From assembly GCA_003697015.1 (NCBI GenBank), contig RFGL01000066.1, positions 1-48,853 on the forward strand: 48,853 bases of DNA. Direction: 5' to 3'. Shown here one piece after another: positions 1 to 48,853 of the stretch. The stretch comes from Acidobacteriota bacterium. GTDB lineage: Bacteria; Acidobacteriota; Thermoanaerobaculia; Multivoradales; J023. Position 1 is the first letter of the stretch; each line of letters opens with the position of its first letter. The position numbers and the translations under genes were made by a program. The notes beneath the pieces are model-generated. The model was not told where the DNA came from and did no database searches. It saw nothing but the letters and a program-made list of their open reading frames with translations.

Positions 1-24
1 CCCTACCTCTATCACAGATCGGCC

Positions 25-1380
25 TCACCCCTCCCGGTAGCGCGGCAGACGGATGCGGAAGGTGCTGCCGGCGCCGGGCTCGCTGTCGACGGCGACCTCG
101 CCGCCGAGGGCGCGGGCGACGTGCTTGACGATGGCGAGGCCGAGGCCGGTGCCTCCGAGGGCGCGGGAACGGGCTTTGTCGATGCGGTAGAAGCGCTCGA
201 AGATGCGCTCCTGGTGGCGCTTCTCGATGCCCGGCCCGCGGTCCTCGACCTCGATCACCACCGCCGGCTCGGGCTCCTCCTCGGCGCGCAGGCGGAGGGC
301 GACGCGGCCGCCGGCGGGGGAGTACTTGATCGCGTTGTCGAGCAGGTTGCGCACCGCCTCCTGCAAGAGCTCCGCCTCGCCGAGGACGAGGAGCGGCTCG
401 CCGGGCAGCTCGGCGTCGATGCGGACGCCCTTCGCCTCGCTCGACGGCTGCAGCGCGTGGATGCTGTCGAGCACCGGCTCGCGGGCGTCGACCGGCTCGA
501 GCTTGAGGCCGCCGGCGCCGGCGTCGAGGCGCGACAGGGAGAGGAGGTCGGTGACCAGGATCGACAGCCGCTCGCTCTGCTGGCGGATCTTGCCCAGGAA
601 GTCGCGCGCCACCGCCGGCGGCATCCGCGGGTCGTCGAGGATGCTCTCAACCAGCCCGCGGATGGCGGTGATCGGGGTCTTGAGCTCGTGCGAGACGTTG
701 CCGACGAAGTCCTGGCGCACGGTTTCCAGCCGCCGCAGGCGGGTGACGTCGTCGATCACCAGCACCGCCCCGCGCAGGCCGCCCGCGTCGCCGTTGCGCA
801 GGGGGGTGGCGCGCAGCTCGAGGATGCGGTCCGAGCGCCCGGGCAGGTGGACGGCGCGCTGGGCGGGCGCTTCCTGCGCCAGGGTCTCCGCCAGCACCTC
901 GGCGATCTCGCGGATCCGGGTCACCTCCCAGATCGGCCGTCCCAGAGCCTGCTCCGGCACCGTCGCCAGCAAGCGGCCGGCGACCTGGTTCATGTGCACC
1001 ACCCGCTCCTCGCGATCGACCGCCACCACCCCCTCGCCCATGCTGCGCAGGATCGCCATCAGGCGATCGTGCTCCAGGGTGAGGGTCTCGAGCTGCTGGC
1101 GCGAGCGCGCCCGCAGGGCGTTGATCGCCCGCGCCAGCCGGCCGAGCTCGTCGCCGCGGTCGACCGGCACCTCCCGCTCGTAGTCGCCGGCGGCGAGGGC
1201 CTCGGCAGCGGCGGCCAGGCGGCGGATCGAACGGCTGACGAGGTAGCCGGCGGCGCCGGCCAGGGCCAGGCCGACCAGCGCCGCCAGGACGGGATGGATC
1301 GCCTGCGCCAAGCCGACCGCGAGCAGGATCGACGCCGCGCTGGCGGCGCCGAGCTGCCACAGGAGGCGCGAGCGCAGCAT
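25..1380 (-). CDS. phoR: PhoR-type phosphate sensor histidine kinase
   Basis: 451 aa membrane histidine kinase, partner of the PhoB regulator directly upstream. Two hydrophobic segments (about residues 9-28 and 30-48) form a hairpin with almost no periplasmic loop, as in PhoR proteins that sense through PstSCAB/PhoU rather than an external ligand. A HAMP-like stretch follows (about 50-100), then a PAS domain (about 105-215), the HisKA box NVSHELKTP with the phospho-accepting H231, and a HATPase_c domain with [10 protein letters not shown], the DRGPGIE G1 box and [11 protein letters not shown]. The ATG lies 5 nt after the phoB stop, so it is the third gene of phoU-phoB-phoR. The assignment as PhoR rests on this context plus the HAMP/PAS/HK order; family membership as a histidine kinase is certain. 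Confidence 0.93.
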
Positions 1381-1385
1381 CGCGT

Positions 1386-2099
1386 TCAGGCAGGCTCGGC
1401 GCTCGCCTCGGCGTCGTGGAAGCGATAGCCGACCCCGCGCACGGTCTCGATCAGGTAGCGGTAGGGACCGAGCTTCTTGCGGATGGCGCGCACGTGGACG
1501 TCGATGTTGCGGTCGATCACCACCGCGCCGTTGCCGATCACCCGCGGCACCAGCTGATCGCGGGTGAAGACCCGTCCGGGGCTGGAGGCGAGAACGTGGA
1601 GCAGGCGCAGCTCGGTGGCGGTGAACGGCACGCCGTTGCCGTCGACCCGCACTTCGTGCCGCGTCGGATCGATCACCACCCCGCCGTAGACCAGCCGGCC
1701 GGCCGGTGGCTCCGCGCCGGCCATGGCGCTGCGTCGCAGGACGGCGCGGATGCGGGCGATCAGCTCTTTGGGGCTGAAGGGTTTGGTGACGTAGTCGTCA
1801 GCTCCTACGCCAAGCCCGAGCACCACGTCCGACTCCTCGCCCTTGGCGGTGACCATGATGATCGGCAGGTTGCGGGTGGCCGGGTCGGCCTTGAGCCGGC
1901 GACAGACCTCGATGCCGTCGAGCCCGGGCAGCAGCAGGTCGAGCACCACCAGGTCCGGTTTCTCCCGCCGAACCAGGCGCAGGCCGGCCTCGCCGTCGGC
2001 GGCGCTCGATACCGCGAAGCCCTCGCGGGCGAGGTTGTAGTCGATGAAGGCAAGGATGTCGGGCTCGTCCTCGATCACCACGATGCGCTGCCGCGCCAT
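1386..2099 (-). CDS. phoB: PhoB-type response regulator (OmpR/PhoB family)
   Basis: 237 aa DNA-binding response regulator of the phosphate-starvation system. The receiver domain (about 4-120) has the acidic pair E10/D11, the phospho-acceptor D54 in VVLDLLLPGLDG, the conserved threonine in MVTAKGEE and the lysine in YVTKPFSPKEL. The C-terminal winged helix (about 140-230) ends with the family pattern IDVHVRAIRKKLG...VRGVGYRF. It sits between phoU and phoR with short gaps. It would be expected to activate pstS and the porin gene that flank the cluster. A start at 2099 is supported by GGAGG-like sequence just upstream on the minus strand. Confidence 0.95.
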   Translation of the reverse strand: MARQRIVVIEDEPDILAFIDYNLAREGFAVSSAADGEAGLRLVRREKPDLVVLDLLLPGLDGIEVCRRLKADPATRNLPIIMVTAKGEESDVVLGLGVGADDYVTKPFSPKELIARIRAVLRRSAMAGAEPPAGRLVYGGVVIDPTRHEVRVDGNGVPFTATELRLLHVLASSPGRVFTRDQLVPRVIGNGAVVIDRNIDVHVRAIRKKLGPYRYLIETVRGVGYRFHDAEASAEPA

Positions 2100-2124
2100 C
2101 GCTCACCTCCTCGCCGGCGGTCGC

Positions 2125-2781
2125 TCACCAGCTGCGGTGGCGGACCACCTCGCCGTCGACCATGAAGACCACGTCCTCGGCGATGTTGGTCGCCAGGTCC
2201 GCGATGCGCTCGAGGTAGCGCGAAACCGACAGCAGCTGGATCTCCTGCGAAATGCGCTCGGGGTGGGCGCGCATGCGCTCTTCCAGGATGACGAAGATGT
2301 GGGCGTGGAGCTCGTCGACCGCCTCGTCGTCGTGCAGCACCTTGCGCGCCAGGTCGATGTCGCGGCCGACCACCGCGTTCAAGCTGTCGCGCAGCATGGC
2401 CTGTACCTTGGCGCTCATGTCGACGATCTCCGGCGGCACCGACAGCGGCTCGCCGGCGGCCAGCGACAGGGCGCGGGCGGCGATGTTGTCGGCCAGGTCG
2501 CCGACCCGCTCGAGGTCGTTGTTGACCTTGAGCATCGCCACCACGAAGCGCAGGTCGGCGGCCACCGGCTGGTGGAGGGCGAGGATCTTCATGCATTCCT
2601 CCTCCACCTGGACCTCGCGCTCGTCGACCAGCCGGTCCCCCTCCCGCACTTCCTCGGCCAGCTCGGTGCGACGATCGACCAGGGCGAGGATCGCCTTATT
2701 GGTCGCCTCCTCGACCAGCGAGCCGACGGTCAGGATCTCCTTCTTCAGCCGCTCGAGATCACGCAGGAGATGGGTGGGCAT
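2125..2781 (-). CDS. phoU: Phosphate signalling protein PhoU
   Basis: 218 aa all-helical cytoplasmic protein with two tandem PhoU three-helix bundles. Typical segments are visible in the first half (LKKEILTVGSLVEEA) and the second half (LADNIAARAL... ERIADLATNIAEDVVF). Each bundle carries the E/D-xxxD acidic metal-binding pattern around RVGDLADNI and RIADLATNI. PhoU links the PstSCAB transporter to PhoR and dampens Pho signalling when phosphate is plentiful. It is the first gene of the minus-strand phoU-phoB-phoR operon rather than following pstB, the more common arrangement. Length is normal for the family. The start is ATG with GAGGAA just upstream. Confidence 0.95.
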   Translation of the reverse strand: MPTHLLRDLERLKKEILTVGSLVEEATNKAILALVDRRTELAEEVREGDRLVDEREVQVEEECMKILALHQPVAADLRFVVAMLKVNNDLERVGDLADNIAARALSLAAGEPLSVPPEIVDMSAKVQAMLRDSLNAVVGRDIDLARKVLHDDEAVDELHAHIFVILEERMRAHPERISQEIQLLSVSRYLERIADLATNIAEDVVFMVDGEVVRHRSW

Positions 2782-2810
2782 AGTTCCTCGCTTGGGATGC
2801 GCTCGCCCCG

Positions 2811-2816
2811 AGCATA
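2811..2816 (-). promoter_or_regulatory. Candidate -10 element for phoU-phoB-phoR
   Basis: On the minus strand TATGCT lies about 30 bp before the phoU ATG, giving a leader of roughly 24 nt. No convincing -35 is present, as is common where an activator such as PhoB replaces it. This is a sequence match only. Confidence 0.35.
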
Positions 2817-2856
2817 CTAGACCGGCCGGCGGCGTGGCGGCGGCCGCCGGGGGCGG

Positions 2857-4062
2857 TCAGAAGTCGACCTGCCACCGCACCAGCACGTAATCCGCATCGC
2901 CGGCGCCGTCGACGTCGGCATTGACGAAGTTGACCATCAGCCGCGTCGCCGGGTTGAGGTACCAGTTGATCGCCAGGGTGAGGTCGTCCTGCTCGCCGCC
3001 GGCGATCGCCCCGCCGGTGAGATCGACGGTCGAGTAGCGGGCCGCGATCTCGATCGCCCCCTTGCCGCCGTCCTTGCCGAAGATGCGTTTCGGTTTCTGG
3101 CGATCGAAGGCACCGGAGGAGGTCTTGTAGCGCCGGTGCTCGCCGGTCAGGTAGTAGCCGGCCTGGACGTAGAAGCCGTCGAAGCTCGGGTCGCCGGCCG
3201 CCGGCGCGTCGACGTCGGCCGTGAGGTGCTCGGCGGCGAACCAGAAGGGGCCGAAGACCCCGGCCAGCTCGAGATCGAGGAGGGTGGCACCGTCGGCCGC
3301 GAAACGGCCGGTGCTGACGAAGCGCGGCGCCAGGTGGGCCTCCGGGCGGGCGCGGAAGCGGAAGCGACCGCCGTCCTCCAGATCCTTCTCGCTGGCCGAC
3401 AGGCCGAGGTGGATCAGCCGCTTGCCACCGTCCTCGTAGAGCGGCCGGTAGGCGATCCGGCCGGTGACGTCGATGCGGTCCTCGTCCTGGCTGAAGCCGA
3501 AGTCGTCGGCGTCGTAGAACACGCCGAAGCCCCAGTTGAAGGCGTCGCCCCGCTTGCCGTGGACGCCGGCGCCGCTGTTGCGGCTGGGGGAGAAGGCCTG
3601 CACCGGCAAAGAGCGCTCGAGGAAGGCGAGGTACTTCGAGCTGGTCAGCTCCTCGAGGCTGAAGTATTCCTTGTAGTGCCCGAAGCGGACCGTGCCCCAG
3701 CGGCTCTTGATGCCGACGTAGACGTCCTTGAAATCGGCGTCGCCGCCGGCGAAGTCGTACTGCGCCTTGAATTCGACGCGCTTGTAGATCGTGCCTTCGA
3801 AGAACAGGCGGGCACGGCGGAACTCGAAGCCGTCCTCGAGCTCGCCGAGCTCGGCGTCGGCGGAGACGAAGGTCCAGTCGGCCTGGATGCGACCGCCGAA
3901 CTTGAGCGCGAAGTCGCCGTCTTCTGACTCCAGCTTGAAGCCGTTCGACCACTTGAAGGTGAATCCGTCGTCGGCGGACGACGCGGCGGGGGCCAGGGCC
4001 GCCAGCAGCAGGGCGGCGGCGGCGAATCGGAGCAGCCTGGCGGCTCCGTCGGCGACTCTCAT
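2857..4062 (-). CDS. OprO/OprP-like phosphate-selective porin
   Basis: About 401 aa outer-membrane beta-barrel of the phosphate-selective porin O/P family. I chose the ATG at 4062 because AAGGAGG lies 7 nt upstream and a clean signal peptide follows (MRVADGAARLL, then an Ala/Leu core ending ...PAASSA). The open frame continues upstream to 4254 without such signals. The mature part begins DDGFTFKWSNGFKLES and shows FALKFGGRIQADW, many alternating aromatic/charged strands (VEFKAQYDFAGG, VRFGHYKEYFSLEELTSS) and a C-terminal strand ending VLVRWQVDF with terminal Phe, the usual BAM recognition signature. Its position beside pho and pst genes supports a role in phosphate or polyphosphate uptake under starvation. 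Confidence 0.88.
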   Translation of the reverse strand: MRVADGAARLLRFAAAALLLAALAPAASSADDGFTFKWSNGFKLESEDGDFALKFGGRIQADWTFVSADAELGELEDGFEFRRARLFFEGTIYKRVEFKAQYDFAGGDADFKDVYVGIKSRWGTVRFGHYKEYFSLEELTSSKYLAFLERSLPVQAFSPSRNSGAGVHGKRGDAFNWGFGVFYDADDFGFSQDEDRIDVTGRIAYRPLYEDGGKRLIHLGLSASEKDLEDGGRFRFRARPEAHLAPRFVSTGRFAADGATLLDLELAGVFGPFWFAAEHLTADVDAPAAGDPSFDGFYVQAGYYLTGEHRRYKTSSGAFDRQKPKRIFGKDGGKGAIEIAARYSTVDLTGGAIAGGEQDDLTLAINWYLNPATRLMVNFVNADVDGAGDADYVLVRWQVDF

Positions 4063-4380
4063 GGGCGATCCTCCTTGGGCGGCCGCTGGGGCCGCTGGCC
4101 GCCGGCCCGAGGGGGCCGGGCGGGCGGGTTCGACGTTGTCCGAAGGGCAAGCCCCCTCCGTCTGCTCGCGGCGAAGCATCGAGCACCGGCGTGAAGAGAA
4201 CAAAAAGAGACGATGAAAAAGCCGTGCCCCGGCGCGCCTGAGATCTTGCCTCAATCTTTATCCCTCCTTCACGAGCCGGGGCTAGGTTGACGGCGTACGG
4301 GGGACGCGCCCCGTCGGTAAGGTAAGGAAGAACGAACGCAGACCCCCATTCGAGCGCACGTTTCCAGGAGGATCCACTCC
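4063..4380. promoter_or_regulatory. Divergent Pho control region between porin gene and pstS
   Basis: 318 bp without a gene, serving two divergent phosphate genes. Three consecutive 11-bp blocks each start with CTT (4245-4255, 4256-4266, 4267-4277), the spacing expected of PhoB direct repeats. The TAGGTT at 4283-4288 fits a -10 for pstS, leaving a leader of about 85 nt. A pstS Shine-Dalgarno AGGAGG is at 4366-4371. The repeats do not match the E. coli CTGTCAT core well, so calling them Pho boxes is inference. Nothing else recognisable lies in the stretch apart from the porin Shine-Dalgarno. Confidence 0.4.
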
Positions 4381-5400
4381 ATGTTCAAGACCCGCTTCGC
4401 CCTGCCGGCCGCCGCCCTCGCCGCGGCGCTGCTCGCTCTGCCGGCCTTCGCCCAAGTCCAAGCGGACTCCCGTCAGGTCCAGGTGGACTCCCGCCTGCCT
4501 CACTACCGGCCGGCGTCCGGCGTCTCCGGCACGATCAAGAGCGTCGGCTCGGACACCCTCAACAACCTGATGACCCTCTGGGCCGAGAAATTCAAGGAGT
4601 TCTATCCCAACGTGCAGGTCGAGATCGAGGGCAAGGGCTCGTCCACCGCGCCGCCGGCCCTGATTTCCGGCGCGTCGAACTTCGGCCCGATGAGCCGCGA
4701 GATGAAGCAGGCCGAGATCGACGAGTTCGAGAAGGTCTTCGGCTACAAACCGACGCCGGTTCACACCGCGATCGACATGCTGGCGGTCTACGTCCACAAG
4801 GACAACCCGATCGCCCATGCCGGCCTGAGCTTACCTCAGGTCGACGCCATCTTCTCCTCCACCCGCAAGGGCGGCTATCCGACCGACGTCACCACCTGGG
4901 GCCAGCTCGGCCTCGACGGCGAGTGGGCCAACCTGCCGATCAGCCTCTACGGCCGCAATTCGGCCTCCGGCACCTACGGCTTCTTCAAGTCCAAGGCCCT
5001 GTTCAAGGGCGACTTCAAAGACTCGGTCAAAGAGCAGCCGGGCTCGAGCTCGGTGGTGCAGGGGGTGGCCAGCGATCGAGGCGGCATCGGCTACAGCGGC
5101 ATCGGCTACAAGACCGCCGACGTCGCCGCCGTGCCGCTGGCCAGGAAGGACGGGGAGTCGCCGGTGCCGCCGACTCCGGCCAACGTCGCCAGCTACCCGC
5201 TGGCCCGCTTCCTCTACGTCTACGTCAACAAGAAGCCGGGGACCGACCTCGATCCTCTGCGGCGCGAATTCGTCAAGCTCATCCTCAGCCGGGAGGGGCA
5301 GGAAGTGGTGGTCAAGGACGGCTATCTGCCGGTGTCCTACGAGATCGCCAAGAAGACTCTGGCGTCGGTCGGCATCGACGTCGACGAGGCGTACCGCTGA
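4381..5400 (+). CDS. pstS: Periplasmic phosphate-binding protein PstS
   Basis: 339 aa substrate-binding protein of the PstSCAB high-affinity phosphate importer. A signal peptide (about 1-24, ending LPAFA) is followed by a short duplicated linker, QVQADSR/QVQVDSR. The binding fold starts at GTIKSVGSDTLNNLM. It shows phosphate-loop patterns SVGSDT, GKGSSTAPPAL, MSREMK and GRNSASGTYGFF. It ends with LILSREGQEVVVKDGYLPVS, typical of the SphX-like PstS branch. AGGAGG lies 9 nt before the ATG. It is the first gene of pstSCAB, separated from pstC by 190 bp that contain a strong stem-loop. Confidence 0.95.
   Translation: MFKTRFALPAAALAAALLALPAFAQVQADSRQVQVDSRLPHYRPASGVSGTIKSVGSDTLNNLMTLWAEKFKEFYPNVQVEIEGKGSSTAPPALISGASNFGPMSREMKQAEIDEFEKVFGYKPTPVHTAIDMLAVYVHKDNPIAHAGLSLPQVDAIFSSTRKGGYPTDVTTWGQLGLDGEWANLPISLYGRNSASGTYGFFKSKALFKGDFKDSVKEQPGSSSVVQGVASDRGGIGYSGIGYKTADVAAVPLARKDGESPVPPTPANVASYPLARFLYVYVNKKPGTDLDPLRREFVKLILSREGQEVVVKDGYLPVSYEIAKKTLASVGIDVDEAYR
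4453..4494 (+). repeat. 21-bp imperfect tandem duplication in pstS
   Basis: Two adjacent 21-bp units (4453-4473, 4474-4494) encode QVQADSR and QVQVDSR directly after the signal peptide. The duplication lengthens a spacer and probably does not touch the binding fold. Confidence 0.7.
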
Positions 5401-5482
5401 GTCGCAGGGGATGGGGAGACGAGCCCGGCGGGGACGGGGAGAGCCCGACCGGCCGTGGTCGCGGGCCCTGGCGGCGCCCCTC

Positions 5483-5505
5483 CGTCGCCGCCGGCGCCGG
5501 CGACG
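5483..5505 (+). terminator. Stem-loop between pstS and pstC
   Basis: A perfect 8-bp stem (CGTCGCCG with CGGCGACG) encloses a 7-nt loop about 80 bp after the pstS stop, with no U-tract. Intercistronic hairpins after pstS commonly stabilise the pstS message or attenuate downstream genes, so PstS exceeds the permease. That function is inferred from location. The rest of the 190-bp gap (5401-5590) shows only a possible TAGGAT -10 at 5552-5557. Confidence 0.45.
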
Positions 5506-5590
5506 ACGTTGGGGGAGGGCGCCTTGACCCGCGGGCCGGGATGGTGTCGGATAGGATCGGCCGCGAGCGACGCACGTCTGAGATCGCCCG

Positions 5591-8278
5591 ATGACGACCC
5601 CCGCCAGTTTTACCGGCCGCGCCCGGGCGCGCACGACCAAGAAGAGCGTGCGGGTCGTCGACGCGGTGGCGCGGTCCCTGATCTCGATCGGCGGCATCGC
5701 CACCATCGTGGCGGTGATGGGGGTCTTCGTCTTCCTGGTCTGGGTGGTGGCGCCCCTCTTCCTGCCGGCTGAGATCGGCGAGCTGCGCACCTTCGACCTG
5801 GATTTCGAGGAGGCGCCGATCCACCTGGCGCTCGACGAGTACCGGGTCCTCGGCTGGGCTCTGCTGCCCGCCGGCCGGATCGAGGTCTTCCGTCTCGACA
5901 GCGGCGCGCGCCGCGCCAGCCGGCGGCTCGCCCCCCCCGGGCAGCTGCGCTCGGCCCATCTGCCGGCGGTGGGGAAGGAGGCGGTTCTCGGCCTCGCCGA
6001 CGGCAGGGTGCAGCTCGCCGAGATCGGTTTTGTGAGCACCGTCTTGAGCTCCGGCAAGCTGCCCGAGGCCTTGCGGCGCGAGCTCGACGCCGCGCCCGCC
6101 GGAGTCCCGATCGACTACCGCGACGGCGTCCTCCAGCGCATCGCCGGCGATCAGTACCGCAGCCAGGAGCTGGCGGTGAACCTGGGGGAAGCCCTGAGCG
6201 TCGCCCCCGGACCGGTGGTCGCGGTGGCGCGGGTCACCATCGGCGCCGGACCGCGCATCGCCGCCCTGGTCGACGTGACGCCGCGCGCGGAGACGACGCC
6301 GGACGCCCCGGCCGGCGGAGGGCTCAAGCTCTTCCTGATCGACGGCGAGGAGGAATCGAACTTCCTCACCGGCGAAACCACCCTCAGCTTCGGGGCGCCC
6401 CGCGAGCTGCCCTTCCGGCCCATCGGGGAAGGCGTGCCCATCTTCCTCGGCATCTCCGGCACCGGCGCCGACGTCTACGTCGCCTGGGCCGACGGTTCCC
6501 TCCTGCGCCTCGACGTCAGCTCCCCCGCGGACGCCTTCATCGCCGAGCACGGCCGGCTGCTGCCGCCGGGGGTCGGTCTCACCGCCATCGGCTTCGTGCT
6601 GGGCAACAACACCCTGGTCTGGGGCGGCGCGGACGGGCGGCTCGAAGCGGGGTTCACCATCCGCGTCGCCGACTACAGAGGCGACCCCATGCCCGGCCTC
6701 GAGCGCGATCGACGAGCGACCACCCTGCTGGTGCGGACCAAGAGCCTGGCGGAGGGCCGTGCGGCGCCGCGCTCGGTGGCCGCGTCGGCCCGCACCCGGT
6801 TGATCCTCAGCGGCTTCGACGACGGCGAGATCCGTCTCTTCAACGTCACCCACGAGGCGCAGCTGGCACGCCGCGCGTTGGCCGCCGGCGAGCCGGTCCT
6901 GGCCCTCGCCATGGCGCCGAAGGAAGACGCCCTGGCGGCGGTGACCGGCGGCCGGGTCCACGTCGCCAGCCTCGATCCGCGCTATTCGGAAGCGAGCTGG
7001 AACGCCCTCTTCCGGCCCACCTGGTACGAGGGCTACCCGGAGCCGATCCACAGCTGGCAATCGTCGAGCGGCAGCGACGACTTCGAGCCCAAGCACTCCC
7101 TCATGCCGCTGATCTTCGGCACCATCAAGGCGACCTTCTACTCGATGCTTTTCGGCGCTCCGCTGGCGCTGCTGGCGGCGATCTTCACCAGCGAGTTCCT
7201 CGACGCCCGCACGCGGGCGGTGATCAAGCCGACCATCGAGCTGATGGCGAGCCTGCCGAGCGTGGTGCTCGGCTTCCTCGCCGCCCTGGTCTTCGCCCCC
7301 TTCGTCGAGAACGTGGTGCCCGCGACCCTGGCCAGCTTCGTCACCTTCCCTCTCGCCTTTCTCCTCGGGGCCCAGCTCTGGCAGCTGCTGCCGTCGTCGC
7401 TGGCCGTTCGCCTCGAGCGCTGGCGTTTCGGCTTCCTGCTGCTCGCCCTGCCCCTGGGCGTGGCCCTGGCCGCGCTCCTCGGGCCGCGGGTCGAGGGCTG
7501 GGTCTTCGCCGGCGACCTCAAGGCCTGGCTGGCCTGGGAGCCGGGGGGCGATCCGCGCTTCGCCAGCGCCCTCGGCGGCTGGCTGTTCCTCACCCTGCCG
7601 CTGGCGGCCGCGGCCGCCTGGCTGGTGCTCGAGCGGCTGGCCAACCCGTGGCTGCGCCAGCACGGCGACCGATGGGATCGACGCCGCCTCGCCGTCGCCG
7701 ACCTGGTGAAACAGGGCCTCGGCGTCGGCCTGGCCCTCGGCCTGGCGGTAGCCTGCGCCGTCGCCCTCGACGCCCTCGGCTTCGACCCGCGGGGCGGCTT
7801 CCTCGACACCTACGAGCAACGCAATGCCCTGGTGGTCGGCTTCGTCATGGGCTTCGCCATCATCCCGATCATCTACACCATCTCCGAAGATGCCCTGCGG
7901 GCGGTGCCCGAGCACCTGCGCTCGGCGTCGCTCGGCGCCGGCGCCACCCCCTGGCAGACGGCGGTGCGGATCGTCGTGCCGACGGCGATGAGCGGTCTCT
8001 TCTCCGCCCTGATGATCGGTCTCGGTCGAGCGGTGGGGGAGACCATGATCGTGCTGATGGCGGCGGGCAATACGCCGGTCATGTCGTGGAACGTCTTCGA
8101 GGGCTTCCGCACCCTGTCGGCCAACATCGCCGTCGAGCTGCCGGAGGCGGTGCAGGGCAGCACCCACTATCGGACCCTCTTCCTCGCCGCGCTGGTGCTC
8201 TTCGCCATGACCTTCGTCGTCAACACCATCGCCGAGGTCGTCCGCCTGCGTTTCCGCCAGCGGGCCTACCAGCTATGA
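5591..8278 (+). CDS. pstC: Phosphate ABC transporter permease PstC with large periplasmic insert
   Basis: 895 aa, far longer than the roughly 300 aa of classical PstC. The first membrane helix is at about residues 33-57. Then comes a region of about 440 residues before the next helices. It has repeated beta-strand motifs with WADGSLLRLDVSS, VWGGADGRLEAGF and GFDDGEIRLFNVT, which look like beta-propeller blades. The BPD permease domain starts at about 502 (MPLIFGTIKATFYSMLFG). A second insert with extra helices lies at about 595-735. The EAA-type loop LRSASLGAGATPWQTAVRIVVP and GRAVGETMIVLMAAG are intact. Gammaproteobacterial PstC proteins also have extended forms, but this one is unusually large. 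It overlaps pstA by ATGA. Confidence 0.9.
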   Translation: MTTPASFTGRARARTTKKSVRVVDAVARSLISIGGIATIVAVMGVFVFLVWVVAPLFLPAEIGELRTFDLDFEEAPIHLALDEYRVLGWALLPAGRIEVFRLDSGARRASRRLAPPGQLRSAHLPAVGKEAVLGLADGRVQLAEIGFVSTVLSSGKLPEALRRELDAAPAGVPIDYRDGVLQRIAGDQYRSQELAVNLGEALSVAPGPVVAVARVTIGAGPRIAALVDVTPRAETTPDAPAGGGLKLFLIDGEEESNFLTGETTLSFGAPRELPFRPIGEGVPIFLGISGTGADVYVAWADGSLLRLDVSSPADAFIAEHGRLLPPGVGLTAIGFVLGNNTLVWGGADGRLEAGFTIRVADYRGDPMPGLERDRRATTLLVRTKSLAEGRAAPRSVAASARTRLILSGFDDGEIRLFNVTHEAQLARRALAAGEPVLALAMAPKEDALAAVTGGRVHVASLDPRYSEASWNALFRPTWYEGYPEPIHSWQSSSGSDDFEPKHSLMPLIFGTIKATFYSMLFGAPLALLAAIFTSEFLDARTRAVIKPTIELMASLPSVVLGFLAALVFAPFVENVVPATLASFVTFPLAFLLGAQLWQLLPSSLAVRLERWRFGFLLLALPLGVALAALLGPRVEGWVFAGDLKAWLAWEPGGDPRFASALGGWLFLTLPLAAAAAWLVLERLANPWLRQHGDRWDRRRLAVADLVKQGLGVGLALGLAVACAVALDALGFDPRGGFLDTYEQRNALVVGFVMGFAIIPIIYTISEDALRAVPEHLRSASLGAGATPWQTAVRIVVPTAMSGLFSALMIGLGRAVGETMIVLMAAGNTPVMSWNVFEGFRTLSANIAVELPEAVQGSTHYRTLFLAALVLFAMTFVVNTIAEVVRLRFRQRAYQL

Positions 8279-10224
8279 GCACCCCAGACCAGCCCACCTG
8301 GCGGCGGCGCCGGCGGGCGCGCAGCACCCTCTTCGCCGCCGGCGAGCCGATGATCTGGCTCACCGGCGGTGCCCTGGCGATCTGCACGGTGATGGTGGCC
8401 GGCCTCCTGCTCCTGGTGCTGCGCCAGGGGCTGATCACCTTCTGGCCCGCCCCGGTGGTCGAGATCACGACGCCGGACGGCCGGGTCTTCATGGGCGAGA
8501 TCACCCGCCGCGAGAGCTTTCGTCCGGCGGCGGAGGTGGTCGACCGCCTGCCGCCGGCGGTGCGGGAGAAGGCCCGCGCCGAGCTGGCGGCGAGCGACGG
8601 GGTGGCGCATCGCGAGCTCGTCCGCACCGGCAACTTCCGTCTCACCCAGAGCCACTTCGCCTGGGTGTCGAGCTTCGAGGTCGAGAACCGTCGCCGGCCG
8701 CCGTGGGCCCTGGTCCTCGAACGGCTGGAGTGGGGGCGGTTCTACGGCTTCCCCCAGGCCTTCGTCGAGATGCACTTCCTGAGCGGCGAGGGCGACCCGC
8801 GGCAGGAGGCCCGGCGGCTGCTCGACCGGCTGGCCGGCCGCGGCCGCCAGCTGCGGCTGGTGGTGAGGGGCAGCGGCCGGCGGCTCGCTCTGGCCGGCGT
8901 CGAGCACCTCGACGACGCGACCGAGCTGGCGGCGGTGGCCGAGATCGACGGCGGGGCGCAGGCGGCGTGGGAGGGCTTTCGCCGCCACCACGACGCGGTG
9001 CGCCAGCGCTGGCGCCGGCGGCGGGCGTTGGAGAAACACGACGTCGGGGAGGTCAACCACGCGCTGGAGCGCGCCCGCCTCGAGCGGCGCGCGGCCGAGC
9101 TCGAGCGCGAGCGGGCGGCGGCACGCCACGGCGCGGGCTCGGCGGCCTACGAGGCGGCGCAACGGGCCTACGAGGCGGCGCAACGGGCCTATGAGGCGAA
9201 GCGCGTCGAGGCTGAGGCCGAGCTGTCGCGCATCCGCGCCGAGATCGAGCGCATCAACGGCGAGAACCGGCGCCTTCAGCTGCTGATGACGACCGCCGGG
9301 GAAGGCGCCACGCCGCCGCAGACCGTGCTCGTCCCGCTCGACCAGATCGTCCGCGCCTACCCCGCCAACCAGCTGTCGGCAGGCGGCAAGGCCGGCGTCT
9401 ACCTGGCGCGGTGGGGCGAGTTCCTGCTCGACGAGCCGCGCGAGGCCAACAGCGAGGGCGGCGTCTTCCCGGCCATCTTCGGCACCGTCACCATGACCCT
9501 GCTGATGTCCCTGGCGGTGGTGCCCTTCGGCGTCCTGGCAGCGCTCTATCTGCGCGAGTACGCCCGCGCCGGGGCGGTGATCTCGGCGGTGCGGATCGCC
9601 ATCAACAACCTCGCCGGGGTGCCGTCGATCGTCTTCGGCGTCTTCGGCCTGGGCTTCTTCTGCTACGTCGTCGGCGCCAGCCTGGACCAGCTGCTCTTCG
9701 CCGCCAGCCTGCCCAATCCGACCTACGGCAAAGGCGGCCTGCTGTGGGCGTCGCTCACCCTGGCGCTCCTCACCCTGCCGGTGGTGATCGTCGCCACCGA
9801 GGAGGCGGTGGCGGCGGTGCCGAGCTCGATGCGCGAGGGTTCCTACGCCTGCGGCGCGAGCAAATGGCAGACCATCCGCCGCATCGTCCTGCCGCGGGCC
9901 ATGCCGGGCATCATCACCGGCATGGTCCTGGCGATCGCCCGCGGCGCCGGCGAGGTGGCGCCGCTGATGCTGGTCGGGGCGGTCAAGCTCGCTCCCGAGC
10001 TGCCGATCGACGGCATCTTTCCCTACGTCCACCCGGAGCGCAGCTTCATGCACCTCGGCTTCCACATCTACGACGTCGGCTTCCAGAGCCAGAATTCCGA
10101 AGCCGCCAAGCCCATGGTCTTCACCACCACCCTGCTGTTGATCGCGATCATCGCGCTGCTCAACCTGACCACCATCTGGCTGCGCGGTCGCCTGCGCAAG
10201 CGCTACGCCGGCAGCCAGTTCTAG
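8275..10224 (+). CDS. pstA: Phosphate ABC transporter permease PstA with coiled-coil periplasmic insert
   Basis: 649 aa, roughly twice the classical PstA length. The ATG at 8275 overlaps the pstC stop (ATGA), giving translational coupling; the frame is open further upstream but that is pstC coding. A helix at about 27-50 is followed by about 340 extra residues, including a charged coiled coil (about 245-337) that contains three tandem heptads of AYEAAQR type. The permease core starts at about 392 (VFPAIFGTVTMTLLMSLAVVP), with YACGASKWQTIRRIVLPRAMPG as the ATPase-coupling loop and RGAGEVAPLML. The Arg/Glu residues known from PstA pores appear retained. The insert could interact with PstS, the PstC insert or envelope partners. 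Confidence 0.9.
   Translation: MSTPDQPTWRRRRRARSTLFAAGEPMIWLTGGALAICTVMVAGLLLLVLRQGLITFWPAPVVEITTPDGRVFMGEITRRESFRPAAEVVDRLPPAVREKARAELAASDGVAHRELVRTGNFRLTQSHFAWVSSFEVENRRRPPWALVLERLEWGRFYGFPQAFVEMHFLSGEGDPRQEARRLLDRLAGRGRQLRLVVRGSGRRLALAGVEHLDDATELAAVAEIDGGAQAAWEGFRRHHDAVRQRWRRRRALEKHDVGEVNHALERARLERRAAELERERAAARHGAGSAAYEAAQRAYEAAQRAYEAKRVEAEAELSRIRAEIERINGENRRLQLLMTTAGEGATPPQTVLVPLDQIVRAYPANQLSAGGKAGVYLARWGEFLLDEPREANSEGGVFPAIFGTVTMTLLMSLAVVPFGVLAALYLREYARAGAVISAVRIAINNLAGVPSIVFGVFGLGFFCYVVGASLDQLLFAASLPNPTYGKGGLLWASLTLALLTLPVVIVATEEAVAAVPSSMREGSYACGASKWQTIRRIVLPRAMPGIITGMVLAIARGAGEVAPLMLVGAVKLAPELPIDGIFPYVHPERSFMHLGFHIYDVGFQSQNSEAAKPMVFTTTLLLIAIIALLNLTTIWLRGRLRKRYAGSQF
9145..9195 (+). repeat. 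21-bp tandem repeat inside pstA
   Basis: Two exact 21-bp units (9145-9165, 9166-9186) plus a partial third encode consecutive AYEAAQR heptads. Length changes here would shift a coiled coil by whole heptads, which such a helix tolerates. Confidence 0.75.
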
Positions 10225-10242
10225 CCGATCTGACGCGGTACC

Positions 10243-11166
10243 ATGGACCCGACGATGGCGACCACCGACGCTCCGACCCCGACCCACGCCGCCCCGGCCG
10301 CGGCGAACGCGCGGCGACCGGCCGGCCGGCGCACCGGCGGCGAAGACCCCCTCCTCGCCATCGAACGCGGCGAGACCCCGCCGAGCGAGATCCACGACGG
10401 CGTGCTGGCCGAGGAGCCGGTACTGGAGATCGAGCACTTCGATTTCTGGTACGGCGACGTCCAGGCCCTCTACGACATCTCGATGAACGTGCCGCGGGGC
10501 AAGGTCACCGCCCTGATCGGCCCCTCGGGCTGCGGCAAGTCGACCCTGCTGCGGTCGGTCAACCGCCTCAACGACCTGATCGCCGGCGTGCGGGTGGAAG
10601 GCGACATGCGCCTCGGCGGCGACTCGATCTACGCCCGCGGGGTCGACGTCATCGAGCTGCGCAAGCGCATGGGCATGGTGTTCCAGAAGTCGAACCCCTT
10701 CCCCATGTCGATCTACGAGAACGTGGTCTACGCCCTGCGCATCGACGGCGAGCGGCGCAAGAGCGTCCTCGACGAGGTGTGCGAGCGCAGTCTGCGGGGA
10801 GCCGCTCTATGGGACGAGGTCAAGGACCGCCTGGACGAGCTCGCCCTGGGGCTCTCCGGCGGCCAGCAGCAGCGCCTGTGCATCGCCCGCGCCATCGCCG
10901 CCGAGCCCGAGGTGCTGCTGATGGACGAGCCCTGCTCGGCCCTCGACCCGATCGCCACCGGCAAGATCGAGGATCTGATCGACCAGCTGCGCGGCGACTA
11001 CACCATCCTGATCGTCACCCACAACATGCAGCAGGCGTCGCGCACCTCGGACTTCACCGCCTTCATGTACCTCGGGCGGATGATCGAGCTCGGCACCACC
11101 GAAGAGATCTTCACCAACCCCCACCTCAAGGCCACCGAGGACTACATCACCGGCCGCTTCGGCTAG
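10243..11166 (+). CDS. pstB: Phosphate ABC transporter ATPase PstB
   Basis: 307 aa from the first ATG. It is the cytoplasmic ATPase that powers PstCA. Walker A is GPSGCGKST (93-101), the signature is [16 protein letters not shown], Walker B is [13 protein letters not shown], and the H-loop is VTHNM. The PstB hallmark [15 protein letters not shown] is present. About 58 residues precede the ABC domain, rich in Ala/Pro/Arg and unlike standard 250-residue PstB; this is a probable disordered tail. The ATG at 10255 is an alternative start: TACCAT at 10239-10244 overlaps the first ATG and has leaderless-like spacing to the second. It lies 18 nt after pstA and is the last pst gene. Confidence 0.95.
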
Positions 11167-11172
11167 CGATGG

Positions 11173-11196
11173 GGCGGGCCCGTGAGCTCACCCGCC
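11173..11196. terminator. Hairpin between convergent pstB and the coiled-coil gene
   Basis: GGCGGG (11173-11178) can pair with CCCGCC (11191-11196) around a self-complementary GTGAGCTCAC core. It lies at the convergent 3' ends and overlaps the last codons of the minus-strand gene. There is no strong U-tract, only TGTTTGAGTTT further on. Weak bidirectional terminator candidate. Confidence 0.3.
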
Positions 11197-11433
11197 GGCG
11201 GCCTGTTTGAGTTTCCGGACCTCAGGTGAGATGACCAGGATGGCCTTTTGGACGTCTCGGATCTGGGCTTCCAGCCTGTCGAAGCGTTGGGCGACACTTC
11301 GCTCGATAGTATCGAAGCGTCCCTCGACAGTATCGAAGCGTCCCTCGACAGTATTGAAGCGTCCCTCGACGTATTCGTGAAGCTTCGCGAGCCCGGTGTG
11401 GAGGGCGTCGAGTCTTTCGAGGATTTCGTCCAT
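11188..11433 (-). CDS. Small heptad-repeat coiled-coil protein, function unknown
   Basis: 81 aa from an ATG at 11433 with GGGAG about 7 nt upstream; the frame also continues to 11529 without better signals. The protein is nearly all predicted coiled coil: MDEILERLDALHTGLAKLHEYVEGRF, then heptads VEGRFDT/VEGRFDT/IERSVAQ, RFDRLEAQIRDVQKAIL, and a basic tail KLKQAAGG. There are no cysteines or catalytic motifs after the chosen start. It is convergent with pstB and has two dyad sequences upstream. I do not recognise a family. Similar heptad proteins are often trimerising or structural, but no function can be assigned. Confidence 0.6.
   Translation of the reverse strand: MDEILERLDALHTGLAKLHEYVEGRFNTVEGRFDTVEGRFDTIERSVAQRFDRLEAQIRDVQKAILVISPEVRKLKQAAGG
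11302..11364 (-). repeat. Three 21-bp tandem repeats in the coiled-coil gene
   Basis: Units at 11302-11322, 11323-11343 and 11344-11364 differ by single bases, and a fourth is partial. Each encodes one heptad of the (V/I)EGRFDT type, so the array can expand or contract in frame. Confidence 0.85.
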
Positions 11434-11814
11434 CAGAGGCTCCCATCCAAATCGGCCACGGTGCGAGACCGGCCTGTGGCAGATCATTGGTTGGTGCACA
11501 TTATTGCACTTCGGTGTACAAAAGTACACTTCGTTGAAGCTGAGTCTCTACTGCGCCAACGGGATTACTCAAATCCTTGCCGGCAATCTCTCCGCGCCGC
11601 TACCGTCGGTAACGACCCACCGTCACCGATCGGTAGCGAGGGTCGCTGGGCGGTTCTCGCCAGGTGATGCCACGAGATGCCACGAGCGGCCGTCTGCCGG
11701 AGGTGAAAGCCGGGGCGTTTTGCGCTACTCTAACGGGGCCCTTAGGACGACCGCGGCGCGGCGATCCACCGCCGGCGGCAACCGCGACGACCTCGCACAC
11801 GAGAAAGCGACGCC
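11434..11814. promoter_or_regulatory. 381-bp divergent control region with four dyads or repeats
   Basis: No gene is seen here. Toward the minus-strand gene lie two inverted repeats: GTGCA/TGCAC (11494-11509) and GTGTAC-AAAA-GTACAC (11514-11529). Toward acnA lie two similar palindromes, ACCGTCGGT within TACCGTCGGTA (11601-11611) and ACCGATCGGT (11625-11634). An exact tandem decamer GATGCCACGA follows (11666-11675, 11676-11685). Regularity and position suggest operator sites, but the cognate regulators are unknown. Confidence 0.45.
11703..11731 (+). promoter_or_regulatory. Candidate sigma-70-type promoter of acnA
   Basis: GTGAAA (11703-11708), a 17-bp spacer and TACTCT (11726-11731) give a predicted start near 11739 and a leader of about 76 nt. 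The palindromes and the decamer repeat lie just upstream, where a regulator could act. Confidence 0.4.
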
Positions 11815-14571
<2,757 letters not shown>

Positions 14572-14572
14572 G

Positions 14573-14613
14573 GCACAAAAAATCCCCGTGCCGTGGAGGG
14601 AGACGACACGGGG
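14573..14613 (-). terminator. Intrinsic terminator on the minus strand at the acnA 3' end
   Basis: CCCCGTG (14584-14590) pairs with CACGGGG (14607-14613), and the stem continues inside as CGT/ACG after one mismatch. Read on the minus strand the hairpin is followed by ATTTTTTGTG, a good U-tract; on the plus strand the A-tract precedes the stem. It therefore terminates leftward transcription toward acnA, although both neighbouring genes run rightward. The rest of 14614-14760 holds a TAGGAT -10 candidate (14731-14736) for queD. Confidence 0.55.
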
Positions 14614-14760
14614 GGAGGAGAGGGAGTGAAGAGGGCGTTCGGGTCGATTCTTGGCCGGAAGCTTACCGAGCGCTCGCTCTTCGTCTGGTTTATCCGGACC
14701 GCGATACGGATCGGATTTGCTCTGTTGGTAGGATGACTGACGACGCCGCGGGAGCCCGCC

Positions 14761-15132
14761 GTGCCATACGCCATCAGCAAAGACTTCACCTTCGCCGCCG
14801 CCCACCGCATCGATGGCCACGCCGGCCCCTGCCGCCACCTGCATGGCCACAACTACCGGGTGCGAGTCAGGCTCGCCGCCGATCGTCTCGACGCACTCGG
14901 CATGGTGGTCGACTTCGCCGACCTGAAGGCGATGATCGAGCAGGTGGCGGGGCCGTTCGACCACCGGGTGATCAACGACGTCCCGCCCTTCGACCAGCTC
15001 CCGACCACCGCCGAGCAGCTGGCGGAGCACGTCTACCGCGGCATCGCCGAGCGCCTCGACGATCCGCGGGTGCGCCTGGAGCGGGTCGAGGTGTGGGAGA
15101 ACGATACGTCGTGCGCGATCTACAGCGAGTAA
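14761..15132 (+). CDS. queD: 6-carboxy-5,6,7,8-tetrahydropterin synthase QueD
   Basis: 123 aa enzyme of queuosine/7-deazaguanine synthesis, converting dihydroneopterin triphosphate to 6-carboxytetrahydropterin. Zinc ligands H15 (AAHRI), H28 and H30 (LHGHNY) and catalytic C24 (GPCRHLHGH) are present, as are the MVVDFADLK and FDHRVIND motifs. The C-terminal VWENDTSCAIY carries the conserved glutamate. The GTG start has GGGAG 7 nt upstream. The queE start overlaps its 3' end, so the two are translationally coupled, consistent with consecutive steps. Confidence 0.95.
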   Translation: MPYAISKDFTFAAAHRIDGHAGPCRHLHGHNYRVRVRLAADRLDALGMVVDFADLKAMIEQVAGPFDHRVINDVPPFDQLPTTAEQLAEHVYRGIAERLDDPRVRLERVEVWENDTSCAIYSE

Positions 15133-15815
15133 GCACCCGGGCCGTCGATCCCATCCTCCGGCTGCCGCCCGCCGAGCGCCTCAAAGTCAACGAGATCTTC
15201 TACTCGATCCAGGGCGAGTCCTCCTTCGCCGGCCGGCCCTGCGTGCTGGTACGCCTGACCGGCTGTCAGATGCGCTGCCGCTGGTGCGACACCACCTACA
15301 GCTTCTACGAGGGAGAGTGGATGTCGCGCGCGGCGGTGGTGCAGCGCGTCGCCGCCTTCGGCTGCCCGCTGGTCGAGCTCACCGGCGGCGAGCCGCTGCT
15401 GCAACCCGGGGCCCGGCCGCTGATGGCCGAGCTCTGCGACGCCGGCTACGAGGTCCTGCTGGAGACCGGCGGCGGCGTCGACGTCGGCGGCGTCGATCCA
15501 CGCGTCCACCGCATCGTCGACCTCAAGTGCCCGGCCAGCGGCGAAGCCGGGAACAACCACTGGCCCAACCTCGAGCTGCTGACGCCGCGCGACGAGCTCA
15601 AGCTGGTGCTCGCCGGCGAGGCGGATTACCGCTGGGCCAAGCGGGTGGTCGAGGAGCACCGTCTGGGAGAGCGGCTGCCGGTCTTCTTCTCCCCGGTCCA
15701 CGGCGAGCTCGACCCCGCGCAGCTGGCCGCCTGGATCCTGCGCGATCGGCTGCCGGTGCGCCTGCAAGTGCAGCTCCACAAGCTGCTCTGGGGGGCCGAG
15801 ACCCGCGGTGTCTGA
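15111..15815 (+). CDS. queE: 7-carboxy-7-deazaguanine synthase QueE (radical SAM)
   Basis: About 234 aa from a GTG at 15111 that overlaps the queD 3' end by 22 nt. It converts the QueD product to 7-carboxy-7-deazaguanine. The radical-SAM cluster motif is C52-x3-C56-x2-C59 in TGCQMRCRWCDT. The family motifs KVNEIFYSIQGES, ELTGGEPLLQ and the C-terminal QLHKLLWG are clear. The first about 23 residues before KVNEIF are extra relative to many homologues and there is no ATG, so the exact start is uncertain. QueC and QueF are not in the window. Confidence 0.93.
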   Translation: MRDLQRVSTRAVDPILRLPPAERLKVNEIFYSIQGESSFAGRPCVLVRLTGCQMRCRWCDTTYSFYEGEWMSRAAVVQRVAAFGCPLVELTGGEPLLQPGARPLMAELCDAGYEVLLETGGGVDVGGVDPRVHRIVDLKCPASGEAGNNHWPNLELLTPRDELKLVLAGEADYRWAKRVVEEHRLGERLPVFFSPVHGELDPAQLAAWILRDRLPVRLQVQLHKLLWGAETRGV

Positions 15816-17292
15816 GGACGGCCGATCGCCGGCGACATCGGCGTGGTGGCTCTCCGCCGCCTGCTGCGCGCTCCTCGTCGCCCTGCCCTTCGTCTGCGTC
15901 ACCACCCCGCCGATCACCGATCTGCCGCAACAGAGCGCCCAGATCCGCCTGCTGCTCGAAACCGTGGGCAACGACCAGAGCCCGTACCGCATCCAGTGGT
16001 TCGACCCCAACAAGCTCGGCTACCTGCCCCTCGCCGCCGGCTGGCTGCTGGCCCCGCCCCTGCGTGCCGGCGGCGCCGGCATGGTGCTTATCGGCTGGGC
16101 CTGGGTGGTGGCGATCCACGGTCTGACACGGGCGGCGGGGCGACCGCTGGCGAATGCTCCGGTGGCGTCGCTCTTCTTCTTCAATCACGTCACCTATTGG
16201 GGCTTCGTCAGTTTTCTCACCGGCCTGCCGGCATTCGTCCTCTGGTTGGTGCTGCTGCGACGACCCGCTGCCGGCTGGCGGCGGGGGACGGCGATCGCCG
16301 GCGGCGCGTTCCTGCTGTATGCCGCCCACGTCCTCTGGCTGGCGGCCGGCACGGCGTGGTTGCTGCTCGACGCCGTCCTCGCCCGCCGGCCGTGGCGCGA
16401 GGCCGCCGTCCGCTCGGCCTGGACGGCTCCGGCGCTCCTCGCCGTCGCTTTCTGGTACCCCCGCTTCGCCGCCAGCGGCTTCGACTCCGCCACCGTCTAC
16501 GGTCACCCGCCGTGGCAACGGCTGCACCCGGACTGGCTGGTGGGCACGGCCTTGGGCGGCCTGCGCGGCCCGGTACCGGGGCTGGTGCTGCTGGCGGTGG
16601 CCGGCTGGCTGGCCCTGGCGCTGTGGCAGGGACGCGAACGGCTGGCGTCGACGATCGAGCGGCCGCTCCTCGCCGCCGGCCTGGGCTTCCTTCTCGCCGC
16701 CCTGCTGCTGCCCGGGGTGCGCCAGCACACCATCTTTTTCGCCTCCCGCTGGCTGCCGGTGGCGGCGGTCTTCCTGGTCCTCGCCCTGCCCGCGCCGCGT
16801 CTGCGGCCGGTCCTGCGCCGGACGCTTCCGCTGCTCGTGTTGGGGGCCTTGTCGCTTGCCACCGCCAACGCCTGGCGGGACTTCGAGCGCGACGAGCTGG
16901 CAGGCTTTCACCGCGCCCTCGAGGCCCTGCCGGCCGCACCGCGCCTCCTCGGCCTCGACTTCGTGCGCCAGAGCCCGCGCATCCGCGACTATCCCTACTA
17001 CCACCTCTACGCCTACGGCCAGGTGCTGCGCGGCGGCACCCTCAACCGCTCCTTCGCCGACCAGGCCTCGAGCCTGGTGGTCTTCCGCCAGCTGCCCAAG
17101 ACCTACCCCTGGACCCGCGACCTCGACTGGCGAGCGCACACGGTCCGGCGCTCGGACGTCGCGTACTTCGATCACCTCCTGATCTTCGGCGACGAGGCGA
17201 TCCACGCCCGCTTCGCCGCCGACCCGCGCCTCGACGCCGTCACCACCGGCGCGCCCTGGCGTCTCTATCGGGTGCACAGAGCGCTACCATGA
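15808..17292 (+). CDS. Polytopic membrane protein, function unknown
   Basis: 494 aa from a GTG that overlaps the queE stop by 8 nt. About ten hydrophobic segments span residues 12-360. They are followed by a soluble domain of about 130 residues with LLGLDFVRQSPRIRDYPYYHLYAYGQVLRGG and LFGDEAIHARFAADPRLDAV. The N-terminal loop contains PPITDLPQQ with an acidic residue after the first helix. That layout (first-loop acidic residue, many helices, C-terminal soluble domain) resembles GT-C glycosyltransferase-like proteins, but I see no diagnostic motif. The link with queDE looks positional only. Confidence 0.75.
   Translation: MSEDGRSPATSAWWLSAACCALLVALPFVCVTTPPITDLPQQSAQIRLLLETVGNDQSPYRIQWFDPNKLGYLPLAAGWLLAPPLRAGGAGMVLIGWAWVVAIHGLTRAAGRPLANAPVASLFFFNHVTYWGFVSFLTGLPAFVLWLVLLRRPAAGWRRGTAIAGGAFLLYAAHVLWLAAGTAWLLLDAVLARRPWREAAVRSAWTAPALLAVAFWYPRFAASGFDSATVYGHPPWQRLHPDWLVGTALGGLRGPVPGLVLLAVAGWLALALWQGRERLASTIERPLLAAGLGFLLAALLLPGVRQHTIFFASRWLPVAAVFLVLALPAPRLRPVLRRTLPLLVLGALSLATANAWRDFERDELAGFHRALEALPAAPRLLGLDFVRQSPRIRDYPYYHLYAYGQVLRGGTLNRSFADQASSLVVFRQLPKTYPWTRDLDWRAHTVRRSDVAYFDHLLIFGDEAIHARFAADPRLDAVTTGAPWRLYRVHRALP
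17285..17290 (+). promoter_or_regulatory. Candidate -10 for near-leaderless terC transcript
   Basis: TACCAT lies 9 nt before the terC ATG, and no Shine-Dalgarno is present. It overlaps the last codons of the preceding gene. Confidence 0.35.
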
Positions 17293-17299
17293 GGCCACC

Positions 17300-18058
17300 A
17301 TGATCGAGATCTTCTCCACCCCCGAAGCCTGGATCAGCCTGGCGACGTTGACCGCCTTGGAGATCGTCCTCGGCATCGACAACATCGTCTTCATCACCAT
17401 CCTGGCCGGAAAGCTGCCGCCGGCGCAGCAGCCGCTGGCGCGGAACCTGGGGCTCGGCCTGGCGCTGATCTCGCGCCTGTTGCTGCTCTTTTGTCTGAGC
17501 TGGGTGATGCGGCTGCACGCGCCGCTCTTCGCCCTCGCCGGCCACGAGGTGAGCGGCCGCGACCTGATCCTGATCGCCGGCGGGCTCTTCCTGATCGCCA
17601 AGGCGACCTTCGAAATCTACGACAAGGTCGAGGCCGCGCATCCGGCGGAGCGACGCACCGCCGGGGTGCAAGCCCGGGCCCTGGCACCGATCCTGATCCA
17701 GATCATGCTGCTGGACGTGGTCTTCTCTCTCGACTCGGTGATCACCGCCGTCGGCATGGTCGACCACCTGTCGATCATGGCGGTGGCGATCGTCCTGGCG
17801 GTGATCGTGATGCTGATCTTCGCCGGCCCGGTGGGCCGCTTCGTCGACGGCCATCCGTCGATCAAGATCCTCGCGCTGTCGTTCCTGGTGATGATCGGCG
17901 TGCTGCTCCTCGCCGAGGGCACCGGCCAGCACCTCAACAAGGGCTACGTCTACTTCGCGATGGCCTTCTCGCTGATGATCGAGCTGCTCAACATGCGCTA
18001 CCGCCGACGCCACCAGCACCTCGAAGCCACCGGGGTCAACGGCGGCGCGAGCGCTTGA
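17300..18058 (+). CDS. TerC-family integral membrane metal-export protein
   Basis: 252 aa with seven or so hydrophobic helices. It has the two TerC acidic signatures: ALEIVLGIDNIVFITI near residue 20 and LLDVVFSLDSVITAVGM near residue 140, whose Asp residues are thought to bind cation. TerC/Alx/MeeF-type proteins export manganese or support metalation of exported proteins; the substrate here is not shown. The end is convergent with the hfq-like gene and the two coding regions overlap by 23 bp. No yybP-ykoY-like leader fits, since the upstream sequence is coding. Confidence 0.9.
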   Translation: MIEIFSTPEAWISLATLTALEIVLGIDNIVFITILAGKLPPAQQPLARNLGLGLALISRLLLLFCLSWVMRLHAPLFALAGHEVSGRDLILIAGGLFLIAKATFEIYDKVEAAHPAERRTAGVQARALAPILIQIMLLDVVFSLDSVITAVGMVDHLSIMAVAIVLAVIVMLIFAGPVGRFVDGHPSIKILALSFLVMIGVLLLAEGTGQHLNKGYVYFAMAFSLMIELLNMRYRRRHQHLEATGVNGGASA

Positions 18059-18344
18059 GCTCCTCTTCCTTGAACATGTAGCGGATGCTGTGCTTCGACA
18101 CCAGGAGGTTGGGCTCGTTGGTGCGGTTGAGCTTGATGGTCGACTTGTCGTACCACTCGATCCAGCCGCGCAGCTCCTCGTCGTTGGTCAGCACGACCAC
18201 CATCGGCGTCTTCGCCGCCATCTGCTTGAGGTAGTAGAACTCCTCGGCATTGGTCTGCTCGGGGGGCACCTGCTTGCGGCGTACCGAGCGCCCAGGGCCG
18301 TTCTTGTGGTCGGTTCCGGGGCGGATCAGCTTGCGGTTGCTCAT
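18036..18344 (-). CDS. hfq: Divergent Hfq-like Sm-fold RNA chaperone
   Basis: 102 aa. The N-terminal 35 residues are basic and probably disordered (MSNRKLIRPGTDHKNGPGR). The Sm fold follows: AEEFYYLKQMAAKTPMVVVLTNDEELRGWIEWYD (helix and Sm1) and LLVSKHSIRYMF. The latter aligns with the Hfq Sm2 motif YKHAI, so the KH pair is kept. The usual proximal-face Q8/D9 context is changed to FYYLKQM. The tail KEEELKRSRRR is short and basic. The ATG overlaps the ricT stop (ATGA), so the pair is co-translated. Hfq-family membership is inferred from the KH-containing Sm2 and overall pattern; strength is moderate to good. Confidence 0.75.
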   Translation of the reverse strand: MSNRKLIRPGTDHKNGPGRSVRRKQVPPEQTNAEEFYYLKQMAAKTPMVVVLTNDEELRGWIEWYDKSTIKLNRTNEPNLLVSKHSIRYMFKEEELKRSRRR

Positions 18345-19090
18345 GATGCTGGAGCGCCTTCGCCGCGGCCGCCACGCCGGCGGCGGGCGGGCTTGGCGAC
18401 GCGTTTGTATTGGTCGTCTTCGTAGGCCAGGCAGCACAGCAATCGGCCGCACTGGCCGGAGATCTTCGACGGGTTGAGGCTCAGATTCTGGCGTTTCGCC
18501 ATCTGGATCGAGATCGGCCGGAAGTCCTTGAGCCAGGTCGAGCAGCACAGGGTACGGCCGCAGATGCCGATGCCGCCGAGCAACGCCGCTTCGTCGCGTG
18601 CTCCGACCTGCACCATGCGGATGCGAGCCGAGAAGCGCTGCGCCAGCTCGCGGACCAGCTGGCGGAAGTCGACCCGGCCGTTGGCGGTGAAGTAGAAGGT
18701 GGCGTGGCGGCCGTTGAGGGAAAAATCGACCCGCGACACCTTCATCTCCAGGTTGAGCGCCCGCGCCCGCTCGCTGCAGAAGCGCTTGGCCAGGTACTCG
18801 TTGCGGCGCTGGTTCTCGTGCGCCCGGGTATCCCGGCGGGTCGCCCGCCGCAGGATGCGCCGGGCGCTCGACTTCTGGCATGGCTTGAACACCGGCATGG
18901 GGGATTTCTCCACCCGGCCGTAGGCTGGACCGTACTCGAGATCGACCACCACCCGGGCATCGCGGGGATAGATCGCACCGCCGGTCCGGCACAGGGTGAG
19001 GTTGGTCTCGTCGCGAAAGCGCACGCCGACGAAGGTCTCTTCGACCGCCGTCGACATGCCTTTGAACGAGCAACCGGCACAGCCGCTCAT
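18341..19090 (-). CDS. ricT: PSP1-domain protein RicT (YaaT)
   Basis: 249 aa from an ATG at 19090 with AAGGGA upstream; an adjacent in-frame TTG is a poorer start. The PSP1 domain has the diagnostic YFTANGRVDFRQLVRELAQRF, GARDEAALLGGIGICGRTLCC and ISGQCGRLLCCLAYE. In Bacillus, RicT with RicA and RicF forms an Fe-S complex that steers RNase Y cleavage. Cysteines in CGRTLCC and CGRLLCC, and an N-terminal MSGCAGC, are available here. A basic Arg/Gly tail ends the protein. It overlaps the hfq-like gene by 4 nt, joining two RNA-metabolism factors in one operon. Confidence 0.9.
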   Translation of the reverse strand: MSGCAGCSFKGMSTAVEETFVGVRFRDETNLTLCRTGGAIYPRDARVVVDLEYGPAYGRVEKSPMPVFKPCQKSSARRILRRATRRDTRAHENQRRNEYLAKRFCSERARALNLEMKVSRVDFSLNGRHATFYFTANGRVDFRQLVRELAQRFSARIRMVQVGARDEAALLGGIGICGRTLCCSTWLKDFRPISIQMAKRQNLSLNPSKISGQCGRLLCCLAYEDDQYKRVAKPARRRRGGRGEGAPAS

Positions 19091-19180
19091 CGTCGTCAAT
19101 CCCTTCGTCTCGATCGTCCCTGGCGGGAAGTAGTGAGGCTCAGCGCGCTACGCGCGCGCGTCGACACGTCCCCGCCGCCG

Positions 19181-19186
19181 ATTCTA
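19181..19186 (-). promoter_or_regulatory. Candidate -10 element for ricT-hfq
   Basis: TAGAAT on the minus strand lies about 90 bp before the ricT ATG. The -35 is weak (TTCGGC at 16 bp). The 222-bp gap to purD (19091-19312) shows nothing else I recognise. Confidence 0.35.
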
Positions 19187-19312
19187 TCGTGATATCGGCA
19201 AAGCCGAACAAACCGCCTTACGGAAGCACGTCAATCTCAGCGCGGGCTTCAGGGTCTGTGGCGACGATCTTTGCCGCAAGCTATCAACGCCGGCAGCGGG
19301 TGTCAAATTCCC

Positions 19313-20605
19313 TCAAGCGCGGCTGCCGCCGGTGGCTCGCTCCAGCACCCGGCGGCCGACGTCGCGGCGCAGGATCTTGCTCGGCCAGTGGATCTCGGCC
19401 GCGGCGACGTAGGCTCGGCGCAGGGCGTCGAGCAGCTGCACGCCGCTGGCGCAGACCCCGAGCACGCGGCCGCCGGCGGTGATCAGCTGCGCGCCGGCAC
19501 GGGCGGTGCCGGCGTGGAAAACCTCCACCCCCGGATGAGCGCGGGCGGCCTCGAGGCCCTGGATCGGCTCGCCCTTGACCGGCTTCTGCGGGTAGCCGCG
19601 CGACGCCAGCACGACGCATGCCGCAGCCGCCTTGCGGATGCGCAGGCGCGGCGTCTCGAAGCGCCCTTGGGCGCCCTGGACGAGGACCGGCAGCAGATCG
19701 TCCTCCAGCCGCATGAGCAGGGGCTGGGCTTCCGGATCGCCGAAGCGGACGTTGAACTCGAGCACCTGGGGGCCCTCGCTGGTGAGCATCAGCCCGGCGT
19801 AGAGGACGCCGGCGAAGGGCCTGTTTTCGGCCGCCATGCCGGCCACCGCCGGTTTCATGATGCGCTCGATGATGCTCGCTCCGACCCCGGACGACAGCAC
19901 CGCCGACGGGCTGTGGGCCCCCATGCCGCCGGTGTTGGGACCGCGGTCGTCGTCCTCCAGGCGCTTGTAGTCCTTGCACGGCGGCAGGGGCAGGAGATGC
20001 TCGCCGTCGCAGAGCGCGAGGAAGGAGACTTCCTCGCCGGACAAGCAGCGCTCGACCACCACCCGATCGCCGGCGGAGCCGAAGCGCCGCTCGTCGAAGA
20101 AGGTGGCGAGGGCGGCCTCGAGCTCCGCCTCGTCGCCGGGGATGAGCACCCCTTTGCCGGCCGCCAGACCGTCGGCCTTGAGCACCACCGGAAAGCCCAA
20201 GCGCTGCGCCGCGGCCCGCGCCTCGGCGGCGTCGTGGGCGATCTCGAAGCGGGCGGTGGGGATGCCGTGACGGCGCATGAACTCTTTGGCGAAGACCTTG
20301 CTGCCCTCGAGCTCGGCCGCCTGCTGGCGGGGGCCGAAGACGGCGACGCCGCGACCGATCAGCTCGTCGGCGAGACCGAGGGTGAGCGGCAGCTCGGGGC
20401 CGACGACGGTGAGGTCGATCTTGAGGTCGGCGGCGAAATCGGCCAGCTGGTGGATCTCGTCGTCGGCGATCGGCACCAGGTCGGCGACCTCGGCGATGCC
20501 GGGATTGCCGGGCGCGCAGTAGAGCTCCGTCAGGTGCGGGCTCTGGCGCAGCTTCCAGCACAGGGCATGCTCCCGCCCTCCAGAACCGACCACGAGTACC
20601 TTCAT
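19313..20605 (-). CDS. purD: Phosphoribosylamine-glycine ligase PurD
   Basis: 430 aa ATP-grasp enzyme that makes glycinamide ribonucleotide in purine synthesis. The N-terminal motif MKVLVVGSGGREHAL, CAPGNPG, the ATP-grasp segment VVLKADGLAAGKGV, the family signature NTGGMGAHSP and EFNVRFGDPEAQ are all present. Length is normal. The ATG overlaps the pta stop by 4 nt, so pta-purD is an operon. No other purine genes are in the window. Confidence 0.97.
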   Translation of the reverse strand: MKVLVVGSGGREHALCWKLRQSPHLTELYCAPGNPGIAEVADLVPIADDEIHQLADFAADLKIDLTVVGPELPLTLGLADELIGRGVAVFGPRQQAAELEGSKVFAKEFMRRHGIPTARFEIAHDAAEARAAAQRLGFPVVLKADGLAAGKGVLIPGDEAELEAALATFFDERRFGSAGDRVVVERCLSGEEVSFLALCDGEHLLPLPPCKDYKRLEDDDRGPNTGGMGAHSPSAVLSSGVGASIIERIMKPAVAGMAAENRPFAGVLYAGLMLTSEGPQVLEFNVRFGDPEAQPLLMRLEDDLLPVLVQGAQGRFETPRLRIRKAAAACVVLASRGYPQKPVKGEPIQGLEAARAHPGVEVFHAGTARAGAQLITAGGRVLGVCASGVQLLDALRRAYVAAAEIHWPSKILRRDVGRRVLERATGGSRA

Positions 20606-21609
20606 CGCTGCCTCCGTCGTGCCGCCTCGAGGGCGGCGATCGCCATGGTATCCACAATATCGGTCACCGAGCAGCCGCGCGACAGGTCGTGCACCGGTCG
20701 ATCCAAGCCCTGGAGCAACGGGCCGATGGCGCGGGCGTGTGCCAGCCGCTCGGTGAGTTTGTAGGCGATATTACCCGAATTGAGGTCGGGAAAGATCAGC
20801 ACGTTGGCGCGGCCCGCCACCGGGCTCGAAGCGACCTTACGCGCCGCCACCTCCGGCACCAGGGCGGCATCGGCCTGGAGCTCGCCGTCGAAGGCGAAGT
20901 CGACGTGCCCCTGCCGCCGCCGCCGCTCGAGGATCGCCACCGCAGCCCGCACCGGCTCGAGGGTCGGATGCTCGGCACTGCCCTTGGTCGAGAACGCCAG
21001 CAGCGCCACCCGCGGCTCGCCGCCGACCAGCAGCCGGTAGGCCGCCGCCGCCTGCATGGCGACGTCGGCGAGCTGCTCCGGATCGGGCTGGGGGAGGACG
21101 CCGCAGTCGGCGTAGACCAGCGGCGGGCGATCGCGCAAGAGCATCAGGAAACAGGAGGTGACGACCCGGTAGCGGGGGTCGAGGCCGATGACCCGCAGGG
21201 CGGCCCGCAGGGTGTCGCCGGTGGTCGCCACCGCCCCCATGACGGCGCCGTCGGCGCGGCCGCGGGCGACCAGCAGGTCGGCGTAGAACAGGGGATCGCG
21301 CACCCGATCGGCGGCCGGCGTGGGGTCGCGTATGCCGCGCTGGGCGAGCCGGGCGTCGAGCTCGACGGCCCGCTCGTCGAGCTGCGGGTCGTCCGCCGGA
21401 TCGAGCACCGGCACCGCCAGCTCGACGCCGGCGCGGCGCGCCGCATCCGCCACCGCCGGCGGCCGGCCGACCAGGAGCGGCCGGCAGAGCCCCCGCCGGG
21501 CGGCCTCCTCCGCCGCCGCCACCACCCGTTCGTCCTCGCCCTCGGCGAGCACGATCGTCGCCCCGGCAGCTCGGGCTTCGCGGTGCAGTCGTTGCAGGAC
21601 GGGATCCAC
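20602..21609 (-). CDS. pta: Phosphate acetyltransferase (Pta)
   Basis: About 335 aa, interconverting acetyl-CoA and acetyl phosphate. I prefer GTG at 21609 (VDPVLQRLHREA) because TACGCT lies exactly 7 nt upstream on the minus strand, as in other starts here, and because Pta proteins normally begin a few residues before IVLAEGEDERV. A TTG at 21645 would add 12 residues. Family blocks include GAVATTGDTLRAAL, SCFLMLL, VADCGV-like YADCGVLPQPD, ALLAFSTKGSA and LIFPDLNSGNIAYKLTERL. It could be a phosphobutyryltransferase relative, but Pta fits best. No ackA lies nearby. Confidence 0.9.
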   Translation of the reverse strand: MDPVLQRLHREARAAGATIVLAEGEDERVVAAAEEAARRGLCRPLLVGRPPAVADAARRAGVELAVPVLDPADDPQLDERAVELDARLAQRGIRDPTPAADRVRDPLFYADLLVARGRADGAVMGAVATTGDTLRAALRVIGLDPRYRVVTSCFLMLLRDRPPLVYADCGVLPQPDPEQLADVAMQAAAAYRLLVGGEPRVALLAFSTKGSAEHPTLEPVRAAVAILERRRRQGHVDFAFDGELQADAALVPEVAARKVASSPVAGRANVLIFPDLNSGNIAYKLTERLAHARAIGPLLQGLDRPVHDLSRGCSVTDIVDTMAIAALEAARRRQR

Positions 21610-21616
21610 TCCCCGG

Positions 21617-21622
21617 AGCGTA
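21617..21622 (-). promoter_or_regulatory. Leaderless-type -10 for pta
   Basis: TACGCT on the minus strand is followed by 7 nt and then the GTG at 21609. There is no Shine-Dalgarno. Confidence 0.4.
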
Positions 21623-21739
21623 CGGTTTTTGATCGCCGCAGGCAATGCCGTCGCCGGGCGCCCCGAGGGAGCGTAGCCGCGGCCGTCGGTTGGGCACCGC
21701 GCCGGTACGGCTTTGGATCGGAGGCGGGCGGCGTGGGTT

Positions 21740-21745
21740 TAGAAT
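21740..21745 (+). promoter_or_regulatory. Leaderless-type -10 for mtnA
   Basis: TAGAAT is followed by exactly 7 nt and the mtnA ATG at 21753, with no Shine-Dalgarno. It faces the pta promoter in the divergent gap. Confidence 0.5.
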
Positions 21746-21752
21746 GCCGCCC

Positions 21753-22844
21753 ATGAGTACCGCCGACCAAGCCCCGGCCCCTGCCCCCTCGCTCGACGAC
21801 GTCTTCTCCCCCATCGCCTGGCGCGACGGCACCCTGTACCTCCTCGACCAGACCCGCTTGCCCAAGGAGGAGGTCTGGCTGCGCTGCGACACGCCGCAGA
21901 AGGTCGCCGACGCCATCTACCGCCTGTCGGTACGCGGCGCGCCGGCGATCGGGGTGGCCGCGGCCTACGGCCTGGTGGTCGGGCTTCAGGGGGTCGCGCG
22001 GCGGGAGGATCTCGGCCGCCGTTTCGACGAGGTGGCGGAGCTCCTGCTGCGCACCCGGCCGACGGCGGTCAACCTGCGTTGGGCGATCGCGCGCGGCCGG
22101 GCGGTCTTCGAAGGCTGCCGCGATCAGGAACCGGAGACGGTACGGCGAACGCTCCTCGACTGGGCGCACGAGCTCCACGCCCGCGACGTGGAGACCAACC
22201 GTCGCATCGGCGAGCACGGCGCGGCCCTCTTCGCGCCCGGGGACCGCGTCCTCACCCATTGCAACGCCGGCGGCCTCGCCACCGGCGGCTACGGCACCGC
22301 GGTGGGGGTCATCACCTCCTGCCACCGCCACGGCCGCCTGGGCCAGGTGTGGGTCGACGAGACCCGGCCCCTGCTCCAGGGCGCCCGCCTCACCGCCTGG
22401 GAGCTCGAACGCCTCGGCATCCCCTACCGCCTGGTGACCGACTCCAGCGCCGGTGCCCTGATGGCCCGCGGCCTGGTCGACCGGGTGGTGGTCGGCGCCG
22501 ACCGCATCGCCCGGAACGGCGACGTGGCGAATAAGATCGGCACCTACGTCGTGGCGGTACTCGCCAAGCGCCACGGCGTGCCCTTCTACGTCGCTGCACC
22601 GCTGTCGACCATCGACCCGGACACCCCCTCCGGCGACGCCATTCCGATCGAAGAGCGCGCCCCGGACGAAGTCACCGAAGTCTTCGGCACCCGCGTCGCC
22701 CCCGCCGCCACCAGCGCCCAGAACTTCGCCTTCGACGTCACCCCCGCCGAGCTCGTCACCGCCATCATCACCGAGGCCGGCGTCCTCACCCCGCCCTACG
22801 AAGAGAGCATCGGCGCCGCTCTGGCCGAGCGCCCGCCGGGATAG
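21753..22844 (+). CDS. mtnA: S-methyl-5-thioribose-1-phosphate isomerase MtnA
   Basis: 363 aa methionine-salvage enzyme converting methylthioribose 1-phosphate to methylthioribulose 1-phosphate. Substrate motif RGAPAIGVAAAYG, catalytic C170 in THCNAGGLATGGYGTA and D250 in VGADRIARNGDVANKIGT are present, with VWVDETRPLLQGARLTAWEL. The C-terminal half ends LVTAIITEAGVLTPPY, normal for the family. The protein could alternatively act on ribose 1,5-bisphosphate as some relatives do, but MtnA is the best call. It is monocistronic and divergent from pta. Confidence 0.95.
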   Translation: MSTADQAPAPAPSLDDVFSPIAWRDGTLYLLDQTRLPKEEVWLRCDTPQKVADAIYRLSVRGAPAIGVAAAYGLVVGLQGVARREDLGRRFDEVAELLLRTRPTAVNLRWAIARGRAVFEGCRDQEPETVRRTLLDWAHELHARDVETNRRIGEHGAALFAPGDRVLTHCNAGGLATGGYGTAVGVITSCHRHGRLGQVWVDETRPLLQGARLTAWELERLGIPYRLVTDSSAGALMARGLVDRVVVGADRIARNGDVANKIGTYVVAVLAKRHGVPFYVAAPLSTIDPDTPSGDAIPIEERAPDEVTEVFGTRVAPAATSAQNFAFDVTPAELVTAIITEAGVLTPPYEESIGAALAERPPG

Positions 22845-22856
22845 GGGGGCGATCGA

Positions 22857-23363
22857 TCAGTAGCCGATCAGCAGTATGCCTTTTAGAGGAAGGTGCAGGC
22901 GATTGCTGGCGTAGAGGGTTTCGAAGACTACGCGGGCACGCTCAAAGTCCCTTGAGTTCCGGTAGGTGTTGCGCACCGCGATGCCGAGGTAGTCGACCCG
23001 ATGCATCATGCACGCCTGGAATAAATCTTTCAAGATTTGATTGTTGGCGACGGCTCGTCCGGCTTCAACTTCCAGGACCATGCGGCGCTCAGCTGCCCAC
23101 GCGTCTGCCGCGAAGACTTTTTCGGGTTTTCCCTGACTGCCGAACAGTACCGGAACAAAGATTTTGTCCTTTTTTGTGCTTCCCTTTTCGACCGCAAATC
23201 CAATTGTTTTTAACTTCGGCCTCAATCTCGCCAGGACTTCGTTGCTCTTGAGTTGATGCGTCGCCGAATCTATGCTTCCGATCACCGCATTGAAGGCACC
23301 TACCACGTCGAGGCATACGGCGGGCGGAGCATCCGACTTCGGAAAGTAGATCCAATTCAACAT
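22857..23363 (-). CDS. AT-rich orphan gene, possible PD-(D/E)XK-like nuclease
   Basis: 168 aa with base composition visibly lower in GC than all its neighbours and codon use to match, suggesting recent transfer. I do not recognise the family. FAVEKG (E59) and the hydrophobic strand MVLEVEAGR (E98, E100), followed by a helix NNQILKDLFQACMM and a strand VDYLGIAV, resemble the core of BglII-like restriction enzymes. No methyltransferase or partner is adjacent. The nuclease idea is tentative. The ATG at 23363 is preceded by GGGAAAG and an AT-rich upstream region. It is convergent with mtnA, 12 bp apart. Confidence 0.7.
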   Translation of the reverse strand: MLNWIYFPKSDAPPAVCLDVVGAFNAVIGSIDSATHQLKSNEVLARLRPKLKTIGFAVEKGSTKKDKIFVPVLFGSQGKPEKVFAADAWAAERRMVLEVEAGRAVANNQILKDLFQACMMHRVDYLGIAVRNTYRNSRDFERARVVFETLYASNRLHLPLKGILLIGY

Positions 23364-23671
23364 GTTGCTTTCCCGGCGAGAACTATACCTCGATCCGGCT
23401 GGAGGTCCGCGAGGTCCCCGCCGGCGGACGACGGCACGCGCACGGAAAAGAATTTTTTCTGAACAATAGAGATTTTTCTGAAATTCCCGATCGCGGGCTT
23501 TCCGCCCATCACCGTTCTTCTTGGCCGCGCTACTGGACGTCGAGCCACAGGGGTAGGCGTTTGCTTCCGGGGGTAGTTCGAGAAGCGGTCAGGCGACCGG
23601 CATCGGCGATCTGCGCCAGGTTCTTCGCACCTCCGGCCTGCGAACGGGCCGCCTCGCGATACCATCCCCCC
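23364..23671. promoter_or_regulatory. AT-rich upstream region of the orphan gene with direct repeats
   Basis: 308 bp without a gene. TTTTTCTGAA occurs twice (23454-23463, 23473-23482) with a 19-bp period, about two helical turns, roughly 100 bp upstream of the orphan gene. The low-GC patch runs from the orphan gene to about 23500. The right part returns to high GC, and TACCAT at 23660-23665 is a -10 candidate for the next gene. Confidence 0.4.
23660..23665 (+). promoter_or_regulatory. Leaderless-type -10 for the SRPBCC gene
   Basis: TACCAT is followed by six cytosines and the ATG at 23672, without a Shine-Dalgarno. Confidence 0.35.
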
Positions 23672-24229
23672 ATGGGACGCCTGCTCCATCGGCTTCAGCT
23701 GGTGCTGCTCCTGGCGCCGTTTGTGGCGGTGGGGACGGCGTTGGTCTTCGGCTTGACGCTGCCCCGGGGGCATCGCTTCGGCCGGGCGGTGACGGTGGAG
23801 GCGGCGGCGGAGCGGGCGTTTGCCCTGCTGGCGGACGTCGAGGGGTGGCCGCGCTGGTCGGCGCGGGTGCGGGCGGTGGAAGCGTTGCCGGAGCACGACG
23901 GCCGGCGGACCTGGCGCCTGAAGCTCGGGAGCGACCGGCGCGGGGCCTACCTGACCCTGGCCGACGGCACGCCGCCGCAGCGGCTGGTCTTCGAGCTCGC
24001 CGACTCGGCGGGGCCGTTCCGCGGCGTTTGGCACTTCGCCGTCGTGCCGCTGGCCGGCGGCTGCCGCGTCGAGCTGGTCGAGGAGGCGCGCTACGGCAAT
24101 CCCTTCGCCCGCTTCTTGGTCCACCTGGCGAGCGACAAGGCGCGCCTGGCGGAAGACATGCTGCGCGATCTGGCGCGGGCGCTGGGGGAGGCGTCGCCGG
24201 AGATCGAGCGGATGGAGCCGGCGCCATGA
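23672..24229 (+). CDS. Membrane-anchored SRPBCC (START-like) domain protein
   Basis: 185 aa. One membrane helix (about 5-28: LQLVLLLAPFVAVGTALVFGL) anchors an SRPBCC/polyketide-cyclase-like domain with the typical opening AVTVEAAAERAFALLADVEGWPRWS and the strand pattern WRLKLGS...LVFELADSAGPFRGVWHFAVVPLAGGCRVELVEEA. The C-terminal helix ends with FLVHLASDKARLAEDMLRDL. Such domains bind hydrophobic ligands, but none can be named. The stop overlaps the ppc ATG (ATGA), so it is co-translated with ppc. Confidence 0.82.
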   Translation: MGRLLHRLQLVLLLAPFVAVGTALVFGLTLPRGHRFGRAVTVEAAAERAFALLADVEGWPRWSARVRAVEALPEHDGRRTWRLKLGSDRRGAYLTLADGTPPQRLVFELADSAGPFRGVWHFAVVPLAGGCRVELVEEARYGNPFARFLVHLASDKARLAEDMLRDLARALGEASPEIERMEPAP

Positions 24230-26928
24230 GCCGGCGGGAGCTTCACTTCCGCCCTGAAGACGAGCCCCTGCGGGACGACGTGCGCACCCTCGGCGCGCTG
24301 GTCGGTGAGGTGCTGCGGGAGCAGGGCGGCGAGGAGCTCTTCGCCGACGTCGAGGCTGCGCGGCGGGCGGCGATCCGCCGCCGCGAAGACGAAGATCGCC
24401 CCGGCGACGAGCTGGCGGCGCTCCTCGACGGGCGGCCGGCGGCGTCGGCGGAGCTCCTGGTGCGGGCCTTCGCCACCTACTTCCGCGTCGTCAACCTGGT
24501 GGAGAAGGTGCACCGCATCCGCCGACGCCGGGACTATCTACGCCAGGGGCAGGCGCAGCCCGGCAGCCTCCTCGCCACGGTCCGCCGGCTGGCGGAGGGT
24601 GGCCTCGAGCTGCCGGCGGCGGACGCGCTCTTCGGCCGCCTGCGCCTCGAGCCGGTCTTTACCGCTCACCCCACCGAGGCGACCCGCCGCACCATCCTGC
24701 GCAAGGAGCAGCGCATCGCCCGCCGGCTGGTCGAGCGTCTCGATCCGTCGCGCACGCCGCCCGAGGAACGCGCCGCCCTGGGACGCATCCGCGCCGAGGT
24801 CACCAGCGCCTGGCAGACCGAGGAGCAGCCTTCCGCCCGGCCGACGGTGGCCGACGAGCGCGAGCACGTGCTGTTCTACCTCGTCGCCACGCTCTACCGC
24901 GTCGTGCCGTCCCTCTACGAGGCCCTCGACGACGCCTGCACCGAGGTCTACGGCGCGCCGCCCCAGCCCCTGCCGCCCCTGGTGCGCTTCGCTTCCTGGG
25001 TCGGGGGCGACATGGACGGCAACCCCAACGTCGGCGCCGCGACCATCCGCGAGACTCTCGCCCGCCAGCGCCAGCTGATCCTCGGCCGCTACCGCGAGGA
25101 GCTCAACGAACTCTACGGCCAGCTCAGCCAGTCGCCGTCGCGCATCCCGATCGCCGAGCAGGTGATGGCGCGCATCGACGGCGATCCGCAGCGCGACGAG
25201 GTGCTGGCGGCGATGCCGCCGCGCCACCGGGAGATGCCCTACCGGGTGCTCCTGACCCTGATGTACCGGCGCCTCGGCCGCACCCTGGAGGACGCCGGCG
25301 GCTACCGCTCGCCGCAGGAGCTCGCCGACGATCTCGAGCTCATCGCCACCAGCCTGGCGCACAACCGCGGTTTGAATGCCGGCCACTTCGCCGTCCGCCG
25401 CATGCAGCGCCGCCTCGCCACCTTCGGCTTCCACCTCGCCACCCTCGACGTGCGCCAGGACGCCGAGGTCCACCGCCGGGTGATCGGTCGGCTGCTCGCC
25501 GATCCCGACTGGCAGGAACGGCCGGCTGCGGAGCGCGCCGCGCGCTTGCGACGGGTGCTGCAGGAGAACGAGCCGCCCGCCGGCGGCGGCGACGGCGGGA
25601 GTCAGGCCGCCCTCGAGGTCTTCCGCGCCATCGACGAAGGCCGGAAACGCTACGGCCGCCACGCCATCGGCCCCTTCGTCATCAGCATGGCGCAAGGGGT
25701 CGACGACGTACTGTCGGTGCTGGTGCTGGCGCGCTGGGCGGGGCTGGAGGATGACGCCGGAACCGTGCCTCTCGACGTCGCGCCGCTGTTCGAGACCGTC
25801 CCCGATCTGCAGGCCGCAGGGGAGGTGATGGCGGCGCTCCTCGCCGACCCCCTCTACCGCCCCCACCTGCGCTCGCGCGGCGATCGCCAGATGGTGATGA
25901 TCGGCTATTCCGACAGCAACAAAGACGGCGGCCTGGCGTCGTCGCGCTGGGCGCTCTACCGCGGCCAGCAGGCCCTCGCCCAAGCCCTGCTGCCGGCGGG
26001 GGTCGAGCTGGTGGTCTTCCACGGCCGCGGCGGCACCGTCAGCCGCGGCGGCGGCAAGACCGAACGCGCGGTCCAGGCCATGCCTCCCGGCGCCCTCGGC
26101 GGCCGGCTGCGCCTCACCGAGCAGGGCGAGACCATCGACGCCAAGTACGGCCTGCGCGGCATCGCCCAGCGCACCCTCGAGCAGATGCTCGGCGCCGTCG
26201 CCCGAGCCACCGCCCAGCCGCTCGAGGACGAGCCGCGCGAGCCGCGTTGGCGGGGGATCATGGACCACGTCGCCGCCGCCAGCCGCCGGGCCTACCGCGA
26301 GCTGGTCTACGACGCCGAAGGCTTCTACGACTACTTCCGCCGGGCGACGCCGATCGACGTCATCGAGCGCATGGCCATCGGCTCGCGGCCGGCCTCCCGC
26401 CGCTCCCGCCGCGGCCTGGAGAACCTGCGCGCCATCCCCTGGGTCTTCGCCTGGACCCAGAATCGCCACATCCTGCCCGGCTGGTACGGCCTCGGCACCG
26501 GGCTGACGTCCGCGATCGCGCGCCACGGCCGCGACGCCGTTGCCGAGATGGCCCGCGACTGGCCCTTTCTGCGCGCTCTGCTCGACGACGCCGAAATGGT
26601 GCTGGCCAAAGCCGACCTGGGGATCGCGTCGCGCTACGCCGAACTCGCCGGCGAAGAGGGCGGGCCGATCTTCGAGCGCGTGCGGGAGGAATTCGGCCGC
26701 ACCGAGGAGGCGATCCTCGAGCTCAAGGGCAACGCGGCGCTGCTCGACGACGACGTCACGCTCCAGCGCGCCATCCGCCTGCGCAATCCCTACGTCGACC
26801 CGATGAGCTTGCTGCAGGTCGATCTGCTGCGCCGCTGGCGGGCGGCCGGGCGCGACGACGACGACCTCCTGCACGCCCTCTTCGCCACCGTCCGCGGCAT
26901 CGCCCAGGGGCTGCAGAACACCGGCTGA
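24226..26928 (+). CDS. ppc: Phosphoenolpyruvate carboxylase
   Basis: 900 aa anaplerotic enzyme making oxaloacetate from PEP and bicarbonate. The catalytic His is H148 in VFTAHPTEA. Other family blocks are SWVGGDMDGNPNV, LATLDVRQDAEVH, MIGYSDSNKDGG, the mobile loop FHGRGGTVSRGGGK, IPWVFAWTQNRHILPGWYGLGTGL and the invariant C-terminal QNTG. Length matches the bacterial type. The ATG at 24226 overlaps the upstream SRPBCC stop. A selenoprotein gene follows after 32 nt but has its own -10-like element. Confidence 0.97.
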   Translation: MSRRELHFRPEDEPLRDDVRTLGALVGEVLREQGGEELFADVEAARRAAIRRREDEDRPGDELAALLDGRPAASAELLVRAFATYFRVVNLVEKVHRIRRRRDYLRQGQAQPGSLLATVRRLAEGGLELPAADALFGRLRLEPVFTAHPTEATRRTILRKEQRIARRLVERLDPSRTPPEERAALGRIRAEVTSAWQTEEQPSARPTVADEREHVLFYLVATLYRVVPSLYEALDDACTEVYGAPPQPLPPLVRFASWVGGDMDGNPNVGAATIRETLARQRQLILGRYREELNELYGQLSQSPSRIPIAEQVMARIDGDPQRDEVLAAMPPRHREMPYRVLLTLMYRRLGRTLEDAGGYRSPQELADDLELIATSLAHNRGLNAGHFAVRRMQRRLATFGFHLATLDVRQDAEVHRRVIGRLLADPDWQERPAAERAARLRRVLQENEPPAGGGDGGSQAALEVFRAIDEGRKRYGRHAIGPFVISMAQGVDDVLSVLVLARWAGLEDDAGTVPLDVAPLFETVPDLQAAGEVMAALLADPLYRPHLRSRGDRQMVMIGYSDSNKDGGLASSRWALYRGQQALAQALLPAGVELVVFHGRGGTVSRGGGKTERAVQAMPPGALGGRLRLTEQGETIDAKYGLRGIAQRTLEQMLGAVARATAQPLEDEPREPRWRGIMDHVAAASRRAYRELVYDAEGFYDYFRRATPIDVIERMAIGSRPASRRSRRGLENLRAIPWVFAWTQNRHILPGWYGLGTGLTSAIARHGRDAVAEMARDWPFLRALLDDAEMVLAKADLGIASRYAELAGEEGGPIFERVREEFGRTEEAILELKGNAALLDDDVTLQRAIRLRNPYVDPMSLLQVDLLRRWRAAGRDDDDLLHALFATVRGIAQGLQNTG

Positions 26929-26947
26929 GGCCCACCGGCGGCCGGGG

Positions 26948-26953
26948 TAGAAT
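26948..26953 (+). promoter_or_regulatory. Leaderless-type -10 for the selenoprotein gene
   Basis: TAGAAT followed by exactly 7 nt and the ATG at 26961; no Shine-Dalgarno. Same geometry as at mtnA. Confidence 0.45.
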
Positions 26954-26960
26954 CGCTGCC

Positions 26961-27209
26961 ATGAAGGTAACCATCAAGCACTGCGTTTCCTGAGGCTACC
27001 GATCCCGGGCGGCGAGTCTCGCCGCCGCCATCAAACAGGCCCTCAGGGCCGACGTCACCCTCGAGCCCGGCGGCCCGGGCCAGTTCGACGTGCTGGTCGG
27101 CGAGCACCTCGTCGCCGGCCGCGCCACGGGCTTCTGGCAGCGGCTTCTGGGCGGCGGCTTCCCCGAGCCCGCCGCGGTGATCGACCGGCTGCGCCGCCAC
27201 CCGGGCTGA
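26961..27209 (+). CDS. SelW-like (Rdx family) selenoprotein with in-frame UGA
   Basis: 82 aa if the TGA at 26991-26993 is read as selenocysteine. The N-terminus [18 protein letters not shown] has the Rdx redox motif C8-x-x-U11 followed by GY, as in SelW. After the UGA the frame stays open for 71 codons and keeps the family layout: an Ala-rich helix, then [22 protein letters not shown] and a final [16 protein letters not shown]. Ordinary gene calling would give a 10-residue peptide and miss the gene. A stem-loop suitable as a bacterial SECIS lies just after the UGA. The thioredoxin-like fold implies a redox role, with unknown partner. The gene sits 32 nt after ppc. Sec machinery (selA/B/C/D) is not in the window. 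Confidence 0.85.
27008..27026 (+). promoter_or_regulatory. Candidate bacterial SECIS stem-loop
   Basis: GGCGGCG (27008-27014) pairs with CGCCGCC (27020-27026). An A-U pair can close the loop to GUC, so a G is at the start of the apical loop. The loop begins about 22-25 nt from the UGA, within the 16-37 nt and G-in-first-two-positions pattern described for bacterial SECIS elements. It lies inside the coding region, as bacterial SECIS elements do. Confidence 0.65.
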
Positions 27210-27245
27210 ACCGCCGGCCGGCCGCGCAGCCGCAGGGGCGCCCGG

Positions 27246-27251
27246 TATGAT
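27246..27251 (+). promoter_or_regulatory. Candidate -10 for the hybrid kinase gene
   Basis: TATGAT overlaps the first in-frame ATG of the next gene (27247), arguing that translation starts later, at TTG 27277. Confidence 0.35.
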
Positions 27252-27276
27252 GGTCGGACTGCGACGGGAGACCGGC

Positions 27277-29700
<2,424 letters not shown>

Positions 29701-29712
29701 GCCGGCGACGGC

Positions 29713-30096
29713 TCACTCGGCGATGTCCGCAAGGTTTTCGATTCTCGACGTCGAGGTGTCGTAGGGCAGGTAACGCACCCGGATCGGCTTCCCGACGTTC
29801 ATGACGTAACCCCGTTTGCAGTGAGTCCCTACCGGCTGGCACCCGCCGACCGTCCTCTCCTCACCGTCGCGTTCTACAGTGAACTGATAGCTCAGAAAAT
29901 AACGCTTGTCCTCCCTGAACGGACCGTATAGCTCCTTGAGGGGTCTTCCCTCGCCGTCGACGTCGAGGAGAATGCCATCCGTCACCACGCCTTCCTCGTC
30001 GAGCGCTGAGGCAATCCTCCGCTTCCGCTGATACGACTTCACGAGCCAGGCGACAAGGAAGCTGAGAACGATAATGATGACCAAGGTGTTCAACAT
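29713..30096 (-). CDS. Small single-pass membrane protein, DUF3592-like
   Basis: 127 aa from an ATG at 30096. An upstream ATG at 30162 has AAGGAGG directly abutting it, a spacing that cannot work. One membrane helix (LNTLVIIIVLSFLVAWLV) precedes a basic stretch and a beta-rich domain: GVVTDGILLDVDGEGRP, RYFLSYQFTVERDGEERTVGG, then VGKPIRVRYLPYDTSTSRIE. That final part resembles the YxP-type ending of DUF3592 proteins. Function is unknown. GC is somewhat lower than the surroundings. It converges on the hybrid kinase, with 12 bp between stops. Confidence 0.7.
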   Translation of the reverse strand: MLNTLVIIIVLSFLVAWLVKSYQRKRRIASALDEEGVVTDGILLDVDGEGRPLKELYGPFREDKRYFLSYQFTVERDGEERTVGGCQPVGTHCKRGYVMNVGKPIRVRYLPYDTSTSRIENLADIAE

Positions 30097-30144
30097 CGCT
30101 CCTTCCGTCGGCTGTCGACCTCCTGTGGTCGAAATCGATCGGGT

Positions 30145-30172
30145 GGTCGCCGCAGCGACCATCCTCCTTATA
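30145..30172 (-). promoter_or_regulatory. Promoter -10 and 5' stem-loop of the DUF3592-like gene
   Basis: On the minus strand TATAAG (30167-30172) is a good -10. A perfect hairpin, GGTCGC/GCGACC with a 4-nt loop (30145-30160), follows near the predicted 5' end of the message, within a leader of about 60 nt. It could protect the transcript end. Confidence 0.4.
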
Positions 30173-30204
30173 TGCGGCCCGCGCCCGCGCTATTCACTCG
30201 CGCC

Positions 30205-31701
30205 TCAACCGCCGCGGCGCGGGCGCAGGCCGCGGGGAATGAGGGCGCGGGCGGCGAGCTCGAAGAGGCCCTGGACGGCGAGGGCCATCAGGGCGGCGGG
30301 GACGGCACCTTCCAAGATCAGGCCGACGTCGTCGAGGCGGATGCCGGTGAGGATCGGTTGGCCGTAGCCGCCGGCGCCGATCAGGGCGCCGAGGGTGGCG
30401 AAGCCGACGTTGATCACCGCCGCGGTCTGGATGCCGGCGAGGATCGACGGCAGGGCCAGGGGCAGCTCGATGCGCCGCAGGCGGGCGGCGGGCGACAGCC
30501 CCAGGGCCAGGGCCGACTCGACGAGGGGGGGCGGGATGGTGGTGAGGCCGCTGTGGGTGTTGCGCACGATCGGCAGCAGGCTGTAGAGAAAAAGCGCCAC
30601 CAGCGCCGGCGGCTCGTAGATGCCGAGCAGGGGGATCATGAAGACCAGGAGCGCGAGCGCCGGAATGGTCTGCACGACGCCGACGGCACCGAGGATCAGC
30701 TGGCCGGCACGCGGAAGCTTGGCGGCCACCACCCCGAGGGGGATCGCCAGCAGGATGGCGGCGGCGAGGGAGGCGGCGACCAGCATCAGGTGCTCGCGGG
30801 TGCGGGCCAGGAGGCGGGCCGCCCGGCCGGCGGACTCGACCGCCACCGACAGCCCCAGGCTCTCGGCCAGGAAACTCGCGGCGACCTCGGCTTCGCTCTC
30901 GCCGCCGAGCTTGACCCGGGCGTTGAGCCGGCTGATCGACGTCTCGTCGAGGGTGCCGGCCAGGCGTTCGAGGGCCGAGCGCAGAGCGGGGATCTGCTCG
31001 GCGCGGTCGCGGCGGTAGAGGTAGACGGCGTAGTAGGTGGGGAAGTAGCCCCGATCGTCGGTCAGCACCGCCAGGTCGTAGTAGGCGATCTCGGCGTCGG
31101 TGCTGTAGAGGTCCATGACGTCGAGATCGCCGCTCTCCAGGCCGCGGTAGGCGAGGTCGTGGTCGAGGCCGCGGACCCGGGTCTGGGGCAGGCGGTAGCG
31201 CTGGCGCAGCCCCGGCCAACCGTCGGCCCGATCCATGAACTCGTTGGAGAAGCCGAAGCGCAACTCGGGATGGCGGCGCAGGTCGGAGATGGTGCGCACC
31301 CCGAGGCGCTCGGCCTGCTCCCGGCGCATGCCCAGGGCGTAGGTGTTGTTGAAACCGAGCGGGGGCGTCATCAGGATGCCGCGCTCGGCGAGGGCGGCGG
31401 CGAGCGCCCGGTCGTCGGGCAGGTTCAGATGCTTGAGAACCTCCAGCCGCAGGGTGCCGGTGTAGTCGGCATAGACGTCGATCTGACCGGCCTCGAGGGC
31501 GTCGAAGAGCACCCGCGTGCCCCCCAGCTCGCGGCGGTGCTCGGCGTCGAGACCGGCGGCCCGCAGGCTCAGGGTGGCCAGCTCGCCGAGGATCACCGCT
31601 TCGGTGAACTTCTTCGAGCCGACGACGATCCGCTCGCCGGCCGCGGCCGGGAGGGCGGCGGCCGCCACCACCAGGAGCCAGGCGACGGAGCTCCGCGCCA
31701 C
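30205..31701 (-). CDS. Opu-type ABC transporter: substrate-binding protein fused to permease
   Basis: 498 aa fusion. After a signal peptide (ending LPAAAG) comes an OpuAC/ProX-like binding domain (about 22-285): RIVVGSKKFTEAVILGEL, DVYADYTGTL, LGFNNTYALGM and the hinge-like DLYSTDAEIAYYDLAVL, with aromatic residues suited to a quaternary amine. Helices start at about 298, followed by a ProW/OpuB-type permease with VGVVQTIPALALLVFMIPLLG and ALALGLSPAARLRRIELPLALPSILAG. Opu systems import glycine betaine, choline or related osmolytes; the substrate here is inferred. It lies 4 nt downstream of its ATPase gene. Confidence 0.9.
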   Translation of the reverse strand: MARSSVAWLLVVAAAALPAAAGERIVVGSKKFTEAVILGELATLSLRAAGLDAEHRRELGGTRVLFDALEAGQIDVYADYTGTLRLEVLKHLNLPDDRALAAALAERGILMTPPLGFNNTYALGMRREQAERLGVRTISDLRRHPELRFGFSNEFMDRADGWPGLRQRYRLPQTRVRGLDHDLAYRGLESGDLDVMDLYSTDAEIAYYDLAVLTDDRGYFPTYYAVYLYRRDRAEQIPALRSALERLAGTLDETSISRLNARVKLGGESEAEVAASFLAESLGLSVAVESAGRAARLLARTREHLMLVAASLAAAILLAIPLGVVAAKLPRAGQLILGAVGVVQTIPALALLVFMIPLLGIYEPPALVALFLYSLLPIVRNTHSGLTTIPPPLVESALALGLSPAARLRRIELPLALPSILAGIQTAAVINVGFATLGALIGAGGYGQPILTGIRLDDVGLILEGAVPAALMALAVQGLFELAARALIPRGLRPRRGG

Positions 31702-31705
31702 CGCC

Positions 31706-32458
31706 TCATGCCTCCAGGTGCAGGGTGCGCTGGGCGCGCACGAAGCGTTCGACGAAGGGATCGGCGGGGCGCTCGACCATGTCCTCCAGGCTGCCCTCCT
31801 GCACCTTGCGCCCGGCGCGCAGCAGCACGATCCGGTGGCCGAAGTAGGCGGCCTCGGCGAGGTCGTGAGTGACCAGCACGACGGTCTTGCCGAGCTGCTC
31901 GAAAATCGCCCGCAGGTCGTTCTGCAGATCGAAGCGGATCAGCGGGTCGAGGGCGCCCAGGGGCTCGTCGAGCAGCAGCACGTCGGGGTCGAGCATCAGG
32001 GCGCGCATCAACGCCACCCGCTGGCGCTGGCCGCCCGACAGCTCGATCGGGAAGCGTTCGAGGCCGTCCGCCGGAAAGCGGGTGAGGTCGACCAACCGCT
32101 CGAGCCGGGCGGCGATCCGCGACGCCGGCCAGCGCAGGTGGCGGGCCATGAGGGTGACGTTGCGGCGCGCCGTCAGGTGGGGAAAGAGGCCGCCGTCCTG
32201 GATGACGTAGCCCACCCGGCGCCGCACCTGGAGGACGGCCGACGGCTCCAGGGGGGCGCCGTCGATGCGCACCACCCCGGCGTCGGGGACGATCAGGCCG
32301 AGCAGCAACCGCAGGACCGTCGACTTGCCGCAGCCGCTGGGGCCGATCACCACCACCGTGCGCCCGGCCTCGACCGCGAGCTCCAGGCGATCGACCGCCG
32401 GCACGCCGCCGAAGGCCTTGCTCACCCGGTCGAGCTCCAGCATCGCCGCGCCGCCCAT
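31706..32458 (-). CDS. Opu-type ABC transporter ATPase
   Basis: 250 aa ATPase for the SBP-permease fusion immediately downstream. Walker [11 protein letters not shown]-loop VGYVIQDGGLFPHLTARRNV (typical of OpuCA/ProV-like proteins), signature LSGGQRQRVALMRAL, Walker B VLLLDEPLGALDP and H-loop VTHD are intact. There is no CBS pair at the C-terminus, so osmotic gating of the OpuA kind is not expected. The ATG at 32458 is preceded by TAGCCT at 9 nt on the minus strand (32468-32473); ATG 32443 (MLELDRV) is an alternative. Confidence 0.92.
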   Translation of the reverse strand: MGGAAMLELDRVSKAFGGVPAVDRLELAVEAGRTVVVIGPSGCGKSTVLRLLLGLIVPDAGVVRIDGAPLEPSAVLQVRRRVGYVIQDGGLFPHLTARRNVTLMARHLRWPASRIAARLERLVDLTRFPADGLERFPIELSGGQRQRVALMRALMLDPDVLLLDEPLGALDPLIRFDLQNDLRAIFEQLGKTVVLVTHDLAEAAYFGHRIVLLRAGRKVQEGSLEDMVERPADPFVERFVRAQRTLHLEA

Positions 32459-32467
32459 CGTCCGGCT

Positions 32468-32473
32468 AGGCTA
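32468..32473 (-). promoter_or_regulatory. Near-leaderless -10 for the Opu operon
   Basis: TAGCCT on the minus strand, 9 nt before the ATG at 32458, with no Shine-Dalgarno. Close by on the plus strand, TAGCAT (32486-32491) may serve the M23 peptidase gene. Confidence 0.35.
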
Positions 32474-32551
32474 CCAGCCGTGTGCTAGCATCGCCCGGCT
32501 GTTCTTCACCGTCCGCCCCCGCGGGGCGGGACGATCGCCTGACGAGCCCCG

Positions 32552-33883
32552 ATGCCGCGCATGGTCAAGCCCCCGCTCAGCCTCCGCCTGTGCCTGCCGA
32601 TCGTGCTGGCGGCGGCCGCCTTCGTCCTGCAGTGGCAGACCGCGGCCGTGGAACGCGACGCCGCGCGGGCGGCGGAGATCGCCCCGGCGCCGCGCTTCGA
32701 TCCGCGCCGGGCCCATCTCGCACCGCCGGGGGAGACGCCGATCGTGGTCTCGCCGAGCGACGTGCCCGTGGCCATCGAGGTGCGGCGCGGTCAGACCCTC
32801 GGCGGCTTGCTCGCCGAGCTCGAGTTGGCGCCGCGGGAGGCGAGTGCAGCCGTCGCCGCGCTGAGCGGGAGCTTCGACGTGCGCAAGCTTCGCGCCGGCA
32901 CCACCCTCCTCGCCTACCGCGGGCCCGACGGTCGCCTCGTCCGCCTGCGTCTCGATCGCGACGGCGGCTGGGTGGAACTGGCGCGCGGCGACGGCGGCTG
33001 GCAGAGCCGCTGGCATCCCTACGAGCAACGGGTCGACGTGCGGGCCGTGGCCGGCACCGTCGAGGGCAATCTCGAACAGGCCATGCGCCGGGCCGGCGGC
33101 GAGCCCCTGGTGGCCTATCGCATGGCCGACGTCCTGGCCTGGGACCTCGACTTCACCCGCGACCTGCGGCGCGGCGACCGGTTCGCGGTGCTCTACGAGG
33201 AGATCTTCCTCGACGGCATGGACGCCGGGCCCGGCCAGGTGCTGGCGCTGACCTACGACAACCGCGGCCGGCGCTACGAGGCCTACCGCTTCGACGGCTC
33301 CTACTACGACGGCGACGGGCGGCCGCTCAAGAAGATGTTCCTGCGCTCGCCGCTGCGCTTCTCGCGCGTCACCTCGCGCTTCAGCCACCGCCGCTTCCAC
33401 CCCATCCTCAAGATCCACCGGCCGCACTACGGCGTCGACTACGGAGCGCCGGCCGGTACCCCGGTGCGGGTGACCGCGAACGGCACGGTGATCTCCGCCG
33501 GACGCAGCGGCCAGGCCGGCAACATGGTCAAGGTGCGCCACCCGAACGGCTACGTCACCGCCTACCTGCACCTGTCGCGCTTCGCCCGCGGCATCCGCCG
33601 CGGCGCCCGGGTCGAGCAGGGCCAGGTGATCGGCTACGTCGGCGCCACCGGCCTGGCGACGGCGCCGCACCTCGATTACCGGGTGCAGAAGAACGGCCGC
33701 TGGATCGATCCCCTGAGCATCCGGCCGACCCCCGCCGAGCCGATCCCGGCCCACCGGCGGGAGGCGTTCTTCGCCTACCGCGACGCCCTGCGCGCGAGCC
33801 TCGAGAGCGGCGCTCCCCTGACCCTGCCGGAGACCCGCACGGCGGAGCAGCCCGGCGTCGCCATCGCCGCCAGTGCCCGCTGA
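32552..33883 (+). CDS. M23-family peptidoglycan endopeptidase (MepM-like)
   Basis: 443 aa (second ATG at 32561). An N-terminal signal or anchor helix (LRLCLPIVLAAAAFVLQW) is followed by an OapA/LysM-like region (VAIEVRRGQTLGGLLAELEL), a middle domain with GTVEGNLEQAMRRAG and AYRMADVLAWDLDFTRDLRRGDRF, and the LytM domain. The zinc motif H292-x3-D296 (HYGVDY) is intact. The last motif is H373-L-D375, so the usual HxH second histidine is Asp. HLDYR-type variants occur in related M23 proteins, so activity may persist with an altered zinc site. Role: cleaving peptidoglycan cross-links during growth. Confidence 0.9.
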   Translation: MPRMVKPPLSLRLCLPIVLAAAAFVLQWQTAAVERDAARAAEIAPAPRFDPRRAHLAPPGETPIVVSPSDVPVAIEVRRGQTLGGLLAELELAPREASAAVAALSGSFDVRKLRAGTTLLAYRGPDGRLVRLRLDRDGGWVELARGDGGWQSRWHPYEQRVDVRAVAGTVEGNLEQAMRRAGGEPLVAYRMADVLAWDLDFTRDLRRGDRFAVLYEEIFLDGMDAGPGQVLALTYDNRGRRYEAYRFDGSYYDGDGRPLKKMFLRSPLRFSRVTSRFSHRRFHPILKIHRPHYGVDYGAPAGTPVRVTANGTVISAGRSGQAGNMVKVRHPNGYVTAYLHLSRFARGIRRGARVEQGQVIGYVGATGLATAPHLDYRVQKNGRWIDPLSIRPTPAEPIPAHRREAFFAYRDALRASLESGAPLTLPETRTAEQPGVAIAASAR

Positions 33884-33889
33884 AGGGGC

Positions 33890-35377
33890 TCAGCGCGACG
33901 CAGCGAAGCGGCGGCGCAGCCCCCCCAGCCGCGGCGCCAGCCCGAGCAGCACCATGTAGACGTAGCCGTGGAGGAAGAGGTAGAGGAAGGGCAGGCACTC
34001 CCACATGTCGAGCTCGATCGCCAGCCCGATGCAGACGACGAAATACGCCGCCAGCAGCGATTCGAAGAGCAGGGCGACGTCGGCCGGCAGGCGGTAGCGC
34101 TTGTCCTGCCAGCCGTCCCCCTTGCCCTCGATGTGGTACTTGGGGGTGCGGTGGAAGACCCCCGGCTTGGTGCCCAGGCCGGCGAGCACCGCCCGGGTGT
34201 TGTTGACCGCCAGGCCGATGCCCAGGCCCATCAGGGCCGGCAGGTGGAGGAGGCCGTGGAGAGCGCCGCCGGGGCGCCGGTGCTGGCTCATCAGGTAGAA
34301 GACGATCACCGACACCGTGGCGCCGACGAAGAGCGGCAGGTCGATGGCCAGCAGGGCCCACGGCTGCTGGTCGCTGCGCAGGACCATCGCCGGAAAGATC
34401 AGCAGGGAGAGCAACACCATCAGGGCGTAGGTGCCGTTGGCGGTGAGGTGGACGAAGGCCTCGAGCTTGGTACGCCAGGGCAGGGGGGCGCGCAGGATGC
34501 GGCCGAGGAGCTTGCGACCGGTCTGCACCGAGCCCTTGGCCCAACGGTGCTGCTGGCTCTTGAAGGCGTTGATCTCCACCGGCAGCTCGGCCGGCACCTC
34601 GAGCTCCGGCAGATAGAGGAAACGCCAGCCCGCCAGCTGCGCGCGGTAGGACAGGTCGAGGTCCTCGGTCAGGGTGTCGTGCTGCCAGCCGCCGGCGTCG
34701 TCGATCGCCTGCCGGCGCCAGACGCCGGCGGTGCCGTTGAAGTTGAAGAAGCAGCCGCTCCGATGACGCGCCGTGTGCTCGACCACGAAGTGACCGTCGA
34801 GGAGGATCGCCTGCACCCTTGTGAGGAGGGAATAGTCGCGGTTGATGTGCCCCCAGCGCGCCTGCACCATGCCGATCCCGGGGTCGGCGAAGTACGGCAC
34901 CACCCGGCGAAGGAAGTCCGGCGGCGGCACGAAGTCGGCGTCGAAGACGGCGATCAGCTCGCCGCGCGCGACCTCCTGGCCGGCGGCCAGAGCCCCGGCC
35001 TTGAAGCCCTCGCGGTCGCGGCGATGCAGGTGGTGGACGTCGTGGCCGGCGGCCTGCAGGCGCGCCACTTGCGCTGCGACGCGCTCCGTGGTCTCGTCGG
35101 TGGAGTCGTCGAGCACCTGGATCTCCAGGCGCTCGCGCGGATAGTCGAGGGCGCAGGCGGCGTCGATCAACCGCTCGGCCACGTAGAGCTCGTTGTAGAT
35201 CGGCAGCTGCACCGTCACCAGGGGCCAGATCTCGGGCTCGGGCGGCTCGGGCGGCGCCTGCCGCAGGCTGCGGCGATAGGCCCAGACCAGGTGCAGGCGG
35301 TGCAGGCCATAGGCGGCCAACAGACCGAGAACCAGGTAATACAGTGGCAGGATCACAGCCGACATCCCGACGCTCAT
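33890..35377 (-). CDS. Processive family-2 glycosyltransferase (CslA/cellulose-synthase-like)
   Basis: 495 aa from ATG 35377; GTG 35398 upstream and ATG 35365 are alternatives. One N-terminal helix, a GT2 catalytic domain (about 50-300) with VTVQLPIYNE, LDDSTDET, VFDADFVPP, TEDLDLSYRAQLAGW and QQHRW (the D,D,D,QxxRW signature), then four or five helices. This composition matches beta-mannan or glucomannan synthase-like CslA/YdaM proteins, producing an exported polysaccharide or an O-glycan. No PilZ domain or partner BcsB is visible. Its start overlaps the divergent GT-C-like gene. Confidence 0.9.
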   Translation of the reverse strand: MSVGMSAVILPLYYLVLGLLAAYGLHRLHLVWAYRRSLRQAPPEPPEPEIWPLVTVQLPIYNELYVAERLIDAACALDYPRERLEIQVLDDSTDETTERVAAQVARLQAAGHDVHHLHRRDREGFKAGALAAGQEVARGELIAVFDADFVPPPDFLRRVVPYFADPGIGMVQARWGHINRDYSLLTRVQAILLDGHFVVEHTARHRSGCFFNFNGTAGVWRRQAIDDAGGWQHDTLTEDLDLSYRAQLAGWRFLYLPELEVPAELPVEINAFKSQQHRWAKGSVQTGRKLLGRILRAPLPWRTKLEAFVHLTANGTYALMVLLSLLIFPAMVLRSDQQPWALLAIDLPLFVGATVSVIVFYLMSQHRRPGGALHGLLHLPALMGLGIGLAVNNTRAVLAGLGTKPGVFHRTPKYHIEGKGDGWQDKRYRLPADVALLFESLLAAYFVVCIGLAIELDMWECLPFLYLFLHGYVYMVLLGLAPRLGGLRRRFAASR

Positions 35378-36723
35378 CGCTCGCACGTCTCCTCGCACGG
35401 ATCGACCGCCGAGACCCTCGGCTGGCGGCCTTGCCCCTGATCGCGCTCTGCGGCGCGTGGCTCCCGGTCTACGATCTGGCCCGTTTCCCCCGGCTTACCC
35501 TGGCGCTGGTCCTCGCCGCCTTCGCGGCCTACGGCTGGGCCCTGCGGCGCCTGGAGGCGGTCGCCTCGCCGGCCACCGTCCTGCTGGTCGCCGCTGCTCT
35601 GCGCTTGCTGGCCCTGCCTCTGCCCCCCACCCTGTCGGACGACGTGCTGCGCTACGTCTGGGACGGCAAGGTCGCGACGGCGGGGTTCAATCCCTACCGC
35701 TGGGCCCCGGAGGCGGCCGAGCTCAGCGCCCTGCGCGACGACGACTGGCGTCGCATGCCCCACAAGGAGGTGCCGGCAGTCTACCCGCCGGCGGCGCTGG
35801 CGCTCTTCAGTATAGCGAGCGTGCTGCCCGCCCCGACGCCGGCGCTGAAAGTCCTGCTCGCCGCCGCCGACCTCGCCGCCTGCGCCCTGCTGCTGCGGCT
35901 GGCGACGGCCCTCGGTCTGCGCCCGGGCCGGGCCGCCTGGTACGCCTGGAATCCGCTGGTGGTGCTGGAGGTGGCGGGGATGGGCCACGTCGATGCGCTG
36001 ATGGTCCTGGCGATGGTGGCGGCGGTTTTCTTCCTGGTTCGCGGCGCCGCCTGGCGCTCGGCGGCGGCGGCGGCCCTCGCCGTCCTCGCCAAGCTGGTGC
36101 CGCTGGTGGCGCTGCCGGCGTGGGCCCGCCTGAGCCGCCGGCCGGCGCGTTTCCTGGCCCTCGCCGGGCTGCTGGTGGCGGCGGCCTTTCTGCCCTTCGT
36201 CGCCGCGCTCGGCGGGCCGCCGCCGGGGCTCGTGACCTACGGCGTGGCGTGGGAGTGGAACGGGCCGCTGTACGAACCCCTGTGGCGGCTCTACGAACGG
36301 CTGGCCCTCGACCTGCTCCTCAAGGACGGGCTCGACGAGCTCAAGGAGCTCACCGGCTGGCATGAGCGATGGAACCATGTCTATCCCTTCGTCTACCCGC
36401 AGCTGCTGGCCAAGGCCACCCTCGCCCTGGTGATGCTCGCCCTGATCGCTCGCAGCTGGCGCGACCGCCGGCCGGTGATCGCCACCGGCCGGCTGTTCGG
36501 GGGGGTGTTGTTGTGCTCGGCGACGCTTTATCCCTGGTATCTGCTGTGGGTGCTGCCGTGGGCCGCCTTGGCCCGCCATCGCGCCTGGCTGGCGCTGTCG
36601 GCATTGGTGCAACTATCGTACCTGCCGCAGCTCACCGACCTCGAGCTGGTACCGTGGATCTACCTGTTGATCTGGACGCCCTTTGCCTGGCTGCTCATCC
36701 GCTCCCGATGGTCTATCGATTGA
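35344..36723 (+). CDS. GT-C-like polyprenol-dependent glycosyltransferase (GT87/DUF2029-like)
   Basis: 459 aa multi-pass membrane protein from GTG 35344, preceded by TAATAC. Features: the first-loop motif LPPTLSDDVLRYVWDGKVATAGFNPYRWAP with the DD pair and YVWDG...NPY typical of mannosyltransferase-like GT-C proteins; a second WYAWNPLVVLEVAGMGHVDALM; and LAKLVPLVALPAW. About eleven helices follow. It likely transfers a sugar from polyprenyl phosphate on the periplasmic face; donor and acceptor are unknown. The 5' end overlaps the start of the divergent GT2 gene by about 34 bp, and its 3' end overlaps truA by 16 nt. Confidence 0.82.
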   Translation: MAGSQPTSRRSSLARLLARIDRRDPRLAALPLIALCGAWLPVYDLARFPRLTLALVLAAFAAYGWALRRLEAVASPATVLLVAAALRLLALPLPPTLSDDVLRYVWDGKVATAGFNPYRWAPEAAELSALRDDDWRRMPHKEVPAVYPPAALALFSIASVLPAPTPALKVLLAAADLAACALLLRLATALGLRPGRAAWYAWNPLVVLEVAGMGHVDALMVLAMVAAVFFLVRGAAWRSAAAAALAVLAKLVPLVALPAWARLSRRPARFLALAGLLVAAAFLPFVAALGGPPPGLVTYGVAWEWNGPLYEPLWRLYERLALDLLLKDGLDELKELTGWHERWNHVYPFVYPQLLAKATLALVMLALIARSWRDRRPVIATGRLFGGVLLCSATLYPWYLLWVLPWAALARHRAWLALSALVQLSYLPQLTDLELVPWIYLLIWTPFAWLLIRSRWSID

Positions 36724-37475
36724 TCCTCGCCTATCGCGGCACCCGCTACGCCGGCTGGCAGCGCCAGGCCAACGCCCTGGCGGTGCAGGAGGTGGTCGAG
36801 ACCGCCCTCGCCGACCTCCTCGGCACGGCGCCAACCCTGCACGCCGCCGGCCGCACCGACGCCGGCGTTCACGCCCGCGGCCAGGTGGCCCATTTCGTCC
36901 CGCCGCGGCCCTTTCCCCTGCGCGGGCTGGTGCATGGCGGCAACCACCGGCTTCCTGACGATGTACGGATTCTGTCGGCGGCGCGGATGGCCGAGGGATT
37001 TCACGCCCGCAAGTCGGCCCTGGGCAAGGTCTACCTCTACCGCCTGCACCGCGGGCCGGTGGTCTCGCCGCTCGACGCCGACCAGCTCGCCGCCGCGCCG
37101 CGCCGCCTCGACCTCGAGGCCATGCGCCGGGCTCTGCGTTACCTGCCGGGACGCCACGACTTCTCCGCCTTCGCTCTCGCCGGCGGCAGCCACCGGCAGG
37201 CACGGCGGCGGATCTACGCCGCCACCCTCGATCCGGCGGGGCGCGAGCTGCGGCTGCGCATCGCCGGCGACGGCTTCCTGCGCGGCATGGTGCGCTCGCT
37301 GGCCGGCACCCTGATCGAGGTCGGTGCCGGCAGACGCCCGCCGTCGTCGTTTCGCGAGCTGCTCGGCGGGGCACCGCGCGCCGCCGCCGGCCCGACCGCC
37401 CCCGCCTGCGGCCTGGTGCTCGAGCAGGTCTTCTACGGCCCGCGCTGGCAGCCCCTGGAACGTTGCGAGCCTTGA
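36708..37475 (+). CDS. truA: tRNA pseudouridine synthase TruA
   Basis: 255 aa enzyme making pseudouridine at tRNA positions 38-40. The catalytic Asp is D51 in AAGRTDAGVHARGQVAHF. Other family blocks are AYRGTRYAGWQRQ, YLYRLHRGPVVSPL, LPGRHDFSAF and GDGFLRGMVRSLAGTLIEVGAG. Length is normal. The ATG overlaps the end of the GT-C-like gene by 16 nt, so translation may be coupled. Confidence 0.96.
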   Translation: MVYRLILAYRGTRYAGWQRQANALAVQEVVETALADLLGTAPTLHAAGRTDAGVHARGQVAHFVPPRPFPLRGLVHGGNHRLPDDVRILSAARMAEGFHARKSALGKVYLYRLHRGPVVSPLDADQLAAAPRRLDLEAMRRALRYLPGRHDFSAFALAGGSHRQARRRIYAATLDPAGRELRLRIAGDGFLRGMVRSLAGTLIEVGAGRRPPSSFRELLGGAPRAAAGPTAPACGLVLEQVFYGPRWQPLERCEP

Positions 37476-37524
37476 GCCGGGCTACGCCCCCCCCGACGTT
37501 GTTGTGGTAGGTTACGCCCCCACC

Positions 37525-37581
37525 ATGGCCGAAGCCCGTCCACCCTGCAGGCGCTTGCGCCCCGACGATCGCGAGCGATAG
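37525..37581 (+). CDS. Possible 18-codon leader ORF before cdsA
   Basis: ATG 37525 to TAG 37579-37581 encodes MAEARPPCRRLRPDDRER and ends 3 nt before the cdsA ATG. TAGGTT at 37508-37513 is a -10 candidate 11 nt before this ATG. It may couple translation into cdsA, which lacks a good Shine-Dalgarno, or it may be chance. Confidence 0.3.
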   Translation: MAEARPPCRRLRPDDRER

Positions 37582-37584
37582 ACG

Positions 37585-38463
37585 ATGAGCAGCCGAAGCG
37601 ACGAATGGACCGTCGAAGCCCGATGGACCGGCAGCCTGCGCGCCATCACCGCGGTGATCGGTTCGCTGCTCGCCCTGGGGGCGATCTTCCGCTTCTCCGA
37701 CACGCTCTTCTTCGCCGTCTGCCTGATCGTCGTCGGCGGCGCGGCGGTGGAGTACTCGCGGCTGGCGCGACGCTGGGTGCCGAGCGCGCCGCTGGTCGCG
37801 GTGCCGGTGCTGGTGGTGGCGACCAGCAGCGGGCTCTACCTGCTGCTGCGCAGCCTCTCCTCCGACCCGCGGGCGCTCGCGCTGTGGTTGATCGGCGGCC
37901 TGGCGGCGGTGATCCTCGGGCCGGCGCTGGTGGTGCTGGCGTCGCACACCCGGATCCAGGAGGCGGGCCTCGCCGCCGGCCTGATGAGCTTCGGCGTGCC
38001 CTACTTCACCGCCGCCACCGTCGGCCTCTTCGAGCTGCGGGCGCTCGATCCGTGGCTCCTGGTCGTCTTCCTGGCGGCGATCTGGAGCGGCGATACCGCC
38101 GCCTACTACGTCGGCTCCCGCCTCGGCCGCCACAAGCTGGCGCCGGTGGTCAGCCCCAACAAGAGTTGGGAGGGCGCCGTCGCCGGCTTCGCCGGCAGCG
38201 TGCTCGCCGCCGCCGTGTGGAGCTACTACCGCCTGGGGGCGATCGACGCCCCGCTGCTCCTGGTCGTCGCCGTCACCGCCGTCGTCGGCCAGGTCGGCGA
38301 TCTGCTGCAATCGCTCTTCAAGCGCGGCGTCGGGGTCAAGGACTCGTCGCAGATCCTGCCCGGCCACGGCGGGTTGTGGGACCGCCTCGACGCGCTGATC
38401 CTGGCGACACCGATCTTCCTGCTCGGGCTGTGGTGGCTGGGGCCGGAGACGGTCATCCCCTGA
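37585..38463 (+). CDS. cdsA: Phosphatidate cytidylyltransferase CdsA
   Basis: 292 aa membrane enzyme making CDP-diacylglycerol for phospholipid synthesis. The C-terminal signature is complete: QSLFKRGVGVKDSSQILPGHGGLWDRLDAL. Also present are WSGDTAAYYVGSRLGRHKLAPVVSPNKSWEGAVAG and about seven helices. In many bacteria cdsA lies in uppS-cdsA-dxr-rseP; here rseP follows directly but uppS and dxr are absent, with truA upstream instead. Confidence 0.95.
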   Translation: MSSRSDEWTVEARWTGSLRAITAVIGSLLALGAIFRFSDTLFFAVCLIVVGGAAVEYSRLARRWVPSAPLVAVPVLVVATSSGLYLLLRSLSSDPRALALWLIGGLAAVILGPALVVLASHTRIQEAGLAAGLMSFGVPYFTAATVGLFELRALDPWLLVVFLAAIWSGDTAAYYVGSRLGRHKLAPVVSPNKSWEGAVAGFAGSVLAAAVWSYYRLGAIDAPLLLVVAVTAVVGQVGDLLQSLFKRGVGVKDSSQILPGHGGLWDRLDALILATPIFLLGLWWLGPETVIP

Positions 38464-38503
38464 GCGACCGCCGTCGAACCCGCGGCGCCGTCCGCCGTAG
38501 GTG

Positions 38504-38509
38504 TATGCT
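38504..38509 (+). promoter_or_regulatory. Candidate -10 for rseP
   Basis: TATGCT gives a predicted start about 17 nt before the rseP ATG, with GGAG in the short leader. Confidence 0.35.
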
Positions 38510-38533
38510 GTACGCCGCCGGCCCGGAGATGCG

Positions 38534-39853
38534 ATGGACGCCACCACCCTGCTGATCACCGTCCCCGCCTTCCTGATCGCCCTCGGCGTCATCGTCTTCG
38601 TCCACGAGCTCGGCCACTTCGTGGCCGCCAAGCTCTTCGGCGTGCGGGTGCTGGTCTTCTCCCTCGGCTTCGGCAAGCGCCTGTGGGGCTTCGACTACCG
38701 CGGCACCGACTGCCGCGTCTCGGCGGTGCCCCTCGGCGGCTACGTCCAGATGTGCGGGGAGCTGCCCGAGGACCGCACCGGCCACGCCGACGAATTGCCG
38801 GCCAAGCCGCGCTGGCAGCGCATCCTGATCTACCTCGCCGGGCCGGCGATGAACGTCGTCTTGTCGGTCCTGCTGATCGCCTTTCTCTTCATGGGCGGCA
38901 TCCCCGAGCAGGCGCTGCAGGAGATCCCGTCGGTGATCGGCGCGGTGGGGGAGGGCTCGCCGGGAGAACGGGCCGGCCTGGCCCCGGGGGATCGGGTGGT
39001 GGCGGTCGACGGCGAGCCGGTCGACCGGTGGAAGGACCTCGCCTTCGCCATCACCATCGCGCCGGAGAAGCCCTTGCGGCTCGAGGTCGAGCGCCAGGGC
39101 GAGCGCTTCGCCACGGTGCTGACGCCGGAGAAGGTGGAGCGCTACGAGCTCGGCGAGGCGGGCATCTACCCGCAGATCCTGCCGCGCATCTCGGAGGTGG
39201 TGCGGGGGGCGCCGGCGGACGAAGCCGGATTCCGCCCCGGCGACGTCTTGCGCAGCGTCGACGACCAGCCGATCACCACCTCCCAGGACTTCGTGCGCTA
39301 CGTCGAGGGACACGCCGGGGTGCCGATCGCGGTGATGGTGCTGCGCGGCGAGCGGCTCCAGCGCCTCGAGGTGGTACCGGCCGACGTCGGCGGCAAGGGG
39401 CGCATCGGGGTGGTCGTCGGCGCCTACCGCAAGCTGCCCCTGGGCGAAGCGCTGGTGGCGAGCGCGCGCTACAACGTCGAGATCGTGGCCAAGAGCGTCG
39501 AGCTCCTGGGCAAGCTCTTCACCAACGAGGTGGCGCCGAAAAGCGCCCTCTCCGGCCCGATCGAGATCGCCGCCTGGAGCGGCCGGGCGGCGCGCCGCGG
39601 CGCCACCGACTTCCTCTACATGATCGGCTTCCTGTCGATCAGCATCGGCTTCATGAACCTGCTGCCGATCCCGGTGCTCGACGGCGGTCACATCTTCATC
39701 CTGCTGATCGAGAGCGCCTTGCGGCGCGACCTGTCGGTGGTGATCAAGGAACGGGTGACGCAGGTCGGCTTCATGATGCTGATGATGCTGATGGCGATGG
39801 TGATCTTCTTCGACCTGTCGAAGAACCTGCCCGCCCTGATGCCGGGTTCCTAG
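38534..39853 (+). CDS. rseP: Site-2 zinc metalloprotease RseP
   Basis: 439 aa intramembrane protease. The active-site motif H24-E-L-G-H28 sits in the first helix (VIVFVHELGHFVAAKLFGV). Two PDZ domains follow (about 130-205 and 215-285: APGDRVVAVDGEPVDRW; RPGDVLRSVDDQPITTS). The second zinc motif is in NLLPIPVLDGGH. In Proteobacteria RseP cuts anti-sigma factors such as RseA and remnant signal peptides; the substrate here is unknown. The ATG 38534 is chosen for GGAG upstream; the frame opens earlier without signals. Confidence 0.95.
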   Translation: MDATTLLITVPAFLIALGVIVFVHELGHFVAAKLFGVRVLVFSLGFGKRLWGFDYRGTDCRVSAVPLGGYVQMCGELPEDRTGHADELPAKPRWQRILIYLAGPAMNVVLSVLLIAFLFMGGIPEQALQEIPSVIGAVGEGSPGERAGLAPGDRVVAVDGEPVDRWKDLAFAITIAPEKPLRLEVERQGERFATVLTPEKVERYELGEAGIYPQILPRISEVVRGAPADEAGFRPGDVLRSVDDQPITTSQDFVRYVEGHAGVPIAVMVLRGERLQRLEVVPADVGGKGRIGVVVGAYRKLPLGEALVASARYNVEIVAKSVELLGKLFTNEVAPKSALSGPIEIAAWSGRAARRGATDFLYMIGFLSISIGFMNLLPIPVLDGGHIFILLIESALRRDLSVVIKERVTQVGFMMLMMLMAMVIFFDLSKNLPALMPGS

Positions 39854-39971
39854 CCGCCGGTCGCAGGACTCCGGCCGCGCTCGAGGCGAGCCTTCTTCGC
39901 CGGCGCTTCGCGGGACCTCCCCGAGGAGCGGCCGAGCGCCGGCGGATGCTGGGGATTCGCGCCTTGATCCG

Positions 39972-39989
39972 GGCGAAAATTTCTTCGCC
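39972..39989. terminator. Weak hairpin in the rseP-PASTA gap
   Basis: GGCGAA (39972-39977) pairs with TTCGCC (39984-39989) around AATTTC. It may terminate cdsA-rseP; there is no U-tract. Nothing else is seen in 39854-40036. Confidence 0.25.
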
Positions 39990-40036
39990 TTCGCCGGCGG
40001 CCGACTTTCGCCACGGGCTGCCGGCGCCCCTTGGTG

Positions 40037-40042
40037 TATGCT
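40037..40042 (+). promoter_or_regulatory. Leaderless-type -10 for the PASTA gene
   Basis: TATGCT is followed by exactly 7 nt and ATG 40050; the ATG at 40038 lies inside the element. Confidence 0.45.
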
Positions 40043-40049
40043 CCGCGCC

Positions 40050-40844
40050 ATGTGGCGGAAGCTGCTGCGCGCCGCGCGCGCCGTCGTCTACCTGATGCTC
40101 CTCGGCGTTCTCTTCACCCTCGCCGCCTACGTCTCCTTCAGCCAGTTCATCCGGCGCGGGGTGACGCCGGCTCCCGAGCTCTTCGGCCTGGCCGAGGAAG
40201 AGGCGCGGGCACTGGCCGCCGATCAGGGCCTGCGCATCAGCTGGTCGGAGGAGGAGCGCTTCGACGACCGGGTGCCGCCGGGACACGTGGTCGGCCAGCG
40301 GCCGCGTCCTGGCACCCTGGTCAAGCGCGGCAGCACGGTGACCGTCTGGGTGTCGCGCGGGCCGCGCCAGGTGGAGGTGCCGCCGGTGATCGGCGAGGCC
40401 TTGCAGGCGGCGCAGGTCACCCTGGCGGCGGCCGGGCTGACGGTCGGCCACACGGTGAGCATCTACAGCGACGACGGCCGCGACGGGATCGTCGTCGGCC
40501 AGCAGCCTGGACCCGGCAGCCTGGTCGAGCCCGGCGCCCCGATCGCCCTCTTCCTCTCACTCAAGAGCACCGGCCGCACCTACCTCATGCCCGATCTGGT
40601 CAAACGCGACTACGAGGCCGTGCGGCGCTTCTTCGAGCGCCGCGGCTTCCGCATCGGCCGCATCGGCTACGTCACCTACGACGGCGTCGCGCCCGGCACG
40701 GTGCTGCGCCAGTTCCCGGTTGCCGGCCATCCGCTCCGCCCCGGCGACGTCATCTCCCTCGGCGTCGTCGCGCCCGAGGTCGCCCCGCCGCAGGTGGCGC
40801 CGGCGGCGGGCGGCGCCGGCAACGAGGGCGCCCCGTCGTCATGA
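40050..40844 (+). CDS. Membrane-anchored protein with three PASTA domains, no kinase
   Basis: 264 aa from ATG 40050 (40038 is inside a -10-like element). A membrane helix (about 12-34) precedes three PASTA domains (about 38-104, 106-170, 174-238). Each starts with a P-x-L/V-x-G-like strand and ends with a G-x-V-V-G-Q-x-P-x-P-G turn (GHVVGQRPRPGTLVKRGS, DGIVVGQQPGPGSLVEPG, GTVLRQFPVAGHPLRPGD). PASTA domains bind muropeptides or uncross-linked peptidoglycan, usually on PknB kinases or penicillin-binding proteins; neither is present. The stop overlaps the rpe ATG (ATGA), so the two are co-translated. Confidence 0.9.
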   Translation: MWRKLLRAARAVVYLMLLGVLFTLAAYVSFSQFIRRGVTPAPELFGLAEEEARALAADQGLRISWSEEERFDDRVPPGHVVGQRPRPGTLVKRGSTVTVWVSRGPRQVEVPPVIGEALQAAQVTLAAAGLTVGHTVSIYSDDGRDGIVVGQQPGPGSLVEPGAPIALFLSLKSTGRTYLMPDLVKRDYEAVRRFFERRGFRIGRIGYVTYDGVAPGTVLRQFPVAGHPLRPGDVISLGVVAPEVAPPQVAPAAGGAGNEGAPSS

Positions 40845-41500
40845 AGCTGGCGCCGTCGATCCTGGCCGCCGACCTCGCCGACCTCGCGGCGGCGGTGGCG
40901 CAGTGCGAGGCGGGGGGCGCCGATCTGATCCACTTCGACGTCATGGACGGCCACTTCGTCCCCAACCTGACCTTCGGCGCCCCGGTGCTCGCCGCCGTCG
41001 CCCGCCGCACCGCCCTGCCGGTCGACGTCCACCTGATGGTGGACGATCCCGGCCGCCTGCTCGACGACTACCTCGACGCCGGGGCGGGCTGGATCTCGGT
41101 CCACTGGGAGACGGCCTCCCACCTCGACCGCCTGCTGGCCCGCATCCGCGCCGGCGGCGCCCGCGCCGGCGTGGCGCTCAACCCGGCGACGCCGGTCGAG
41201 CTCCTGACCGACGTCCTGCCGCAACTCGACTTCGTGCTCCTGATGTCGGTCAACCCCGGCTTCGCCGGCCAGCCCTTCCTGCCCTACGTGCTGGACAAGG
41301 CACGGCGATTGCGTGCCCTCGTCGCCGAGCGGCAGCTGGCGGTCGAGATCGAGATGGACGGCGGCCTCGGTGCCGCCACCATCCGCGACGCGGTCGTCGC
41401 CGGTGCCGGGGTCTGCGTCGCCGGCTCGGCGATCTTCGCCCACGACGATCCGGTGGCGGCCATGGGGCACCTCCGACAACTTGCAGAGACCTCCCTATGA
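40841..41500 (+). CDS. rpe: Ribulose-phosphate 3-epimerase
   Basis: 219 aa TIM-barrel enzyme of the pentose phosphate pathway. Metal and catalytic motifs: LAPSILAADLADL, HFDVMDGHFVPNLTFG, DVHLMVDDP, VNPGFAGQPFLP and IEMDGGL with the catalytic Asp, then VAGSAIF. Length is standard. It overlaps both neighbours by ATGA, forming PASTA-rpe-bamD-like, a chain of coupled genes. Confidence 0.96.
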   Translation: MKLAPSILAADLADLAAAVAQCEAGGADLIHFDVMDGHFVPNLTFGAPVLAAVARRTALPVDVHLMVDDPGRLLDDYLDAGAGWISVHWETASHLDRLLARIRAGGARAGVALNPATPVELLTDVLPQLDFVLLMSVNPGFAGQPFLPYVLDKARRLRALVAERQLAVEIEMDGGLGAATIRDAVVAGAGVCVAGSAIFAHDDPVAAMGHLRQLAETSL

Positions 41501-42444
41501 AACGATCTCCAGCAGCCGCAGCCCGCGCCCTGGCCCAGGTCGCGCTCCTCGTCGTCCTGGCCGGCCTCGCCGCCGCCTGCGGCGGCACCCGCACCGATCC
41601 GATCCTGCAGCTCTCGGCGCAGGAGGCCCTGGCCCGCGGCAAAGAGCTGATCGAGCAGAAGAAGTACCGCCGGGCGCAGCGCTACCTGGAGCACGCCTTC
41701 GAGGCCGCCCCCAACTCCCGGGAAGGGCGCGAAGCCCTGCTGCTCAGCGCCGACGCCCTCTACCTCGACGGCGGCAGCGAGAACTTCATCCGCTGCGAGT
41801 CCAAGTACCGCGATTTCCTCAACCGCTTCCCCACCAGCGACCGGGCGGACTACGCCCAGCTGCAGATCGCCAACTGCCTGGCCAAGCGGATGGAGAAGCC
41901 CGACCGCGACCAGGAGGTGACGCGCAAGGCCCTGGCGGCGTACGAGGAGATGTTCCGTCTCTACCCGACGAGCCCCTATCTCGAGGAGGCGCGGCAGGCC
42001 GCTCAGGAGGTGGCGAACAACCTCGCCGAGGCGGAATACCTCGTCGGCCACTTCTACGTCCGCTACCGCCTCTGTCAGGCGGCCATCCAACGGTTGGAAG
42101 GGATCCCCCAGCGCTTCCCGGCCTACCACCACCCGGACAAGGTGCTGTTCTTCCTCGCCCAGGCCTACGCCATGTGCCGCCGGTACGACGACAGCGACGA
42201 GGCACTCCGCAAGCTGGCCGCCGACTATCCCGACAGCCCGTACGTGAAGCAGGTCGACAAGGTGCGCCGCAAGCTGGAGAAGCTGCGCCGCAAGCAGGAG
42301 AAGCTCGACCAGGAGCGGCTCAAGCGGCGGCAGCAATTCGAGGCTCGCCGGGCCAAGAAGGGGGAGGCGGCGGAAGGCCCGGACAGCCGGGAGGAGGCGG
42401 AGCGGGAAGAAGACGACAAGGGAGGTGGTGGCGATGGGCCGTGA
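41497..42444 (+). CDS. BamD-like outer-membrane assembly lipoprotein
   Basis: 315 aa. The lipoprotein signal ends LAGLAAAC with the lipobox C28. TPR-like helices follow (about 45-260): YRRAQRYLEHAFEAAPNS, YRDFLNRFPTSDRADYAQLQIANCLAKRM, FRLYPTSPYLEEARQ and LRKLAADYPDSPYVKQVD, the YfiO/BamD pattern. The last about 70 residues are highly charged (KLEKLRRKQEKLDQ, then an acidic Glu/Asp tail), probably coiled coil and disorder. BamD supports beta-barrel insertion through BamA; identity as true BamD is inferred. The ATG overlaps rpe (ATGA). Confidence 0.85.
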   Translation: MKRSPAAAARALAQVALLVVLAGLAAACGGTRTDPILQLSAQEALARGKELIEQKKYRRAQRYLEHAFEAAPNSREGREALLLSADALYLDGGSENFIRCESKYRDFLNRFPTSDRADYAQLQIANCLAKRMEKPDRDQEVTRKALAAYEEMFRLYPTSPYLEEARQAAQEVANNLAEAEYLVGHFYVRYRLCQAAIQRLEGIPQRFPAYHHPDKVLFFLAQAYAMCRRYDDSDEALRKLAADYPDSPYVKQVDKVRRKLEKLRRKQEKLDQERLKRRQQFEARRAKKGEAAEGPDSREEAEREEDDKGGGGDGP

Positions 42445-43120
42445 GACGAAATCGTTGATCCTCATGCTGCTGCTCGCCGCCGGTGGCGCCAGCGCCGTCC
42501 CGGGCGCCGCCGGCAGCGCCGGCGCCAGCCCCAGCGAGATCGCCGAGCTCAAACGGATGGTGCTCGAGCTGCGGCGCGAGCTGGTGGTCAAAGAGGTCGA
42601 GATCCGCCGCTTGCAGAACGAGATCGCCCGTCTCAAGAGCGAGCTCGAGGCTGCTCGCACGGCGGCCGAGGAGGCGGCGGCAGCACCGCCTCTCCCCCTC
42701 GAACGGCCGGCGATCGAAGAGGACGATCTGGCGGCGGAGCCGCCGGCCAACCCCGAAGCGCTCTACGACGACGGCTACACCCTCTTCCACCAGCAGCAAT
42801 ACGCCGCCGCCGAAGAGCGCTTCCAGCGCTTCCTCGCCGCCAGCGCCACCAGCGACCTGAGCGACAACGCCCAATACTGGATCGGCGAGTGCCGTTTCGC
42901 GCGCGGCGACTACCGGGGAGCGCTCGAAGCCTTCACCGCCACCGTCGAGCGCTATCCGGACGGCAACAAGGTGCCCGACGCGATGGTCAAGGCCGGCCTG
43001 TGCCTGGAGGCATTGGGTGATCGCGAGGGGGCGATCGAGACCTATCGCGAGATCCAACAGCGGTTCCGCGGCACCGCCGCTGCGGCCCGCGCCAGCGAGC
43101 GCTTGGCGGCCCTGCGCTAG
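42434..43120 (+). CDS. CpoB/YbgF-like coiled-coil and TPR periplasmic protein
   Basis: 228 aa from ATG 42434, chosen because GGAGG lies 8 nt upstream; it overlaps the BamD-like end by 11 nt. Signal peptide (ending GGASAVPG), a coiled coil (about 34-80: EIAELKRMVLELRRELVVKEVEI), an acidic/Pro linker, then TPR units (YDDGYTLFHQQQYAAAEERFQRFLAA, AQYWIGECRFARGDYRGALEAFTATVERYPDGNKVPDAMVKAGLCLEALGD). This is the YbgF/CpoB layout that coordinates peptidoglycan synthesis with Tol-Pal, but no tol genes are present. Confidence 0.85.
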   Translation: MGRETKSLILMLLLAAGGASAVPGAAGSAGASPSEIAELKRMVLELRRELVVKEVEIRRLQNEIARLKSELEAARTAAEEAAAAPPLPLERPAIEEDDLAAEPPANPEALYDDGYTLFHQQQYAAAEERFQRFLAASATSDLSDNAQYWIGECRFARGDYRGALEAFTATVERYPDGNKVPDAMVKAGLCLEALGDREGAIETYREIQQRFRGTAAAARASERLAALR

Positions 43121-43457
43121 CCGGCGCCGGGTTCACGGGCTTCGTCGCGAGAGAGCGCAGGGGCCCGGAAGATTGACGGCATCCAGCCCCTGCCGCCACC
43201 CGGGCTACCCGCCCGACATCGAGGTGCGGCGGGGCCGGATCAGGCCGCAGAAACGGGGGGCTACGGCCTCGCGACAGGGGGCGGACGTAGAAGGCAGGCC
43301 GGCCTCTCGTCTTGACAGAAGGGGGCAAAAGGGATACCTTGCTTACAGCCCGGATGAGCGTATTCGTAAATCTGCATACATGCCGGCCGGTTCTCCGGCC
43401 AGCGGTGGAGGCCCTCAGAGGACGCGGAACCGGGTGGGCAGCCGGGAGGTTCACGTC
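43121..43457 (+). promoter_or_regulatory. 337-bp gap with LysM-gene promoter and 5' hairpin
   Basis: The left 190 bp hold nothing I recognise. A near-consensus promoter is TTGACA (43312-43317), a 17-bp spacer and TACCTT (43335-43340). The leader is about 110 nt and contains a hairpin, GGCCGG-TTCT-CCGGCC (43385-43400), extendable after one mismatch. The Shine-Dalgarno GGGAGG is at 43444-43449. Confidence 0.55.
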
Positions 43458-44672
43458 ATGAGCGTACGTGCATGGTCGATCTTGCTGGCCGCGGTTGTGG
43501 CGGCCGGCGTCGTCGTCGGGCAGGAGGCTCCGCCCCGGGATCTCCGCTGGCAGGGCGACCACTGGACCGCCTGGTCGCCGCCGCCACCGCCGGCCGGCGC
43601 CCAGGTCTACGCCATCCAGCCCGGCGACACCCTGTGGGACCTGGCCGGGCGTTTCTACGGCGATCCGTATCTCTGGCCCCAGCTGTGGGAGCAGAACCAG
43701 TACATCCTCGATGCCCACTGGATCTACCCCGGCGATCCGCTGGTGGTCACCGGGCTGGCGGAGGGCGTCACCGAGACGCCGGAGATCGTCGCGCCGCCCC
43801 TCGACCTCGGCGAGGCCGCGCCGCCGGCCGGCGCCGAAGAGGCGGAGGCGGCGGAGGCGGCGGAGGAGGCGGTCCCCCGGATCGGTCGCTCGGTGGTGTC
43901 GGGAAGCAGCGGTCCGGTGCCCCTCGGCCACGAGTCCGACATCTACTGCAGCGGGTTCATCGGCGCTCCCGACGAGCCCTTCGCCTACAGCATCGTCGGC
44001 TCCGAGTACGACTACCTGACGCCGTCCCTCGAGGCCGGCAAGGTCTCCCAGCTCGACGGCACCTTCGGCAAGGCGGAGACGGAGAAGGTCGGCCTGTCGA
44101 TCGGCGACGTCGCCTATCTCGACGGCGGTCGCGCCGACGGCCTCAGCGCCGGCGAGCTGCTCACTGCGGTGCAGCCCGGCCGCATGGTGCGGCATCCGCG
44201 GACCGGCGCTCCTCTCGGCCGCTTCTACCAATACGTCGGCCGGGTGCGGGTGCTGTCGGTGCAGGAGACCACCGCCATCGCCGAGGTAGTGATGGCCTGC
44301 GACATGGTCCGCGTCGGTTCCAGGCTCCAGCTCTTCGAGCCCGAGCCGGTGCCCTTGCGGCGCCTGACGCCGGTGCGGCCGGTCAACTACCCGGCCCCCG
44401 CCAGCGAGGTCGACGCCGGGGCCACCATCGTCTTCGCCAGAGACGCGACCCACACCCTCGGCACCGGCCATCTCGTCTTCATCGATCGCGGCGCCGAGGA
44501 CGACGTAGCGCCGGGCGACATCTATACCATCTATCGCCGTGCCCGACCGGGTTTCCCGCCGATCGTGCTCGGTGAGGTAGGGGTGCTATCGGTCCACCGA
44601 ACGACGGCCCTGGCGCGCATACTTTCTTCGCGCTATACGGTGTACATCGGCGACGCGTTAGTGCCAAAATAA
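43458..44672 (+). CDS. LysM-domain envelope protein
   Basis: 404 aa from ATG 43458 with GGGAGG 8 nt upstream. Signal peptide (MSVRAWSILLAAVVAAGVVVG), then a LysM domain (about 50-98): VYAIQPGDTLWDLAGRFYGDPYLWPQLWEQNQYILDAHWIYPGDPLVV. An acidic Ala/Glu linker follows (EEAEAAEAAEEA). About 250 residues of repeated beta segments complete it, with SIGDVAYLDGG, VGRVRVLSVQETTAIAEVV and VAPGDIYTIYRRA..GEVGVLSVHRTTALARIL, resembling the DPYLWP-type LysM proteins of unknown role. LysM implies peptidoglycan binding. It has its own strong promoter. Confidence 0.88.
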   Translation: MSVRAWSILLAAVVAAGVVVGQEAPPRDLRWQGDHWTAWSPPPPPAGAQVYAIQPGDTLWDLAGRFYGDPYLWPQLWEQNQYILDAHWIYPGDPLVVTGLAEGVTETPEIVAPPLDLGEAAPPAGAEEAEAAEAAEEAVPRIGRSVVSGSSGPVPLGHESDIYCSGFIGAPDEPFAYSIVGSEYDYLTPSLEAGKVSQLDGTFGKAETEKVGLSIGDVAYLDGGRADGLSAGELLTAVQPGRMVRHPRTGAPLGRFYQYVGRVRVLSVQETTAIAEVVMACDMVRVGSRLQLFEPEPVPLRRLTPVRPVNYPAPASEVDAGATIVFARDATHTLGTGHLVFIDRGAEDDVAPGDIYTIYRRARPGFPPIVLGEVGVLSVHRTTALARILSSRYTVYIGDALVPK

Positions 44673-44746
44673 GACCCACTCACGAGGGGCATGAGAGACG
44701 CGGCGTGCGCGCGGGGTCTGTGTGTAGGTATGACGGGGTGTTCAGA

Positions 44747-45025
44747 ATGAGTCCGAGAAATCTGAAGGGTCGCCTGATCAAGATCGTCGACGAGCTGGTG
44801 GAGCAGGGCCTCACGCTCGAACAGGCGCGCAAAGAATTCGAGAAGCAGTTTATCGTCGCCTCCATCCGCTCCAACGACGGCAACCTCTGCCGCTCCGCCC
44901 GCTCCCTCGGGGTCCACCGCAACACCCTGCGCAACAAAGTGTCGAACCTCGGCATCGTGCTGCAGGATCGGGGTGCCCGCGGTGCCGGGCGCCGCCTGCG
45001 GCGCAACAACCTGCCCAAGCGCTGA
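44747..45025 (+). CDS. Small Fis-type (HTH_8) DNA-binding protein
   Basis: 92 aa from ATG 44747; a GTG at 44705 would add 14 residues with no better signal. The C-terminal part carries the Fis helix-turn-helix seen in NtrC-class activators: NDGNLCRSARSLGVHRNTLRNKVSNLGIV. The N-terminal helix (LIKIVDELVEQGLTLEQARKEFEKQFIVAS) resembles the helix that precedes HTH_8. There is no receiver or AAA+ domain. The C-terminus is basic (RRLRRNNLPKR). Such free-standing Fis-like proteins act as nucleoid proteins or local regulators; the target is unknown. It lies upstream of a sigma-54-like promoter. Confidence 0.85.
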   Translation: MSPRNLKGRLIKIVDELVEQGLTLEQARKEFEKQFIVASIRSNDGNLCRSARSLGVHRNTLRNKVSNLGIVLQDRGARGAGRRLRRNNLPKR

Positions 45026-45093
45026 AGGCCGGCGGCACGCCCGCCGAGCGCCACCCCGGAGCCACGTCGCCCGCCGGTGCTACCGGCCGCCGA

Positions 45094-45110
45094 CCTCGAG
45101 CCGCTCGAGG
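45094..45110. promoter_or_regulatory. Perfect dyad upstream of the sigma-54-like promoter
   Basis: CCTCGAG-CCG-CTCGAGG, a 17-bp inverted repeat ending 19 bp before the -24 element. It could be an operator, for example of the Fis-like protein, or a terminator for that gene. Confidence 0.4.
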
Positions 45111-45128
45111 CGCGTCCGCCTGGCATTC

Positions 45129-45149
45129 TGGCACTCTTTTTGCTAGAAT
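45129..45149 (+). promoter_or_regulatory. Sigma-54-like promoter of the lytic transglycosylase gene
   Basis: TGGCAC (45129-45134), 5 nt, TTGCT (45140-45144): an exact fit to the -24/-12 consensus and spacing. TAGAAT (45144-45149) overlaps it and could be a sigma-70 -10, though a poor -35 (TGGCAT, 17 bp) would accompany it. The leader to ATG 45262 would be about 105 nt. Confidence 0.5.
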
Positions 45150-45261
45150 TTCGGGCAGCCGGTCCGCATCATCCTACCTACGGGATCGGCCTTCCGAAGC
45201 CCACAACTCGCCCCCGAACGACGCGGGGCGGACGCGAACCCAAACGACTGAGGACAACGCG

Positions 45262-45972
45262 ATGTTCAGGCGATCACAGTGCAGAAGGTACGTCATCGCC
45301 CTACACGCTTTGCTTTTTTGCCTGCTGACGGCGCCGGTGACCACCGAACCGGCAGCGACGCCGGCCCCGACCCTGGCCCCTGACGCCCGGGAGGTCGCCC
45401 TGCTCGACGAACTGGTGGACTGGGTCGCCGACGAGAGCAGGCCGGACGGCCAGGCGCTGGCCCAGACGATCCGCCAGAAGCACCAGAGCTTCGAGGTCTT
45501 CCGCAGCTTCCACGCCGCCGGCGAACGACGGGCCCTGGTGCGCCGCCTGCCCTTCGGTCCCGAGCTGGCACGGGTGGCCGAGCGCTACGGCCTCGACTGC
45601 CTGCTTCTCGCCGCCGTCGTCGAGGTCGAGTCGAGCTTCAATCCCCAAGCCCTTTCCCACCGCGGTGCGGTCGGCCTGATGCAGCTCATGCCGAGCACCG
45701 CCGGTCACGATCCGGTGCGGCTGACCGATCCGGAGGTCAATCTCGACGCCGGGGCGCGGTATCTGGCCTGGTTGCTGCGCCTCTACGACGGCGACCTGAC
45801 GCTGGCGCTGGCGGCCTACAACGCCGGTCCCGGCGCGGTGGAGCGCTTCGGCGGCCTGCCGCCGTACCGCGAAACCCAGCGATTCGTGGAGAAGGTGTTG
45901 TCGATCTACGTCGACCACCACCGGGAGCTGTGGCAGCAGAGCAGGGGCGGCGAGCTGCTGGCCCTGCTCTAG
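45262..45972 (+). CDS. Soluble lytic transglycosylase (SLT domain)
   Basis: 236 aa exported enzyme that cleaves the MurNAc-GlcNAc bond of peptidoglycan. Signal peptide (about 1-28) followed by a helical stretch, then the SLT domain (about 95-225): LAAVVEVESSFNPQALSHRGAVGLMQLMPSTA with catalytic E123, then NLDAGARYLAWLLRLYDGDLTLALAAYNAGPGAVERFGGLPPYRETQRFVEKV. GAGGA lies 7 nt before the ATG. The sigma-54-like promoter upstream would tie expression to a bacterial enhancer-binding protein, none of which lies in the window. Confidence 0.93.
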   Translation: MFRRSQCRRYVIALHALLFCLLTAPVTTEPAATPAPTLAPDAREVALLDELVDWVADESRPDGQALAQTIRQKHQSFEVFRSFHAAGERRALVRRLPFGPELARVAERYGLDCLLLAAVVEVESSFNPQALSHRGAVGLMQLMPSTAGHDPVRLTDPEVNLDAGARYLAWLLRLYDGDLTLALAAYNAGPGAVERFGGLPPYRETQRFVEKVLSIYVDHHRELWQQSRGGELLALL

Positions 45973-46012
45973 CCGGCCTGAGCCACCGCCTCGCCGCCGG
46001 AGGCCTGGAGGC

Positions 46013-46072
46013 GTTCAGCCCTGGCGCGACGCCGGCGTACCCGCGGTAGGTCGACGAGCGACGGGGCTGAAC
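46013..46072. repeat. Long-spaced inverted repeat between slt and tatA
   Basis: GTTCAGCCC (46013-46021) and GGGCTGAAC (46064-46072) are perfect 9-bp arms separated by 42 bp. The right part also forms GGGGC/GCCCC (46063-46080). It lies at the convergent 3' ends and may terminate both genes or be a dispersed repeat. Confidence 0.4.
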
Positions 46073-46131
46073 AACGCCCCAGATCCGGTATCTACGGCCT
46101 CGCAGCTGAGGCTGGTGCCTCGTGCAGGGAG

Positions 46132-46317
46132 TCAGGAATCGTCCCGCGGTGCCTCGACCGCCGGCTCGCCGCCGTCGTCGCCGCTCTTGAGCCCGCGCTT
46201 GAAATTGCGGATGCCCTCGCCCAGGCCGCGGCCGAGCTGAGGCAGGCGCGTCGCGCCGAAGAGGACGATGACGATCAGCAGGATCAGGAAGAGCTCTTGG
46301 AATCCGAGTTGGGGCAT
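46132..46317 (-). CDS. tatA: Twin-arginine translocase subunit TatA/E
   Basis: 61 aa from ATG 46317, with GGAGG upstream. One N-terminal membrane helix (ELFLILLIVIVLFG), the FGATRLPQLGRGLGEGIRNFKRGLK amphipathic helix with the conserved FG and PxLGRxLG motif, and an acidic tail. It lies 32 nt downstream of the APH-fold kinase gene; tatB/tatC are not here. TatA forms the pore for folded-protein export. Confidence 0.93.
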   Translation of the reverse strand: MPQLGFQELFLILLIVIVLFGATRLPQLGRGLGEGIRNFKRGLKSGDDGGEPAVEAPRDDS

Positions 46318-46349
46318 GACGACCTCCGGGGTTGTGCCAGACGAGCAGT

Positions 46350-47330
46350 CTAGCAGATGCCCAGGGCGCCGAGCTCCGGCTCGAGCTGGCGCGCCAGGGC
46401 CGGCGCCAGGGCGGCGGTCTCGGGCACCTGCCGGAGGTGGTGCAGGGCCCGGGCCAGGGTAGGGGCGATCAGCCTCCGGTGGTGGGTGGCGCCGGCCTCG
46501 AGACAGCGGGCGAAGGTGCCGGCCGCCTTCAGGGTGCGCTGCGCCGCCGCCCGCCGATAGGCCAGCTGCTGCGCGGCGGTGGGAGCCAGCGCCGCCAGCA
46601 GACGCCGCTCGACGTCCTCCGGGGCGAAAAGGCTGTCGTTGAGCAGCGACGCCAGGTCGTAGTACGGCGGCCCGAGACGGAGGTCCTGATGATCGAGCAG
46701 CCCCACCCGGACCCGGGGCTCCTCCAACGGCACCAGATTGCGCGCCATCAGGTCGCGGTGGCACACCACCGGCGGATCCGCTGCCAAATTGGCGCACAGC
46801 TCCGCCAGGGCGGACGGCAGCCCGGCGAGCTCGGCGTTGGCCGCCGCGCCGCGGGGGAGGAGGACGGCGTGCCAGGTCTGCTCCAGCTCGCGGCGCAGGA
46901 GGGCGCCGTCGAGCGGCGGGTTGAGCGCCTCGACCGGTGCTGCCGGGATGGTCTGGATTCGGGCGATCTGGGCCACCGCGTCGTCGAGGTACGGCGACCG
47001 CCGGGCCCAATCGAGATCGAGATCGTAGAGGGTGTGCTCCCCCAGGTCCTCGACCAGCATGAAGCCGGCGTCGAGATCGTGGTCGTAGACCGCCGGCACC
47101 CGCACCCCCGCGCCCTCGAGCAGACGGGTGGTGGCGAGAAAACGGCGGCCGGCGTCGCGGATCGCCGGCGGATAGACCGCGGCCACCGCGCGGCGGCCGT
47201 CGGCCAGCCGCAGGCGCAGGTAGCGCCGGGGCGATACGTCTCCCGGCAGCGGCCGCAGCCGCTGCACCGTCAGGTCGCGCCGGCGCAACCAGCGGCCAAT
47301 CTCGGCGGTGACGTCGTCGTCGTTCGTCAT
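46350..47330 (-). CDS. APH-fold sugar kinase, AmgK-like
   Basis: 326 aa aminoglycoside-phosphotransferase-fold kinase. N-lobe: RPLPGDVSPRRYLRLRL, then AVAAVYPP. The catalytic loop is VVCHRDLMARNLV and the metal motif is VGLLDHQDLRLGPPYYDLASLLND, with the GLLDxQD pattern typical of the AmgK MurNAc/GlcNAc anomeric kinase. Cell-wall recycling would fit the neighbouring lytic transglycosylase. TAGCCT lies 9 nt before the ATG on the minus strand, with no Shine-Dalgarno. Family certain; substrate inferred. Confidence 0.82.
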   Translation of the reverse strand: MTNDDDVTAEIGRWLRRRDLTVQRLRPLPGDVSPRRYLRLRLADGRRAVAAVYPPAIRDAGRRFLATTRLLEGAGVRVPAVYDHDLDAGFMLVEDLGEHTLYDLDLDWARRSPYLDDAVAQIARIQTIPAAPVEALNPPLDGALLRRELEQTWHAVLLPRGAAANAELAGLPSALAELCANLAADPPVVCHRDLMARNLVPLEEPRVRVGLLDHQDLRLGPPYYDLASLLNDSLFAPEDVERRLLAALAPTAAQQLAYRRAAAQRTLKAAGTFARCLEAGATHHRRLIAPTLARALHHLRQVPETAALAPALARQLEPELGALGIC

Positions 47331-47339
47331 TGGCGCGGC

Positions 47340-47345
47340 AGGCTA
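47340..47345 (-). promoter_or_regulatory. Near-leaderless -10 for the kinase-tatA operon
   Basis: TAGCCT on the minus strand, 9 nt before ATG 47330. The same hexamer and spacing occur before the Opu ATPase gene. In the 134-bp divergent gap GATAAT (47390-47395) may serve the plus-strand gene. Confidence 0.35.
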
Positions 47346-47464
47346 CCACGCGCGGCGAGCGCCGGTTTGACAGCGCCCGGCACGCACGGGATAATGCAGA
47401 GCCCTCAGCGAGCCCCCCCGGCCGCCGGCGGCCGCGGGCCGACGTCGCGACGAAGGACGAGACG

Positions 47465-47761
47465 GTGAAACGGACCAACGACAACATGCGCCAGATCCTC
47501 GACGAGCTCGAGCGCGCTCTGGCGCTGGCGATCTCCTCGTCCAGCGACGTCTCGGCGGCGGTGCGGCGCATCCGCCACGAGGGCTACTCCCTGAGCCTGA
47601 TCCTCAACTGCCAGCCCCAGCGCGGCACCAACGGCGGTGAGCGCCGGCCGCAGAGCGAGGCGGTCTTCCGCCTCGACGGCCGCGACGTCGCCTTCCTCAA
47701 GTCGGTGGGGATCGACGGCACGCGCCCCGCCGGCAAGCGCCGCCGCAACCCCCTACTCTGA
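47465..47761 (+). CDS. Small conserved-looking protein, function unknown
   Basis: 98 aa from GTG 47465, with AAGGA 7 nt upstream. Layout: a helix NMRQILDELERALALAISSSSDVSAAVRRIRHEGYSLSLILN, a polar loop, then AVFRLDGRDVAFLKSVGID and a basic end AGKRRRNPLL. No family is recognised. It is divergent from the kinase gene and 61 bp before rlmN. Codon bias matches the genome, so it is probably real. Confidence 0.65.
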   Translation: MKRTNDNMRQILDELERALALAISSSSDVSAAVRRIRHEGYSLSLILNCQPQRGTNGGERRPQSEAVFRLDGRDVAFLKSVGIDGTRPAGKRRRNPLL

Positions 47762-47809
47762 CCCCGCCGCGGCGCTGCGGCCGCCTGGACCCGCCGCCGG
47801 CCGGCGGGA

Positions 47810-47815
47810 GAGAAT
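47810..47815 (+). promoter_or_regulatory. Leaderless-type -10 for rlmN
   Basis: GAGAAT followed by 7 nt and the rlmN ATG; weaker first base than at mtnA. Confidence 0.3.
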
Positions 47816-47822
47816 CCTCCCC

Positions 47823-48853
47823 ATGCGCACCGCCGACCCCAGCCCCGGCCGACCGCCGGCACGGTCCAACCTGCTCGGCCTGCCTCGCCGCCGGCTGGCG
47901 GAGGTGCTGGCGCCGTGGATCGACCGGCCGTTTCGCCTCGAGCAGATCTACCGGGCGCTCTACCGGCGCGGGGTGAGCGACTTCGCGGCGATGACCGACC
48001 TGAGCCGCGAGCTGCGCGACGCCCTGGCGGAGCGCTTCTCCCTCGAGCGGCCGGCGGTGATCCACCGGCACCGCTCGGCGGACGGCACGGTCAAGCTCCT
48101 CTTCCGGCTCGCCGACGGCAAGACGGTCGAGGCGGTCGACATCCCCGACGGCAGGCGGCGCACCCTCTGCCTGTCGAGCCAGGCGGGTTGCGCCCTGGGG
48201 TGTCGCTTCTGCGTCACCGGCTACTGGGGCGCCGGGCGCAACCTCACCGCCGGCGAGATCGTCGCCCAGGTCCTCGCCGCCGGCTCGGACGCCGCCCCCG
48301 GCCTGGCCCAACCGGGCCTCAATCTCGTCTTCATGGGGATGGGGGAGCCGCTGCTCAACCTCGACCACCTGCGCGATGCCTTGGACGTCCTCTGCGAGCA
48401 CCTCTCCTGGCGGCGCATCACCGTATCGACCGCCGGCGTGATACCCGGCATCGAGACCCTCGCCCGCTGGCCGGCGCGGCCGCGCCTGGCGATCTCCCTC
48501 CATGCGCCGGACGACGAGCGCCGCAGCGCCCTGATGCCGATCAACCGCACCTATCCCCTGGCCGACCTGATGGCCGTGCTGCGGCGCTATCCCCTGGGGG
48601 CGCGGGAGCGCCTGACCTTCGAGTACGTGCTGATCGACGGCGTCAACGACGCGCTGGCGGACGCCGGCGCCGTCGCCGACCTGCTGCGCGGCCTGCGCGC
48701 CAAGGTCAACCTGATCACGGTCAATCCCGATCCGGTCCTCGGCGACGCGATGCGGCCGCCGCCGGCGACGCGGGTGGCGGCCTTCCAGCAGCGGCTGCGG
48801 CGGCGCGGCCTGCTGGCGACCGTGCGCCGCCGCCGCGGCGACGACGTCAGCGC
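47823..48853 (+). CDS. rlmN: Dual-specificity RNA methyltransferase RlmN (cut by the window end)
   Basis: 343 codons visible; the frame runs off the right edge. It methylates C2 of A2503 in 23S rRNA and A37 in some tRNAs. The radical-SAM cluster motif is C123-x3-C127-x2-C130 in SQAGCALGCRFCVTG. Also present are FMGMGEPLLNLD, RITVSTAGVIPGI, RLAISLHAPDDERRSALMPINR, FEYVLIDGVND and NLITVNPDP. The sequence stops within RRRRGDDVSA, just before the expected ACGQL carrying the second methyl-transfer cysteine. Confidence 0.95.
   Translation, partial: MRTADPSPGRPPARSNLLGLPRRRLAEVLAPWIDRPFRLEQIYRALYRRGVSDFAAMTDLSRELRDALAERFSLERPAVIHRHRSADGTVKLLFRLADGKTVEAVDIPDGRRRTLCLSSQAGCALGCRFCVTGYWGAGRNLTAGEIVAQVLAAGSDAAPGLAQPGLNLVFMGMGEPLLNLDHLRDALDVLCEHLSWRRITVSTAGVIPGIETLARWPARPRLAISLHAPDDERRSALMPINRTYPLADLMAVLRRYPLGARERLTFEYVLIDGVNDALADAGAVADLLRGLRAKVNLITVNPDPVLGDAMRPPPATRVAAFQQRLRRRGLLATVRRRRGDDVS

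Follow-up and report, generated by a model that had tools for sequence, protein, structure and literature searches.

A SelW-like selenoprotein gene with a predicted selenocysteine at an in-frame UGA in an Acidobacteriota genome, and the separate Rdx branch in which it falls

In mammalian SelW the SECIS element lies in the 3' UTR, as established for eukaryotes; together with MIEN1 (2npb, 2ljk), this protein shares the Rdx fold and the CxxU or CxxC motif with the bacterial protein described here, but both are distant from it, at 20-25% identity. SelW-like proteins rank with the commonest selenoproteins of bacteria, and their Cys forms are rare in Sec-using bacteria (PMC1794560, PMC2398784). Such selenoproteins are already well known in bacteria, and the gene described here is a further example; less expected are its branch and the number of Rdx genes with a predicted Sec, three, in its genome. 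It lies in a stretch of 48,853 nucleotides from an Acidobacteriota bacterium (contig RFGL01000066.1, genome G000), which is called the window below. Its product resembles the bacterial SelW-like selenoproteins (PF10262, TIGR02174) in its CxxU motif, fold and length, but differs from them in falling into a separate branch, in having a GQF motif and an insert before FP, and in reading CVSUGY rather than CVVUNY. The canonical SelW of the same genome (contig C75, CVVUNY) likewise has the Rdx fold, a UGA and a hairpin in the same place with the loop GUC, but is about 35% identical to the window protein, is without the insert and has its stem arms swapped (CCGCC/GGCGG as opposed to GGCGGCG/CGCCGCC). 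The Cys-type Rdx proteins with a CTQC motif (L105-L111) are alike in fold and in the position of the redox motif, but are without Sec and belong to a different branch, while the solved bacterial SelW-related proteins 2obk, 2fa8, 2p0g, 3dex and 2ojl share the fold at 22-32% identity to the model.

The gene, its UGA codon and its redox motif are as follows.

26961 to 27209, forward strand: putative SelW-like/Rdx selenoprotein gene of 82 residues with Sec as residue 11, from translation with TGA read as U.
26991 to 26993, forward strand: UGA codon predicted to be read as selenocysteine, conserved in the order and aligned with a Cys codon in the relative L117.
26982 to 26993, forward strand: CxxU redox motif, C8-V-S-U11, in which C8 and the Sec or Cys of column 11 are invariant across 18 aligned sequences.

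An earlier note, made from the letters alone, had described a short frame with CVS-UGA-GY followed by 71 more sense codons in a SelW/Rdx layout. Translation of the window gives exactly these coordinates, motif and frame: 71 sense codons follow U11, including the motif LGGGFPEP, and end at a stop TGA at 27207-27209, with no further stop or frameshift in the frame 3' of the UGA. The Rdx layout holds as well. With Cys given at the Sec site, the protein matches the Pfam Rdx profile (PF10262) with 51 bits, against a curated cut-off of 22.6, over residues 2-78 and profile positions 1-73 of 74, and it scores 41.5 bits with TIGR02174, above the cut-off of 34.2. Homologues align over their full length beyond the UGA; an alignment that stopped at it, the outcome which the note had named as speaking against a selenoprotein, was not seen. 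Since 71 open codons are unremarkable in a GC-rich genome and are little evidence alone, comparative evidence was sought, and what goes beyond chance in these sequences is the homology through the UGA, the covariation of a hairpin 3' of it and the choice of codon in the loop of that hairpin.

The standard code places a stop within the frame, as would be expected if the UGA were a true stop in a decayed Rdx pseudogene or a Cys codon wrongly assembled. Either would predict an isolated, unconserved UGA, and this is already contradicted by the relatives. Rdx matches occur in 69 of the 72 genomes of the order, and all 76 of them, from independent assemblies, contain a UGA. Across the phylum, 123 of 396 genomes match a profile of the window branch, canonical SelW included, and nearly all of these matches contain TGA; in the minority without it, those that were read carry CTQC (L105-L111). 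The part 3' of the UGA is also under selection as protein, and so would be translated, because the nucleotide differences from relatives favour third codon positions: from L055, with 41 of 71 residues identical, they number 20, 20 and 35 at codon positions 1, 2 and 3, and from L052, with 35 of 71 residues identical, 24, 21 and 44. With no additional stop or frameshift in the frame, we reject a pseudogene or an error as highly improbable.

The note had proposed to look for CxxC homologues at this locus in relatives, and one CxxC protein that belongs to the branch of the window gene was found. Locus L117, on a contig of a betaproteobacterial MAG (genome G445), encodes MQVEIRFCATCGLAGRARKLAERIRHELGIEVAVAPGHLGQFDVFADG..., in which CATC places a Cys at the Sec site with no stop, so that the in-frame UGA of the window aligns with Cys in a homologue; the two proteins are 44% identical over their full length. 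The genome of L117 still has selA, and the locus possibly records a change from Sec to Cys or a transfer. No other Cys form of its close branch was found among 300 genomes of its order, where the remaining matches reach at most 54 bits compared with 124 for L117, and a search of plasmids gave no relative of the Cys form.

The UGA is followed by a predicted hairpin that lies within the coding sequence.

27008 to 27026, forward strand: putative bacterial SECIS hairpin with a stem of 7 bp (GGCGGCG/CGCCGCC), an A-U closing pair and the loop GUC, from folding, covariation and loop codon choice.

Its arms span 27008-27014 and 27020-27026 and the A-U pair joins 27015 and 27019, so that the stem has 7-8 bp and the loop 3 nt (GUC) with this pair closed or 5 nt with it open. 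The stem starts 17 nt past the first base of the UGA, as the earlier note had read it, and the loop-initial G that it had also seen is there when the A-U pair is closed. The UGA-to-loop spacing is about 21-22 nt, a G falls within the first two loop positions, and the 21-nt hairpin has a free energy of -14.7 kcal/mol. The published limits for bacterial SECIS elements are a loop of 3-9 nt, a stem of 4-16 bp, a G in the first two loop bases, a spacing of 16-37 nt and an MFE of at most -7.5 (PMC13188914), and the hairpin lies within all of them (8 bp, GUC, 22 nt, -14.7 kcal/mol). The folding energy by itself is unexceptional for this protein in a GC-rich genome, and is weak support and no proof: 296 of 3000 synonymous recodings of the UGA plus 57 nt fold at least as well, as do 218 of 5000 recodings of the 21-nt hairpin alone. 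When synonymous codons are drawn at window frequencies, 7.4% of the draws form seven Watson-Crick pairs, and 0.26% do so and also have GU in the loop.

More telling is the behaviour of the hairpin in 79 relatives. The closing G/C pair of the stem is C-G in 55 of them, G-C in 24 and broken in none, and bases 6 and 18 of the 24-nt block pair with each other in six standard forms. Among the 50 distinct sequences, 92% of cells are paired and the covariation score is 0.384, as compared with 0.143 for shuffled and at most 0.130 for slid versions, where the slid versions keep the relatedness among the sequences and the shuffles do not remove it. Much of the switching between stem arms is synonymous, because the protein motif [RK]AA[SG]LA is identical on both stem versions, and selection on the RNA is, from the sequences compared, the best explanation of the switching. 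The loop itself has its G in 79/79 relatives and GU directly after a closing A-U or G-U pair in 72/79. The codon that makes it is AGT wherever the residue is Ser (41/41) and GGT wherever it is Gly (30/30), while three large window genes use AGT for 3.5% of their Ser codons and GGT for 6.7% of their Gly codons. Seven loci (L053, L070, L081, L086, L088, L104 and L113) have Arg in place of Ser or Gly, encoded by AGG, with the loop GGU or GGC; in these the loop G is kept and the adjacent U is not.

The note had held that the genome must carry selA, selB, selC and selD, and that their absence would speak against Sec. All four are found in the assembly around the window, which comprises 5.3 Mb at 96% completeness and 0% contamination.

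Contig C330: tRNA-Sec (selC) with anticodon TCA (UCA), found by Rfam (73.9 bits) and ARAGORN.
Contig C4: SelB, full length, 343 bits.
Contig C120: SelA, 481 bits.
Contig C412, locus L019: SelD, 371 bits, with an in-frame TGA of its own in the motif TCGU.

The selD gene of this genome would, by the in-frame TGA within TCGU, itself be a selenoprotein gene. A reading of the UGA as another amino acid, such as Trp, or its non-specific read-through, accounts for a frame that is open once UGA is taken as sense, and for nothing beyond that; the full Sec set, the use of UGA as an ordinary stop at the end both of the Rdx gene itself (27207) and of the ppc gene upstream of it, the alignment of the site with Cys in L117 and L105-L111, and the conserved SECIS hairpin that follows all point elsewhere, and we reject it as even less credible than a pseudogene. 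Insertion of Sec at the UGA, as the earlier note had proposed, is by comparison strongly supported by the sequences, where the gene and its family, the complete machinery, homology through the UGA and a conserved SECIS hairpin were all identified.

The window gene is one of three predicted Rdx selenoprotein genes in its genome, beside those on contigs C75 (CVVUNY) and C125 (CQTUATT). The last was absent from the Pfam genome search, which listed two Rdx genes, and was found by an alignment of the branch; scanned alone, it scores 25.5 bits, above the cut-off.

Contig C125 of genome G000, 9531 to 9779, reverse strand: third putative Rdx selenoprotein gene (locus L104, branch B', CQTUATT), with hairpin GGCAGCG/CGCTGCC.
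27129 to 27149, forward strand: insert of 7 residues in the window protein, about GFWQRLL with alignment-dependent edges, absent from canonical SelW and marking the branch.

In a tree of 87 sequences the window gene did not group with canonical SelW (CVVUNY) but fell into a set of 21 rows, B + B', with support of 100/92; support is 91/89 for B alone, made up of the window gene, L052-L055 and L117 as the Cys form, and 93/90 for B'. These values come from 77 alignment columns with a bootstrap not fully settled, which makes the finer forks uncertain; the branch leading to L117 is long. GQF and, ahead of an FP, WP or YP motif, an insert of 7-8 residues are common to the members of B + B', with the pattern C[VT]SUG...LGGG[FW]P in B and C[DPQA]TU...GQF...WP or GAGYP in B'. 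On these sequence grounds the window gene is a member of a distinct branch of the Rdx family, one that is nearly all-Sec, and is not the canonical SelW of the organism, which is the gene on C75. The chances seem to us evenly balanced that B and B' form an undescribed Rdx subfamily, almost wholly Sec-based and present across Acidobacteriota beside canonical SelW, and so with a different redox job. A description of the branch was not found in the literature searched, and as this was limited to open-licence papers, it is weak evidence of novelty.

The neighbours of the gene give no functional hint, since the relatives examined do not share its gene order: no flanking gene is common to the window and the other branch loci examined, among which only those of G033 and G034 share flanks. 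Downstream lies a gene for a hybrid histidine kinase, and upstream are two features.

24226 to 26928, forward strand: phosphoenolpyruvate carboxylase (ppc; Pfam PF00311, 883 bits), ending 32 nt upstream of the gene and not part of the system.
26948 to 26953, forward strand: TAGAAT, 7 nt upstream of the ATG, a candidate -10 promoter element found by eye.

In a search of plasmid DNA with the window, ppc was the sole match. As a -10 element TAGAAT would imply an almost leaderless mRNA, and it is a candidate only; at L053, L056 and L057 as well, a TAnnnT hexamer 6-7 nt upstream of the start codon hints at a nearly leaderless transcript.

An AlphaFold2 model of the product (mean pLDDT 89) has a beta-alpha-beta-beta-beta-alpha domain, with C8-V-S-U11 following the first strand (residues 2-7) and preceding a helix (14-28), while the region of the insert is less certain, at a pLDDT of about 70. 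The best solved matches found with Foldseek are the SelW-related 2ojl, 2fa8, 2obk, 3dex and 2p0g, together with MIEN1, at query TM-scores of 0.71-0.77 overall and 0.72-0.77 for the SelW-related hits, and a sequence profile search agrees with them; the model thus predicts the thioredoxin-like fold of SelW. We are close to certain that the gene makes an 82-residue Rdx selenoprotein with this fold, with Sec inserted at residue 11 under the direction of SelB and the hairpin. SelB with Sec-tRNA(UCA) would bind the mRNA hairpin 3' of the UGA, the ribosome would insert selenocysteine at residue 11, and the second UGA (27207) would be read as a stop and end the frame. The product would fold as a small thioredoxin-like domain with CxxU in the loop after strand 1, where C8 and U11 most likely form a reversible selenenylsulfide as the protein reduces or senses a partner, either a thiol or a peroxide. 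This thiol/selenol role is inferred from what is known of the family. A specialised role in place of general thiol redox, such as selenium or metal binding or the docking of a partner, would fit the separate position of B/B' (100/92), its coexistence with canonical SelW in one genome and the 7-8 extra residues that precede the C-terminal helix. We consider it rather unlikely, as neither redox position varies: the Sec members all have CxxU and the Cys member has CxxC, which is what redox use predicts.

The window gene thus adds a new, well-supported selenoprotein gene in Acidobacteriota, in an order where every Rdx copy found contains a UGA. The set of 79 hairpins offers a clean case of RNA structure dictating codons inside a conserved protein motif. 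The presence of three predicted Rdx selenoprotein genes from two branches in one genome suggests that Sec was retained when the family split, and direct comparison of these paralogues could help to show the role of bacterial SelW-like proteins.
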